Shown here one piece after another: positions 1 through 37,284 of a DNA stretch of 37,284 bases; the first letter of the stretch is position 1, and each line of letters starts with the position of its first letter. The notes under the pieces were generated by a model. That model did no database searches. It saw only the letters and a list, made by a program, of their open reading frames with translations, and was not told the DNA's origin. Position numbers and translations under genes: made by a program. This stretch comes from Candidatus Zambryskiibacteriota bacterium (GTDB lineage: Bacteria; Patescibacteriota; Minisyncoccia; Phycocordibacterales; DATDWN01). The stretch is from the NCBI GenBank assembly GCA_009694965.1, contig SIBV01000003.1, forward strand, positions 1 to 37,284, in the 5' to 3' direction.

Positions 1-164
1 ATTCGAAAGACGGAGCGACTCCTGTTTTAGTAAAAACAGGACGCGAGTCAGGGTCGCGGAAATTTCTGAGCGTCGGCGAAGAAATTATCTGTGACCGAGA
101 TACACTTCCTCCGCCAAAACAAAAACGCTTGTTACAAGCGTTTTTGTTTTGCTATAATAGCCTC

Positions 165-563
165 ATGATAACTAAAAACCCATCACTACTTTTAGCCAGA
201 CTCGCACTATTAGTAGTCTACTTTTGGTTTGGACTTCTCAAAGTTCTCGGTATGAGTCCTGGAAGCGAAATGGTTGAAAAAATACTGGGGATGACTATGC
301 CATTCTTCCTGTTCTCTACGTTTATTATTTTGTTTGGACTCTTTGAGATGCTAATCGGAATACTATTTCTAATCCCAAAATGGGAAAAATTTGCGGTAGG
401 ACTATTTGCTCTTCATATGTTTACCACGACACTCCCCCTCTTCTTTATGGGTGAGGTGTGGACCTCAATGTTTGTGCCAACTTTGGAGGGACAGTATATT
501 GTAAAAAACTTGGCGCTAATAGCCTGTGCTGCGTGTATTTATACTTCAACTAGAAACGACTAG
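165..563 (+). CDS. DoxX-like small integral membrane protein
   Basis: ORF 129..563; the internal ATG at 165 (MITKNPSLLLARLALLVVYFWFGLLKVLG) is preferred because TGCTATAAT lies directly upstream. Four hydrophobic segments, DoxX-like pattern. Confidence 0.6.
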   Translation: MITKNPSLLLARLALLVVYFWFGLLKVLGMSPGSEMVEKILGMTMPFFLFSTFIILFGLFEMLIGILFLIPKWEKFAVGLFALHMFTTTLPLFFMGEVWTSMFVPTLEGQYIVKNLALIACAACIYTSTRND

Positions 564-584
564 TTGTTGTGATAGAATTAACCT

Positions 585-1040
585 ATGGAAAAACTCTCTT
601 GGGAAACTATCGAATACCTACATACAGAAAAAACTTCTGATTGGTATTGGATTGTGGGAATAATTACTATTTCTATTGCACTAATTTCAATAATACTAAA
701 TAACGTTATATTCGCACTGCTTATTATAGTCGCATCCTTTACCCTCTCACTTTTTGCCTCTCGTCGACCAGAAAAAATAAAAATCGAAATAAGTAACTCC
801 GGCGTTCAGGTAGGTAAAACAAAATATTCATATCATGAGTTAGAATCTTTTTGGGTTGAAACGCGTGAAGTTCACCACAGAGTACTGCTGAAATCCAAGG
901 CTATCTTGAAACCATATGTTGTGATTTTTATTGAAGACATCGATCCTGAGGAACTTCGAACCTTGCTCGCTCAGTATTTGCAGGAAGAAGAACATAGCGA
1001 ACCTCTACTCGAAAAACTTTTGTTGTATTTTGGTTTCTAG
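585..1040 (+). CDS. hypothetical membrane protein, two N-terminal TM segments plus a soluble domain
   Basis: Intact ORF, hydrophobic stretch WYWIVGIITISIALISIILNNVIFALLIIVASFTLSLFA. Confidence 0.6.
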   Translation: MEKLSWETIEYLHTEKTSDWYWIVGIITISIALISIILNNVIFALLIIVASFTLSLFASRRPEKIKIEISNSGVQVGKTKYSYHELESFWVETREVHHRVLLKSKAILKPYVVIFIEDIDPEELRTLLAQYLQEEEHSEPLLEKLLLYFGF

Positions 1041-1045
1041 AATTG

Positions 1046-1117
1046 TGCTCCCGTGAGGAATCGAACCTCAATCACAAACTCCGCAAGTTCGCATTCTATC
1101 CGTTGAACTACGGGAGC
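1046..1117 (-). tRNA. tRNA-Arg, anticodon GCG
   Basis: Reverse complement GCTCCCG-TA-GTTC-AACGGATA-GAAT-G-CGAAC-TTGCGGA-GTTTG-TGAT-TGAGG-TTCGATT-CCTCA-CGGGAGC-A folds into a full cloverleaf. Anticodon GCG at 1082-1084. No encoded CCA. Confidence 0.92.
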
Positions 1118-1138
1118 GATATTTATTTTATTAAGATA

Positions 1139-1756
1139 TCATATAATGTCATGATTACCTATTTGCTTTTGAATAGCGTACCCTATGGCTAAAATCTCCT
1201 TTCTAATATCACTACTTAAATAGCACAAACTACATATACCCATAAAATTCTTCCTGAATCTTTTTTTTCGACTTCTTTTTTTTATTGTAGTTGCATTAAA
1301 TTGTGCCTCTGGAATATGTAATAAATTAGACCAAAATTGTTTTGTTTTTTTAACTGGATGATAATAATGTAACTGTAAATAAATACGAAATCTAGCCTCA
1401 TTTATTTCATAGCAATTTCTTAATAAAGATGCAAAAAGATCAATTAACTTTGGATCAGTGTTAGTAAATTTCAATCCACTTATTCTTTCGTGTTTTGAAC
1501 CTTCGGCCCAATATAGCATTGCTAAAAGAGATTTCTGAAAATCTTTAGACTTAAGTGGATAAGATGATACTTCCTCTTCAATACTAATTCTAATTTTTTC
1601 TAATCCATCAAGCCTTATTTTAGTTTTCATTCTTCCTGCTAAAGGTCGAATTTTTGCTAAATGTTCAGCCATCGCTTTTTTATCAAAAGGCATGCCCAAT
1701 TCCTTACCAAACCAATCAGAAAGAGTTCTCTTGGGTGCTTGGTTAATCTGGATGAG
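1139..1756 (-). pseudogene. homing-endonuclease-like / HTH-associated hypothetical protein, apparently 5'-truncated
   Basis: ORF 1139..1699 has the pattern LAMLYWAEGSK..LKFTNTDPKLI..F..LLR seen in a LAGLIDADG-like hypothetical family. The open frame extends upstream (..KRTLSDWFGKELGMPFDKK..) to a stop at 1757-1759 with no ATG, and TTG at 1699 is the only usual start. Confidence 0.4.
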
Positions 1757-1893
1757 TTATTAAAAATAAAAATGAATCACTCACGCCCTCACGGGACGAG
1801 GTATCCGGGAAAGATTTTGCTTTCGCAAAATCCTTGATTCGCTCGGACTCACTCTATCCCACGGGCTGACGCCACAGGGAATTGTTGTGGATT

Positions 1894-1929
1894 AAATCAA
1901 AAACCACTCCAGAGAGTGGTTTTTGATTT
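1894..1929 (-). terminator. intrinsic terminator downstream of rpsT
   Basis: AAATCAAAAACCACTC-CAGA-GAGTGGTTTTTGATTT, 16-bp perfect stem. Confidence 0.8.
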
Positions 1930-2189
1930 TAGGCTTTCTTGATCATCGCACTGATTCTAGATTTCTTTCTAGATGCTGTGTTTTGCTTTAGTAAACCAGT
2001 TTTTACTGACTTATCTAGAATTTTTTGTACTTCTGGCATGAAGTCACGAGCTTCCTTCATCTTCTTTTCAGAGATAAGTTTCTTCACTTTCTTCAGTGCT
2101 TTGTTTATAAGCTCCTTCTTATTTAGGTTGAAATTTCGCTTTCTTTGTGAACCTCTTAGGGCTTTTTTGGCTGATGTTGTAATAGGCAT
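1929..2189 (-). CDS. rpsT: 30S ribosomal protein S20
   Basis: MPITTSAKKALRGSQRKRNFNLNKKE...TASRKKSRISAMIKK, characteristic bS20. Confidence 0.95.
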   Translation of the reverse strand: MPITTSAKKALRGSQRKRNFNLNKKELINKALKKVKKLISEKKMKEARDFMPEVQKILDKSVKTGLLKQNTASRKKSRISAMIKKA

Positions 2190-2256
2190 GTGTCGTATCC
2201 TATATTAAACCAAGAAATAAATCAAATACCGAAAAATATAGGTGGAATTTTGCCTG

Positions 2257-2292
2257 CCCCGTAGTGAAGCTTCTTGCTTCTACTACTGGGGT
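2257..2292. repeat. GTAGTGA-type hairpin upstream of ruvA
   Basis: CCCCGTAGTGAAGC-TTCTT-GCTTCTACTACTGGGGT; homologous to the hairpin at 14012-14073 upstream of ruvB. Confidence 0.75.
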
Positions 2293-2312
2293 AAATAGAG
2301 TATTATAGAACC

Positions 2313-2900
2313 ATGATTGGCTACCTAAAGGGCACGTTACTGCATCAAGACTTGAAGTCTGTGATTCTTGATGTAGGAGGTGTGGGCTACAAAATCTATA
2401 CAAATACAGCCTTTTTGTCTTTGCCGAAGCTTGGCCTCGGCGATAAATCATATAAGGCGCAAGCTTCGACAGCATTCTGGACGTATTTAGCTGTTAGAGA
2501 AACTGCACTCGACCTGTATGGTTTCAACACAAAAGACGAGCTACATTTCTTTGAACTACTTATTTCTGTTTCTGGTATTGGGCCAAAATCTGCAATGGGA
2601 ATACTCTCGATTGCATCCGTTCAAAACCTCAGGCATGCCATTGTATCAGGAGACACAAGTCACCTTACAAAAGTTTCTGGTATAGGAAAAAAGAACGCTG
2701 AAAAAATTGTGATTGAACTCAAAGATAAACTAGAAGGTCTGAGTACTGACATGACGGAATCCATGCATGGTGATGTTGACGCTATTGAAGCACTCAAAGC
2801 TCTAGGTTACGGTGAACGTGAAGCGAGAGAAGCTTTGAAAAAAGCTGAGGGAGAGACCACAGAAAAGAAAGTTCGGTCTGCATTAAAAAAATTATCATGA
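2313..2900 (+). CDS. ruvA: Holliday junction branch migration protein RuvA
   Basis: MIGYLKGTLL..VILDVGGVGYKIY..., HhH region SGIGPKSAMGIL / SGIGKKNAEKIVIELKDKL, C-terminal domain AIEALKALGYGEREAREALKKA. Confidence 0.96.
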   Translation: MIGYLKGTLLHQDLKSVILDVGGVGYKIYTNTAFLSLPKLGLGDKSYKAQASTAFWTYLAVRETALDLYGFNTKDELHFFELLISVSGIGPKSAMGILSIASVQNLRHAIVSGDTSHLTKVSGIGKKNAEKIVIELKDKLEGLSTDMTESMHGDVDAIEALKALGYGEREAREALKKAEGETTEKKVRSALKKLS

Positions 2901-3012
2901 TACTAATATACGAATGTAACGAATGATACGAATGGTTACGAATAAGAAAAATCAAGAAGCATTCATTCGTAGACATTTGTAGATTAGTATTATTCGTATA
3001 TTCGTATGTTTA
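2896..3012. repeat. TACGAAT-type palindromic repeat, copy 1
   Basis: ATATACGAATGTAACGAATGATACGAATGGTTACGAAT...CATTCGTAGACATTTGTAGATTAGTATTATTCGTATATTCGTATG; ends about 10 nt before the mutM ATG. Confidence 0.85.
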
Positions 3013-3021
3013 ACTAAAACT

Positions 3022-3918
3022 ATGCCTGAATTACCTGAAGTTGAAAATCTAAGGCTAGGTCTGGAGCGCTATATTCTCGGACAAAAAATATTAAAAGTTA
3101 AAATTAATAAACCTAAACTTGTCTCAGGTAAGGGCAACGCTCGCGTTGCATCCTCCAAAAAAGTCAGCGAATTTATAAATGGTCTCACTAAAGAGAAATT
3201 TATAGCAGTAGAAAGGAGGGCGAAAAATTTAATTTTTAAACTAAGTAACGATAAGATGATTTTAGCTCACCTTAAGATGAGCGGGCAATTTGTATATAAA
3301 GGCAAAAACAAAAAAAGTGTAATAGGTGGTCATCCTATAGAAATTTCTGAAAAAGTTTTACCTAATAAGCACACTCATATTATCTTTGAATTAAATGATG
3401 GGGTTCTGTACTACAACGACACAAGAATGTTTGGCTATGCCCTTTATTACCCAAATGTCGAACAATTTGAAAAAGGAAATCATTTTGAAAACCTAGGCAA
3501 AGAACCGCTTGATAAAAGTTTTACGGCTAAGTATTTTTTTGAATCCCTTAAAAGCAAAAGGAGTAAAATTAAAAGCGTTCTAATGGGCCAAGAAGTGGTT
3601 GTTGGAGTTGGTAATATTTATACTGACGAAAGCCTCTTTGAGGCTGGCATCCTACCTACCCGTTCTGCCCAAAGTCTAAATTTGAATGAAGTCACCAAAC
3701 TTCATAAAGCTATTATTAGAATAATATCCAAAGCAATTAAAGTAGGTGGCTCCTCTGTGGCTACCTACCGTCTCTTGGATGAAAGCCAAGGCAATTATGC
3801 TCGGGAACACAAAGTTTACGGCAAGTCCGGCAAAAACTGCCCCCGCTGCGCTTCCTCTCTTCAAAAAATCCTTATCCAGACACGAACGACAATTTTTTGC
3901 CCAAATTGCCAAAGATAA
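3022..3918 (+). CDS. mutM: formamidopyrimidine-DNA glycosylase
   Basis: N-terminal MPELPEVENL, C-terminal zinc finger CPRCASSLQKILIQTRTTIFCPNCQR. Confidence 0.96.
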   Translation: MPELPEVENLRLGLERYILGQKILKVKINKPKLVSGKGNARVASSKKVSEFINGLTKEKFIAVERRAKNLIFKLSNDKMILAHLKMSGQFVYKGKNKKSVIGGHPIEISEKVLPNKHTHIIFELNDGVLYYNDTRMFGYALYYPNVEQFEKGNHFENLGKEPLDKSFTAKYFFESLKSKRSKIKSVLMGQEVVVGVGNIYTDESLFEAGILPTRSAQSLNLNEVTKLHKAIIRIISKAIKVGGSSVATYRLLDESQGNYAREHKVYGKSGKNCPRCASSLQKILIQTRTTIFCPNCQR

Positions 3919-3972
3919 GTTTTGTAACAGTAACACTACTGCAATATGCTCTAAAAGTGATAGAATATAGAC

Positions 3973-4845
3973 ATGCAAGGCATAGTCATTCTACTAGGAA
4001 TTATAGCTATTGGACTCTTTGGTGGGAGCAAGGGAGCTGGAAATAATGGCCTGTTCTCAACTGGTGCTCCAACCCCTGAACAAAAAAAAGCGAGTATAGA
4101 GTTCCAAATACGGGACGCCCAAGTAAAAGTCGACGAGCTTCAAAAACAAATCAAGACCGCAGAAGAGAATAAAAACGCCTCGATTTACAAAGGTGATGTC
4201 ACTTTGAACTATGGCAGTAGATCGACTGACCCTGGACAAGAATACCTAACTATAAAAGTCAGTAGCGGTGGCAACAAAAACATTCTAGTTACTGGATGGC
4301 AAGTAAAAAGCCTAGCTAGCGGAAACTCTGTGACGATTCCGAAAGGCACATATTTATTCTTCACGGAGACTATTAACTCGGAAGAAGATATCCGTCTTAC
4401 AGGGGGTGACACCTTATATCTTGTAACTGGCTCATCTCCGAACGGAGCTAGTTTCAAATCCAACAAATGTTCAGGATACCTAACTCAATTCCAAACTTTT
4501 ATACCTTATATAAATAACATCTGTCCTTCACCTAAAAACGAAAATCTGTCCTCAATACCCCGACGCGTTATAAACGATGCGTGTTTTGACTATATTGATT
4601 ACTTCCCTACTTGCAGAATACAGACTGAACCGCTTCCTCAAAATTGGAGTTCCGAGTGTTACAGTTTTATCTATGACAAAATTAACTATCCATCTTGTGT
4701 AAATGTGCACAAAAGCGATGCGGACTTCTACCAGCCAGAATGGAGAGTTTACCTCAAGCGCTCAGAAAGACTCTGGAAAAACTCCAAAGAAACTATAGTC
4801 TTGTATGACAGCACAGGCAAAGTAGTAGATACAATAAAAAATTAG
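3973..4845 (+). CDS. secreted/anchored hypothetical protein, lamin-tail-domain-like with several Cys
   Basis: N-terminal hydrophobic segment, coiled-coil, then beta-rich region (..LTIKVSSGGNKNILVTGWQVKS..GTYLFF..TLYLVTGSSPNGASFKSNKCSGYL..) ending IVLYDSTGKVVDTIKN. Confidence 0.5.
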   Translation: MQGIVILLGIIAIGLFGGSKGAGNNGLFSTGAPTPEQKKASIEFQIRDAQVKVDELQKQIKTAEENKNASIYKGDVTLNYGSRSTDPGQEYLTIKVSSGGNKNILVTGWQVKSLASGNSVTIPKGTYLFFTETINSEEDIRLTGGDTLYLVTGSSPNGASFKSNKCSGYLTQFQTFIPYINNICPSPKNENLSSIPRRVINDACFDYIDYFPTCRIQTEPLPQNWSSECYSFIYDKINYPSCVNVHKSDADFYQPEWRVYLKRSERLWKNSKETIVLYDSTGKVVDTIKN

Positions 4846-5321
4846 ACTCCGAGAATTCGAAATAATGCTGTTCCAAAAGCAACAGAAACATTCAAGGATT
4901 CTTTATCGCCTTTCATAGGAATTTCTGCAACAATGTCACATAAAGATAAAATATCTTTATCTATTCCTTCTACCTCATTCCCAACTACAAACAAAACTCG
5001 CTTACCAGTTTTTACCTTTTTATAATCAACGGAATTTTTTGATTGTTCTATTCCTATTATTTCTATTTTTTTATTTTTCAATTTTTTAATTAGCTTTTTT
5101 GCGTCTTTCACATATTCCCAAGGTATGGTTTTTTCAGCCCCTAGTGAGACCTTGCTCACATCTTTTCTCGGCCTATTGAACTTATCAGTGGGAGTAGGTG
5201 TGTAGCCCGATAAGTAAATCTTTGTAACACCTAGGGCGTCACTCGTTCTGAAAATAGACCCAACATTATGGGTACTGCGAATATTATAGAGCAAGACGAC
5301 AACCTCTCTTTTCTTTTTCAT
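4842..5321 (-). CDS. SpoU/TrmH-family RNA methyltransferase
   Basis: VVVLLYNIRSTHNVGSIFRTSDALGV...FVVGNEVEGID...EIPMKGDKESLNVSVAFGTALF. Confidence 0.92.
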   Translation of the reverse strand: MKKKREVVVLLYNIRSTHNVGSIFRTSDALGVTKIYLSGYTPTPTDKFNRPRKDVSKVSLGAEKTIPWEYVKDAKKLIKKLKNKKIEIIGIEQSKNSVDYKKVKTGKRVLFVVGNEVEGIDKDILSLCDIVAEIPMKGDKESLNVSVAFGTALFRILGV

Positions 5322-5339
5322 TTCCTGAATATATCATAG

Positions 5340-5391
5340 ATTTCAAATCATCATATCTTACGATATATCGTAAGATATGATGATTTGAAAT
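5340..5391. promoter_or_regulatory. 52-bp perfect uninterrupted palindrome between divergent genes
   Basis: ATTTCAAATCATCATATCTTACGATA|TATCGTAAGATATGATGATTTGAAAT. A candidate sigma70-like promoter TTGAAA (5385-5390)-17 nt-TACAAT (5408-5413) overlaps the right arm. Confidence 0.85.
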
Positions 5392-5419
5392 TTGAAATTA
5401 AAAATTGTACAATGTAGAC

Positions 5420-5773
5420 ATGAATACACTTTCAATATTTCCAGACCTTCTAACTTTCAACCTTTTGGCGCCAGCACTTCTCCGATTGGCCTGTGGTTTA
5501 TTTTTATTATATTTAGGTTGGGAAAGATACAAAAAACCGTACAAATGGTCACTCTTTGCATATGTAATTGTTGGAATATTACTAATTCTAGGACTATACA
5601 CTCAAATCGCAGTAATTGTCGCACTTATAATCTTAAAATTTGATTTTTGGGAAAGTAGAAAAACCACTTCCATTTCTAGAGAAAAATATATTCTCCAAGT
5701 AATGGTAAATGTCGTGCTTATTTCACTATTATTTACGGGACCGGGGTTCTTGGCTTTTGATTTACCGTTGTAG
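5420..5773 (+). CDS. DoxX-like membrane protein
   Basis: ORF 5405..5773; ATG at 5420 (MNTLSIFPDLLTFNLLAPALLRLACGLFLLYLGWERY) preferred because the -10 TACAAT is just upstream. Confidence 0.6.
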   Translation: MNTLSIFPDLLTFNLLAPALLRLACGLFLLYLGWERYKKPYKWSLFAYVIVGILLILGLYTQIAVIVALIILKFDFWESRKTTSISREKYILQVMVNVVLISLLFTGPGFLAFDLPL

Positions 5774-5789
5774 AGACTACGGCCGGCAC

Positions 5790-5996
5790 ATGTGTCCTGG
5801 ATAATTTTTTCGTCGTCACTCAAAAATTTCCTCGGACTCTGACCTCGCGACCAAGTCTTTTGACTTGGTACCCGCTCCGGTCCGCAGACCTGTGCACTTC
5901 GGATAATTTCAATTCCGTCGAATTGAAATTTCCTTCGGCCCACGACTCGGCCGTTTTTCGTACTCGAAAAACATGTCTCCGTCGCGCACTAGTACG
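5790..5996 (-). repeat. two-hairpin structured repeat, two tandem units
   Basis: Minus strand: GACGGAGACAT[GTTTTTCGAGTACGAAAAAC]GGCCGAGTCGTGGGCCGAAGGAAATTTCAATTCGACGGAATTGAAATTATCC..GGACCGGAGCGGGT[ACCAAGTCAAAAGACTTGGT]CGCGAGGTCAGAGTCCGAGGAAATTTTTGAGTGACGACGAAAAAATTATCC. Confidence 0.75.
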
Positions 5997-5998
5997 AA

Positions 5999-6021
5999 AA
6001 AATCCCATGCAGATGGGATTT
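5999..6021 (-). terminator. intrinsic terminator of tRNA-Lys
   Basis: Minus strand: AAATCCCAT-CTGC-ATGGGATTT followed by a T tract. Confidence 0.75.
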
Positions 6022-6032
6022 GTTTCGACTAG

Positions 6033-6105
<73 letters not shown>

Positions 6106-6229
6106 AAAATATTATGATAACTATAAAAATATACCAGAAAAATGTACAATGTCCAACTAGACTTATATTCAATAGACTAGCATCATCTCAAATCCCTCTG
6201 ACAAATGCAATAATCTTTCTAAACTTATT

Positions 6230-6330
6230 ACAAAATTCAATTCGACGGAATTGAATTTACCCTAAGTACACAGGTATGCGGACCGGAGAAAAGTTTTTGA
6301 CGAAAAACTTTTACTCGCGGAAGATTCCTT
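6230..6330 (+). repeat. two-hairpin structured repeat, inverted relative to 5790-5996
   Basis: AATTCAATTCGACGGAATTGAATTTACCCTAAGTACACAGGTATGCGGACCGGAGAAAAGTTTTTGACGAAAAACTTTTACTCGCGG aligns to the reverse complement of 5857-5938. Confidence 0.75.
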
Positions 6331-6359
6331 TATTCTATGAAACCTAATTTTGACGAAAA

Positions 6360-6385
6360 AATGCAGTCACCCATGTGACTGCATT
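6360..6385 (-). terminator. intrinsic terminator of the small-ORF operon
   Basis: AATGCAGTCAC-CCAT-GTGACTGCATT; T tract on the minus strand. Confidence 0.8.
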
Positions 6386-6641
6386 AGAGAAAACCTCCTT
6401 TCACATCCTCGTATCTCAGCTTAAAACGTTTGATGGGTTTTTTTGGTTTTGGCTCACTTCCATGTGAGAAAATACGAATTTCCATTTTCTTGTTTCTACC
6501 TTGGACAACTGACCGATTACAGTTCATCCGAAGTGCGATTACATCAAAACTGAGATCCGAATCACACCTTAAGAGTTGGTCCATTCTTTGCAACTCTTCG
6601 TTAGTCAGTGGTTTACGTTTTGCTTTGCCTTTTGTGCTCAA
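6384..6641 (-). CDS. 85-aa basic helix-turn-helix-like protein (TTG start)
   Basis: MSTKGKAKRKPLTNEELQRMDQLLRCDSDLSFDVIALRMNCNRSVVQGRNKKMEIRIFSH...; GGGGAG Shine-Dalgarno-like sequence upstream; 4-nt TTGA overlap with the upstream small ORF. Confidence 0.6.
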   Translation of the reverse strand: MSTKGKAKRKPLTNEELQRMDQLLRCDSDLSFDVIALRMNCNRSVVQGRNKKMEIRIFSHGSEPKPKKPIKRFKLRYEDVKGGFL

Positions 6642-6727
6642 TTCAAGCTCCCCTGCCCAATATTACAATAAAACAGGTTTCCGTCCAATCCCCGCAGCAA
6701 GCTGACGGGGTATTTGGCGGACAACAT
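6638..6727 (-). CDS. 29-aa small ORF MLSAKYPVSLLRGLDGNLFYCNIGQGSLN
   Basis: ATG to TGA read manually on the minus strand; stop overlaps the TTG start of the next ORF. Confidence 0.35.
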   Translation of the reverse strand: MLSAKYPVSLLRGLDGNLFYCNIGQGSLN

Positions 6728-6735
6728 CAGGGCTG

Positions 6736-6828
6736 TTATTTTGGTATAGGAGGCGGCTCCGCCGCCACTACTACACGAATCTCATCCTCGTGGCAGAGCC
6801 AGCAGGTTTCTTGGCTTCCAATAAACAT
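6736..6828 (-). CDS. 30-aa small ORF MFIGSQETCWLCHEDEIRVVVAAEPPPIPK (CxxCH)
   Basis: ATG to TAA read manually on the minus strand; TATAAT-like -10 about 15 nt upstream in the holA intergenic space. Confidence 0.4.
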   Translation of the reverse strand: MFIGSQETCWLCHEDEIRVVVAAEPPPIPK

Positions 6829-6852
6829 GAAATGTGTCAATTATATTATATT

Positions 6853-7566
6853 TTACAACCCTAAAACCCACTTCTCAAGGATTATGGACAGCTCTCCTTC
6901 ACCACTTCTAACCCTATGGGTCATATTCACAAGTTGACTAGATAATTTTTGTAATTCTTCGGTCTTGTATTTCCTAGATCCAGTTAAGGCGTTTTTATAA
7001 ACAAACGGCGAAAGTCCCGTTTCTGATTGACTCTCTGCCTTACTTGCAAGAATCATGCTTTTTATCTGCCAAAAAAATATACCGTGTATTTCCTCTGGCA
7101 CAGCCCCTTTTTCCAAGAATCCAATATAATCAATCCATAAATTCTTCTTGTCTTTTCCAAGTAGTCCGTCAGTTATGGCAAAGAGGTTGTAGCTAGGTTT
7201 TTTTGATTCACTTTTTGAAAACACTTGAACTTGCTTTGCCACCTTTTCAATCTTTTTCAAACTAGGAGCATCTACTGCCCCTTCAAGCATAATAAAAATC
7301 TGCTCAGATATAGCCAGATTTTCTAGTCTATCTATTATAAAATTTTTAGAGTCTTTTTTTTCAAAAAGATTATCGAGAACAATGGTGTAGCGCGGATCAA
7401 ATAACCCTTGGGAAACGAGTAGCTCATCAAACTGCTCCTCACTCCAGTTCTCGGTTGTTATTTTGAAAAGCTCAGCTCCTGGGCGCTTCTTCTCCGCAAT
7501 ATTCAAAAGCTCATGGAGTTTCGCTCTAGATTTATAAGTATCTGTTCCGTATATCAGATATAACAT
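6853..7566 (-). CDS. holA: DNA polymerase III delta subunit-like protein
   Basis: MLYLIYGTDTYKSRAKLHELL...GLFDPRYTIVLDNLFEKKD..FIMLEGAVD...IFFWQIKSMILASKA..FVYKNALTGSRKYKTEELQKL. Confidence 0.75.
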   Translation of the reverse strand: MLYLIYGTDTYKSRAKLHELLNIAEKKRPGAELFKITTENWSEEQFDELLVSQGLFDPRYTIVLDNLFEKKDSKNFIIDRLENLAISEQIFIMLEGAVDAPSLKKIEKVAKQVQVFSKSESKKPSYNLFAITDGLLGKDKKNLWIDYIGFLEKGAVPEEIHGIFFWQIKSMILASKAESQSETGLSPFVYKNALTGSRKYKTEELQKLSSQLVNMTHRVRSGEGELSIILEKWVLGL

Positions 7567-7624
7567 TGTAATTGGTTAACTAACCCTCATCTAGTTGTTG
7601 TAGTTCAATTCTACCATCTTCATC

Positions 7625-7758
7625 TAGATTAAAAAACTTCGTTGAAATCATTTATTTTTTGGAGACTTCGGACCACTGGTGCGAGACTGAGCGAAAATTC
7701 AGTGGAATTTATCGCGTGCTCCAAAAAATAAATGTTGAGAAAGAAGTTTTTTAATCTA
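7625..7758. repeat. 134-bp structured inverted-repeat element overlapping the polA 3' end
   Basis: TAGATTAAAAAACTTC (7625-7640) / GAAGTTTTTTAATCTA (7743-7758) and CATTTATTTTTTGGAG (7649-7664) / CTCCAAAAAATAAATG (7719-7734), both perfect. Confidence 0.85.
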
Positions 7759-10105
7759 TTTCTTCCATCTCTCCCCAATTATTACCTACTGAAGCATTTG
7801 TCTCACACACAATTCCACTAGCCTTTTTAGGATCAACTATTGACTCCATTATTTTTTTTATCTCTGGAACTACTGACTCCACGATGTTGTCTTTGATCTC
7901 ATAAACTAATTCATCGTGAACCTGAAGAAGGAGTCTAACATCCTTTTCTAAATTCTTTCTGGTAACAAACTTATCAACTTCAATCATAGCTAACTTCACA
8001 ATATCTGCTCCAGTCCCTTGGACAGGCGCATTGATTGCCATTCTCTCAGCTGACGCTTTCATAAAAGGTAGTTTCGAATGTATATCAGGAAAGTATCTTC
8101 TTCTTCCGAAAAAAGTTTCGGTATAACCTTTTTGCGTTGTTTCTCTTTTTACATTTTCAAGATACTCCGCGAGCCCAGAAAACTTGTTGAAATAACCGTC
8201 CAGAAACTGCTGTGCCTCTTCACGGCTTGTTCCAATATTTTTCTGTAGGGCTGTGACTCCCATTCCGTACATAACTCCGAAGTTTATAACCTTGGCTTTT
8301 ATTCTCATGGTCTTGGTCACCTCCCTCATAGGGACTCCAAAGACCTCACTTGCAACTGCCGTGTGGACATCTAGACCCTCCTTAAAAATCTCAATCAGCT
8401 TTTTGTCGCCAGAGAGAAAGGCAGCAATTCGGAGCTCCATCTGTGAGTAATCAAATGAAACCAGCTTGTAACCCTTTTCGGCGACAAATGACTTTCGAAT
8501 TTCTCTGCCTAAATCAGTCTTGTTCGGAATGTTTTGTAAGTTCGGATTTTGACTCGCCATTCTACCTGTGGCAGAACCTGCTTGTAGAAAATCGGAGTGT
8601 AAGCGATTTTCCTTATCCACTTGTGTTGGAATAGTATCAATATAGGTTCCCAGTAATTTCGACAATTCTCTATATTCCAAAACAAATGAAGCGATAGGAT
8701 GTTCCTCACGAAGCTTTTCTAATTCTGACTCTTTGGTGGAAAATCCCCCACTCGCTGTTTTCTTCTGATTCTTTGGTTTCAATCCCATCTTCACAAAAAG
8801 CATTTCACCTAGTTGTTTTGGTGAACTAATATTAAATTCCCCCCCGACAATCTTCCATATTTTTTTCTCAAGAGACGTTAGTTCCTTGTGGTACTCTTTG
8901 GACAACACTTTTAGTCGCTCAACATCTACTTTTATGCCAACCTCATTCATTTTCTTTGTGATTGGCAAAAGGGGCTTTTCTATTTCTTCATACACAAAGG
9001 AAATGCCTTGGTCTTTTATTGTTTTCTCTAAATTGATCCGGGCTTCCGCCAATGTGTTTGTTCGAGTATATGACAAAATATCATTCAAATCTGGAGTGGT
9101 TTTGTTCGAATCAACTACCCAAAGCATAAGTCCCACCTCTCTTATCTCTTCTGGGTCCTCCTCTTTCAATATAGATTCCGGAACTTCTAGCGAAAGAACT
9201 TCAGCGATTTTCGCACCAAGTTGTCTGAATTCAAACTCAATGAACAGCTCCTGAACCTTCTTCATGTCTATATCATCTCTCCACACCTTTTCGGGAATAG
9301 TGAAATGTATTGGAGCATCTCTCCTAATAGTTGCGAGCATTTTGGAGAAACTTGCTTCCTCCTCACCAGCTTTAAGAAGTTCCACTATTCTTTTTTTGAT
9401 ACCCGCTTTTTCAAAAGCCTTTTCGTCCTTTTTCAGTTTCTTATATATGTCTTCAATCGAACCGAAGTTAACGATGAGGTCTGTTGCGGTTTTCTCTCCA
9501 ATTCCTGCAATGCCTATTATGTTATCCGACGGATCTCCTCGTAGTCCTTTGTAATCCGGTAATAGTTCAGGACCAAAACCAAATCTCTCCTTTACAGCAT
9601 CCTCATTATAAATAATCGTATCTTTTATGCCTTTTTTCAGAGTATAAACCTGAACCTTATCACCCACAATTAGCTGCATCGTATCCATGTCGCCTGACGC
9701 AATAAAAATATTGAGATCCTTCTCGTCCTTCATTTTTTCAACGATAGTTCCCAACATATCGTCTGCCTCAAATCCTCTGGACGAATACATAGGAATATCC
9801 ATCGCCTTGAAAACATCTTTGGATCTCTCTAGTTGCAAAACTAATGCATCATCTGTTTTCTTTCTTCCGTCTTTGTATCCATCATAGACATCATGTCGAA
9901 ATGTTCCTCCTTCCAAGTCGTAACAAGCGACGATATAATCTGGCTTCAAATCTTTTACGAGTTTTATAAGTAGTGTGCAAAGTCCATACAAAGCTCCTGT
10001 TGGTTCACCCTTGCTTGATTCGAACTCCGGCAACGCATGATAAGCCCTATGCAAAATAGCATGTACATCAAGTAATGCGAGGATTTTATGTTTTGATTTA
10101 GGCAT
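7751..10105 (-). CDS. polA: DNA polymerase I (5' nuclease plus polymerase, reduced middle domain)
   Basis: 5' nuclease (LLDVHAILHRAYHALP..GFEADDMLGT..GDPSDNIIGIAGIGEKTA) and family A polymerase motifs (DYSQMELRIAA, RIKAKVINFGVMYGMG, QVHDELVYE). Confidence 0.96.
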   Translation of the reverse strand: MPKSKHKILALLDVHAILHRAYHALPEFESSKGEPTGALYGLCTLLIKLVKDLKPDYIVACYDLEGGTFRHDVYDGYKDGRKKTDDALVLQLERSKDVFKAMDIPMYSSRGFEADDMLGTIVEKMKDEKDLNIFIASGDMDTMQLIVGDKVQVYTLKKGIKDTIIYNEDAVKERFGFGPELLPDYKGLRGDPSDNIIGIAGIGEKTATDLIVNFGSIEDIYKKLKKDEKAFEKAGIKKRIVELLKAGEEEASFSKMLATIRRDAPIHFTIPEKVWRDDIDMKKVQELFIEFEFRQLGAKIAEVLSLEVPESILKEEDPEEIREVGLMLWVVDSNKTTPDLNDILSYTRTNTLAEARINLEKTIKDQGISFVYEEIEKPLLPITKKMNEVGIKVDVERLKVLSKEYHKELTSLEKKIWKIVGGEFNISSPKQLGEMLFVKMGLKPKNQKKTASGGFSTKESELEKLREEHPIASFVLEYRELSKLLGTYIDTIPTQVDKENRLHSDFLQAGSATGRMASQNPNLQNIPNKTDLGREIRKSFVAEKGYKLVSFDYSQMELRIAAFLSGDKKLIEIFKEGLDVHTAVASEVFGVPMREVTKTMRIKAKVINFGVMYGMGVTALQKNIGTSREEAQQFLDGYFNKFSGLAEYLENVKRETTQKGYTETFFGRRRYFPDIHSKLPFMKASAERMAINAPVQGTGADIVKLAMIEVDKFVTRKNLEKDVRLLLQVHDELVYEIKDNIVESVVPEIKKIMESIVDPKKASGIVCETNASVGNNWGEMEEID

Positions 10106-10112
10106 GTGAAAA

Positions 10113-10220
10113 AATTTTCAGTTTTCAATTCTCAATTTTCATTGAATTTTCAATGAATTAATTTTCAAAATTGGAAATTGCAACATTGATTGAAAATTGC
10201 AAAATTGATAATTGAAAATT
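10113..10220. repeat. TTTTCAATT-type palindromic element, copy upstream of polA
   Basis: AATTTTCAGTTTTCAATTCTCAATTTTCATTGAATTTTCAATG...CAACATTGATTGAAAATTGCAAAATTGATAATTGAAAATT. Confidence 0.85.
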
Positions 10221-10239
10221 ACCTCCATTATACCACCCC

Positions 10240-10677
10240 TTAATTAAGTATCTCTATCTCTCGAGAATTAGGGTTTTCTAGGGGGTTTAGACTAATTTTG
10301 ATATGTTCTGGCATGATATCTGCCACATTTTCTGGCCATTCAATCAATATTAGATTTTTTGGATCAGAGATGATTTCTTTCCAACCTAAATGCAATAATT
10401 CCTCGGCTTTTTCCAACCGGTATGCATCTATATGTATAAGATGTGTAAATTTCTGATTTTTAAGTACGTATATTTTTTCTATCACAAATGTCGGACTGGT
10501 GATCGAATCCGGAACTCCCAAACTACTCGCGACGCATTTCGTAAAAGCAGTTTTGCCAGCTCCCAAGTTTCCATACAAACCTACCACCACTGCACTATCG
10601 TTTTTTGGAGAAAGATTTACAACAAAACCATCTGCAATTTTTTGAGTATCTTCAAGTGAACTAGACGTGTGTTTCAT
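10240..10677 (-). CDS. tsaE: tRNA threonylcarbamoyladenosine biosynthesis ATPase TsaE
   Basis: VVGLYGNLGAGKTAFTKCVASSLGVPDSITSPTFVIEKIY...HIDAYRLEKAEEL..LILIEWPENV. Confidence 0.93.
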   Translation of the reverse strand: MKHTSSSLEDTQKIADGFVVNLSPKNDSAVVVGLYGNLGAGKTAFTKCVASSLGVPDSITSPTFVIEKIYVLKNQKFTHLIHIDAYRLEKAEELLHLGWKEIISDPKNLILIEWPENVADIMPEHIKISLNPLENPNSREIEILN

Positions 10678-10701
10678 TTTGAAAATATAACATATTTTCT
10701 A

Positions 10702-10806
10702 ACCCCCACACCAATTTTAACTTAATTTAAATAATTATTATATTTTAAACTTGATTTGAATAACTTTTACATGCAGTACATGTGATAGTGAAATTGGTGT
10801 GGGGGT
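10702..10806. repeat. element with ACCCCCACACCAATTT terminal inverted repeats
   Basis: ACCCCCACACCAATTT (10702-10717) / AAATTGGTGTGGGGGT (10791-10806), 16-bp perfect; second copy at 36501-36582. Confidence 0.85.
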
Positions 10807-10807
10807 A

Positions 10808-10850
10808 AATTAAAAAACCGCCGGGTGGAAGTGGGACGAATCCCACCTCC
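10808..10850 (-). terminator. possible intrinsic terminator downstream of the lipoprotein gene
   Basis: Minus strand: GTGGGA-TTCG-TCCCAC then CCGGCGGTTTTTTAATTT. Confidence 0.5.
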
Positions 10851-10884
10851 TTCCGACAGTGTGCATGGAGGCGTCGAGAATCGA

Positions 10885-11553
10885 CTACCTCCGGTAAAGT
10901 TGGATGAACCAGTTGCGTTCCTGCTGTCCACCACCGCTACTCCAGTCGTACTTCGAAAGACTGAAGGTTTCCGACTGGGCTATGCCGATACCCCCGTCAG
11001 GCAGACGTCCAGTCGCAGTGTAGTTGAACTGGAGGAAGTCCGGCGAGTCCAGCGACCGATTCCGGAAGAGCGTCATACTCCCACCCGGGCAAAGTCCTTC
11101 AACAATCGGACCAAACTTGGCATCCGAAATATTGACAGGAAACCTGTCCATGTTGGTCACCCTAACCTTGACGAAGGAGTTGATCGTCGGGTGACTGACA
11201 GCATCTGGGTGAATCGACATCGTTGCCGGGTCACACCCTGTGATGCGTGCTCGCCCGAGAGTCCTTGCCCTTAAGGCCTCAGACTTGCGAGTTCGCTTCT
11301 TACCATCAGCCAGGCTTTTGCGAACCTCACGCTCCTCCGGCGTGTCGAGTTTCGCGACCGCCTTGTGGTCGGCCTCTTCCTGCTTGGCCTCGGCTAGCAA
11401 GGCCGCAGTTTCTCGGATTCGCTGTTCTCCAGGCGAATCACGAAGGGCCTGCTGACTCGGTGTCAGGTGGACGATCTCGGGCTTTCTCTTCCCTGCACAG
11501 GCCACCACGAAAATCGCGAAGGCCACCACAACTATCAGTTTCAGTGCGCTCAT
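10885..11553 (-). CDS. putative lipoprotein, GC-rich, probably horizontally acquired
   Basis: ATG at 11553 (MSALKLIVVVAFAIFVVACAGKRKPE, lipobox-like VVAC), GGAGGTG Shine-Dalgarno upstream, GC-rich codons contrasting with neighbours. Confidence 0.7.
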   Translation of the reverse strand: MSALKLIVVVAFAIFVVACAGKRKPEIVHLTPSQQALRDSPGEQRIRETAALLAEAKQEEADHKAVAKLDTPEEREVRKSLADGKKRTRKSEALRARTLGRARITGCDPATMSIHPDAVSHPTINSFVKVRVTNMDRFPVNISDAKFGPIVEGLCPGGSMTLFRNRSLDSPDFLQFNYTATGRLPDGGIGIAQSETFSLSKYDWSSGGGQQERNWFIQLYRR

Positions 11554-11636
11554 GGCGACACCTCCAGTATCAATCATACACCATCTTAACTCTTTTGTCA
11601 ATGATATAATAATGGCTATAAGTAAGAGTTTTCTAG

Positions 11637-11819
11637 AACTTTTGTAACTTATACTTTTTAGAGACTTGCGAGGTAGGGCGGAGGGAGCACGAGGTGAGAA
11701 GTGATATTATCACTTCGTAAAACCTTGAGCATCCTTAAATGCGAAAGGTGTACTGCTCCTGTAAGGAGGTTTCTAGCAAAAAAATATCCGTACTCTTAAA
11801 AGCATAAGTTATAAAAGTT
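11637..11819. repeat. 183-bp inverted-repeat-bounded element carrying the CCTTGAGCATCCT..GGTGTACTGCTCCTGTAAGGAGG motif
   Basis: AACTTTTGTAACTTATACTTTTTAGAG (11637-11663) pairs with 11793-11819 with 3 mismatches in 27; inner motif also found inverted at 16918-16975. Confidence 0.75.
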
Positions 11820-11838
11820 TATGTTATTATTTGTAGAT

Positions 11839-13515
11839 ATGATTCTCTTTGACGAAGACAAACAAAATAAAAAAATTGACTACCTCCGTAAACAAGAGGA
11901 GGAGGATTTAGCACAAACTCTTTCATTGAAATACGGAGTACCCTATCTCGATCTCACAGTAACTCCAATCAATATTGATGCACTTCGTGTAATACCTGAA
12001 CTAGAGGCTCGTGAGGCACAAGTTGCAGTATTTAATGATGTGAACAAAATATTAAGCATAGGTGCTCTCGCACCACAAAGTCCGAAGACTGATGAGGTTG
12101 TGAAGCGACTGAAAGAAAAAGGCTACGCTATAGAACTATACATGGTTTCTCATGCGAGTTTAAACAAGGTGTGGAACAGATATAAGGACTTGTCGTATTC
12201 CTTAGAAACAAAATCGGGAGCCATCGATATTTCAAATGATCAAATAACAGAGTTTCTTTCAAAGGTTCACACTATTCCTGATGTTCAAGGCCTTATCGGA
12301 GAAACTCTACAGCTCAAAAAAAGCTATAGAATCTCCAGAATCTTGGAAATTATTCTGGCAGGAGCAATCGCTACAAATGCGTCCGACGTGCACCTTGAAC
12401 CGGAAGAGACTTTTGTGAGACTTCGTTATAGGCTAGATGGAATGCTAACAGAAATTATTGAATTTGATTTGGAAACTTACAAACTGTTATTACCTCGTAT
12501 AAAACTAATTTCAAACTTGAAGTTAAACATGTATGGAGCACAAGATGGACGTTTCAGTATAAAGATAAATGAAAGTGAAATTCAAATCAGAACTTCCCTA
12601 TTGCCAGGAGCATACAGTGAATCGATAGTACTTCGACTTCTAAATCCTAAATCGATTGCAGTTCCCCTCGAAGATTTGGGAATTCACCCGAGACTTCTAA
12701 AAATTATCTTGCATGAAATGACCAAGCCAAACGGTATGATTCTAAACACAGGTCCCACCGGCTCTGGTAAAACTACTGCTCTTTACGCATTTATGCGCAA
12801 AATTCATACTCCGGATATCAAAATAATTACCATTGAAAACCCGATTGAATACCACCTGCCTGGAATAGTTCAGACCCAAACTGACGACAAGAAGAACTAT
12901 GGTTTTGCCGAAGGTTTACGTGCTGCGCTCCGGCAAGATCCGGACGTTATTATGATTGGAGAAATCCGCGATTCGGAAACTGCGGAAATCGCTATTAACT
13001 CAGCCCTCACAGGTCACCTAGTATTCTCAACCCTTCACACCAACACAGCGGCCGGCACTTTCCCTAGACTAATTGATTTGGGAGTAAACTCAAAAATCAT
13101 ATCTTCTGCATTAAATATGGCCATGGCACAAAGACTAGTGAGAAAACTTTGTGTTGATTGCAAAAAGCAAGTAACTCTCGAGGGCGAAAGCAAGATAACT
13201 ATAGATAAAATTTTGAATACGATCGTAGATAAAACTTACCTAGATGGAATTGACCTAACACATATTTGGGAAGCAATGGGATGTAGCAAATGCAACAATA
13301 TAGGATACAAAGGTAGACTAGGAATTTATGAAGCTATCAAAATGGATAAGGCTATTGAAGAAATAGTAAAGAACAATGCCAGCGAAAGAGAGATAGAAAT
13401 AGCAGCTGTCCCACAAAATATTTTAAACTTGAAGCAGGATGGCATTTTGAAAGTGTTACAAGGAATAACCACTCTCGAGGAGTTGCAAAGGGTTGTTGAT
13501 ATTGAAATTGACTAG
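11839..13515 (+). CDS. pilB: type IV pilus / type II secretion assembly ATPase
   Basis: ORF 11821..13515 (alternative ATG at 11839). Walker A GPTGSGKTTALYAF, Walker B DPDVIMIGEIRDSETAEIAI, Cys pairs CVDCKK and CSKC; N-terminal MshEN-like domain. Confidence 0.93.
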   Translation: MILFDEDKQNKKIDYLRKQEEEDLAQTLSLKYGVPYLDLTVTPINIDALRVIPELEAREAQVAVFNDVNKILSIGALAPQSPKTDEVVKRLKEKGYAIELYMVSHASLNKVWNRYKDLSYSLETKSGAIDISNDQITEFLSKVHTIPDVQGLIGETLQLKKSYRISRILEIILAGAIATNASDVHLEPEETFVRLRYRLDGMLTEIIEFDLETYKLLLPRIKLISNLKLNMYGAQDGRFSIKINESEIQIRTSLLPGAYSESIVLRLLNPKSIAVPLEDLGIHPRLLKIILHEMTKPNGMILNTGPTGSGKTTALYAFMRKIHTPDIKIITIENPIEYHLPGIVQTQTDDKKNYGFAEGLRAALRQDPDVIMIGEIRDSETAEIAINSALTGHLVFSTLHTNTAAGTFPRLIDLGVNSKIISSALNMAMAQRLVRKLCVDCKKQVTLEGESKITIDKILNTIVDKTYLDGIDLTHIWEAMGCSKCNNIGYKGRLGIYEAIKMDKAIEEIVKNNASEREIEIAAVPQNILNLKQDGILKVLQGITTLEELQRVVDIEID

Positions 13516-13629
13516 AAGAAGCTATATTAATGTCAATTCTAGACATTGCATAACCTTTGAGTTCTATTGTAAAACTTGCTTGCCGAATGCGATTCTATGC
13601 CTATAATTGAAAGTAGAAAACAGTTTGCA

Positions 13630-13750
13630 AACTTTCAGATTTGAGCCAAGTTCAAGGCGAAAGACTTGAAAAAGTACGAGTCGTATTAGATATACGATGA
13701 GGATTTTTGAGAGTCTTTCAACGAAGAAATTGGCCAAATATGGAAGTTTG
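13630..13750. repeat. long-hairpin element, copy 1
   Basis: AACTTTCAGATTTGAGCCAAGTTCAAGGC[GAAAGACT..AGTCTTTC]AACGAAGAAATTGGCCAAATATGGAAGTT; homologous to 19090-19210. Confidence 0.8.
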
Positions 13751-13918
13751 GCTCCAAAGCATAAATCTCTAAGCAACACTTTTAATAGTAGATACCAAAA
13801 GCTAAGTATTTTACAAAGGATAATTCCAGTGTATTACACAAGGTAATAACCAGAACGTCCTCGCAGAAAGACTCGTAAACGTAAACGCTTAGTTGCTTAG
13901 AGATTTATATTTTGGAGC
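13751..13918. repeat. 27-bp inverted repeat flanking about 114 bp
   Basis: GCTCCAAAGCATAAATCTCTAAGCAAC (13751-13777) / GTTGCTTAGAGATTTATATTTTGGAGC (13892-13918), 2 mismatches. Confidence 0.8.
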
Positions 13919-14011
13919 AGAAAGATAAGGAAAAATCTGTCGTTTACCCCGTTGAAAATTGCATTAACCTTAGGTGGAAAGTTTAGCATAAAATATTTTT
14001 CTTGTCAAGGT

Positions 14012-14073
14012 GTAGTAGAGCATAGCTCACTACACCTTAGACCCCGTAGTGAGCTATGCTCTACTACTAGGGT
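14012..14073. repeat. 22-bp perfect inverted repeat of a GTAGTGA-type hairpin upstream of ruvB
   Basis: GTAGTAGAGCATAGCTCACTAC (14012-14033) / GTAGTGAGCTATGCTCTACTAC (14046-14067); flanks CCCC..TAGGGT match the copy upstream of ruvA. Confidence 0.85.
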
Positions 14074-14101
14074 CAACCCTATTTGTAGTATAATTGAATA
14101 T

Positions 14102-15115
14102 ATGAAGAAAATTGAGAATAAAAGAGAGCTGGAAAGTACGGAAAAGGATGCCCTCTTTCTCGACACCACACTGCGTCCTTCGAGATGGGAAGACTATATT
14201 GGGCAAAGTGGTATAAAAAAGAACCTCCAAATACTCCTGACTGCTGCAAAAGAAAGAAGCCACCCCCCTGAACACATTCTTTTCTATGGACCACCCGGAC
14301 TCGGAAAGACAACGCTCGCTCATCTAGTTTCAAAAGAAATGAATGCTCAAATGAAAGTAACGAGTGGTCCTGCTATTGAAAAAATTGGGGACCTAGCATC
14401 AATTCTCACAAACCTCACTCCAGGAGACATTCTTTTTATTGACGAAATTCATAGACTAAACAAAACCATTGAAGAAGTTCTCTACCCCGCTATGGAATCG
14501 GGTTCTCTCGATATTATTATTGGCAAGGGCCCCTCTGCTAGAACTATCCAGTTAGAACTTCCACCCTTTACGCTCATTGGCGCTACTACTCGAATAGCGA
14601 TGATCTCCTCACCTCTTCGCAGTAGGTTTTCAGGAGGAATTTTCAAGTTGGAATTTTACACAAACGATGAAATACAGAAAATAATATCGAGGTCAGCCAA
14701 AATACTAAGTATTGATTTGGAAGACAGTGCTGGAAAAGAAATCGCCAAGAGAAGTAGATACACCCCAAGAACTGCAAACTACTTTTTGAAGAGATGTCGT
14801 GACTTTGCTCAAGTCAACAAAACAAATCTAACAAAAGATTCTGTTGATGAAGCCTTGAAGCTCCTTGGAATAGATGCTGTTGGCCTCTCACCTTCTGACA
14901 GAGATATTCTTCACACTATTATCAATAAATTCTCAGGAGGCCCAGTAGGTCTAAATACCTTAGCTGCAGCACTATCGGAGGAACAAGCGACTATTGAAGA
15001 ATTCAATGAGCCTTACCTTATCCAGCTTGGCTTCCTCGACAGAACTCCACGTGGCAGAACTGTCACGACCTCTGGATATGAGCATCTCGGATTAAATTCC
15101 CCTACCCTGCTTTAG
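14102..15115 (+). CDS. ruvB: Holliday junction branch migration ATPase RuvB
   Basis: LRPSRWEDYIGQSGIKKNLQILLTAAKER..HILFYGPPGLGKTTLAHLVSKEM...LFIDEIHRLNKTIEEVLYPAME. ATG at 14102 preferred over the 13952 ORF start, which runs through the palindrome. Confidence 0.95.
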   Translation: MKKIENKRELESTEKDALFLDTTLRPSRWEDYIGQSGIKKNLQILLTAAKERSHPPEHILFYGPPGLGKTTLAHLVSKEMNAQMKVTSGPAIEKIGDLASILTNLTPGDILFIDEIHRLNKTIEEVLYPAMESGSLDIIIGKGPSARTIQLELPPFTLIGATTRIAMISSPLRSRFSGGIFKLEFYTNDEIQKIISRSAKILSIDLEDSAGKEIAKRSRYTPRTANYFLKRCRDFAQVNKTNLTKDSVDEALKLLGIDAVGLSPSDRDILHTIINKFSGGPVGLNTLAAALSEEQATIEEFNEPYLIQLGFLDRTPRGRTVTTSGYEHLGLNSPTLL

Positions 15116-15199
15116 TTTTTTACTGGTCATACGACCACTGCTCGGCTGCGCACGGTTGTTTACAAACTTTATAGACTTTTAACTTTATAACTACTCAAT

Positions 15200-15730
15200 A
15201 TGTCCGGTCACAATAAATGGTCAAAAATCAAGAGGCAAAAAGAAAAAACTGACGGTCAGAAGTCGAAGATTTTTGGTAAGATGGTTCGTCTTATTACTGT
15301 CGAAGCAAAGAAGTGTGGTGGTGACATAACTTCTCCTGGTCTCAAAGCTGTAATAGACCGAGCGAGAGCGGCAAATGTTCCTAACGACAATATTGAAAGA
15401 GCAATTAAAAAATTCTCAGAAGGTGGAGTAGCGATAGAATCCATAGTCTATGAAGCATACGGACCAGGAGGTTGCGCTATGGTTATAGATGTCTTGACCG
15501 ATAACCACAATAGAGCAGCGCAGGAGATAAAAGCTATACTCGGAAAACATAACCATGTTTTAGCAGGAATTGGTTCCGCCACTTGGGCATTCATGCATAC
15601 ACCTGGAGCAGGTTGGGTAGCTCAAACAACAATCCCCCTATCCGACGAAGATGGAGAGAAACTTGGAGAACTTGTAGATGAACTGGAGGAGAATGATGAT
15701 GTACAGAACATTTACACGAATGCGGAATAA
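15200..15730 (+). CDS. yebC: YebC/PmpR (TACO1-like) family protein, shortened
   Basis: MSGHNKWSKIKRQKEKTDGQKSKIFGKMVRLITVEAKK...YEAYGPGGCAMVIDVLTDNHNRAAQEIKAILGKH; 176 aa, ends DDVQNIYTN. Confidence 0.9.
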   Translation: MSGHNKWSKIKRQKEKTDGQKSKIFGKMVRLITVEAKKCGGDITSPGLKAVIDRARAANVPNDNIERAIKKFSEGGVAIESIVYEAYGPGGCAMVIDVLTDNHNRAAQEIKAILGKHNHVLAGIGSATWAFMHTPGAGWVAQTTIPLSDEDGEKLGELVDELEENDDVQNIYTNAE

Positions 15731-15732
15731 AT

Positions 15733-16383
15733 ATGAATGAAAAAATTAAAAAACAACTTTACAAAATAGCAGAAGAAAGACAAACGAAAAATGATCCTTT
15801 GCATGATTTTCAGCATATTTTAAGAGTTACAAACCTTGCTGTTAAAATCGGTAAAAGCGCAAAAGCTGATTTAGAAATTATTATCCCAGCTGCACTTTTT
15901 CACGACACTGTTGTTTATCGAAAGGATGACACGAAAAGTAAGTATGAGACTGATGAAAGTGCGGAAATGGCTGAACAAATTTTAAAAAAAATAAAAGGTT
16001 ATCCAAGGGGAAAAATTGATAAAGTAAAAACATGCATATTAGAGTGCTCCTTCACAAAAGGAATAATGCCTAAGTTATTAGAGTCTAAGGTGCTACAGGA
16101 CGCAGATAGACTTGAATCTACTGGAACGATTGCCATTATGAGAGGATGCTCTTCGAGTGGACTAATGAATCGTCAGCTGTATGATCCTAAAGATCCATTT
16201 TGTAAAAATGGCTTAGAGGGAGACCATTCGAGTGTGTGGCTTTTTTATAAGCGTTATTTAATGATAGAAAAAACTATCCATACAGCATTTGCTAAAAAAA
16301 TTGCCAAAAGAAGAACTAAATTTCTGCGAGATTTTCTAAGGGAATTAAAATTGGAGTTAGTAGAATCAGATATCAAAGTATGA
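15733..16383 (+). CDS. HD-domain phosphohydrolase
   Basis: HDFQHILRVTNLAVKIGKSAKADLEIIIPAALFHDTV....VLQDADRLESTG. Confidence 0.88.
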   Translation: MNEKIKKQLYKIAEERQTKNDPLHDFQHILRVTNLAVKIGKSAKADLEIIIPAALFHDTVVYRKDDTKSKYETDESAEMAEQILKKIKGYPRGKIDKVKTCILECSFTKGIMPKLLESKVLQDADRLESTGTIAIMRGCSSSGLMNRQLYDPKDPFCKNGLEGDHSSVWLFYKRYLMIEKTIHTAFAKKIAKRRTKFLRDFLRELKLELVESDIKV

Positions 16384-16889
16384 AAATAATCTCAATTGAT
16401 CCCGGCTATGAAAGACTTGGTATCGCCATAATAGAAAAACTTCCCAAAGGAAAGACCTTTGGGAAGGAGGTCTTAGTTTTTTCTGAGTGTTTTAAAACGT
16501 CCAGTAAACTTCCTCACCACGAGCGTCTGGCCCTTATCGGTAACAGAATAAAAGAAGTGATTAAAAAATTTAGACCAGAGCAATTAGCAACAGAAAAACT
16601 TTTCTTTAGTGGAAACCAAAAGACCGCGATGCTCGTAGCGGAGGCTAGAGGTGTAATTCTTTACACTGGAAGTTCTCTAGGACTTGAAGTTTTTGAATAC
16701 ACCCCAAACCAAGTGAAAATCGCTATCACTGGTTACGGCAGAAGTGAAAAGAAACAAATGATAGATATGACTAAAAAATTAATCGTGGTTAATTCTCCCT
16801 CGAACAGGCTCGGGACAAGCAAAACAAATAGTGATGATGAGTTTGATGCTATAGCCATCGGCCTCACCCATTTTGCGATAAACAGATAA
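16380..16889 (+). CDS. ruvC: crossover junction endodeoxyribonuclease RuvC
   Basis: MKIISIDPGYERLGIAIIEK..LATEKLFFSGNQKTAMLVAEARGVIL...YTPNQVKIAITGYGRSEKKQM..DDEFDAIAIGLTH; 4-nt overlap with the preceding HD gene. Confidence 0.93.
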   Translation: MKIISIDPGYERLGIAIIEKLPKGKTFGKEVLVFSECFKTSSKLPHHERLALIGNRIKEVIKKFRPEQLATEKLFFSGNQKTAMLVAEARGVILYTGSSLGLEVFEYTPNQVKIAITGYGRSEKKQMIDMTKKLIVVNSPSNRLGTSKTNSDDEFDAIAIGLTHFAINR

Positions 16890-16917
16890 ATCGGGTGAAT
16901 TCTTGATTAAAAATCTC

Positions 16918-16975
16918 ACCTCCTTACAGGAGCAGTACACCTTTCTCATCCTGGTTACAGGATGCTCAAGGTCTT
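16918..16975 (-). repeat. inverted second copy of the CCTTGAGCATCCT..GGTGTACTGCTCCTGTAAGGAGG element
   Basis: Reverse complement: ACCTTGAGCATCCTGTAACCAGGATGAGAAAGGTGTACTGCTCCTGTAAGGAGGT. Confidence 0.75.
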
Positions 16976-17047
16976 GCAGTTAGGCCCCACCCCCCAACCT
17001 CACCTCTCACTTCATACAGATTTCTCAGTTTATAAAATCTCGTTGAG

Positions 17048-17136
17048 TCATAATGTTTTTGGATTGTTCGCAGGTCGACGGACCGAGATTACAGAAATCG
17101 CACCAGCGATTTACGGGCTGTCCAAAAACATTATGA
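17048..17136. repeat. two-hairpin module enclosed by a 16-bp perfect outer stem
   Basis: TCATAATGTTTTTGGA (17048-17063) / TCCAAAAACATTATGA (17121-17136); inside GGTC-GACG-GACC, CGAG, GAAATCGC-ACCA-GCGATTTA. Confidence 0.8.
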
Positions 17137-17149
17137 GGAGAAAGGGATT

Positions 17150-19027
17150 TTAATTTCTCAGCATTTTCAAAAACACGTCCTGTGGAATGTCGACAGTCCC
17201 TCGGCCTCTTGCCTTCATCCTCTTCTTTCCCTTCTTTTGCTTTTCACGAAGTTTCATTTTTCGAGTGATGTCCCCTCCATACATATGCTGAGTCACATCT
17301 TTACTGAAAGCTGAAACTGTGCGACTGGAAATAATTCTACCCAACGCTTTTGCCTGAACCTTCATCACAAACATTTGGCGAGGAAGGAGCGCATGAAGTT
17401 TCTCAACCATCATTTCCGCTTCTGTTTCGACAATCCTTCTAGATACAACTCTAGAGAACGCGGGCAATACCTCATCAGCAACTAGAATATCCATTCTCAC
17501 AACATTAGCATCTCGCATTCCTTCTATCTCATAAGAAATAGAAGCGAAACCACTCGATGCACTTTTCAATTTATCAAAAAAGTTTCGCATAAGTTCACGA
17601 AGTGGCATTTTCAAAAATAGTCTCGTTCTATCATCTCCAAAGTTTTCTGAGTCCCCTAGTTCTGCCTCATGTTCATAAAGAAGTGGCATTAAATTAACTA
17701 GAAACTTTACTGGCGTAATAATAATACAGTTTACCCACGGCTCTCGTATTTCCGAAAGTAATCCTTCATCAGGAAAATGTGCAGGCGAATATATAGTCTC
17801 CATTTGTCCCGCCTTTGGTCCGCTTTTATAAACTACTTCATAAGTAATAGTCGGCATAGTCACCACTAGATCTAGATTGAATTCTCGATGAAGTCTTTCT
17901 GAAATAATTTCTAAGTGAAGCATCCCTAGGAACCCGCAACGAAACCCTCTTCCCAAAACTCCTGATGATTCTTCTTCATATGTATAAGAAGAATCAGACA
18001 ATTTCAGCTTTCCTAAGGCCTGCTTAAGACTCACAAAATCATCCTGACTCTCTGGGTAGATTGACGCCCACACGACAGGACGAGGAAGCATATAACCCTC
18101 AAGCGGCACACTGTTGTCACCAACAGTACCAACAGTGTCTCCAACAGAGGCGATGCCTGGCTCCTTTATTCCTGTTACAATATAACCAATTTCTCCCGCA
18201 CTGAGAGTTTCCACTGGAACTTCGCCTGGCGAGAATATGCCTACTTCGATTGAGTTAAATGTTTCTTTTGCAATTTTGAAAACAAGCGGAGTATTTCGAG
18301 AAACTTTTCCTTCCATCACGCGCACGAAAACAATAACTCCTCTGTGAGTAGAATATTTGAAATCAAAAATTAGAGACTTGAAGCTGTTGCCTTCTACCAT
18401 CCTTGGAGCGGGAACTTTCTTGATAACTTCACGAAGTAAATCATCAACACCTTCACCAGTTTTTCCTGATGTGTATAAAATATCTTCTGGACTACATTCA
18501 AGTAATTTAATCACTTCCATTTTTACCTCCTCTACTCGAGCTAAAGGAGAATCCACTTTCGATAAAACTGGAATGATGGTGAGTCCTGCTTCCCTCGCCA
18601 TTCCAAGGGTAGTCAACGTTTGAGCCTGAACACCTTGGGTTGAATCAACCAAAAGAATCGAGCCTTCTACCGCTTTTAAGGCTCGAGAAACTTCATATGA
18701 AAAATCTATATGCCCCGGTGTATCTATCAAATTCAGAATGTATTCTGAATTTGAATTTTCAATTTTTAATTTAGAATTTTCATTGGAAACTGAATCATTG
18801 ATTGGAAATTGAGAATTGGAAATTGGAAATTTTGGTCGATAGACCATCCTCACAGGTTGCATCTTGATAGTAATCCCTCTCTCTCGTTCAAGTTCCATTG
18901 AGTCAAGGACCTGTTCCTGCATTTTCCGTTTTTCTATAGTGCCGGTTAGCTCAAGCATTCTGTCAGCTAAAGTAGATTTACCATGGTCTATGTGGGCGAT
19001 GATACTAAAGTTTCGAATGTTTTCCAT
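17150..19027 (-). CDS. lepA: elongation factor 4 (LepA) with a repeat-derived insertion
   Basis: MENIRNFSIIAHIDHGKSTLADRMLE...LNLIDTPGHIDFSYEVSRALKAVEG; ~29 extra aa KFPISNSQFPINDSVSNENSKLKIENSNS before EYILNLIDTPGH. Confidence 0.96.
   Translation of the reverse strand: MENIRNFSIIAHIDHGKSTLADRMLELTGTIEKRKMQEQVLDSMELERERGITIKMQPVRMVYRPKFPISNSQFPINDSVSNENSKLKIENSNSEYILNLIDTPGHIDFSYEVSRALKAVEGSILLVDSTQGVQAQTLTTLGMAREAGLTIIPVLSKVDSPLARVEEVKMEVIKLLECSPEDILYTSGKTGEGVDDLLREVIKKVPAPRMVEGNSFKSLIFDFKYSTHRGVIVFVRVMEGKVSRNTPLVFKIAKETFNSIEVGIFSPGEVPVETLSAGEIGYIVTGIKEPGIASVGDTVGTVGDNSVPLEGYMLPRPVVWASIYPESQDDFVSLKQALGKLKLSDSSYTYEEESSGVLGRGFRCGFLGMLHLEIISERLHREFNLDLVVTMPTITYEVVYKSGPKAGQMETIYSPAHFPDEGLLSEIREPWVNCIIITPVKFLVNLMPLLYEHEAELGDSENFGDDRTRLFLKMPLRELMRNFFDKLKSASSGFASISYEIEGMRDANVVRMDILVADEVLPAFSRVVSRRIVETEAEMMVEKLHALLPRQMFVMKVQAKALGRIISSRTVSAFSKDVTQHMYGGDITRKMKLREKQKKGKKRMKARGRGTVDIPQDVFLKMLRN
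18753..18832. repeat. TTTTCAATT-type palindromic element inside lepA
   Basis: GAATTTTCAATTTTTAATTTAGAATTTTCATTGGAAACTGAATCATTGATTGGAAATTGAGAATTGGAAATTGGAAATTTTGG. Confidence 0.85.
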
Positions 19028-19089
19028 GAGCCTTATTAAAGCACAAAAAGGGTTAATTCCAAATAAAAATTAATCGGTGTCACCTTAGA

Positions 19090-19210
19090 AACTTTCACAA
19101 TCTGGATGAAGTTCAAGGCGGAATGAAAAAATGTGAGGAGTCTTACTCGTTGTAAGATGACGAGAATTTTTTATATTCCAACGCAGAAATTCGCCAGATT
19201 TGGAAGTTTT
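19090..19210. repeat. long-hairpin element, copy 2
   Basis: AACTTTCACAATCTGGATGAAGTTCAAGGCGGAATGAAAAAATGTGAGGAGTCTTAC..GTAAGATGACGAGAATTTTTTATATTCCAACGCAGAAATTCGCCAGATTTGGAAGTT. Confidence 0.8.
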
Positions 19211-20888
19211 ATGTTAACTCGGCGTCTGGGACGACTATTTTGGCCCGCCATATCTTCTTCCTGAAAGTATCAACTGCTTCAGATAACTCCTTACTTCCCA
19301 ATGTATACAGAACAACAATTCCCACTATAATTCCTGCTATACCAGCCAAAAATCCTTGGAGGAATATACCGTACAAAGTGTTTATATCGAAAACTTTATC
19401 TAGAACTGCTAAGCCTTGGTAGGTTACAAAACCCATTATGATAGAAGCTGAAAAAACTTCAAAGAGGGTTCTCCAAACTGCTGGCGAGAATGCTTTGTAT
19501 TCCCTACTGAAACCTATCCAATGAATGATAAGGTTTACAACAACTCCTATTGAGAATCCAAAAGGAAGCATCAAAATTGTTGTGCCGGGCAAGTCAGATA
19601 CTTTCAAGATTGACTCCATAAAATGACGGAAAAATATATTGTCATCAAAGAGTCTGGCCAGTCCAAAACTTCCTACAACAATAAGAACGGCTGACAATAC
19701 GTTTATAACAAGTGGCGTCCAAGTCTTTCCTTGGGAATAGTAAGCTCTGACAAAAAGTGCTACGAGGTTTTGTGCGACTAGCGAAACCACAAACAAGGCG
19801 AGTGCCGCCGCCGTGAGTCTCGTATCTTCCCAATTAAACTTTCCAGCTCCAAGGATTGTTCTCACTATCTGCGCGCGCAATACTATGAAAAGTATAGTGA
19901 CAGGCACGGACCAAAATATTATATGTCGAGCAGAGATTATCATTTGCTCTAAAAACTTATCTTTCTCCCCTGCTGAAAAAAGACGAGTAAGGGATGGAAA
20001 AGCAGCTAGAGAATAACTCACACCAATAATACTGAAAGGGACTGATTGAAGATTCAAAGCAAAACTAAATACGGAAATTGACCCTGGCACAAGAAAAGAA
20101 GCAAAAGAAATCAAAAACAGTTTTGCAATTTCATTAGCAGAAACTGTTATGGTGCGAGGAAGAGATATGAGGATTATGGTTTTTATTGAACCCCATTTTA
20201 TTGGAAACGTAAATCTTGGTAGCATTCTTTGAGAAGCAATAAACGGAACTTGTATCCCAAGATGCAAAAGCGCTCCTAACGCTACTCCAAACCCAAGTCC
20301 CGGCAAACCCATCTTTGGATATAAAAATACAATACCTGTAATGATTCCTATGTTATAAACAACTGGAGAAATCGCGTAGACCAGAAATCTTCTGTGTATT
20401 TGAGTTATACTCGCCAGCAAATTAGAGAGACCTAAGAATATTGGTGAGAGAAGCAGTATTCTGGAAAGGATTACAAGTTCAGGAAATCTTGAAGAATCAG
20501 CAAAGGCAGGAAACAAAACTTTCATTAGATATGGAGTAGCAAAAAATGCAACTAACCCCACAAAGATCATCAAGCAAAAGAAAAAAGTGAAAACTGTATT
20601 TATGAAATCCTTAGCCGCCTCTTCACTCTTCTCAAACCTTTCGATGAGAAACGGAATCAGAACTGAAATCGAAATAATAGACGCGACCGACACAAAAAGA
20701 ATGTCAGGTATTCTGAAAGCTGAATAATATAAATCTAGTGTGCTACCTGCCCCGAACTGTCCAGCCAGGATTCTGTCTCTAAACAGTGCCAAGATCTGTG
20801 AACATATAGCAAAGAAGCCTAAAAGATAAGCGGCCTGATGAAGGCCGGATATCTCAATGTTTAGTATGTTCAGAAATCTTTTTACCAT
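19209..20888 (-). CDS. murJ: lipid II flippase MurJ / MviN family
   Basis: QAAYLLGFFAICSQILALFRDRILAGQFGAGSTLDLYYSAFRIPD.., ~14 TM segments, RAYYSQGKTWTPL. Confidence 0.93.
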   Translation of the reverse strand: MVKRFLNILNIEISGLHQAAYLLGFFAICSQILALFRDRILAGQFGAGSTLDLYYSAFRIPDILFVSVASIISISVLIPFLIERFEKSEEAAKDFINTVFTFFFCLMIFVGLVAFFATPYLMKVLFPAFADSSRFPELVILSRILLLSPIFLGLSNLLASITQIHRRFLVYAISPVVYNIGIITGIVFLYPKMGLPGLGFGVALGALLHLGIQVPFIASQRMLPRFTFPIKWGSIKTIILISLPRTITVSANEIAKLFLISFASFLVPGSISVFSFALNLQSVPFSIIGVSYSLAAFPSLTRLFSAGEKDKFLEQMIISARHIIFWSVPVTILFIVLRAQIVRTILGAGKFNWEDTRLTAAALALFVVSLVAQNLVALFVRAYYSQGKTWTPLVINVLSAVLIVVGSFGLARLFDDNIFFRHFMESILKVSDLPGTTILMLPFGFSIGVVVNLIIHWIGFSREYKAFSPAVWRTLFEVFSASIIMGFVTYQGLAVLDKVFDINTLYGIFLQGFLAGIAGIIVGIVVLYTLGSKELSEAVDTFRKKIWRAKIVVPDAELT

Positions 20889-20894
20889 TGTTTA

Positions 20895-23282
20895 TTATCT
20901 TGTTTCTTTAACGGGAAGCCTCTTGCCCTTCTCTGGCTTTGTCTCCTCAGCATTCACAAGTGCTGACTTGCCTGCTCTTAAATTTTCTAGAATCTGTTTT
21001 ACTTCTGCGCTATCAGGGTTCGTTACTAAGAGTCTTTCGAACTCGGTAATAGCTTGGGTTTTTTTACCTACTGCGTCGTATGACAATCCTAGAAAATACT
21101 TTGCGTTGGCATAGTCAGGAGTCATACCTGTTGCCTTTTCAAGCGCCACAATCGCTCCATTGTAGTCTTTTATGTTGTATTTCAAAAGTCCTAGCTGGAA
21201 AAATATGCCCGGATCAGTAGGGTCAATAACAGATGCTGCAGTTACAGAATCAATTGCGCCCTTTATATTATTATCAGCTACTTCTATTTGTGACAAGAGG
21301 AAATATGCGTCAAGATAATTCTTTTTTAGTTGGATAGCTTGAAAAGCATAATTGCGAGCCGCCTTTAGATCCTTTCTAGCAACTGCAAGTCTTGAGAACA
21401 GAATGTATATTGCAGGATTTTTTGGATTTCTTTTCAAAGCTTCTGCATAGGCAAACTGTGCACTTTCATAAGCGCCCTCCACTTTCAGTTCAGTTGCTGA
21501 AACTGATTCGTAAACTCGCCCCAATGCAATCCAATTTAAATAGTTTGAATCATCTGCATCTTTAGCAGCAATCCCCGCCTTTATTGCAGTAGTTAGGGTG
21601 TCACTAAATTGTTTTTGAATTTCCTCTTGCTTAACCGTTTTCGGGTCGGTAGCCAGCAATTGGTTTAATTTAATAACTTCGATTTCTGATAACGCTCTAT
21701 AATAAATATCAGCAGGAACTGTGTCAATTGCTTTTATAATTTGCTCTTCAGACTTAGCTATATCTTTCAAACTATTTATTGCGTAAGCACTTTTCTGAAA
21801 ATAAAAGAGGGATTTTGAATTCTTAAACAAGCCGTAGCCTAAGGATAAACTGACTCCAAACAAAGCCACGAGAACAAATGAAAACACAAAGCCCTTGCGT
21901 GGATTATTTGCGAAAACTCTAGTTTCAAGAGGAACAAGTCCCGATAGGTAAATGGATGCAAAAAATAAACCAGTAAAAAACAGAGTGATTATAAACACCA
22001 CCGTACTTGGAATATACACAAAAGTCATTATCCATAAATACAATGACGCAAAGAATGAAGATGTTAGTAGATACTTCATAAACTTATCATCAGTTCTGGC
22101 AAAAATAGACTTAACTCCAAGATACAGATAAAAACCTAGAAACAAGAGCCAAGAAAGAATCCCAAGAAGCCCCGTCGTAACTGCAAAAGTTGGTATGAGA
22201 CCTATTCCGTTTGTGAAGTCAGTATTCCAAAAAATAGTGGAAACTACATCATCAGGCTTCCATGTCAACCATTGAGCAGTGAAAGTATTCGGACCTGATC
22301 CAAATAGCGGACGATCGTTTATGGTGTTTTTTGCGATATCGAGAGTAACTGCCAAGGTCGGACGAACCTCTACATTTGAAATATTGAAGTATTGCGATAG
22401 TGATGCTCCCAAGGTGCTTCCCCAAACCACAAAAGATGCAGAGATAATCAACACAATAAGTGCGTAAATTGGTGTATTTACCAATCTATTTTTCAACGTC
22501 ACAACTCCCTTATGGTCTGGCTCCGTGCTATATATACTGTAGAGAATGAAAAGGAAAGAACAAATAGCCAGTATCATCCAAATCAAACTGAAATTCACAA
22601 GCACTAGGAAGAAAAGTGAAAGAACCAGCGCAGTAGACAATATTAATTTCATAAACTTACTAACTCTTATCATTTCGTAAGTAAGTAGTGAAAGGATGAC
22701 TCCTACCCCAAAGAAAATGCCGACATTGTTCCAACTGCCCACCATAGTGTTTGTTACATTTGTAAACAATCCAAAAGATAACAGGTCACTTCCCCAGATA
22801 ATACGAATGAGTAAGAAAACTGAAAGTATTATTGATGATATAACAAAGGCAAAATAAGAATAAAACACGTGTTGTTTATTGCTAAACAGCACAGAAACAA
22901 GAAATAAATAAGCAAATCCAAGAACCATAAATCCAACGGTGGATATATCAAAAGTGTAACCAAAGAAAGATAGTCTAGAAAATCCATTGGCTACGCCCGC
23001 CAATGTATAAACTACGGGAACTAGAATCAAGGATCCCAAAATATACTTATTTTGGTGCGGAATCTCTATTGAACCCGAGAAAAGTGATGAAACAATATAG
23101 AGAAGCAAAGCCAGGATTACTCCAAATGCAAAAAGGAGACTTGTCCCAAACTGAGTAGAAATAAACTCCACTGGAACAAAAAATATTGGGGTAAGGAAAG
23201 TAACTACTAGTAGTAACCAGAAGGAAATGTTCTTTAGTAACCCTGAGTGAGTCACGTCTTTTATTGTATTATTTTCGTGCAT
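20895..23282 (-). CDS. multi-TM O-antigen-ligase-like protein with C-terminal TPR repeats
   Basis: N-terminal ~10 TM with GSGPNTFTAQW; C-terminal TPR-like repeats (DPGIFFQLGLLKYNIKDYNGAIVALEKATGMTPDYANAKYFLGLSYDAVGKK). Confidence 0.75.
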   Translation of the reverse strand: MHENNTIKDVTHSGLLKNISFWLLLVVTFLTPIFFVPVEFISTQFGTSLLFAFGVILALLLYIVSSLFSGSIEIPHQNKYILGSLILVPVVYTLAGVANGFSRLSFFGYTFDISTVGFMVLGFAYLFLVSVLFSNKQHVFYSYFAFVISSIILSVFLLIRIIWGSDLLSFGLFTNVTNTMVGSWNNVGIFFGVGVILSLLTYEMIRVSKFMKLILSTALVLSLFFLVLVNFSLIWMILAICSFLFILYSIYSTEPDHKGVVTLKNRLVNTPIYALIVLIISASFVVWGSTLGASLSQYFNISNVEVRPTLAVTLDIAKNTINDRPLFGSGPNTFTAQWLTWKPDDVVSTIFWNTDFTNGIGLIPTFAVTTGLLGILSWLLFLGFYLYLGVKSIFARTDDKFMKYLLTSSFFASLYLWIMTFVYIPSTVVFIITLFFTGLFFASIYLSGLVPLETRVFANNPRKGFVFSFVLVALFGVSLSLGYGLFKNSKSLFYFQKSAYAINSLKDIAKSEEQIIKAIDTVPADIYYRALSEIEVIKLNQLLATDPKTVKQEEIQKQFSDTLTTAIKAGIAAKDADDSNYLNWIALGRVYESVSATELKVEGAYESAQFAYAEALKRNPKNPAIYILFSRLAVARKDLKAARNYAFQAIQLKKNYLDAYFLLSQIEVADNNIKGAIDSVTAASVIDPTDPGIFFQLGLLKYNIKDYNGAIVALEKATGMTPDYANAKYFLGLSYDAVGKKTQAITEFERLLVTNPDSAEVKQILENLRAGKSALVNAEETKPEKGKRLPVKETR

Positions 23283-23407
23283 TGTTTTTAAATTATTTAG
23301 TTTTATATCCTTATATTATATAGTTATTATCTTACTGATTCAATGTTGACCCCGTTAGAGTTTTACAATTTGAAATAATTTATTTTTATGGTATAATAGA
23401 ATTGTTA

Positions 23408-23896
23408 TGTTGGATAAGTGCTCTTTAGCTATTTATAGCTAAAGGGAGGAAAGTCCGAACATCAAGTTTAGATTTATCTAAACAAGAGTAGCGGGTAACG
23501 CCCGTCGGGAGTAATCCTAGAGGTGCGAGCAGTGACGTCCGAGGCGAAAGCCAGAGAATTCCGCTGCGTTAAAGCAGATGGAATAATTTTATGGAAACAT
23601 AAAAGTGAAACGGCAAAATCCTTACTTTGATGCAAGGCCGTACCCGACTGCACCTCACTGGGTTCAGTGCAGAATTTTCAATTTTCAATTTCTAATTTTC
23701 AAACAATTCTCAATGTATCAAAGGGGAATTAATTCATTGAAAACTGAAAATTAGAAATTAGAAATTCTGTCCGAGCAAAGCGAGGTGCAGTTGGGGGTGC
23801 CGCTTGATCACCGTGGTAACACGAGCGACAGATAAATACTTATCGTCGAGCACCAGTTCTGGTGCTCGATACAGAATTCGGCTTATAGACACAACA
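23408..23896 (+). ncRNA. rnpB: RNase P RNA carrying an inserted palindromic element
   Basis: CR-I GGGAGGAAAGTCCGAACA, ACGGCAAAATCC..GATGCAAGGCC, GCTTGA, 3' ACAGAATTCGGCTTATAGAC; TATAAT at 23392-23397. Confidence 0.93.
23672..23766. repeat. TTTTCAATT-type palindromic element inside rnpB
   Basis: GAATTTTCAATTTTCAATTTCTAATTTTCA...TGAAAACTGAAAATTAGAAATTAGAAATTC. Confidence 0.9.
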
Positions 23897-23901
23897 AAAA
23901 T

Positions 23902-23937
23902 GAAAAATCACATCCTAACCGATGTGATTTTTCTTTT
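23902..23937 (+). terminator. intrinsic terminator of rnpB
   Basis: GAAAAATCACATC-CTAACC-GATGTGATTTTTC then TTTTAT; 13-bp perfect stem. Confidence 0.85.
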
Positions 23938-24024
23938 ATACATCCACATTCACACATCCACATTCACGGCCCTCGTTACATACCCAAGTTTACGAGGGGC
24001 ACCTTCGTAAATGTCCTACCTAAG

Positions 24025-24657
24025 TTAATCAAAAACTAGGTCCTTTAACTCAGCCTTGTCTTTCAAAATCTCATAACTTGATTTGGTGAAATCTTTAAAC
24101 TCAGCAATGTCTTTAAATTGACTGAGTATGATTTCATTATCACATATATTATTAGAATTAATCCCAATGAATTCCGGGTAACTACTCCATTTGTAATTTT
24201 CTATATTTTTCACAATTCCTCCTATTTTAGGATTTTGGTGAAGATAACAAGTTAACCAATTTAAATACTCATTATCCCCTATCGTTATCTGCTTGAATTG
24301 ATCTTGAAATATATGACCGACCTTATCATACTTTCTATTAAAATATTTTGAATGTATTGAAAACAAAGGATTTCTCGGTTGATGGGAATCCTTTGTTTTC
24401 AATACATTCAAAATCTCGGCTGGACGAGATGTTGTTGTTTCATAATGATTTTGAGTTTCCTGTGCTTTTTCATCTGGAGTAGTTCTGTATGACAAAACTG
24501 ATTCCTCTAAAACAAACCAGGAACGATCAATCCTTCTTGATGTAATTTTATCTTGTCTGCAAAGCTGTCCAATGTAGTCTCTAGAGTAGCCGGTAATTCT
24601 ACTGGCCTCTTTTATTGAAATATATTTCTTCCCTTCAAAGTAAGCGTCAGAATTCAT
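24025..24657 (-). CDS. chimera: N-terminal excisionase/MerR-like HTH fused to the C-terminal part of a RAYT/Y1 transposase lacking the HUH motif
   Basis: ATG at 24657 (MNSDAYFEGKKYISIKEASRITGYSRDYIGQLCRQDKITSRRIDRSWFVLEE) followed by YFNRKYDKVGHIFQDQFKQITIGDNEYLNWLTCYLHQNPKIGGIVKNIENYKWSSYPEF; no HxH motif. Confidence 0.7.
   Translation of the reverse strand: MNSDAYFEGKKYISIKEASRITGYSRDYIGQLCRQDKITSRRIDRSWFVLEESVLSYRTTPDEKAQETQNHYETTTSRPAEILNVLKTKDSHQPRNPLFSIHSKYFNRKYDKVGHIFQDQFKQITIGDNEYLNWLTCYLHQNPKIGGIVKNIENYKWSSYPEFIGINSNNICDNEIILSQFKDIAEFKDFTKSSYEILKDKAELKDLVFD
24345..24414. repeat. 28-bp perfect inverted repeat with 14-nt spacer inside the chimeric gene
   Basis: ATTTTGAATGTATTGAAAACAAAGGATT (24345-24372) / AATCCTTTGTTTTCAATACATTCAAAAT (24387-24414). 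Confidence 0.93.
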
Positions 24658-24679
24658 TAGTAAAATTATAGCGTTCAAA

Positions 24680-24710
24680 TGTGGATAAATTGTGAATAAT
24701 ATGGGGATAA
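24680..24710 (-). promoter_or_regulatory. three DnaA-box-like 9-mers at 11-bp spacing
   Basis: TGTGGATAA (24680), TGTGAATAA (24691), TGGGGATAA (24702), directly upstream of the TATAAT of the chimeric gene. Confidence 0.5.
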
Positions 24711-24960
24711 CAAAAGATATTTCAGAAGAGTTCACCCTTCTGAAATATCAATTTAGAATTTTTAAATTGGATACAAATTATATATAGGATTTGATACAGA
24801 GCCTATAAATTTTCTCTTTACTAATAGTATGTCTTGTCTATAACTTTTTCTAAATTTTAAAGTTTAAATTCTGAAAGTTATCAACAGGTAACATTGTTAA
24901 TCTAATATAAACTTTGTATTATTAAGTCATAGCTTTATCAATCTTTATTAATGTACTACT

Positions 24961-25203
24961 ATTGCAAATCAATATATAACAATAAAACAAGCTTCCAAGA
25001 TTCTTGGTGTAGCTCCACTAACTCTTCGTAATTGGGACAATAGCGGAAAGCTAAAGGCTCATAGGCATCCTATGAACAACTACAGAGTTTACAAAATTGA
25101 AGATCTAGAAAAGGTAATTATGGAAATTGAGACCAACACTGGACTAAGAAAAAGTAGTAAAAAAGATGTTAGGAAGCTCATCGTGAAGCATCTAGAAGAG
25201 TAA
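24961..25203 (+). CDS. MerR-like HTH protein without a standard start codon
   Basis: Frame NQYITIKQASKILGVAPLTLRNWDNSGKLKAHRHPMNNYRVYKIEDLEKVIMEIETNTGLRKSSKKDVRKLIVKHLEE*; upstream in-frame stop with no ATG/GTG/TTG, only ATT or other rare codons. Confidence 0.55.
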   Translation: MANQYITIKQASKILGVAPLTLRNWDNSGKLKAHRHPMNNYRVYKIEDLEKVIMEIETNTGLRKSSKKDVRKLIVKHLEE

Positions 25204-25209
25204 CAACAT

Positions 25210-25241
25210 AAAACAGCTCTGACAAATGTCAAGGGCTGTTT
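25210..25241 (+). terminator. hairpin terminator after the MerR-like gene
   Basis: AAACAGCTCTGACA-AA-TGTCAAGGGCTGTTT then TATTTTATT. Confidence 0.65.
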
Positions 25242-25281
25242 ATTTTATTAACCAACCCTCATCTCTCTACCCTTCTTACAT

Positions 25282-25306
25282 TATGGCAAGGTTAAACCTT
25301 GCCATA
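25282..25306. repeat. REP-like hairpin, left flank of RAYT
   Basis: TATGGCAAGG-TTAAA-CCTTGCCATA. Confidence 0.85.
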
Positions 25307-25333
25307 TGAAGAAAGAAAAACTATAATATACAG

Positions 25334-26011
25334 ATGACACGTTCAACCACAATCTCAATTGATGAATTTTATCACGTTTATAATAGGGGTACTGAGAAAA
25401 GAAAAATATTTAACACACGGTATGATTACGAACGTTTTATAGCTCTTCTCTATCTGTGCAACTCTACTGAACCAATACGCATAAGAAGTAAGTACTTAAA
25501 TGAAATGCTTGATACTAAGCGCGGTAAAAAACTAGTAGACATTGGTGCGTACTGTCTCATGCCAAATCACTTTCATCTTTTGTTATACGAATGTGTTGAG
25601 GATGGCACCAGTCTGTTTATGCAGAAACTAACAACAGCCTACACGATGTATTTCAATAAGAAAAACGATAGGGTTGGAAGTTTGTTTCAAGGTACATTCA
25701 AAGCTGAGCATCTAGACGATGATGAATATTTAAAATATATTTTTGCATACATTCACTTGAATCCTGTTAAACTTATTGAACCTAAATGGAGGGAGGATGG
25801 GATCAAAAACCGCACTGGAGCAAAAAACTTTTTGAAAAATTATTCATATTCAAGTTACTCAGAATTTACCGGAGTCGACAGAAAAGAAAAAGTCATCCTC
25901 TCCCCTACTGCCTTTCCAAAGTATTTTGAAAAGGTGGATGACTTTCAAAAAATGATTAACTTCTGGATCGAGTTCAAGAATGAATACCTTCTGCCAGAGA
26001 AAGAAATCTAA
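25334..26011 (+). mobile_element. Y1/HUH transposase of the RAYT (REP-associated tyrosine transposase, IS200-like) family
   Basis: DEFYHVYNRGTEKRKIF..., HUH motif MPNHFHLLL, AYIHLNPVK Tyr region, C-terminal YSSYSEFTG; flanked by REP-like hairpins. Confidence 0.93.
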
Positions 26012-26019
26012 AAACTAGA

Positions 26020-26048
26020 AGTATGGCGAGGTTTAACCTCGCCATACT
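26020..26048. repeat. REP-like hairpin, right flank of RAYT
   Basis: AGTATGGCGAGG-TTTAA-CCTCGCCATACT. Confidence 0.85.
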
Positions 26049-26114
26049 ATGAGGGAGAAGGTGTTTTGGTAGACCAATTATTTGGACCAATTATTTTTTT
26101 ATTTTACAGACCGA

Positions 26115-27665
26115 CTATTTTAATAACTCAAGAGTAATTTTTCGGATCAGTTCTGGATTGCCAGCGCCTTTCATCGCCTTCATACCATGGCCTACAAAAA
26201 AATGAAGGAGTGATTCTTTGCCGGCTTTGTAGCCCGCAACACTCTCGGGGTTAGTGGTGATTATTTCTTGCATAACTGCTCTAAGCTCTTCTGAATCATT
26301 TTTCTGAATCAATCCTTTCTCTTTTGCAATCACTTCTGGACTTCCGCCGACTACATACATTATTTTTAAAACATCCTTTGCTCCACGTGATGACAAGTCG
26401 CCACTTTTAATCATAATTATTAAACTTACAAAATTTTCAACTTCAATAAGTCCCAAAGAAAACTCATTTCCAGCAACTTTCGAAAGTCCGATAATATCTG
26501 ATGTAATGTAATTTGATGCAGACTGAACAATTTCTGAGCCTTGAGCTATTAATTGTTTGGAAACTGTTTCAAAGAAATTACACGCTTCCCTATTGTTTAT
26601 GTATGTCTCGATATCCGAACTCTTTAGACCAAAATCTTTTGAGAACCTTTCTCTCTTTTGTTGAGGTAGTTCTGGTATTGATTTTTTTATTGTTTCATAA
26701 TCAAATTCTGGAATTTCTGAAATAAATATCTTTGGTAAATCAGGTTCAGGGAAATATCTGTAGTCATGAGCGGACTCTTTTGCTCTTTGACTGAAAGTCA
26801 CACTTTTGTTTTCATCCCACCCGCGGGTTTCCTGGATCACCTTTTCTCCCTTTTCCAAAATTGATTTTTGTCTTTCGAATTCAAAATCAATAGCCTTTCC
26901 AGCAGCTCGGAAGGAGTTTATATTTTTTACCTCCACTTTCGTCCCTAATTGGTCATTGGACATTGGAACTTGGGATTTATTGACGCTTATATTCACCTCA
27001 ACTCTCATTTCCCCTTTTTCCATGTTGGCATCAGATACTCCTAAATATTGAAGAAGTAGTTGAAACTCTCTGGCAAAATTCATAGCATCAACACTTGAGT
27101 GAATTACAGGTTCTGTAACTAATTCCATCAAAGGCACCCCTGCTCTGTTATAGTCAACTAAAGAATTTTCAGTTCTCAATTTTGCAATTTTCATTGAATT
27201 TTCAATGTTTGAATTTTCATTGGAAATTGACTCATTGAGATTTGATTGGAAATTGGAAATTGGAAATTGTGAATTAGCCCCACTGTCATGTATCGATCTT
27301 GCAGTATCTTCTTCAAGATGGATGCGAGTTAAATCCACTCCGTCAATAGAGCCCCCAGAAACTAGAGGGTATTTATACTGACTTATCTGATACCCTTTTG
27401 GGATATCAGGATAGAAATAGTTCTTTCTATCGAACTCAGTAAAGTTGGCGAGCTTGCTCCCTACAGCCACCCCCACAGACAAAACCTTTTTAATGGCCTC
27501 CTTGTTTATAACAGGGAGCGTCCCAGGGTGACCCATACATATTGGACAGATATTTGCGTTTGGAGACTTTTCTTCTGGATCGTTTTTACATCCACAAAAC
27601 ATTTTACTCTTTGTTTTGAGTTCAGCGTGAATCTCGAGACCAACTGTTATCTTATAATCTGACAT
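26115..27665 (-). CDS. gatB: aspartyl/glutamyl-tRNA amidotransferase subunit B with a repeat-derived insertion
   Basis: YKITVGLEIHAELKTKSKMFCGCKND...NICPICMGHPGTLPVIN...; ~38 extra aa ANSQFPISNFQSNLNESISNENSNIENSMKIAKLRTEN between SIHDSG and SLVDYNRAGVPLMELVTEP. Confidence 0.96.
   Translation of the reverse strand: MSDYKITVGLEIHAELKTKSKMFCGCKNDPEEKSPNANICPICMGHPGTLPVINKEAIKKVLSVGVAVGSKLANFTEFDRKNYFYPDIPKGYQISQYKYPLVSGGSIDGVDLTRIHLEEDTARSIHDSGANSQFPISNFQSNLNESISNENSNIENSMKIAKLRTENSLVDYNRAGVPLMELVTEPVIHSSVDAMNFAREFQLLLQYLGVSDANMEKGEMRVEVNISVNKSQVPMSNDQLGTKVEVKNINSFRAAGKAIDFEFERQKSILEKGEKVIQETRGWDENKSVTFSQRAKESAHDYRYFPEPDLPKIFISEIPEFDYETIKKSIPELPQQKRERFSKDFGLKSSDIETYINNREACNFFETVSKQLIAQGSEIVQSASNYITSDIIGLSKVAGNEFSLGLIEVENFVSLIIMIKSGDLSSRGAKDVLKIMYVVGGSPEVIAKEKGLIQKNDSEELRAVMQEIITTNPESVAGYKAGKESLLHFFVGHGMKAMKGAGNPELIRKITLELLK
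27163..27275. repeat. TTTTCAATT-type palindromic element inside gatB
   Basis: GAATTTTCAGTTCTCAATTTTGCAATTTTCATTGAATTTTCAATG...ATTGGAAATTGGAAATTGGAAATTGTGAATT. Confidence 0.85.
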
Positions 27666-27677
27666 ATGTAGATAATT

Positions 27678-28643
27678 TTACAGTTTTTCTAAAATCTTTA
27701 CCAATGAATCGCTTAAATTCTTTACTGATGCATCATCGATAATAGATAGGGACAAAACGTTTTCGTGGGTTTTTTGGAATAGTTTAATGTGTGATTTTAG
27801 AGTCTTTTCGTCAATCAGATCAATTTTTGTTAGCAAGACAACTTCGGGTTTTTTCAAAAGTTCTTTATCATAAAGTGAAAGTTCCTTTCGGATAGTTTTG
27901 TAAACAGCCAAAGGTTTTTCATTTTCACTAGAAATACAGTGAAGAAGCATTTTGGTTCTAGCAATGTGTCGAAGAAACTTGTGCCCCAACCCCTTTCCCT
28001 CGTGAGCCCCTTCTATAAGTCCTGGTATATCTGCAATAACGAAACCATACAAATCTCCTAGGTTTGGTGAAAGTGTAGTGAATTGATAACTTCCAACTTT
28101 TGCTTTGGCCCGAGTCAAGGAATTCAGTAAACTTGATTTTCCGGCATTTGGTAGACCGACAAGTCCCAAGTCAACGACTAGTTTTAATTCAACAAAAAAC
28201 TCTCCGCCCTGTCCAAGCTTTCCTCTGGTAGACTCTTGAGGCTTAACGTTTGTTGGTCCTTTGAAGTGGTCGTTTCCATACCCTCCCCATCCACCCTTCA
28301 AAAAGAATATCGTCTCTTCATTCAAGATCTCAACTTCTTCAAGAGTTTCTGTATTTTTTACAACTGTGCCAATAGGCAACTCAATGGTTATATCTTTACC
28401 AGATCTTCCGTGCATACATTTACCTCTCCCTTTTTGACCATCTTCAGCTTTAAAATCTTTTATGAACTTATACTCGGCCAGTCTTCCAATATCGTGAACG
28501 CCTTTGAGATAGACACTTCCGCCCTTACCACCGTCTCCTCCCCCAGGACCTGCATGGTCAATACCCTTCTCATGCTTCCATGAAACTATGCCGTCCCCTC
28601 CGTTTCCAGCCCATATATTGAGTGTTAATTCATCTATAAACAT
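27678..28643 (-). CDS. obgE: Obg/CgtA family GTPase
   Basis: MFIDELTLNIWAGNGGDGIVSWKHEKGIDHAGPGGGDGGKGGSVYL...GLVGLPNAGKSSLLNSLTRAKAKVGSYQFTTLSPNLG...ADIPGLIEGAHEGKGLGHKFLRH. Confidence 0.97.
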   Translation of the reverse strand: MFIDELTLNIWAGNGGDGIVSWKHEKGIDHAGPGGGDGGKGGSVYLKGVHDIGRLAEYKFIKDFKAEDGQKGRGKCMHGRSGKDITIELPIGTVVKNTETLEEVEILNEETIFFLKGGWGGYGNDHFKGPTNVKPQESTRGKLGQGGEFFVELKLVVDLGLVGLPNAGKSSLLNSLTRAKAKVGSYQFTTLSPNLGDLYGFVIADIPGLIEGAHEGKGLGHKFLRHIARTKMLLHCISSENEKPLAVYKTIRKELSLYDKELLKKPEVVLLTKIDLIDEKTLKSHIKLFQKTHENVLSLSIIDDASVKNLSDSLVKILEKL

Positions 28644-28661
28644 GAGCTCATGTTATCACAT

Positions 28662-28749
28662 AATTTTCAATTTACAATTCTCAATTTTCAATGAATTTTC
28701 AATGAATTAAAGGGTTTTTTGGAAATTGTAAAATTGAAAATTGAAAATT
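28662..28749. repeat. TTTTCAATT-type palindromic element upstream of obgE
   Basis: AATTTTCAATTTACAATTCTCAATTTTCAATGAATTTTCAATG...GGAAATTGTAAAATTGAAAATTGAAAATT. Confidence 0.85.
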
Positions 28750-28839
28750 TTTTTTTCAATTTTAGTGAAAAAATAGTTATCCCCAACATAGAAATTTGCA
28801 AAAAAATTACAATCTGGTACAAATATGGAAATTCCAATA

Positions 28840-28952
28840 CGAATATGCGAATGAAACGAATAATGCGAATGTATACGAATAAATACAATCCGTTTTCTAT
28901 CATTCGTAGCCATTCGTAGCTTGGTATTATTCGTTAATTCGTATATTTAATT
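28840..28952. repeat. TACGAAT-type palindromic repeat, copy 2
   Basis: ATACGAATATGCGAATGAAACGAATAATGCGAATGTATACGAAT...CATTCGTAGCCATTCGTAGCTTGGTATTATTCGTTAATTCGTATATTTAATT. Confidence 0.88.
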
Positions 28953-28960
28953 AAAAAATT

Positions 28961-29152
28961 ATGGATGACACATTAGACCCAGAAAAAGAGATTGATGAAA
29001 CAGAAGACGAAGTGGATGACGATGCCATCCTAGGTTTGGTGCCTAAAAAAGGGAAGGTGGCAAAAGAAGAAGACGATTCTGTGGATGCCCTGGCTGAGGA
29101 GGAAGAGGAGATATTGCCGGAAGATTCGTTTGACGATGTTGACTTGTTGTAA
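28961..29152 (+). CDS. 63-aa highly acidic hypothetical protein
   Basis: MDDTLDPEKEIDETEDEVDDDAILGLVPKKGKVAKEEDDSVDALAEEEEEILPEDSFDDVDLL, start adjacent to a TACGAAT repeat. Confidence 0.6.
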   Translation: MDDTLDPEKEIDETEDEVDDDAILGLVPKKGKVAKEEDDSVDALAEEEEEILPEDSFDDVDLL

Positions 29153-29178
29153 TTAACTTTTTGTGTTTATTCTCAAAA

Positions 29179-30393
29179 CTACAAAACTTTTATTTTTATA
29201 AATCTCCTCTTGCCTATCTTATAGACCCCGTCTTGTACCTTAAATTCTGTATCAGTTATTTTTTCTTCTGTTTCCATATTGCTAACAGCTCCTTCAGAAA
29301 CCAACCTTCTCCATTCTGATTTAGATATAACGATTTGCTCCACCATAAGGATGTCTACAAACAAAGTGCCTTTTGCAACCGTTACTTCTAGCACATCCTC
29401 CGGTGTCCCCCCTTTGGAAAAAATCTTTTCAAAGTTTTCTTGTGCAGTCTCAGCAGATTTTTCAGAATGTAATTGAGAAATTATAATTCTAGCCACATGC
29501 TTTTTGAGTTCCATTGGATTTTTTTGTATTTCAAAAGATTGAATGTCTTCGTTTGGAATATCTGTTAAGAGAGTAAACATTGGAATTATAGAATCATCAC
29601 CAAGTGACATAATTTTCCCAAATAGATCGTTTGGCTCGTCTGTTAGCCCAATAACATTTCCTTCACTCTTGCCAATTTTTACTCCCTTAGAATCTGCTAG
29701 TATGGGCATAGTCATAACAAATTTTTCCTTACCCTTCATTGCTTTCATAAGCATCCGTCCTGCAAGCATATTAAATGTTTGATCCGACCCACCCAATTCT
29801 AAATCCACATCCATTGCCACAGAATCGTATCCTTGTAAAAGAGGATACAAAAACTCTCTAAGGTTTATAGACTCTCCTGCTTTTAAACGATCCTGGAACA
29901 TATCTCTCTCAATCAATTGTTGAACTGAAAAATGTTGGGCTATATTCAAAATATCAGTTTTGGTTAGTTTGTTTAACCAATCCCCGTTATATAAAATCTT
30001 AATTGGATTTTGTCCGTGAAAACGAACTATTTTTGAAGCTTGATTGATGTAATTTTTTGCATTGGCGCGTAATTCTTCGCTAGTAAAGAATTTTTCTCTT
30101 GTTTTTTTCTTCCCTGAAGGATCTCCTGCTTCTCCAGTACCATCACCTATAAGAAAAATCACTTCATGTCCTAAATCCTGCCACTGTCTGTGTTTTCGGA
30201 GCCCCACCATGTGTCCCAAGTGAAGTTTGTCTCCAGTCGGATCAAAACCTTGATATAGCTTTAACTTTTTTCCAGACAAAAGGACACTTTCCAGCATTTC
30301 TTTTGTAGGGTAAATTTTATCCACTCCTCGAGTCAGTAATTCCTCAATTTTCTCTTTATCTACTATAATTTTTGGCTTTCGAAAGTTAAACAT
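29179..30393 (-). CDS. tyrS: tyrosyl-tRNA synthetase
   Basis: LYQGFDPTGDKLHLGHMVGLRKHRQWQDLGH.., ELGGSDQTFNMLAGR, KIGKSEGNVIGL (KMSKS position), C-terminal S4-like region. Confidence 0.95.
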   Translation of the reverse strand: MFNFRKPKIIVDKEKIEELLTRGVDKIYPTKEMLESVLLSGKKLKLYQGFDPTGDKLHLGHMVGLRKHRQWQDLGHEVIFLIGDGTGEAGDPSGKKKTREKFFTSEELRANAKNYINQASKIVRFHGQNPIKILYNGDWLNKLTKTDILNIAQHFSVQQLIERDMFQDRLKAGESINLREFLYPLLQGYDSVAMDVDLELGGSDQTFNMLAGRMLMKAMKGKEKFVMTMPILADSKGVKIGKSEGNVIGLTDEPNDLFGKIMSLGDDSIIPMFTLLTDIPNEDIQSFEIQKNPMELKKHVARIIISQLHSEKSAETAQENFEKIFSKGGTPEDVLEVTVAKGTLFVDILMVEQIVISKSEWRRLVSEGAVSNMETEEKITDTEFKVQDGVYKIGKRRFIKIKVL

Positions 30394-30445
30394 TTTATTA
30401 GCTTTAGTCCTATTACATTATCATAAATGTGGTAGAATACGAAGG

Positions 30446-32626
30446 ATGAAAAGAGCTCTTTTATTTTTTAAAAAGAAATTAGGCAAGCACGGTATTAGAA
30501 ATATAGCTGTCTTTTTACTAGCGTGTTTTATGGTCTTGGCTAGTATAATGCTTATTTGGGTATCCACCTTCAAAATCCCCTCACTAGACGCGGTAAGGGA
30601 CCGAAAAATCAGCCAATCCACAAAAATTTACGACAATACGGGTAAAATCCTCTTATATGATGTTTTCCAAAAAACAAAAAGGACTGTCGTCCCTTTTGAA
30701 GAAATTTCTCTTTATATAAAAGATGCTACCTTATCTATTGAGGATAAGGAATTCTATACACATAGAGGTTTCAAACCACTTTCTGTTTTGAGAGCGGTTA
30801 TTGTGAACATTTTGTCTTTAAGCTACAGCCAAGGGGGGTCAACTATAACTCAACAGGTTGTAAAAAACTCTATTCTTACAGGTGACAAAACTCCAACTAG
30901 AAAACTGAAGGAGTTGGTGATTTCCTTAAAACTAGAAACGGCAATTTCTAAACAGGAAATATTTAGCATGTATTTAAACGAGATACCTTATGGTGGAAGC
31001 ATTTATGGAGTAGAGGAAGCTAGCCAAACTTTTTTTGGCAAAAAGGCAAGCGAAGTTACAATATCTGAGGCGGCATACCTTGCCTCTCTTCCTCAAGCTC
31101 CTACCTATTTTTCCCCATACGGAAAAAACAAAGTAAAACTAGATGAAAGAAAAAATGTGGTGCTAAGAGAAATGCGAAGGGATGGAAAAATAACTGAAGA
31201 AGAATATACGAAAGCTCTAGCTGAAAAAGTTGAATTTATTCAAAAATCTATTTTTGGAATCAAAGCTCCACACTTTGTGATGTTTGTGAAAGATTATTTG
31301 GAAAAGAAATACGGGAAAGATGTTTTGGAACAAGGTGGTCTCAAAATAATAACAACCTTAAATTATGAACTGCAATCAAAAGCCGAGGCTACTGCAAAGA
31401 AATTTGCCGATATAAATCAAAAGAGTTTTAACGGGTCAAACGACGCTTTTATCGCCATAGATCCGAAGACTGGAGGGATACTAACTATGGTGGGATCTAG
31501 GGACTATTTTGATAAGGAAATTGATGGAAACTTCAATGTTACGACCGCACACAGACAACCTGGGTCGACTTTCAAACCTTTTGCTTACGCTCAAGCTTTC
31601 GTAAAAGGCTACACACCTGAAACTATTGTGTTTGATCTTCCTACCCAGTTCTCAACAAACTGCCCTATAGACGACTTTACAACAACGACAGATGGAAAAT
31701 GTTATGGCCCTGGAAACTATGACGACAAGTTTAGAGGCCCTATGACGCTGCGTGAGGCACTAGCTCAATCTATAAACGTTCCTTCAGTAAAAGTTCTATA
31801 TCTAGCCGGCATTTCTGATTCAATAGACCTTGCGAAGAATATGGGAATAGGTAACCTTCAGAACTCCAACACTTATGGACTTACTCTAGTTTTGGGAGGT
31901 GGTGAAGTTTCACTTCTAGATATGGTTTCGGCTTATGGGGTTTTTGCTACGGAAGGCGTTAGAAATCCATATGTGAGCATACTCAAGGTGGAGGACAAGA
32001 ACGGGAATGTTTTAGAAGAGATTAAACTTCGACCAACACAAGTCTTGGACGCTGAAGTATCTCGAAAAATATCTGATATTCTAAACGATAACATTGCCAG
32101 AACACCACTTTATGGAGCAAACTCTAGAATTTATTTCCCTGGACGAGATGTTGCTGTGAAAACGGGAACTACCAACAACTATAGGGATGCTTGGATTGTG
32201 GGCTACACCCCTAGTGTGGTTGTTGGTACTTGGGCCGGAAACAACGACAACACTCCGATGGCAAAAAAGGTTTCTGGCCTGATAGTTGCTCCTATGTGGA
32301 GAGAGTTTATGGATGAAGTACTAAAAACTGTTCCAGATGAGTCCTTCAATGAACCAGTCTTGGATGATGCTTATGAATTAAAGCCTGTGCTTCGAGGAAA
32401 ATGGCAAGGAGGTGTATCAAACCTAAACCAAAACATTTTAAATGAAAGCGGAGTGCCTTATAGCTCTCTACAAGAGGTATTGTCTGGAGGTGTCCATAGT
32501 ATTCTATATTGGTTAGACAAAGACAATCCGCGTGGAGCACCGCCAACAAACCCTTCTTCAGATCCTCAGTTTGAAAGGTGGGAATACTCCATTCGTAAGT
32601 GGGCAACAACCCAGGGTTACGAATAA
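30446..32626 (+). CDS. class A penicillin-binding protein (transglycosylase/transpeptidase)
   Basis: SIEDKEFYTHRGF, SQGGSTITQQVVKN, transpeptidase HRQPGSTFKPFAYA, QSINVPSV, VKTGTTNNYRDAW. Confidence 0.96.
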   Translation: MKRALLFFKKKLGKHGIRNIAVFLLACFMVLASIMLIWVSTFKIPSLDAVRDRKISQSTKIYDNTGKILLYDVFQKTKRTVVPFEEISLYIKDATLSIEDKEFYTHRGFKPLSVLRAVIVNILSLSYSQGGSTITQQVVKNSILTGDKTPTRKLKELVISLKLETAISKQEIFSMYLNEIPYGGSIYGVEEASQTFFGKKASEVTISEAAYLASLPQAPTYFSPYGKNKVKLDERKNVVLREMRRDGKITEEEYTKALAEKVEFIQKSIFGIKAPHFVMFVKDYLEKKYGKDVLEQGGLKIITTLNYELQSKAEATAKKFADINQKSFNGSNDAFIAIDPKTGGILTMVGSRDYFDKEIDGNFNVTTAHRQPGSTFKPFAYAQAFVKGYTPETIVFDLPTQFSTNCPIDDFTTTTDGKCYGPGNYDDKFRGPMTLREALAQSINVPSVKVLYLAGISDSIDLAKNMGIGNLQNSNTYGLTLVLGGGEVSLLDMVSAYGVFATEGVRNPYVSILKVEDKNGNVLEEIKLRPTQVLDAEVSRKISDILNDNIARTPLYGANSRIYFPGRDVAVKTGTTNNYRDAWIVGYTPSVVVGTWAGNNDNTPMAKKVSGLIVAPMWREFMDEVLKTVPDESFNEPVLDDAYELKPVLRGKWQGGVSNLNQNILNESGVPYSSLQEVLSGGVHSILYWLDKDNPRGAPPTNPSSDPQFERWEYSIRKWATTQGYE

Positions 32627-32690
32627 TTTTCAATTTTTAAACAGATTCAAATGCTTTAGTTTAGAAATTAGAAATTGAAAATTAGAAATT
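32624..32690. repeat. TTTTCAATT-type palindromic element, short copy
   Basis: AATTTTCAATTTTTAAACAG...GTTTAGAAATTAGAAATTGAAAATTAGAAATT. Confidence 0.75.
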
Positions 32691-32692
32691 GT

Positions 32693-32947
32693 TTATCTAA
32701 TATCTACTATCTTAAGTCCTGTTAACTGTGTTATTTCCTCTATAATTCTTGTTTTAAATATAAATAGCTTATTTTTTACTCCAGATGAAGCCTTCACCAA
32801 CAAAACACAATCCTTTAACTCAACATCCTCCGGACTTATTTTGATTCCTGTATTTTTATCTATGATTTCTAAAATCTGTCTTCGGTGTAAATCTATAGAA
32901 TTGAGTTTTTTAGTAAACCTTTCTAGATATTTTTGAATATTAAACAT
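32693..32947 (-). CDS. 84-aa protein, possible DciA/DUF721-like domain
   Basis: ISPEDVELKDCVLLVKASSGVKNKLFIFKTRIIEEITQLTGLKIVDIR resembles the small KH-like DciA core; location next to dnaN-dnaA. Confidence 0.45.
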   Translation of the reverse strand: MFNIQKYLERFTKKLNSIDLHRRQILEIIDKNTGIKISPEDVELKDCVLLVKASSGVKNKLFIFKTRIIEEITQLTGLKIVDIR

Positions 32948-32949
32948 AG

Positions 32950-33066
32950 TAGATAAACATACTAATTAACGAATAGAGAAATAATATGAATGACTACGAA
33001 TTAGAGAATTAAAAATTTTATTCGTTGCCATTCGTATATTTGTATTGTTCGCATATTCGTATATTT
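32950..33066. repeat. TACGAAT-type palindromic repeat, copy 3
   Basis: ACATACTAATTAACGAATAGAGAAATAATATGAATGACTACGAATT...TTATTCGTTGCCATTCGTATATTTGTATTGTTCGCATATTCGTATATTTATT. Confidence 0.82.
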
Positions 33067-33069
33067 ATT

Positions 33070-34170
33070 TTATTTGTTCATTGGCATAACAAGGTATAGA
33101 AACGACTTATCATTAACCCCTCTTATCACCATCGGTTTATTGTTGTCAGAAAAACTTAAAGATATACTATCTGCATCAATCGCTTGAAAACAGTCTATAA
33201 TGTACTTATGATTAAAGCTTATTATTATTTCCTCTCCCTTCACTACAGCTTCTAGGTTGTTTACATTTTCCCCCACATCCATATTTTTGGTTGTAATTTT
33301 GAAGTTCTTGTCTTTTGGCGAAACATGGAAAATAACCTGACTAAACTTATCTGCAAAAATATTGGAAATACGGAGTCCGCTTATTAAATCTTGTTTCAAA
33401 ACTACAACCTCTGTTTTTATATCCTTAGGAATAATTTGCTTATAATCAGGAAAAACACCATCAATAACCCTGGATGTTATATATAAATCATTGTGAGAAA
33501 ATGCTATTTGGTTGTCATTTAGAAAAACCTCAACATCGTCTTTTATATCATCAATCGTTCTAATTATTTCTCCAACATTTTTAAAAGGTATTAATATTTG
33601 ATTGAATTCTTTGTGTTTTTTGGCTCCTATTCTTTTTTCAGCAAGTCTAAATGAGTCAGTGGCAGCAAAAACCACATCATCTTCATCTGAAGCAACTAAA
33701 ATACTAGCTAAAACTGGACGGATAGTAGAAACAGAGGAACTATATAAAACCGCTTTAAAGCCTTTTATTAAACCAGCAACATTAAATGTAAAAGGTTTAT
33801 TACTCACTACTTTTGGGATATTTGGAAAATCATCGACTGGAAAAGCTTTAATGAGTGATTGTGAGTGTTTTGTAGAAACTTTTAGGTTTCCTTCAACTAC
33901 TTCTAAATTTATATTTTTATCATTGGTTATGTTTGAAATAAAATTATATAAAACAGACCCAGAAACAGCGATGCTTCCAGGTTTAATAACTTTTACTGGA
34001 ATACTTATTTCTATTCCTAAATCTAAATTTGTAGCTTTTATAATAAGAGTTGAATTTTTTGCCTCAAGTAAAATACAATTTAATATTGGCAGTGTTATGT
34101 TTTTACCTGTAATTCTTTCTGCTTTACCTATCGCATAAGCCAACTTATCTTTGATACATTCTATATTCAT
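33070..34170 (-). CDS. dnaN: DNA polymerase III sliding clamp (beta)
   Basis: MNIECIKDKLAYAIGKAERITGKNITLPILNCILLEAKNSTLIIKATNLDLGIEISI...; C-terminal YLVMPMNK. Confidence 0.96.
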   Translation of the reverse strand: MNIECIKDKLAYAIGKAERITGKNITLPILNCILLEAKNSTLIIKATNLDLGIEISIPVKVIKPGSIAVSGSVLYNFISNITNDKNINLEVVEGNLKVSTKHSQSLIKAFPVDDFPNIPKVVSNKPFTFNVAGLIKGFKAVLYSSSVSTIRPVLASILVASDEDDVVFAATDSFRLAEKRIGAKKHKEFNQILIPFKNVGEIIRTIDDIKDDVEVFLNDNQIAFSHNDLYITSRVIDGVFPDYKQIIPKDIKTEVVVLKQDLISGLRISNIFADKFSQVIFHVSPKDKNFKITTKNMDVGENVNNLEAVVKGEEIIISFNHKYIIDCFQAIDADSISLSFSDNNKPMVIRGVNDKSFLYLVMPMNK

Positions 34171-34384
34171 AGTAGTAGTCTAATTTTATTTTTTTAAAGG
34201 ATTTATTACTATTATAGGGTTTTTTATGTGGATAATCCTCATATCCTTATATTATAAGCCTTATAATAAGTATTTTGTCTGTGGATAAGTGTGCTTTATA
34301 TGTGTATAACCAGGTCTTTTATATTACAATCCACATACTGTTTATTGTTTTTACCTAACTTATCTACATACTATACACAAAGTT
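34171..34384. other. putative oriC segment (dnaA-dnaN intergenic) with DnaA-box-like 9-mers
   Basis: TGTGGATAA 34227-34235 and 34280-34288, TGTGTATAA 34301-34309, TTATCTACA 34360-34368, other near matches; very AT-rich. Confidence 0.65.
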
Positions 34385-35722
34385 TTACACAAAGATAGAC
34401 CTTAATTGATTTATTTCTTGTATAAGTAAATCATCCATTTTCATATCATTTTTTATTTTTTCACAGGAGTGCATAACAGTTGTATGATCTCTTCCCCCAA
34501 GCTTCTCCCCTATTGCTGGGTATGAGATGTTGAAATCCTCTCTCAAGATGTACATTATTATTTGTCTCGGTTTTATGATTTCTTTTTTTCTGGTTTTATC
34601 GTAAATCAACTGCTCTTCTATGTTATAAAATTCTGCAACAGTTTTAACGACCTCTTTTGCAGAAACCAATTTTTTAGGTTTTGTGTTGTTTTTTACAAAA
34701 TTTTTCACTTCAGAAAGAGACAGTTCTCTATTTTTAAGTTCGGACTGACATGTGATGGAGTTTATAATACCCTCAAGCTCTCGTATATTACCGGTTACTG
34801 AGTAAGCTAGGTATTCCACAATATCTTTTGATAGAGGATACTGGCTTGAGCTTGATTTTGTTCTAGTGATTGCTGCACGAGACTCGTTATCTGGTGTTGG
34901 TATGTCTACTGTCATCCCAGCGCTAAATCTAGACTTCAGCCTATCCTCCAAGTCTTGGATAAGTCCAGGGTGCTTATCGGATGAAAATATAATTTGTTTA
35001 TTGTTTTCGTATAGGTGGTTGAACAAGTGGAACAACTGTTCTTGTAACTGCATTTTCCCAGAGAAAAACTGGATATCATCCATAATCAGAACATCATACT
35101 TTCGGTACTTTTCTTTGAAAAAGTTAGGTTTGTTTAGTTGTAGAGCATTAACATACTCCTGAGAAAACTTTTCTGAAGTCGTATAAAAAACCTTTTTGTT
35201 ACTAGTGTTCTTCATATGGTTGCCCACTGCTTGTATGAGGTGTGTTTTTCCGTGTCCTGTTCCCCCATAGATAAACAGAGGGTTATAAACTATTCCAGGC
35301 TTTTTTATGATTGCCTGACTTGCGGCATGAGCGAACTCGTTAAATGGTCCAACAATAAAAGATTCAAAGGTATAGCGTGGATTCAAGTTATCCTCTTTGT
35401 TTATGTAAACATCAGCGATAGGAAGTTCTTTTGTTGTTTGGGTGATTTTTTCTACAACAGGCTTATCTTTTGAGCCGACTTTGGAAATTACATAATGAAG
35501 TGATTGTATGTTGGTTGAGATATTTCGGAGGCCCTTTAGAATTGCATTGTGAAACTTACTACCCAACCAATCTTGAACGAAAGTGTTTGGAACTCCGAGA
35601 TATACAGCCCCATCCTCTTGTTTTACAATGGATGTGTCTTTGAACCAAGTGTTGAAGTTCGGTTTAGAGAGTGTTAACTCCATTTCGATGAGGACGCTAT
35701 CCCAGAGTTTTTTGTTATCCAT
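34385..35722 (-). CDS. dnaA: chromosomal replication initiator DnaA
   Basis: NPRYTFESFIVGPFNEFAHAASQAI.., GGTGHGKTHLIQAVGNHM, VLIMDDIQFFSGK, C-terminal KLGGRDHTTVMHSCEKI. Confidence 0.98.
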   Translation of the reverse strand: MDNKKLWDSVLIEMELTLSKPNFNTWFKDTSIVKQEDGAVYLGVPNTFVQDWLGSKFHNAILKGLRNISTNIQSLHYVISKVGSKDKPVVEKITQTTKELPIADVYINKEDNLNPRYTFESFIVGPFNEFAHAASQAIIKKPGIVYNPLFIYGGTGHGKTHLIQAVGNHMKNTSNKKVFYTTSEKFSQEYVNALQLNKPNFFKEKYRKYDVLIMDDIQFFSGKMQLQEQLFHLFNHLYENNKQIIFSSDKHPGLIQDLEDRLKSRFSAGMTVDIPTPDNESRAAITRTKSSSSQYPLSKDIVEYLAYSVTGNIRELEGIINSITCQSELKNRELSLSEVKNFVKNNTKPKKLVSAKEVVKTVAEFYNIEEQLIYDKTRKKEIIKPRQIIMYILREDFNISYPAIGEKLGGRDHTTVMHSCEKIKNDMKMDDLLIQEINQLRSIFV

Positions 35723-35817
35723 ATTGAATTACATTATATAGTGAATGAAAAAATATAATACTTGTTAAAAACCTCAAGATATGTTAGTAATATGTGTATA
35801 TGGTGTGGATAGGTAAA

Positions 35818-35914
35818 CATACGAATGATGCGAATGTATGCGAATAATACAACCAAATCATAATTCTATTCGTAGTCATTCGTAGATTCGCATTATTCGT
35901 TAATTCGTATATTA
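35818..35914. repeat. TACGAAT-type palindromic repeat, copy 4
   Basis: ACATACGAATGATGCGAATGTATGCGAATAATAC...ATTCGTAGTCATTCGTAGATTCGCATTATTCGTTAATTCGTATATTAAATT. Confidence 0.88.
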
Positions 35915-35920
35915 AATTCA

Positions 35921-36058
35921 ATGTCTCAAACATACCAACCAAAAAAGAGAAAGAGAGCGAAGTCACACGGTTTTCTAGCTAGAAGTAAGTCAAAAACAGG
36001 CAGAAACACTATTTTAAGAAGAAGAAGAAAGGGTCGGGCTAAACTGAGTACAGTCTAA
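35921..36058 (+). CDS. rpmH: 50S ribosomal protein L34
   Basis: Manual translation [45 protein letters not shown] (45 aa, below the ORF-track length). Confidence 0.96.
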
Positions 36059-36155
36059 ACAGTTTGTAAAGTCCATAAAGTTTGTAAAGTCCATAAAGTA
36101 GACTAGTTTCAACTTTATAACTTTACAAACTTTTAACTTTATAAACTAATATCTC

Positions 36156-36518
36156 ATGTTACCTAAAAAAAATAGGATATCTAGAAGAGAAATCGAGGTA
36201 ATTTTGAAAAACGGATCAAGGTACAACTCCCCTAATCTTTTGATGTATTTGTACAAAAACGGAAAAGAGAAAAAACTGCAAAACAGTCAGTTTTCATTCT
36301 CTATTTCAAAGAAAATTTCTAAAAATGCTGTTGATAGGAATAAACAGAGAAGGAGGGGTTACTCTGTAATAAACAAGCATATAGATAAAATAAAAGATGG
36401 GTATTATTGCATGTTTGTTTTTAAAAAGGGGTCAGGGTCAATAAAATACGAAAACCTAGAAAAGGAAATATTGGAGTTACTTTCTGAATCAAATGTGTTT
36501 TACCCCCACACCAAATAA
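36156..36518 (+). CDS. rnpA: ribonuclease P protein component
   Basis: MLPKKNRISRREIEVILKNGSRYNSPNLLMYLYKN...FSFSISKKISKNAVDRNKQRRRGYSVINKH; located between rpmH and yidC. Confidence 0.93.
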   Translation: MLPKKNRISRREIEVILKNGSRYNSPNLLMYLYKNGKEKKLQNSQFSFSISKKISKNAVDRNKQRRRGYSVINKHIDKIKDGYYCMFVFKKGSGSIKYENLEKEILELLSESNVFYPHTK

Positions 36519-36582
36519 GACAATATGCCTAGTATAAAAACTATTTTTGTTTAAAATTTGGTTTAAATTTGGTGTGGGGGTA
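36501..36582. repeat. element with ACCCCCACACCAAAT terminal inverted repeats, copy 2
   Basis: TACCCCCACACCAAAT (36501-36516) / ATTTGGTGTGGGGGTA (36567-36582), 16-bp perfect; overlaps the rnpA 3' end. Confidence 0.87.
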
Positions 36583-36592
36583 TAATAACCCA

Positions 36593-37284
36593 ATGATAGC
36601 CTTATTTCACACACTAATATCTGAACCATTATATAACGGATTCATCTTTCTTATGGGTGCTTTACCGTTTTTTGACGCTGGAGTGATTATTTTTATTTTT
36701 ACGATAATAGTTAAGCTTCTCCTCCTTCCCCTATCCATAAAAGCTTCAAAAGCTCAGATCCAGATGAAGGGTACAGAAAAAGACCTACAATTAATTAAAG
36801 ATAAGTACAAAGATAACAAAGAGGAACAGTCACGAAAGACCCTTGATTACTATAAAGAAAAAGGCATAAACCCATTTGCTAGTATTTTCATTCTTTTGAT
36901 TCAACTGCCGATTCTTATCGGTTTGTACCAGGTTTTCATTAAATCAGGACTTCCTCAAATCAACACAGCGCTACTATACTCGTTTGTTCCCTCCCCAGCA
37001 TCAATAGATATGGTTTTTCTAGGATTAATAAATATTTCTGACAAGAGTTTTGTGTTGGCAATAATTGCTGGTGTGACGACTTATTTCCAAATAAAGCTAT
37101 CAAGTGCCGCAGTAGAAGGAAGTGCTCCTCAAAGTGAAATTGCTAAGATGATGACGATGCAAATGAAGTATTTTTTCCCAATACTAATGACAATAATCGC
37201 CTATACAATCTCCTCAGCAATCGCACTTTATCTTATTACTAGTAACTTATTTGCTATAGGACAGGAAATATATATAAAGAAGAA
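36593..37284 (+). CDS. yidC: YidC/Oxa1 membrane insertase, truncated by the window end
   Basis: MIALFHTLISEPLYNGFIFLMGALPFFDAGVIIFIFTIIVKLLLLPLSIKASKAQIQMKG...YKEKGINPFASIFILLIQLPILIGLYQVF; TATAAT at 36582-36587. Confidence 0.93.
   Translation, partial: MIALFHTLISEPLYNGFIFLMGALPFFDAGVIIFIFTIIVKLLLLPLSIKASKAQIQMKGTEKDLQLIKDKYKDNKEEQSRKTLDYYKEKGINPFASIFILLIQLPILIGLYQVFIKSGLPQINTALLYSFVPSPASIDMVFLGLINISDKSFVLAIIAGVTTYFQIKLSSAAVEGSAPQSEIAKMMTMQMKYFFPILMTIIAYTISSAIALYLITSNLFAIGQEIYIKK

What the first reader, a model, noticed from the sequence alone, without database searches (positions are those of the whole stretch)
13630..13750. Long (~120 nt) hairpin element with conserved internal loop, copy near ruvB
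13630-13750 and 19090-19210 share AACTTTCA..(A)AGTTCAAGGCG and (C)AACG(C)AGAAATT(C/G)GCCA(A)AT.TGGAAGTT ends and internal GAGTC / GATGA(C)GAG segments. The intervening stem sequences differ but pair in each copy: GAAAGACT/AGTCTTTC versus GGAATGAAAAAAT/ATTTTTTATATTCC; CGTAT/ATACG versus CTTAC/GTAAG. This is again compensatory change around fixed motifs.
Basis: partly seen in the sequence, partly recalled or inferred. Interest (0 to 1): 0.72.

Follow-up and report, generated by a model that had tools for sequence, protein, structure and literature searches.

The report
Gene-edge hairpin repeats across Patescibacteria
A roughly 121-letter DNA element that folds into one long hairpin is scattered about 47 times through this tiny bacterium's genome and recurs in many relatives; its letters change freely while its paired shape and length are kept, and it usually sits exactly at the end of a gene, pointing at it, which looks like an undescribed family of shape-recognised mobile repeats.

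Summary
Both window copies (13629-13750, 19089-19210) fold into one long hairpin. A covariance model finds about 47 copies in 460 kb of this genome (a Zambryskibacteria relative, Patescibacteria), every same-genus and same-family genome searched, 81 of 384 genomes of the class and 40 of 380 of the phylum, nearly always 117-126 nt long. In 79 aligned copies, 42 of 43 base pairs show two-sided changes. One strand is the folded one: tandem G-A mismatches and three fixed wobble pairs. No Rfam family matches.

The element's 3' end abuts a gene. In 61 of 102 copies it lies within about 10 nt of the stop codon of an opposite-strand gene, against 1 of 102 for the mirror arrangement. This repeats in a second set (14 vs 2 of 29) and in 4 of 4 copies from other classes. 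Copy w2 is absent next to murJ in the 11 other species of the genus, so elements come and go. Syntenic copies keep pairing through compensatory changes. No transposase, reverse transcriptase or integrase tracks them.

Best reading: a phylum-wide, non-autonomous, MITE/REP-like repeat recognised as a folded single strand. The mobilising enzyme and any host function are unknown.

The parts
13629..13750 (+). Element copy w1: one ~122-nt hairpin, between a T2SSE (type II/IV secretion ATPase) gene and ruvB
   Evidence: R1 match 95.3 bits, E 1.8e-21; R2 112.5 bits; fold z -9.4
13654..13658 (+). w1 internal loop 1, 5' side (AAGGC), read from the predicted fold
13720..13725 (+). w1 internal loop 1, 3' side (AACGAA), read from the predicted fold
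13676..13679 (+). w1 internal loop 2, 5' side (ACGA), G-A mismatches around one C-G pair
   Evidence: the central pair covaries between copies (columns 68-186)
13699..13702 (+). w1 internal loop 2, 3' side (GAGG)
13680..13698 (+). w1 apical hairpin: 7-bp helix GTCGTAT/ATACGAT and 5-nt loop
19089..19210 (+). Element copy w2: one ~122-nt hairpin; its 3' end overlaps the stop codon of murJ on the opposite strand
   Evidence: R1 137.5 bits, E 1.5e-32 (this copy is in the model); absent from the same place in 11 congeneric genomes
19140..19158 (+). w2 apical hairpin: 7-bp helix GTCTTAC/GTAAGAT and 5-nt loop, flanked by GA/GA
19209..20888 (-). murJ (lipid II flippase), the gene whose TAA stop is abutted by w2
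   Evidence: PF03023, E 1.2e-62; ortholog ends at the same place in all 11 congeners
17150..19027 (-). lepA, next gene on the 5' side of w2
   Evidence: PF06421 and PF00009
11821..13515 (+). Type II/IV secretion ATPase gene on the 5' side of w1
   Evidence: PF00437
13952..15115 (+). ruvB on the 3' side of w1; w1 is one of the minority of copies not abutting a gene edge
   Evidence: PF05496 and PF05491; flank analysis

Best explanation
These are copies of a phylum-wide family of short, non-coding, non-autonomous dispersed elements, MITE- or REP-like in kind, recognised as a folded single strand: one hairpin of fixed length (~121 nt) with two conserved internal loops. Shown: many copies per genome, presence/absence between species, conservation of shape instead of sequence, strand specificity, and docking of the 3' end at coding-region edges, mostly directly after stop codons and antisense to the gene. 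Inferred: an enzyme acting in trans reads the hairpin by shape (as single-stranded DNA or as RNA) and inserts it with its 3' end at the gene edge. Also inferred: many inserted copies are later kept paired because they lie in the 3' (sometimes 5') untranslated region of genes and affect expression, as REPs near stop codons do.
For: About 47 copies in 460 kb of this genome; all 11 same-genus and 5 same-family genomes; class 81/384, phylum 40/380. Covariation in 42 of 43 pairs, repeated on a second set. Strand: + strand folds better in every listed copy; G-A mismatches far exceed T-C, and three positions keep a wobble. Docking: 61 vs 1 of 102 and 14 vs 2 of 29, 4 of 4 outside the class. Insertion: empty site after the ancestral murJ stop in 11 congeners. 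Dispersal: copies at unrelated loci up to 91% identical. Upkeep: 27 two-sided Watson-Crick changes at four syntenic sites.
Against: No mobilising enzyme found: Y1 transposase, reverse transcriptase and integrase do not track the element. No clear target-site duplication. No recent identical copies in the two genomes compared. A purely selfish insertion should not keep pairing after insertion, yet syntenic copies do. About a quarter of the copies show neither gene-edge position (27 of 102 and 12 of 29).
Confidence: 0.6

Rival explanations
1. A host-serving element, not primarily mobile. The hairpin in the untranslated region stabilises the mRNA, is cut by RNase III, or slows ribosomes at the stop codon, as REPs within 15 nt of stop codons are reported to do in E. 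coli. Selection for that role places it at gene ends and keeps it paired.
For: Stop-codon position; compensatory changes at syntenic sites; two copies bracket rpsN; REPs close to stop codons lower translation in E. coli (PMC12306157).
Against: In the mRNA of a docked gene the element is the reverse complement, the worse-folding strand, and its orientation is fixed 61 to 1, which a simple mRNA hairpin would not need. Most sites are empty or hold another subtype in a congener.
Confidence: 0.22
2. An attC-like recombination site: a folded single strand recombined by a tyrosine recombinase, marking gene cassettes or solo insertions.
For: attC sites conserve shape, not sequence, and are recognised only as a folded strand (PMC4792948); here too the folded strand is antisense to the adjoining gene, directly after its stop.
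Against: The AAC/GTT end triplet that attC requires is not universal. Genomes typically hold one PF00589 protein whether or not they carry the element, and none was found in this incomplete assembly. Adjoining genes are housekeeping genes with ancestral ends, such as murJ and rpsN, not cassettes.
Confidence: 0.06
3. A REP/RAYT-type element mobilised by IS200-like Y1 transposases.
For: Palindromic, dispersed, near gene ends; Y1 genes occur in 39 of 61 relatives, including this window at 25334-26011.
Against: No Y1 gene found in G003, G006, G011 and G015, which hold 29, 31, 8 and 45 copies. No GTAG-type tag; the element is far longer than a REP. The window's Y1 gene has its own, different flanking palindromes.
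Confidence: 0.06
4. Arm-to-arm copying instead of selection: replication slippage (template switching) repeatedly rewrites one arm from the other, giving perfect pairs without function.
For: Watson-Crick double changes with few G-U intermediates: 2.4% G-U against 6.2% in tRNAs of the same genomes.
Against: Fixed mismatches, fixed wobble positions, loops and length are not erased; a copying process alone would erase them. It could add to selection.
Confidence: 0.05
5. Ordinary intrinsic terminators or chance AT-rich palindromes.
For: Position after stop codons; hairpin shape.
Against: Fold z-scores of -9.4 and -6.6, fixed length and covariation exclude chance. Separate terminator-like hairpins with T runs follow the element in several loci, no T run follows the element as a rule, and orientation is fixed.
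Confidence: 0.01

Closest known systems
Bacterial MITE-like repeats: ERIC/IRU (127 bp), NEMIS/Correia, RUP (107 bp), YPAL/RU-2 (168 bp), RPE
   Same: 100-200 bp, non-coding, dispersed between genes, transcripts fold into long stem-loops, filled and empty sites between relatives (PMC2229807)
   Different: Those are described as sequence families of one genus or family, most with TA ends and target-site duplications. Here shape and length are kept while sequence varies across a phylum, no duplication was found, one strand is the folded one, and the 3' end faces the gene
REP sequences and RAYT transposases
   Same: Palindromic, dispersed; 260 of 496 E. coli REPs proposed to lie close enough to a stop codon to affect translation (PMC12306157)
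   Different: REPs are 20-40 bp with a GTAG or CGTC tag (PMC3733652); these are ~121 nt, untagged, with no matching Y1 gene
Integron attC sites
   Same: Shape conserved, not sequence; one folded strand recognised; folded strand antisense to the gene it follows (PMC4792948)
   Different: No universal AAC/GTT triplet, no integron integrase, adjoining genes are core genes and not cassettes
TIGR stem arrays (TIGR-Tas)
   Same: Variable but consistently palindromic stems around fixed motifs, known from Parcubacteria among others (PMC12045711)
   Different: Those are arrays with box C/D motifs and spacers next to a Tas gene; these are mostly solitary dispersed hairpins with symmetric G-A tandems. 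A Tas gene was not searched for

Membership tests
MITE-like dispersed palindromic repeat | Many short non-coding copies dispersed between genes | tested here: met
   About 47 copies in 460 kb; gene-edge positions
MITE-like dispersed palindromic repeat | Terminal inverted repeats | tested here: met
   Outer helix 91.4% paired in 79 copies
MITE-like dispersed palindromic repeat | Filled and empty sites between relatives | tested here: met
   murJ site; G010 comparison
MITE-like dispersed palindromic repeat | Target-site duplication | tested here: inconclusive
   No significant duplication; symmetric TA..TA 8 observed, 13.3 expected
MITE-like dispersed palindromic repeat | Autonomous relative with matching ends | tested here: not met
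   No matching-arm pair enclosing a transposase in the fetched parts of two genomes
REP/RAYT | 20-40 bp palindrome with GTAG or CGTC tag | tested here: not met
   ~121 nt, ends AAACTTTC/GGAAGTTT or GGACTTAC/GTAAGTCC
REP/RAYT | Associated Y1 tyrosine transposase | tested here: not met
   PF01797 not found in four element-rich genomes
Integron attC | Conserved AAC/GTT triplet at the crossover point | tested here: not met
   Outer pairs vary; GGAC/GTCC ends dominate outside the family
Integron attC | Recognised as a folded single strand | not testable with these tools
   Strand bias fits but binding cannot be computed
Integron attC | Integron integrase in the genome | tested here: not met
   Typically one PF00589 protein per genome irrespective of the element; integron-specific models were not run
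Rfam RNA family | Match to a curated covariance model | tested here: not met
   No match at gathering score; E-value scans give only weak unrelated hits
Structured RNA | Transcription of the folded strand | not testable with these tools
   No RNA-seq available

The most novel reading that the evidence does not exclude
A single-strand mobile system of a new type: a solitary attC-like hairpin, read by shape alone, is inserted by an unidentified enzyme precisely at gene ends and has persisted across Patescibacteria, where hosts then keep it paired as a gene-end regulatory structure.
Probability: 0.25. Interest if true: 0.88.

Novelty: new variant of a known kind. Interest (0 to 1): 0.66.

Why it matters
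Dispersed palindromes in bacteria are usually recognised by sequence within one genus. This one is conserved in shape and length across a phylum of ultra-small bacteria, with pair changes at almost every position, and carries a docking rule (3' end at the gene edge, antisense after the stop codon) that any mechanism must explain. It occupies about 1% of a ~0.5-Mb reduced genome. If the enzyme is found, it would be a shape-reading insertion system; if the elements serve the host, they would be a phylum-wide gene-end element missing from Rfam.

Tried and rejected
Chance palindromes and terminators. Gene-cassette origin: stop codons are ancestral at empty sites. Y1/RAYT mobilisation and reverse transcriptase: neither tracks copy number. 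Extra integrase. Virus-borne origin: three exact patterns gave no hit in IMG/VR. Plasmid and phage homologs: none by blastn with one class-level copy. Target-site duplication: none clear. Autonomous element with the same arms: none found, only short related hairpins. Box C/D or kink-turn reading: the G-A pairs lie in symmetric tandems without the 3-nt bulge (my reading of the alignment). My first ortholog script picked wrong ORFs and was redone; a first tRNA wobble count failed to parse and was redone. Papers naming such a repeat in Parcubacteria: none found.

Full report
Observation. The two copies are real and folded. The + strand of copy 1 folds at -51.2 kcal/mol (z -9.4) and of copy 2 at -44.6 (z -6.6). 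blastn in the window's own assembly found 7 more copies. A covariance model from six own copies, R1, lists 45 matches genome-wide, a few of them the same copies seen on the other strand. A broader model, R2, lists 47 in the 460 kb fetched.

Anatomy. The element is a single hairpin: an outer arm of ~9 bp, a second helix, internal loop 1 (TTC-RAGGC / AACGNAG-AA, or TCGCGTAT / AGACGATGA in one subtype), a variable middle stem, internal loop 2, a 7-bp apical helix and a loop of about 5 nt. Loop 2 reads as tandem G-A mismatches around a short Watson-Crick helix: GA-G-GA with GA-C-GA, GA-TCG-GA with GA-CGA-GA, or xA-C-GA with GA-G-GA. The middle pair covaries (GC 40, CG 21, UA 6). Sheared geometry is my inference. 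Length is almost always 117-126 nt, from genus to phylum. Exceptions are shorter matches lacking the outer arms in a few genomes and a few longer copies, three of them 196 nt with an insert.

Covariation. In 79 copies, 42 of 43 pairs carry changes on both sides; 90.6% of cells pair; the covariation score is 0.611 against 0.185 shuffled and at most 0.121 slid. A second set of 29 copies, 28 of them from outside the window's family, gives 0.630 against 0.215. Both alignments were fitted to a model, which favours the structure. The slid controls and the raw folds of single copies show that this alone does not explain the result.

Strand and molecule. Every listed copy folds better on the + strand. 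Three positions keep a wobble pair in many copies, and G-A mismatches far exceed T-C. Elsewhere G-U is rare: 2.4% of standard pairs against 6.2% in tRNAs of the same genomes. So one strand is the folded one. The scarcity of G-U leaves single-stranded DNA, or copying of one arm from the other, as serious alternatives to RNA.

Position. With open frames of at least 100 codons, the element's 3' end lies within -8 to +10 nt of an opposite-strand stop codon in 61 of 102 copies; the mirror case occurs once; random positions give 1.6%. A further 14 to 17 copies have the 3' end just upstream of a sense start codon. In a class-level set the counts are 14 and 2 of 29, with 2.4% at random. All four copies read from other classes abut a TAA. 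Stop usage at docked sites is TAA 40, TAG 20, TGA 1; TGA is 8-11% of genes in the two genomes compared.

Gain and upkeep. murJ orthologs in all 11 congeneric genomes end at the same place, and none has the element there; in this genome w2 starts at the stop codon. Some copies are syntenic. The copy downstream of rpsN is shared with G003, with 9 pairs changed on both sides and still Watson-Crick; four syntenic comparisons give 27 such changes. One or more of these may be separate insertions of one subtype, so the in-situ argument rests mainly on the rpsN-downstream and 105-aa-gene sites. Copies at unrelated loci reach 91% identity, so the family spreads; the median is 0.66.

Agent. PF01797, PF00078 and PF00589 do not track the element. 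It was not found in the viral, phage and plasmid collections by the searches made. No Rfam family matches.

Interpretation. Presence/absence, dispersal and a fixed docking orientation fit an inserted element better than a purely host element. Compensation at syntenic sites fits a host role or arm-to-arm copying better than a dead insertion. I therefore favour a shape-recognised, non-autonomous mobile element that is often retained by the host. It works like attC in being read by shape on one strand, and like REP in sitting at stop codons; by the tests above it is a member of neither. I file it as a new variant of the dispersed palindromic repeat.

Limits. The class and phylum searches scored only 9 candidates per genome, so counts there are lower bounds. 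The assembly is 87% complete. Genes were called by simple ORF rules. E-values from the short calibration are rough. The two docking sets share a few genomes. Distribution outside Patescibacteria was not tested.

Noticed in passing
window 11692-11767 (+) and 16977-16909 (-); also L111, L106, L113, L075, L132, L129 and others: A second dispersed, structured family of about 80 nt (core ACCTTGA..GAAAGGTGTACNGNTCCTGTAAGGA), about 24 copies in the fetched parts of two genomes, no Rfam match.
   Followed up: partly
L111:7154-7349, L075:14004-14199, L106:5142-5337: Three 196-nt copies of the main element, of three different subtypes, carry the second family at about the same point, just 3' of the apical helix (GGTGA). 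It may insert into this hairpin by preference.
   Followed up: partly
window 13751-13918: A 168-nt hairpin with 27-nt arms directly 3' of copy w1, 92% identical in G010 (L125:8575-8741), found once in each genome.
   Followed up: partly
window 25275-26053: A Y1 (IS200-like) transposase gene flanked by its own palindromes (TATGGCAAGGTTAAACCTTGCCATA type), a REPtron- or TIRtron-like unit.
   Followed up: no
window 2900-3019, 28837-28956, 32956-33074, 35821-35922: Four intergenic copies of an ACGAAT/ATTCGT-rich palindromic repeat; similar stretches appear near L082:6126, L113:1972 and downstream of rpsN in G010.
   Followed up: no
window 10089-10220, 18742-18834, 23670-23770, 27141-27271, 28638-28749: Copies of a low-complexity palindromic repeat of TTTTCAATTTTCA / TGAAAATTGAAAA type between genes.
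   Followed up: no
L134:14565-14717 (G010): A 5' remnant of one element subtype lies just upstream of a complete element of another subtype, at a gene end that carries the first subtype in the window's genome: apparent turnover at one site.
   Followed up: partly
L082:7745-8188: rpsN is bracketed by two elements, both with 3' ends facing the gene.
   Followed up: partly
L075:14267-14365, L081:4368-4540: Shorter or composite hairpins that share the main element's outer arms but have another interior (GTACTCYYGTGGTG core), possibly a sister family.
   Followed up: no

What the first reader, a model, noticed from the sequence alone, without database searches (positions are those of the whole stretch)
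23672..23766. Palindromic element inserted within RNase P RNA
Seen: GAATTTTCAATTTTCAATTTCTAATTTTCA..TGAAAACTGAAAATTAGAAATTAGAAATTC interrupts the rnpB arm bounded by CTGCACCTC..GAGGTGCAG, after the conserved GATGCAAGGCC and before GCTTGA. By comparison with bacterial type A RNase P RNA this is the P13/P14 area. The insert self-pairs, so the core fold could be retained. The same element therefore colonises protein genes, a catalytic RNA and spacers.
Basis: partly seen in the sequence, partly recalled or inferred. Interest (0 to 1): 0.85.

Follow-up and report, generated by a model that had tools for sequence, protein, structure and literature searches.

The report
Palindromic mobile repeat inside RNase P RNA
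In a tiny uncultured Patescibacterium, a dispersed, self-pairing DNA repeat has lodged in an outer arm of the essential RNA enzyme that processes tRNAs, and related bacteria carry kindred repeats in other arms of that RNA and in their ribosomal RNAs, each wrapped in a GC-rich stem that seems to keep the insert apart from the working RNA core.

Summary
Window 23402-23901 is a class A RNase P RNA gene (RF00010, 105 bits). An AT-rich imperfect palindrome (23673-23766) sits in the P15-P16(-P17) arm, not P13/P14. It is related to about 13-20 places in the 527-kb genome, including lepA, gatB and spacers (best in-window match 62.6 bits; dinucleotide-shuffled controls never exceed 40.1). Most same-genus relatives show the empty state, an 18-36-nt capped P16 hairpin.

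The inserted unit is larger than reported (about 23648-23790): a GC-rich collar wraps the core. Collared cores also occur in P16 of two relatives, between P5 and P7 in a third (sister to one of those), and in relatives' 16S (h6, h39) and 23S (H25, H45, others). Flank pairing separates 15 RNA-gene copies (-18.5 to -38.2 kcal/mol) from 47 others (-1.5 to -16.0), though any insertion into a helix gives part of this. In G008, rnpB carries the palindrome that flanks that genome's own RAYT transposase gene.

Best reading: a REPIN/MITE-like non-autonomous element tolerated as an extra peripheral hairpin. Whether RNase III cuts it out is untestable here. It is a new variant of known kinds (REPIN, Rickettsia palindromic elements, 23S intervening sequences, STRR in cyanobacterial rnpB).

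The parts
23402..23901 (+). rnpB, RNase P RNA, bacterial class A, with the insert
   Evidence: RF00010 105.4 bits, full model; conserved blocks GAGGAAAGUCCG, AAACGGCAAAAUCC, AUGCAAGGCC, GCUUGA, CAGAUAAAU, ACAGAAUUCGGCUUA present
23648..23672 (+). 5' GC-rich collar CTGCACCTCACTGGGTTCAGTGCAG
   Evidence: resembles collars in the same arm of G002 and G009 and in another arm of G010; absent from short-arm relatives; pairs with the 3' collar
23673..23766 (+). AT-rich core, imperfect palindrome of 7-nt units (AATTTTC type)
   Evidence: 76% identical over 91 nt to 28659-28749; 45 BLAST pieces genome-wide; covariance model hit E 5e-8 (its own sequence was in the model)
23767..23790 (+). 3' GC-rich collar CTGTCCGAGCAAAGCGAGGTGCAG
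   Evidence: complementary to the 5' collar; flank duplex -38.2 kcal/mol
10111..10223 (.). copy of the same core family, just outside the polA-like ORF 7751-10105
18752..18834 (.). copy inside lepA, in frame
   Evidence: the relatives compared have a short turn here, except G008 (a short different segment) and G002 (a large foreign insert); G005 was not aligned
27162..27271 (.). copy inside gatB, in frame
   Evidence: shared with L049, absent from L050, L052-L056 and L058
28659..28751 (.). copy in the spacer next to the obgE-like ORF 27678-28643
32659..32701 (.). partial copy
25334..26011 (+). RAYT-like Y1 transposase with HUH (HFH) and Tyr motifs; possible source of mobility, but its own flanking palindrome is a different one
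   Evidence: PF01797 33.2 bits; flanking palindromes
25284..25308 (.). palindrome upstream of the RAYT gene (TATGGCAAGGTTAAACCTTGCCATA)
26020..26048 (.). palindrome downstream of the RAYT gene (AGTATGGCGAGGTTTAACCTCGCCATACT)

Best explanation
A non-autonomous, REPIN/MITE-like palindromic element has inserted into the apical end of P16 of the RNase P RNA gene. It consists of an AT-rich 7-nt-periodic core closed by two inverted GC-rich collar segments. SHOWN: it is an insertion relative to most congeners; its core belongs to a dispersed family of this genome; kindred collared elements occur at other arms of rnpB and at several 16S/23S helices in congeners; in RNA genes the flanks pair with each other. 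INFERRED: the collar stem and self-folding let the insert project as an independent hairpin, so the catalytic core can fold and the insert is tolerated; the element was moved in trans by a Y1/RAYT-type transposase, past or present; the transcript is kept whole (preferred), or nicked at the long duplex by RNase III without loss of function (main rival).
For: Empty sites: P16 is 18-24 nt in G001, G003, G004, G010 and G011. Dispersal: 45 pieces in the host genome; best of 100 shuffled windows 35.6 bits against 62.6 observed. Mobility: the sister species G009 and G010 (LepA 93% identical, clade support 100/99) carry nearly the same collar (37/38 and 23/25 nt), in P16 in one and between P5 and P7 in the other, each with a short hairpin at the other's site. 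Breadth: cores in 16S h6 and h39 and 23S H25 and H45 of congeners; one collar, CACATTGAGTACAATGT, occurs at three separate RNA sites of G002. RNA-gene collars: flank duplex -18.5 to -38.2 kcal/mol in 15 RNA-gene copies against -1.5 to -16.0 in 47 others, Mann-Whitney p 4e-9. RAYT link: rnpB of G008 carries TTGCTAACACTCGGTGTTAGCAA (P12 region), differing only in the loop from the palindromes on both sides of its RAYT gene 4.4 kb away, plus a related hairpin between P5 and P7. Genomes with at least two RAYTs have 9-41 G-type core pieces, those with at most one have 0-2 (6 against 6). rnpB is longer where RAYTs are present (31 against 18 genomes, p 0.001; outside the genus p 0.002).
Against: No RAYT found here is flanked by the collar seen in G000, G002, G009 and G010, and the window's own RAYT has a different palindrome, so the mover of this particular element is unproven. 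No clear target-site duplication was found. The RAYT correlations are made on related MAGs and may reflect general genome permissiveness. Part of the flank-pairing contrast is expected, because any insertion into an RNA helix inherits host pairing; the shared collars are what goes beyond that. No RNA data, so retention and activity are inferred. Collars and core could have arrived in two steps.
Confidence: 0.72

Rival explanations
1. The insert is an intervening sequence in the strict sense: RNase III cuts the long duplex and the insert is removed, leaving a fragmented but working RNase P RNA, as with 23S IVS elements.
For: Kindred inserts sit in 23S H25 and H45, which with H9 are the commonest IVS sites (PMC4990558; PMC2801512); H25 placement confirmed by model alignment. 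The arm forms long duplexes. An rnc-like start lies next to a G-type core in G008 (MDFNEFEKNTGLNF..., read by eye).
Against: The rnpB duplex in G000 is interrupted by an 8-nt bulge and smaller defects, so it is a less ideal substrate. No RNA data. Excision from RNase P RNA is not known to me.
Confidence: 0.25
2. Collared elements in RNA genes are a distinct class that specifically targets hairpin loops of structured RNA genes, as DNA hairpins in single-stranded form or through RNA.
For: Whole-genome pattern search for one collar found it only in rnpB and 16S, apart from one 3-mismatch hit in G005; the collar contrast between RNA-gene and other copies has no overlap; identical collars recur at three RNA sites in G002.
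Against: Selection could give the same picture: only inserts with a stable stem survive in an essential RNA. Whole-genome collar search was limited to one collar type and one genus.
Confidence: 0.2
3. The arm arose in place by slippage of 7-nt units and template switching (quasi-palindrome expansion), without transposition.
For: The cores are 7-nt periodic, and the unit differs between genomes, as expected of local expansion.
Against: Same-family cores occur at many unrelated loci of one genome with the same asymmetric centre (around CAATGAATTTTCAATGAATTAA). Shared collars at different RNA sites and different arms need movement or copying.
Confidence: 0.08
4. It is simply the lineage's normal P16/P17 arm, long and variable, with chance AT-rich resemblance to other repeats.
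For: rnpB peripheral arms vary widely in this order (P16 from 18 to 173 nt).
Against: Most congeners have short arms; similarity exceeds all shuffles; the collar lies in different arms in sister species.
Confidence: 0.04

Closest known systems
REPINs / REP elements with RAYT transposases (PMC3116915; PMC2817692)
   Same: Two inverted palindromic ends with a less conserved spacer, able to form one long hairpin or two small ones; RAYT genes present and flanked by their own palindromes; non-autonomous and dispersed.
   Different: REPINs are described as extragenic; here elements lie in rnpB, 16S, 23S and in frame in lepA and gatB. The matching RAYT for this collar was not found, and the core is AT-rich and 7-nt periodic.
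Rickettsia palindromic elements (RPE; PMC3767692)
   Same: About 100-nt palindromes dispersed in a reduced genome and inserted in frame in conserved protein genes.
   Different: Unrelated lineage; no sequence comparison was made; the GC-rich collars and the insertions in catalytic and ribosomal RNA are the feature here.
23S rRNA intervening sequences (PMC4990558, PMC2801512)
   Same: Self-pairing inserts at 23S H25 and H45, sporadic between relatives.
   Different: Here the insert family also occupies rnpB, 16S and protein genes; removal by RNase III was not tested; no ORF inside.
STRR repeats within rnpB of heterocyst-forming cyanobacteria (Vioque 1997, known here from its title in the reference list of PMC2858038)
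   Same: Short repeated units present inside the RNase P RNA gene.
   Different: The paper itself was not held, so the site and unit were not compared; cyanobacteria; no collars known to me.
Insertions in CPR 16S/23S rRNA genes (reviewed in PMC9698310)
   Same: Same phylum; rRNA genes with insertions.
   Different: The review stresses introns and ORFs in insertions over 500 bp; these are palindromes of about 140-170 nt, and rnpB is included.

Membership tests
Bacterial RNase P RNA, class A (host gene) | Covariance model match above the curated cut-off over the full model | tested here: met
   105.4 bits against 100, 1-367
REPIN (RAYT-mobilised REP doublet) | Two inverted palindromic ends with a spacer, folding as a long hairpin | tested here: met
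REPIN (RAYT-mobilised REP doublet) | Genome encodes RAYT | tested here: met
   4 PF01797 matches in G000, one in the window
REPIN (RAYT-mobilised REP doublet) | Ends match the palindrome flanking the cognate RAYT | tested here: not met
   Two G000 RAYTs have GAGGTTTAACCTC-type flanking palindromes, not the rnpB collar; of the other two, one gave no flank result and one was not examined. Met for a different palindrome in G008 rnpB
REPIN (RAYT-mobilised REP doublet) | Extragenic location, high copy number | tested here: not met
   Collared copies lie in RNA genes; core copies about 13-20
Rickettsia palindromic element | Palindrome of about 100-150 nt inserted in frame in conserved genes | tested here: met
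   lepA, gatB
Rickettsia palindromic element | Sequence homology to a described RPE family | not tested
   no RPE sequence compared
23S-type intervening sequence (IVS) | Removal from the transcript by RNase III | not testable with these tools
   no RNA data
23S-type intervening sequence (IVS) | Location in 23S H9/H25/H45 | tested here: not met
   this copy is in rnpB; congener copies are at H25 and H45
Group I intron | Match to RF00028 | tested here: not met
   no match in the window; one in the 23S of G002 is separate
STRR in cyanobacterial rnpB | Short tandem repeat of the cyanobacterial type | not tested
   the paper is not held

The most novel reading that the evidence does not exclude
Patescibacteria harbour a class of palindromic mobile elements adapted to structured RNA genes: a GC-rich collar that can fold as one stem or two hairpins carries a replaceable AT-rich core, and the collar directs insertion into, or makes it survivable within, hairpins of RNase P RNA, 16S and 23S rRNA.
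Probability: 0.35. Interest if true: 0.8.

Novelty: new variant of a known kind. Interest (0 to 1): 0.62.

Why it matters
Mobile elements usually avoid essential structured RNAs. Here kindred palindromic repeats occupy protein genes, spacers, a ribozyme and both large rRNAs in one genus, with a sister-species pair that differs in which rnpB arm is occupied. That gives natural experiments on which arms of RNase P RNA and rRNA tolerate insertion, ties RAYT/REP biology to RNA genes, and warns that detection of rRNA and rnpB genes by primers or models can fail in Patescibacteria because of such inserts.

Tried and rejected
P13/P14 as the location: rejected by the model alignment. Normal lineage stem: rejected by short arms in congeners. 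Chance similarity of AT-rich DNA: rejected by shuffles of both window and query. Direct duplication of a 22-nt target hairpin as origin of the collars: considered by eye and set aside, because the 3' collar fits the reverse complement of the 5' collar better than the collar itself (exact in the G008 H45 copy). The window RAYT as cognate mover of this element: not supported, its flanking palindrome is different. The long P9-region insert of G008 rnpB as a dispersed repeat: one copy only in that genome. RNAalifold on 11 core copies gave only 13 pairs, 2 with double changes, so covariation in the core is weak and is not used as evidence. Tree of LepA: only the G009/G010 pair is supported, so whether P16 collars in G000, G002 and G009 are one insertion or several is open. 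Paper searches for RPE in rnpB, RAYT in Patescibacteria, and palindromes in rnpB gave nothing on point.

Full report
What was checked. The window is contig C21 of a 527-kb, 29-contig genome, 87% complete. Its nearest named relatives by GatB are Ca. Zambryskibacteria and other Patescibacteria MAGs. RF00010 matches 23402-23901 over the whole model at 105.4 bits. The conserved blocks are intact by eye.

The insert. The AT-rich core 23673-23766 is an imperfect palindrome of 7-nt units. The arm folds at -66.1 kcal/mol, z -7.3. Its relatives in the window are at 10111-10223, 18752-18834 (lepA), 27162-27271 (gatB), 28659-28751 and a part at 32659-32701. Shuffling the window 100 times gave at most 35.6 bits, and shuffling the query 200 times at most 40.1, against 62.6 observed. 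BLAST over the genome gave 45 pieces; a profile search of the fetched loci gave 15 places, 13 of them long enough to align. A covariance model gave 22 hits in this genome, 20 in G002 and 13 in G010; most elements are hit on both strands because they are palindromic, so elements number about half of that.

Empty sites. In congeners P16 is 20 nt (G001, G003, G004), 18 nt (G011), 24 nt (G010) or 36 nt (G005). In lepA, the congeners whose sequence could be aligned have a short turn where this genome has the in-frame insert, except that G008 has a short different segment and G002 a large foreign domain at the same turn; G005 was not recovered. In gatB the insert is shared with L049; L050, L052-L056 and L058 have nothing comparable there, L051 and L059 have inserts at another position, and L057 has a different short stretch at this one.

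The unit is larger than the core. In G002 and G009 the same arm holds a core of another type between GC-rich segments (GCATCTCAC...GTGAGATGCAG and CTGCAC...GAGGTGC), and G010 has almost the same collar, not in P16 but between P5 and P7. G009 and G010 are sisters (LepA 93%, support 100/99), with collars matching at 37/38 and 23/25 positions. G000 has the matching segments 23648-23672 and 23767-23790. A pattern search for the collar in 12 congeners found rnpB and the 16S gene of G010, plus one 3-mismatch hit in G005.

Ribosomal RNAs. Searching the G-type core and the rRNA loci showed cores in 16S h6 (G010, G002) and h39 (G010, G002), 23S H25 (G002, G008, G010), H45 (G008) and other 23S sites (G002, G005, G010). 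Helix names are by sequence context; the H25 site was checked on the model alignment. In G002 one collar, CACATTGAGTACAATGT, recurs at 16S h6 and two 23S sites. For 62 distinct core copies I measured the duplex between 30-nt flanks: 15 RNA-gene copies -18.5 to -38.2, 47 others -1.5 to -16.0 kcal/mol, no overlap. The RNA-gene label came from reading the flanks, and one copy (L282, 16S h6 of G002) was recognised as 16S only after its strong flank pairing drew attention to it, although its sequence then confirmed it. Insertion into a helix alone gives some flank pairing, so the recurrent collars are the stronger evidence.

Across the order. rnpB was surveyed in 48 genomes (43 parsed); P16 ranges from 18 nt to 173 nt where anchored, and long palindromic arms with genome-specific units recur (G012, G030, G039, G060). 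Whether those units are dispersed in their own genomes was not tested.

RAYT. PF01797 matches 4 times in this genome, once in the window at 25334-26011, flanked by GCRAGGTTWAACCTYGC palindromes. Many RAYT genes examined in the genus have such paired palindromes. In G008 the palindrome flanking the RAYT at C6:10031 recurs in rnpB, 4.4 kb away, with the same stem and a different loop, and a degenerate relative sits in a second arm. This suggests that a RAYT-type palindrome can enter rnpB. It does not show that RAYT moved the G000 insert. Core copy number and RAYT number go together in the genus (6 against 6 genomes), and rnpB length and RAYT presence in the order (p about 0.001-0.002). The cut-offs in these comparisons were chosen after seeing the data, and relatedness of genomes is only partly controlled.

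Mechanism. I think a REPIN/MITE-like element jumped into the apical end of P16 and survives because collar and core fold on themselves. Retention in the RNA is my preferred reading; cleavage by RNase III is the main rival, supported by the placement of kindred inserts at known IVS sites. Neither can be settled without RNA.

Known and new. REPINs (PMC3116915), RPEs (PMC3767692), 23S IVSs (PMC4990558), CPR rRNA insertions (PMC9698310) and STRR repeats in cyanobacterial rnpB (title in PMC2858038) each cover part of this. I found no description of such palindromes across protein genes, rnpB, 16S and 23S in Patescibacteria, but the paper library holds open-licence papers only, so absence there is weak evidence.

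Noticed in passing
window 2919-3018, 28856-28955, 32977-33073, 35821-35921: A third heptamer-type palindromic family (ATTCGTA / TACGAAT units), four copies in spacers.
   Followed up: partly
window 36064-36147: A G-type core copy lies directly upstream of an ORF that reads as the RNase P protein gene rnpA (36156-36518), so both RNase P subunit genes have palindromic repeats at or in them.
   Followed up: partly
window 24025-24735: ORF with an HTH_17-like N-terminus and a C-terminus resembling the C-terminal half of a RAYT, without the HUH part; looks like a chimera or remnant.
   Followed up: no
L293 (G002 lepA): LepA of G002 carries a large foreign domain (GxxExxY-like by eye) at the same turn where G000 has the palindromic insert.
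   Followed up: no
L241:4556-4791 (G002 23S): Group I intron (RF00028, 68.6 bits) close to palindromic inserts in the same 23S gene.
   Followed up: no
L238 (G000 23S): The 23S match is about 600 nt longer than the model span and holds no core of either type at the threshold used; the extra sequence is unidentified.
   Followed up: no
L026 (G008 rnpB): Related hairpins (CCAGCCCC / GGGGCTGG and a variant) appear in three arms of rnpB (P9 region, P16, P19 region).
   Followed up: partly
window 23793-23801 and congeners: The GGU motif next to P15 that binds tRNA 3' CCA (from general knowledge) is present here and in G009 but reads AGU in several congeners.
   Followed up: no

What the first reader, a model, noticed from the sequence alone, without database searches (positions are those of the whole stretch)
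24025..24657. HTH domain fused to a HUH-less RAYT C-terminal half
N-terminus KKYISIKEASRITGYSRDYIGQLCRQDKITSRRIDRSWFVLEE is an excisionase/MerR-like HTH. The C-terminus YFNRKYDKVGHIFQDQFKQI..EYLNWLTCYLHQNP..YKWSSYPEF aligns with the intact RAYT 1 kb away, but the region with the HFH motif is absent. The ORF is open across the fusion. Inference: a domesticated DNA-binding protein combining a new HTH with REP-recognition parts, or a recent deletion fusion.
Basis: partly seen in the sequence, partly recalled or inferred. Interest (0 to 1): 0.78.

Follow-up and report, generated by a model that had tools for sequence, protein, structure and literature searches.

The report
Truncated surface gene fused to half transposase
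In this tiny uncultured bacterium a large membrane/surface-fibre gene has lost everything behind its DNA-binding front end and now runs straight into the back half of a transposase gene; it looks like a one-off, recent deletion accident and not a new kind of DNA-binding protein.

Summary
On the minus strand, 24657→24025 is an intact 210-codon ORF: an excisionase/HTH_17-type domain (residues 1–62), a linker, then the C-terminal half of a RAYT (residues 98–210) without the HUH motif. Two points change its meaning. (1) It sits at a locus conserved across the order (GatB – small MerR – membrane-anchored HTH gene; in the genus followed by rnpB – Wzy/TPR – MurJ). The HTH end is the start of that gene, which in the relatives tested continues into a transmembrane segment and, in the genus, a fibre ectodomain up to thousands of residues long. 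Here both are gone. (2) The joint is a perfect 28-bp inverted repeat with a 14-nt loop; sequence shared with the orthologue stops at its edge and RAYT homology starts inside the other arm. That is the mark of a deletion with a short inverted templated insertion. The promoter is kept. The RAYT half keeps the catalytic Tyr but loses three of four core strands. No other fusion was found in roughly 760 related genomes or a scan of 85,488 species. Neither half shows decay, so the event is probably recent; selection cannot be measured. Best reading: a deletion relic, perhaps making a soluble HTH fragment.

The parts
24025..24657 (-). Fused ORF, 210 aa plus stop
   Evidence: open frame; no second fusion
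24472..24657 (-). HTH domain, residues 1-62; 5' end of the conserved membrane HTH/fibre gene
   Evidence: 65% identity to C22 HTH/fibre gene; 64% to the syntenic G010 gene
24665..24670 (-). TATAAT, conserved -10 box just upstream of the ATG (leaderless transcription inferred)
   Evidence: same position in most HTH/fibre genes
24415..24471 (-). Linker of the parent HTH gene; shares TCTCGnnnGCCGAGA with the G010 orthologue at its end
24387..24414 (-). HTH-side arm of the perfect inverted repeat (inverse copy of the RAYT-side arm)
24373..24386 (-). 14-nt loop, CCCATCAACCGAGA; its CCGAGA repeats the CCGAGA before the HTH-side arm
24345..24372 (-). RAYT-side arm of the inverted repeat; RAYT homology begins inside it (LFSIHSK)
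24028..24366 (-). RAYT C-terminal half: end of helix 2, strand 4, catalytic-Tyr helix, C-terminal helices
24967..25203 (+). Small MerR/HTH_17 protein, divergent from the HTH gene; syntenic across the order (exact start codon not determined)
25334..26011 (+). Intact RAYT, 225 aa
   Evidence: Y1_Tnp E=6.5e-8
25282..25306 (.). REP-like hairpin upstream of the intact RAYT
26020..26048 (.). REP-like hairpin downstream of the intact RAYT
23402..23901 (+). rnpB, RNase P RNA: the syntenic flank on the other side of the fusion
   Evidence: RF00010, 105 bits

Best explanation
The ORF is a one-off deletion fusion. Shown: it occupies the place of a conserved gene that normally encodes an N-terminal HTH, a transmembrane segment and, in this genus, a long fibre ectodomain. 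It keeps that gene's promoter motif, start and HTH. The rest (several kilobases, judged by G010) is gone, together with the N-terminal half of a RAYT gene, and the 3' half of that RAYT is joined in frame through a perfect 28/14/28 inverted repeat. Inferred: the break was healed by a fold-back template switch that copied the RAYT-side arm in inverse orientation; the added 41 nt happens to set the RAYT half in frame. Inferred: the gene is still transcribed, leaderless, and yields at most a soluble HTH fragment with a RAYT-derived tail that cannot cut DNA. It is most likely a relic on its way to loss. A paralogue of the HTH/fibre gene on contig C22 may make the loss tolerable.
For: Synteny with G010 and relatives across the order; S74 chaperone domain and surface Ig-like domain at the end of the G010 gene; transmembrane segment in G010 and in the relatives tested but not in the fusion; conserved TATAAT-ATG spacing; parent-gene homology ends at the outer edge of the inverted repeat and RAYT homology starts inside it; the repeat is far beyond chance and single-copy; no second fusion; no orphan RAYT N-terminal half in the genome; low-confidence model without the core sheet (pTM 0.47).
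Against: Both halves still look intact: leave-one-out profile score 206 bits for the RAYT half (53 relatives: 80-259) and 157 for the HTH (32 relatives: 88-184), with one odd G-to-D change in the HTH. A long-standing relic should show damage, so the event must be recent or the product must be kept. Template switching is inferred from the joint alone. The searches can miss distant fusions because long match lists are cut.
Confidence: 0.7

Rival explanations
1. The truncation has made a useful soluble regulator: the HTH, released from the membrane, still binds the divergent MerR/HTH promoter region, and the RAYT tail is passive or helps it to dimerise.
For: HTH residues, promoter motif and the divergent small MerR gene are intact; no decay in either half.
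Against: Found in a single genome; linker and start of the RAYT half predicted disordered (residues 65-121); a conserved glycine of the HTH is changed to Asp. Target DNA of the HTH is unknown.
Confidence: 0.18
2. A domesticated REP-binding protein: the RAYT half recognises REP-like hairpins and the HTH adds a second DNA contact.
For: The RAYT half keeps all strongly conserved residues of its part, including the Tyr helix and the b4 region; REP-like hairpins flank the RAYT 0.7 kb away.
Against: b1, a1, b2 and b3 are lost, and b1 carries REP contacts in TnpAREP (PMC8266576); the RAYT half is not from the neighbouring RAYT (36% identity), so those hairpins need not be its target; only four copies of that hairpin exist in the genome.
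Confidence: 0.04
3. Assembly or amplification artefact: the joint is a chimera and the real genome holds an intact fibre gene and an intact RAYT.
For: Fibre genes are repetitive and several end at contig edges; inverted repeats are typical chimera sites (own knowledge); this is a draft of 29 contigs, 87% complete.
Against: Both flanks stand in the ancestral order. No orphan RAYT N-terminal half exists in the assembly, and the only S74-region relative of the fibre gene is a diverged 306-aa ORF on C1 (33% identity).
Confidence: 0.08

Closest known systems
RAYT / TnpAREP (REP-associated tyrosine transposase; NF047646, PF01797; PDB 4er8)
   Same: Residues 98-210 are homologous to its C-terminal half, with the catalytic-Tyr helix; the closest intact relative folds like 4er8.
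   Different: No HUH motif and three of four core strands missing; fused behind an unrelated HTH; no flanking hairpin pair found for this half.
Patescibacterial membrane-anchored HTH gene next to gatB and a small MerR gene (HTH - linker - TM, often with GNVGIGTTTP-type fibre and Peptidase_S74)
   Same: Same locus, promoter motif, start and HTH.
   Different: Transmembrane segment, fibre and S74 end are missing here.
TnpA-Y1 subclass 2.1 proteins with a C-terminal HTH (Bac_DnaA_C / HTH_23 / HTH_28; PMC6006769)
   Same: A Y1 protein combined with an HTH domain.
   Different: There the HTH is C-terminal and the HUH/Y core is complete; here the HTH is N-terminal, of another family, and the core is halved. 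That survey set aside long fusions and partial copies.

Membership tests
RAYT / TnpAREP | HUH motif | tested here: not met
   The stretch invariant in 39 RAYTs is absent
RAYT / TnpAREP | Catalytic tyrosine helix | tested here: met
   Y138, invariant in alignment A3
RAYT / TnpAREP | Complete four-stranded Y1 core | tested here: not met
   Homology starts at residue 110 of the G014 RAYT; strands 1-3 lie before it
RAYT / TnpAREP | Binding and cleavage of REP hairpins | not testable with these tools
   needs an assay
Membrane-anchored HTH/fibre gene at gatB | Locus: GatB, divergent small MerR gene, then HTH gene | tested here: met
Membrane-anchored HTH/fibre gene at gatB | N-terminal HTH of this family | tested here: met
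   score inside the range of 32 relatives
Membrane-anchored HTH/fibre gene at gatB | Transmembrane segment behind the linker | tested here: not met
   best 19-residue hydropathy 0.42 against 1.5-2.6 in relatives
TnpA-Y1 subclass 2.1 | Complete core with C-terminal HTH/Bac_DnaA_C domain | tested here: not met
   HTH is N-terminal and the core is incomplete

The most novel reading that the evidence does not exclude
The fusion is a newly born soluble regulator: a membrane-tethered HTH was released by deletion, gained a transposase-derived tail, and now acts on the MerR/RAYT neighbourhood.
Probability: 0.06. Interest if true: 0.55.

Novelty: new member of a known kind. Interest (0 to 1): 0.2.

Why it matters
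As a protein it matters little: chimeric ORFs left by deletions are common. Its value is as a resolved example: the palindromic joint records how such a fusion can form. Tracing its origin showed that the N-terminus belongs to a membrane-anchored HTH gene kept next to gatB and a small MerR gene across a patescibacterial order, at a locus where RAYTs often settle. I found no description of that system in the limited literature searched; it deserves more attention than the fusion.

Tried and rejected
Fusion as a conserved architecture: rejected, no match covers both parts in 100 relatives, 399 genomes of the order or 389 of the phylum (overlapping sets), nor in the genome-contig scan; among fetched ORFs only the fusion itself hits both halves. 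The intact RAYT 1 kb away as parent of the fused half: rejected, 36% identity against 50% to a RAYT of another genus. Junction hairpin as a REP element or repeat family: rejected, no further copy in the genome or in 17 relatives. RAYTs beside rnpB in G002 and G005 as the same insertion: rejected, they face the other way relative to the fibre gene. dN/dS: not possible, no orthologue. First structural alignment A1 was unusable (fragments misaligned) and was replaced by A3. Literature searches for a described HTH-fibre family in Patescibacteria found nothing relevant. The paper I expected to describe 4er8 is not held.

Full report
What is there. The feature is a minus-strand ORF, 24657 to 24025, 210 codons from the conserved ATG. 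Residues 1-62 are an HTH_17/excisionase-type domain (below the Pfam cut-off; the assignment rests on up to 65% identity to many homologous HTH domains). Residues 98-210 are the C-terminal half of a RAYT (NF047646 profile positions 75-146). The best relative of that half is an intact 240-residue RAYT in G014, another genus of the same family, 50% identical. The HUH strand is missing; the tyrosine helix is present.

Where the front half comes from. In G010, a member of the same genus, the order is TyrRS, Obg, GatB, a small MerR gene, a 2725-residue HTH/fibre ORF, continued after a run of N by a 693-residue ORF with Peptidase_S74, then rnpB, Wzy/TPR and MurJ. The window has the same flanks, with an intact RAYT added between GatB and the MerR gene. 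Across the order, most examined HTH genes sit next to GatB and/or the small MerR gene. G010 and the short-ORF relatives sampled have a hydrophobic transmembrane segment behind the linker (apart from one frameshifted fragment); the fused ORF has none. The upstream TATAAT lies at about the same distance from the ATG as in most relatives, so expression is probably as in the parent gene, and leaderless (inference).

The joint. A perfect 28-bp inverted repeat with a 14-nt loop spans the joint (24345-24372 / 24387-24414); 12 simulated sequences never exceeded 13 bp. DNA similarity to the G010 linker ends with GCCGAGA at the outer edge of the HTH-side arm. RAYT homology begins inside the RAYT-side arm, at LFSIHSKYFN. 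The loop ends with CCGAGA, so the HTH-side arm plus loop behaves as a 41-nt insertion between copies of CCGAGA; leaving it out in silico puts the RAYT half out of frame. I infer a deletion healed by a fold-back template switch. The hairpin is not a repeat family.

What it could do. An AlphaFold2 model of the G014 RAYT (pLDDT 89) has strands 14-21, 76-84, 87-94 and 131-135 and best matches 4er8, a REP-associated tyrosine transposase bound to a REP hairpin. The fused piece starts at G014 residue 110 and so keeps one strand of four. The model of the fusion has pTM 0.47, a confident HTH, and low confidence over residues 65-121. REP recognition in TnpAREP uses b1, the surroundings of b4 and the C-terminus (PMC8266576), so only part of that surface survives. 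Without the HUH motif, DNA cleavage by the known mechanism is not expected; hairpin binding is unlikely but untested.

Selection and age. No other fusion was found in three overlapping genome sets (handles run to G760) or in the scan of 85,488 species, which sees close relatives only. Long match lists were cut, so a distant fusion could have been missed. Without an orthologue dN/dS cannot be computed. Leave-one-out profile scores put both halves within the range of intact relatives, so the fusion is either recent or maintained. An HTH/fibre paralogue, open to the end of contig C22, lies beside a broken copy of the neighbouring RAYT; this may have made the loss tolerable (inference). The assembly holds no orphan RAYT N-terminal half, and its only S74-region relative of the fibre gene is a diverged 306-residue ORF on C1; together with the ancestral order of both flanks this argues against a misassembly, without excluding it.

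Verdict. A real, one-off deletion fusion, most likely a relic. Interest of the fusion itself is low. The conserved GatB - MerR - membrane HTH/fibre locus is the more interesting by-product.

Noticed in passing
window 24025-26115; L079, L098, L110, L111, L115-L126, L136-L149: A membrane-anchored HTH gene (HTH - linker - TM, in many genomes with a long fibre ectodomain) is kept next to gatB and a divergent small MerR gene across a patescibacterial order.
   Followed up: partly
L098, L108-L114, L072, L074, window 25334-26011: RAYT genes often sit at this locus, between gatB and the MerR/HTH pair or beside rnpB: an apparent RAYT hot spot. No statistical test made.
   Followed up: partly
window 23402-23901; L072-L081: rnpB lies on the same strand as the neighbouring Wzy/TPR gene in six genomes of the genus (G002, G003, G004, G005, G008, G011) and on the opposite strand in five (G000, G001, G006, G009, G010): repeated inversion?.
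   Followed up: no
window 23680-23766: An AT-rich inverted repeat (22-nt arms, 91%) lies inside the rnpB match, as if inserted in a loop.
   Followed up: no
window 25282-25306 and 26020-26048; C25:38, C28:26219: REP-like hairpins GGCRAGGTTWAACCTYGCC flank the intact RAYT; only two further copies in the genome.
   Followed up: partly
window 5340-5391 and 14012-14067: Two further long perfect inverted repeats (26-bp arms without loop; 22-bp arms) in the window.
   Followed up: no
L082 (C22) 139-3654: An isoleucyl-type class I tRNA synthetase ORF carries a histidine-phosphatase domain (PF00300, residues 520-687) between its synthetase parts.
   Followed up: no
L082 (C22) 3728-4455: A broken relative of the window's intact RAYT (about 78% DNA identity, a TAG and a frame change) lies upstream of, and divergent to, the HTH/fibre paralogue.
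   Followed up: partly
L147 (G004:C17) 1-785: The HTH/fibre gene of G004 on C17 appears frameshifted between two HTH domains (two overlapping ORFs), a sign of decay in another paralogue.
   Followed up: no

What the first reader, a model, noticed from the sequence alone, without database searches (positions are those of the whole stretch)
24345..24414. 28-bp perfect inverted repeat at the chimera junction, inside coding sequence
ATTTTGAATGTATTGAAAACAAAGGATT and its exact inverse, spaced by 14 nt, lie precisely where HTH-linker sequence meets RAYT sequence. One arm encodes native-looking RAYT residues (NPLFSIHSKYF), the other ILNVLKTKD as an inverted copy. This suggests a fold-back (template-switch) event that deleted the HUH segment and made the junction. 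Perfect identity implies it is recent or maintained.
Basis: partly seen in the sequence, partly recalled or inferred. Interest (0 to 1): 0.75.

Follow-up and report, generated by a model that had tools for sequence, protein, structure and literature searches.

The report
Hairpin scar at a deletion fusion
A perfect 28-base inverted repeat really does sit where the start of a giant surface-protein gene has been fused, by a multi-kilobase deletion, to the tail of a transposase gene; it looks like an ordinary DNA-repair or template-switch scar, not a new functional element.

Summary
Window 24345-24372 and 24387-24414 are perfect 28-bp inverted arms with a 14-nt spacer, far beyond chance, inside an open frame (24657-24025, minus strand). 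Synteny explains the frame. In sister genomes this slot (gatB - MerR-like gene - slot - rnpB - ligase) holds a giant HTH-TM-surface protein gene of about 8-13 kb, with a full-length RAYT 11 bp behind it in one genome. Here a deletion has removed the giant body and the HUH half of the RAYT, and fused the HTH start to the last 109 RAYT residues.

Two details are not. Only the outer 10 nt of the RAYT-side arm (24345-24354, HSK) is RAYT sequence; the inner 18 nt (NPLFSI) scores below all 42 native RAYTs. So the fusion boundary lies inside the arm, and the inverted copy either post-dates the fusion or was joined to the RAYT through about 10 nt of microhomology. The IR is unique in its genome, is not a REP/REPIN or terminator, and has no relatives in 399 genomes searched. 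Best reading: a fold-back template-switch insertion at a large deletion, leaving a catalytically dead chimera. An assembly artefact cannot be excluded without reads.

The parts
24387..24414 (-). Arm 2 of the inverted repeat (HTH side), encodes ILNVLKTKD
   Evidence: perfect inverse of arm 1; unique in own genome
24373..24386 (-). 14-nt spacer (loop), coding CCCATCAACCGAGA
24345..24372 (-). Arm 1 of the inverted repeat (RAYT side), encodes NPLFSIHSK
24345..24354 (-). Outer 10 nt of arm 1 (CATTCAAAAT, coding HSK): RAYT-derived foot of the stem; the RAYT boundary is at 24354/24355
   Evidence: RAYT DNA and protein similarity across the order starts here
24355..24372 (-). Inner 18 nt of arm 1 (NPLFSI): not RAYT-like, origin undetermined
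   Evidence: PSSM below all 42 native RAYTs for the columns tested
24025..24354 (-). RAYT C-terminal part (109 residues and stop), with the YxxxNP region but without the HUH motif
   Evidence: 54/109 identical, ungapped, to RAYT of G012; NF047646 75-146
24415..24657 (-). HTH_17 start and beginning of the linker of the giant HTH surface-protein gene
   Evidence: 60-65% identical over about 62 residues to giant genes
24025..24657 (-). Chimeric open frame, 210 aa from ATG 24657
24373..24381 (+). Imperfect direct repeat copy TCTCGGTTG at the loop side of arm 1 (partner TCTCGGCTG at 24414-24422)
   Evidence: 8/9 identical, P about 2e-4 for that alignment
23402..23901 (+). rnpB (RNase P RNA), right anchor of the locus in gene order
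   Evidence: RF00010, 105 bits
24970..25200 (+). MerR-like small HTH gene, syntenic anchor between gatB and the HTH gene
   Evidence: Pfam MerR; same place in G003 and G012
26115..27665 (-). gatB, left anchor of the locus in gene order (name from recognition of the sequence)
   Evidence: same gene precedes the slot in G003 and G012

Best explanation
The 70-nt hairpin is the scar of a fold-back template switch at the junction of a large deletion. Shown: this slot in relatives holds a giant HTH-TM-surface protein gene and, in one relative, a RAYT right behind it on the same strand; here only the HTH start and the RAYT tail remain, joined at a perfect 28-bp IR whose outer 10 nt is RAYT sequence. 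Inferred: a break or stalled fork left a 3' end that folded back over a 14-nt loop, was extended 28 nt on itself, unwound and was joined to the other side. The order is open: either the fusion came first and the fold-back copied across it, or the HTH-side end folded back and its copy was joined to the RAYT through about 10 nt of microhomology. The product is a chimera without the HUH motif, presumably inactive as a nuclease, and recent or maintained.
For: Synteny: G003 has gatB - MerR-like - giant HTH gene - rnpB - ligase; G012 has gatB - MerR-like - giant HTH gene (4377 aa) - RAYT on the same strand; G004 and G008 have a long surface-protein-like frame and a RAYT before rnpB - ligase. The G012 RAYT is the best match of the chimera's C-terminus in the searches, 54/109 identical without a gap. 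The body that follows the HTH in relatives is found in this genome only on C22, the other copy, so it is not left over elsewhere in the assembly. RAYT similarity begins 10 nt inside the arm. Perfect arms, 14-nt loop, single copy. Fold-back inverted insertions, mostly 5-34 bp, are known at breaks in yeast (PMC11724301), and template switching can make perfect hairpins in one event (PMC8794818).
Against: No reads and no close strain: neither the ancestral sequence nor the polarity (which arm was the template) is known. The origin of the inner 18 nt is unknown; comparison of arm 2 and spacer with the poorly conserved giant linker is inconclusive. Fold-back insertion at breaks is documented in the paper read for yeast, not for this bacterial group. 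The 8/9 direct repeat is not explained by the simplest version.
Confidence: 0.7

Rival explanations
1. Assembly or library artefact: a fold-back chimeric read or a gap closed wrongly joins the HTH linker to the RAYT, and the giant gene is really still there.
For: Another giant HTH gene in this assembly (C22) is cut off by the contig end, the genome is 87% complete in 29 contigs, and giant repetitive genes are hard to assemble.
Against: The contig has the right synteny on both sides of the junction. The join needs two separate jumps, each through single-copy sequence. No orphan body of the giant gene exists elsewhere in the assembly. The chimera keeps an open frame.
Confidence: 0.15
2. A mobile palindromic element (REPIN-like, or like the Rickettsia palindromic elements) inserted in frame.
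For: Sister genome G012 has REPIN-like inverted palindrome pairs at several sites, including inside its RAYT and giant genes. RAYTs in this family lie next to palindromes.
Against: One copy only in the genome at up to 3 mismatches; no relative seen in 399 genomes; AT-rich and different from the palindromes beside the local RAYT; its outer 10 nt is RAYT gene sequence.
Confidence: 0.05
3. A selected RNA or DNA hairpin (attenuator, terminator or regulatory site) inside the chimeric gene.
For: Very strong RNA hairpin.
Against: The terminator scan does not report it and no T-run follows either arm. No conservation in any relative. It sits inside a coding frame at a deletion junction.
Confidence: 0.04

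Closest known systems
Template-switch mutation / fold-back inverted insertion (PMC8794818; PMC11724301)
   Same: Perfect inverted copy of a short stretch next to its template, short loop, at a rearrangement junction; 28 nt lies within the 5-34 bp range given for most events in yeast.
RAYT (REP-associated tyrosine transposase, NF047646; PMC2817692)
   Same: The C-terminal 109 residues are homologous and collinear with RAYTs of the family, including the YxxxNP region.
   Different: The N-terminal half with the HUH motif is missing and is replaced by an HTH; no REP-like palindrome pair of its own was identified.
REPIN / BIME palindrome pairs
   Same: Two inverted arms with a spacer of 10-15 nt, near RAYT genes.
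   Different: Single copy, AT-rich, unrelated to the palindromes beside the local RAYT.
Coding palindromes of nematomorph mitochondria (PMC6649704)
   Same: Perfect inverted repeat inside an open frame.
   Different: There both arms encode conserved residues of working proteins; here most of both arms matches nothing conserved.

Membership tests
Template-switch / fold-back insertion | Perfect reverse-complement copy adjacent to its template with a short spacer | tested here: met
   28/28, 14-nt spacer
Template-switch / fold-back insertion | One arm contains the native sequence of a flank | tested here: inconclusive
   Outer 10 nt of arm 1 is RAYT sequence; the inner 18 nt has no known source
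Template-switch / fold-back insertion | Absent from the ancestral sequence | not testable with these tools
   No close strain held; the nearest relatives are about 50-65% identical in protein
RAYT | HUH motif | tested here: not met
   Similarity covers only positions 75-146 of NF047646; the MPNHFH region of relatives is missing from the frame
RAYT | C-terminal domain with the YxxxNP region | tested here: met
   CYLHQNP in the frame; 54/109 identical to the G012 RAYT
REP / REPIN | Multiple dispersed copies | tested here: not met
   One place in the genome
Intrinsic terminator | G+C-rich stem followed by a T-run | tested here: not met
   Not in the terminator scan; flanks
Giant HTH-TM-surface protein of this family | HTH start followed by a TM segment and a long body | tested here: not met
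   Only the HTH and start of the linker remain; the body model hits only C22

The most novel reading that the evidence does not exclude
The fold-back brought the HTH and the RAYT tail into one frame and so made a new gene: a DNA-binding protein of giant-gene HTH plus RAYT C-terminus, kept by selection, with the mRNA hairpin tuning its expression.
Probability: 0.05. Interest if true: 0.5.

Novelty: new member of a known kind. Interest (0 to 1): 0.27.

Why it matters
If the join is real, it is a clear natural example in a reduced bacterial genome of a large deletion whose junction carries a fold-back copy, and of how a giant surface-protein gene can be reduced to a small HTH chimera. It also warns annotators that this frame is neither a working RAYT nor a designed fusion.

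Tried and rejected
Tested whether NPLFSI is native RAYT: rejected (DNA-level RAYT matches start at query 97-98). Tested whether arm 2 or NPLFS is native giant-gene linker: inconclusive (the linker is poorly conserved). Considered a frame-shifted reading SRPAEKSFVFN against G003 SRIAEKIYTAN: suggestive only, not used. Looked for other copies of the arm in the genome, in 399 genomes of the order and in viral contigs: none. One search listed many short AT-rich matches; 20 of these loci were read one by one and are either RAYT genes matching only from the foot onward, or short matches outside RAYT frames; the rest were not read. Terminator and REP readings rejected. The genome-contig scan gave only distant RAYTs. 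One Pfam call failed on a wrong frame and was repeated.

Full report
Observation. The minus strand reads CAGCCGAG | ATTTTGAATGTATTGAAAACAAAGGATT | CCCATCAACCGAGA | AATCCTTTGTTTTCAATACATTCAAAAT | ATTTTAATAG. The arms are 24345-24372 and 24387-24414, 28/28 paired, 14 nt apart. No base pair extends the stem outwards. Ten Markov-simulated sequences of window length had longest perfect hairpins of 10-12 nt, so this is not chance. Long perfect hairpins do occur elsewhere in the window (26 bp at 5340-5391, 22 bp at 14012-14067) and in sister loci; those two appear from the frame map to lie outside genes, whereas this one lies in an open frame.

What the frame is. From ATG 24657 to the stop at 24025 the minus strand encodes 210 aa: an HTH_17 domain, a short linker, the IR, and the C-terminal part of a REP-associated tyrosine transposase (NF047646 positions 75-146). 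The chimera has a match in 16 of 17 genomes of the family including its own, but outside its own genome the two halves only match separately. The HTH half matches the start of long proteins (up to more than 4000 aa) with a TM segment after the linker in those read. Frames at the 3' side of this locus in relatives carry Peptidase_S74 (G003) or Laminin_G_3 and DUF2341 (G004) domains. The RAYT half matches separate RAYTs of mostly 200-270 aa. No other genome examined was seen to have both in one frame.

Ancestral locus. In G003 (same genus) the order is gatB, MerR-like gene (opposite strand), giant HTH gene (L094 1569-9722, with a stretch of N, then a second long frame to 11760), rnpB, ligase/TPR gene: the same anchors and order as the window read in reverse. 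In G012 (sister genus) it is gatB, MerR-like gene, giant gene of 4377 aa (L098 3658-16791), then a full-length RAYT at 16803-17465 on the same strand. That RAYT is the best match of the chimera's C-terminus in the searches: 54/109 identical without a gap, from HSK to the last residue. In G004 and G008 a long surface-protein-like frame, then a RAYT on the other strand, precede rnpB and the ligase. So the window carries the two ends of a giant-gene-plus-RAYT locus without its middle. A profile of the giant body next to the HTH finds only contig C22 in this genome, which is the other copy.

Where the fusion boundary is. Across the order, RAYT DNA resembles the window from (C/T)ATTCAAAATATTTTAAT onward, that is from query position 97-98 or window 24354. 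Upstream of this, many native RAYTs read like IS.L..K[IL]C[TG]SYS; the window reads SHQPRNPLFSIHS. In a PSSM of 42 RAYTs the stretch NPLFS is no better than random (P 0.44; 0.94 for the nine columns KDSHQPRNP) and below every native RAYT, while IHSK is RAYT-like (P 0.01). The boundary is therefore most likely inside arm 1, 10 nt from its outer end.

Mechanism. The outer 10 nt of the stem is RAYT DNA, and arm 2 is its perfect inverse, next to HTH-gene sequence. Two orders fit. (Q) Other sequence, presumably from the giant gene, was already joined to the RAYT at 24354/24355, and a fold-back then copied 28 nt across that boundary. (P) The HTH-side end folded back, was extended 28 nt, and its new end was joined to the RAYT through about 10 nt of microhomology, making deletion and hairpin in one event. 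Q needs two steps; P needs a 10-nt coincidence that a joining process could itself select. I do not claim to separate them. Fold-back copies of mostly 5-34 bp at breaks, joined to the second end, are documented in yeast (PMC11724301), and single-event perfect hairpins by template switching are documented (PMC8794818). Their occurrence here is inference. An 8/9 direct repeat TCTCGG(C/T)TG lies at the outer edge of arm 2 and at the loop side of arm 1 (P about 2e-4 for that alignment; I noticed it before testing it, so the true figure is weaker). It may be a trace of realignment but is not explained.

Function. The HUH half is lost, so the product is not expected to work as a RAYT (established knowledge of HUH enzymes). 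The RAYT-derived frame is still open for its 109 codons, while the two other frames hold 10 and 20 stops; random sequence of this composition would stay open for 108 codons with probability 0.0007. This shows that it is recent or maintained, not which. The RNA hairpin is strong but is not a terminator.

What remains uncertain. The main gap is read support. The contig has correct synteny on both sides and the join needs two jumps through single-copy sequence, which speaks against an artefact. But another giant gene in this assembly is cut by a contig end, so I keep 15% for it. Which order, P or Q, needs a close relative.

Verdict. Observation right; deletion reading right and now backed by synteny; the details of which residues are RAYT and what made the junction are corrected. 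Kind: a known mutational process at an interesting place.

Noticed in passing
window 24657-25334; G000:C22:4416-5137; RAYT genes lie repeatedly 0.5-3 kb from the HTH giant-protein gene, mostly in divergent orientation (both places in this genome; also G174:C3, G125:C4, G244:C22, G239:C4, G027:C18, G207:C18, G053:C29, G039:C31, G224:C19, G179:C9, G189:C8, G046:C12). Counted by eye from the two hit tables; by a rough estimate well above chance.
   Followed up: partly
window 23402-23901 and loci L084-L096: rnpB lies next to the same ligase/TPR gene in the family but its orientation relative to that gene differs: divergent in 6 genomes, co-directional in 8. On a tree of the ligase protein well-supported branches force at least 3 changes.
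   Followed up: partly
G012:C18:72950-72998 and C18:71367-71412 (L098 16948-17000 and 15365-15414): REPIN-like inverted pairs of AAAAGGGTGCCCCTTTT-type palindromes at about eight sites in G012, two of them inside coding frames: the RAYT itself and the giant gene.
   Followed up: partly
window 25275-25306 and 26020-26048; G000:C22:3701-3713 and 4451-4463: The intact RAYT at 25334-26011 and its damaged copy on C22 are flanked on both sides by related palindromes; the core GAGGTTWAACCTC (up to 1 mismatch) is found only at 26028 and at the two C22 sites in this genome.
   Followed up: partly
window 5340-5391 and 14012-14067: Two further long perfect hairpins (26 bp with no loop; 22 bp with a 12-nt loop), apparently outside genes; nature not examined.
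   Followed up: no

Follow-up and report, generated by a model that had tools for sequence, protein, structure and literature searches.

A short palindrome resembling miniature inverted-repeat elements (MITEs) has been inserted repeatedly before start codons in the genome of the ultra-small Candidatus Zambryskiibacteriota bacterium, and its start-facing terminus is most likely a -10 box, an interpretation to which we give about an even chance. The element is repeated within the genome, is an insertion relative to related genomes, adjoins start codons, has ends that differ between the start side and the other side, and carries a hexamer at the spacing found before native genes. In the proposed explanation, a non-coding MITE-like element of about 115 bp would have been mobilised by an enzyme, with repeated insertions at stop/start and promoter/start junctions, and would now lie immediately 5' of start codons in an apparently leaderless genome that lacks Shine-Dalgarno (SD) sequences. 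The terminus, of the form ATTCG-TATATT-N5..8-ATG, would give the gene an additional, downstream, leaderless promoter, and copies with a good -10 sequence at the start-facing end may have been retained by selection for transcription initiation there.

The palindromic element and its copies

The window, which is the whole 37,284-nt stretch of DNA that was analysed, is one contig (C21) of the source genome (G000), which comprises 527 kb in 29 contigs and is approximately 87% complete. A profile search of this genome, fetched by stretches, found an imperfect palindrome of about 115 bp at 35 loci. The copies are non-coding and range from approximately 85 to 140 bp, half-elements included; the start-facing arm stands alone in six loci and the other arm alone in two. 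Read towards the gene, the element begins 0-11 nt after the upstream stop codon with (TAGW)TAAACATACGAAT, continues through more T[AG]CGAAT units to a short loop, and then runs through ATTCGTA units and ATTCGTATATTAAATTC to the ATG. Its arms are imperfect inverted repeats, and the terminal inverted repeats are TTAAACATACGAAT ... ATTCGTATRTTTAA. No Rfam family matched at the elements.

There were 24 occurrences of ATTCGTA in the window compared to 4.6 expected from dinucleotide shuffles, a number reached by 0 of 100 shuffles, and the terminal 19-mer was found four times with three or fewer mismatches (0.04 expected). The four window copies of TACGAAT/ATTCGTA units described in the initial annotation were all recovered at the same places, far above chance. 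The first (2901..3021, plus strand; RNA fold z -4.96) occupies all of the DNA from the ruvA stop (2900) to the mutM start (3022) and ends in GTATGTTTAACTAAAACT-ATG. The second (28838..28960, plus strand; z -4.57) lies between obgE, on the minus strand with its start at 28643, and a 63-amino-acid acidic ORF starting at 28961, and ends in GTATATTTAATTAAAAAATT-ATG. The third (32948..33069, minus strand; z -4.25) takes up all the space that separates the dnaN stop (33070) from the start of an 84-amino-acid ORF (32947), both genes being on the minus strand, and ends in GTATGTTTATCTACT-ATG. The fourth (35814..35920, plus strand; z -3.60) is preceded by the conserved native promoter of rpmH, is followed by the start of that gene (35921), and ends in GTATATTAAATTCA-ATG.

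An arm was said to end close before a start codon in each case, and it does: the ATG follows the last ATTCGTA unit by 15 nt (mutM), 17 nt (ORF at 28961), 12 nt (ORF at 32947, minus strand), and 11 nt (rpmH). The TATATT hexamer attributed to the arm was exact in two copies, that at 28840 (28942..28947, plus strand, 13 nt before the ATG of the ORF at 28961) and that at 35818 (35908..35913, plus strand, 7 nt before the rpmH ATG), and was TATGTT in the mutM and minus-strand copies. The 84-amino-acid protein had no match in Pfam or NCBIfam, so the label "DciA-like" given to this ORF is unverified. Because the element is palindromic, its orientation (type A or B) was ambiguous from the first profile, and the analysis was repeated with interiors only. 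In the third window copy the interior runs opposite to that of most copies. Recombination between the arms is another possible source of inverted interiors with fixed ends.

Start-codon adjacency and insertion relative to other genomes

The initial annotation had proposed a genome-wide test of whether repeat ends are biased to start codons, and such a bias was found. In 32 of the 35 copies in G000 (91%) an ATG lies no more than 17 nt past the last ATTCGTA unit, the distance at pilB being measured from a degenerate last unit, and the same kind of end faces the gene. For intergenic points picked at random and read in one given direction, the chance of such an ATG is 3.4% (binomial p ~1e-34, even allowing either end); the home-made gene finder overlooks short genes such as rpmJ and rpmH and therefore inflates the intergenic space of this null, an effect far below the gap between 3.4% and 91%. 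The starts of most element-bearing genes were confirmed by orthologs in G002, a congener, which aligned from residue 1-3. The commonest offset of the ATG past the last unit is 10 nt in G000, and this was also the commonest genuine ATG distance among 70 loci fetched from relatives, with spurious GTATG matches set aside.

In long spacers the element adjoins the start rather than the stop (dnaJ, nusA, gap, secE, rpmH, C13:2910, and tgt), and in tgt and C20:1913 the start codon lies within the element's own GTATG. The exceptions to start adjacency are the copy at C7:13612, which has a stop beside it and a conserved promoter-like sequence downstream, and the two left-arm remnants at C1:12734 and C24:10345. 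The element-bearing genes include core genes (rpmJ, rpsK, rplQ, rpsR, rplI, nusG, nusA, rpoC, recA, and topA), and many copies are inside tight gene pairs, for example upstream of rpoC and between secE and nusG.

DnaA of G002 is 89% identical to that of G000, and no copy of the element was found in this genome, which was covered in full (674 kb). A pattern search in three further congeners returned zero matches. Comparison of 30 syntenic junctions showed that the spacer is commonly about 125 nt in G000 vs 0-40 nt in G002: 132 vs 21 nt for rpsM|rpsK and 129 vs 24 nt for rpoA|rplQ (rpsM and rpoA being named from gene order alone), 130 vs 12 nt for secE|nusG, and 126 vs 2 nt at C9:6063. The short gaps at matching junctions indicate that the element behaves like DNA inserted after a stop codon and before a start codon, and the 2-nt gap at the last of these indicates that the TATATTAAATTC tail arrived with the element. 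Empty sites were found in relatives at the G002 junctions and at rpmH, nusG, and pilB. At rpmH the native promoter-like sequence (TTGTTA ... TAGTAAT; 35761..35795, plus strand) is conserved in the compared relatives and is kept 5' of the inserted element, and G000 alone has the element between this promoter and the ATG. The closest copies in G000 are approximately 91% identical and are located at unrelated genes, which suggests fairly recent copying. The empty sites and these similar pairs within one genome bear out the earlier suggestion that the repeat transposes.

Four or more genera of the family carry the element. Among the relatives' copies with a recognisable gene, 15 of 37 were at genes also occupied in G000, approximately six times the 2.5 expected. 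With flanks trimmed, four of the 15 copies at orthologous sites were closest to each other (1.5 expected), and with flanks included many were closest in the same ranking. That most orthologous-site copies are not mutual closest matches favours recurrent insertion for most sites. The rpsR copies of G000 and G016 were reciprocal best matches, and inheritance appears to be favoured for a few shared sites, namely rpsR and perhaps nusG. There was no excess of target site duplications over shuffled pairing in 21 two-armed copies (k 3-6), whose boundaries are uncertain in AT-rich DNA, and no transposase partner sharing the element ends was found among the Y1_Tnp loci, which were the loci examined. 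The case for mobility therefore rests on the comparative evidence.

The start-facing end and competing explanations

Before native genes the frequency of TAWWWT hexamers is highest at exactly -12 from the ATG, at 10.1% vs a background of 1.7% in G000 and 11.9% vs 1.4% in G002. SD-like motifs were no commoner than in shuffled sequence (4 vs 5), and no SD signal was found in G000 and G002. A hexamer at -12 together with an absent SD is the layout of leaderless mRNAs, and this genome appears to use leaderless, SD-less mRNAs. The offset of 10 nt places the TATATT of the element at -12, matching the native -10 position. In G000, TATA[AT] was present at 24 of 28 start-facing ends vs 5 of 32 other ends (p 6e-8); the asymmetry was weaker in the relatives (18 of 34 vs 18 of 63, p 0.03). 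Four of the copies with inverted interiors have TATATT or TATATA where they face the start and TATGTT on the stop side, and the window copy at 32948 has the reverse of this pattern.

No -35 hexamer was recognised at normal spacing from the element -10. At rpmH, pilB, dnaJ, nusA, and secE the native promoter is kept upstream, with the element between it and the ATG, which argues that expression at several loci is not dependent on the element, and G002 has the same genes without it. The promoter claimed for the arm in the initial annotation was thus upheld in part: in its favour are the spacing of -12, identical to that of the -10 boxes of native leaderless genes, and the excess of TATA[AT] at ends that face a start; against it are the failure to find a -35, the persistence of native promoters 5' of the element, and a palindrome family that adjoins starts although it has no such end. 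Judged from sequence, the element end is a plausible promoter, with the chances for and against roughly balanced.

Unrelated palindromes are found at the same start-codon sites in relatives, which makes the main rival a hot spot without promoter function, where unrelated palindromes insert, or are tolerated, only between the promoter or transcription start (or the upstream stop) and the start codon, and where the terminal TATATT is incidental to an AT-rich end. At pilB, 10 of 16 genomes have an insert between a conserved TATAAT and the ATG, from at least two unrelated families; at nusG, four of 16 genomes are occupied, one of them by a different palindrome; and at rpmH several relatives have other inserts at the same place. 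The AATTTTCAAT repeats, a family without a TATATT-type end, are no more than 16 nt from a start at several of eight loci in G000, and the excess of relatives' copies at genes occupied in G000, mostly not closest kin, is also consistent with a hot spot. Such a site leaves both the asymmetry of TATA[AT] between the two ends and the match to the native -12 spacing unexplained, and another repeat family of G000 prefers stop codons; we regard it as possible but on the unlikely side. Somewhat doubtful is a related scheme in which several unrelated mobile palindromes are targeted, in this family, to the interval between transcription start and start codon, for example by transposing as single strands into R-loops or the open complexes of promoters. 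The TACGAAT kind would then be a portable junction that supplies a hairpin on the stop side, a leaderless -10 and, in two copies (tgt and C20:1913), the start codon as well.

The element might instead act as RNA: read from an upstream promoter or operon, it would form a long hairpin, in the 5'-leader or between cistrons, which would either be cleaved by RNase III or keep an AU-rich, unstructured start codon insulated. The folds of all six copies tested were better than those of shuffled sequences (z -3.0 to -5.0), the ATG is mostly in the single-stranded tail of the folds, and both the location of many copies within tight gene pairs and the upstream native promoters would fit. Palindromic DNA arms give a hairpin automatically, though, and the consensus fold is weak with essentially no covariation, the pairs being held by identity; since the G002 orthologs also manage without the element, this explanation seems improbable. 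Least probable of all is that the element is not mobile but an ancient operator, passed on vertically, at which a regulator of housekeeping genes acts. The core nature of the target genes, the 15 of 37 relatives' copies at the same genes, and the reciprocal rpsR copies are what such a regulon would predict, but it is at odds with the lack of copies in G002 and of pattern matches in the three further congeners, with copies about 91% identical at unrelated G000 genes, and with most orthologous-site copies not being mutual closest matches.

If the element ends are promoters, as in the preferred explanation, a leaderless genome would be especially easily rewired, as TATATT and 6 nt before an ATG would suffice; a single insertion could detach a gene from its operon, for instance at the junction upstream of rpoC or at secE|nusG. 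The element may then be a repeat spreading as a ready-made gene switch. If the ends are not promoters, it has to be explained why unrelated repeats share a hot spot a few nucleotides wide at start codons. Direct tests of the question are possible in either case, because a single family contains both occupied and empty sites at the same core genes.

Known mobile elements and other repeats in the genome

MITEs are non-coding, multi-copy sequences of approximately 50-600 bp with terminal inverted repeats, a fixed-length target duplication, and an autonomous partner. The element is likewise short, non-coding, and multi-copy, with terminal inverted repeats and empty sites in relatives. REP sequences and REPINs are built of 20-40 bp palindromes tagged GTAG/CGTC at one end, and the RAYT (Y1) transposase gene is flanked by the same palindrome. 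These too are extragenic palindromes, and G000 holds four Y1_Tnp genes, but the element is about 115 bp with many ATTCGTA units rather than a 20-40 bp palindrome, and GTAG occurs only within it and is absent from its termini. A link to RAYT/Y1 was considered and rejected; all four Y1_Tnp loci have other palindromes within 900 nt.

That MITEs can carry mobile promoters is established, best for the Correia elements (CREE) of Neisseria (PMC10969869). These are short non-coding palindromes at many loci, mostly directly upstream of genes, with sigma70-type promoters (PMC10969869). Inversion of these elements is known, and one is located directly downstream of the mtrCDE promoter (PMC10969869). Compared by description, both kinds are short non-coding palindromes found at many loci immediately upstream of genes, as 32 of the 35 copies described here are; the element differs in its near-absolute facing of starts, its leaderless spacing, the lack of a recognised -35, and the lack of a detected target duplication. 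Other prokaryotic MITEs that carry promoters are MITEAba12, BrickBuilt, and QMITE1 (PMC10969869). The element resembles these in being small and multi-copy, with terminal inverted repeats, no ORF, and promoter-like sequence, but neither a parent transposon with matching ends nor a target duplication was found for it. We filed it as a variant of the MITE-type mobile promoters such as Correia elements, the closest known kind. Its unusual features are that it adjoins start codons almost without exception, that its spacing is that of leaderless mRNAs, and that unrelated repeats use the same start-codon site. A search of one literature library found no paper on such elements in Patescibacteria, and in an exact-match scan of named genomes the matches outside Patescibacteria looked like unrelated repeats or chance.

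Several other repeats were observed. The IS200-like (Y1_Tnp) gene of the window (25334-26011) is flanked by GGCAAGGTTAAACCTTGCC / GGCGAGGTTTAACCTCGCC palindromes (25275-26053), and the three further Y1_Tnp loci in G000 each have their own palindromes. The RNase P RNA gene (window 23402-23901) contains an internal AATTTTCAAT palindrome of approximately 110 nt (insert ~23666-23775). The RNase P match is approximately 350-400 nt in six genomes (G002, G004, G006, G009, G010, and G012) and 440-505 nt in eight (G000, G001, G003, G005, G008, G011, G014, and G016), and these two length classes suggest repeated insertions into the ribozyme. Palindromes of the AATTTTCAAT/ATTGAAAATT type lie within about 16 nt of starts at C8:3227, C6:23078, and window positions 10106-10239 and 28657-28765, and also at the pilB start in G003, G008, and G011. 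A third repeat family (CTTCCAAAT...; window 13672-13760 and 19137-19209, C1:6720, C12:9350) begins directly at stop codons in seven of nine loci, the opposite preference to the element.

Between the native promoter and the start, nusA (C7 ~5700-5765) and secE-nusG (C15 ~3640-3672) have terminator-like hairpins with a U run that are conserved in G000 and G002 and look like leader attenuators. The dnaA-rpmH intergenic block (TTATATAG...ACTTGTTAAAA...ATATGTTARTAATATGTGTA; window 35740-35800, dnaA-rpmH spacers L072-L085) is highly conserved and is probably the divergent dnaA/rpmH promoter region.
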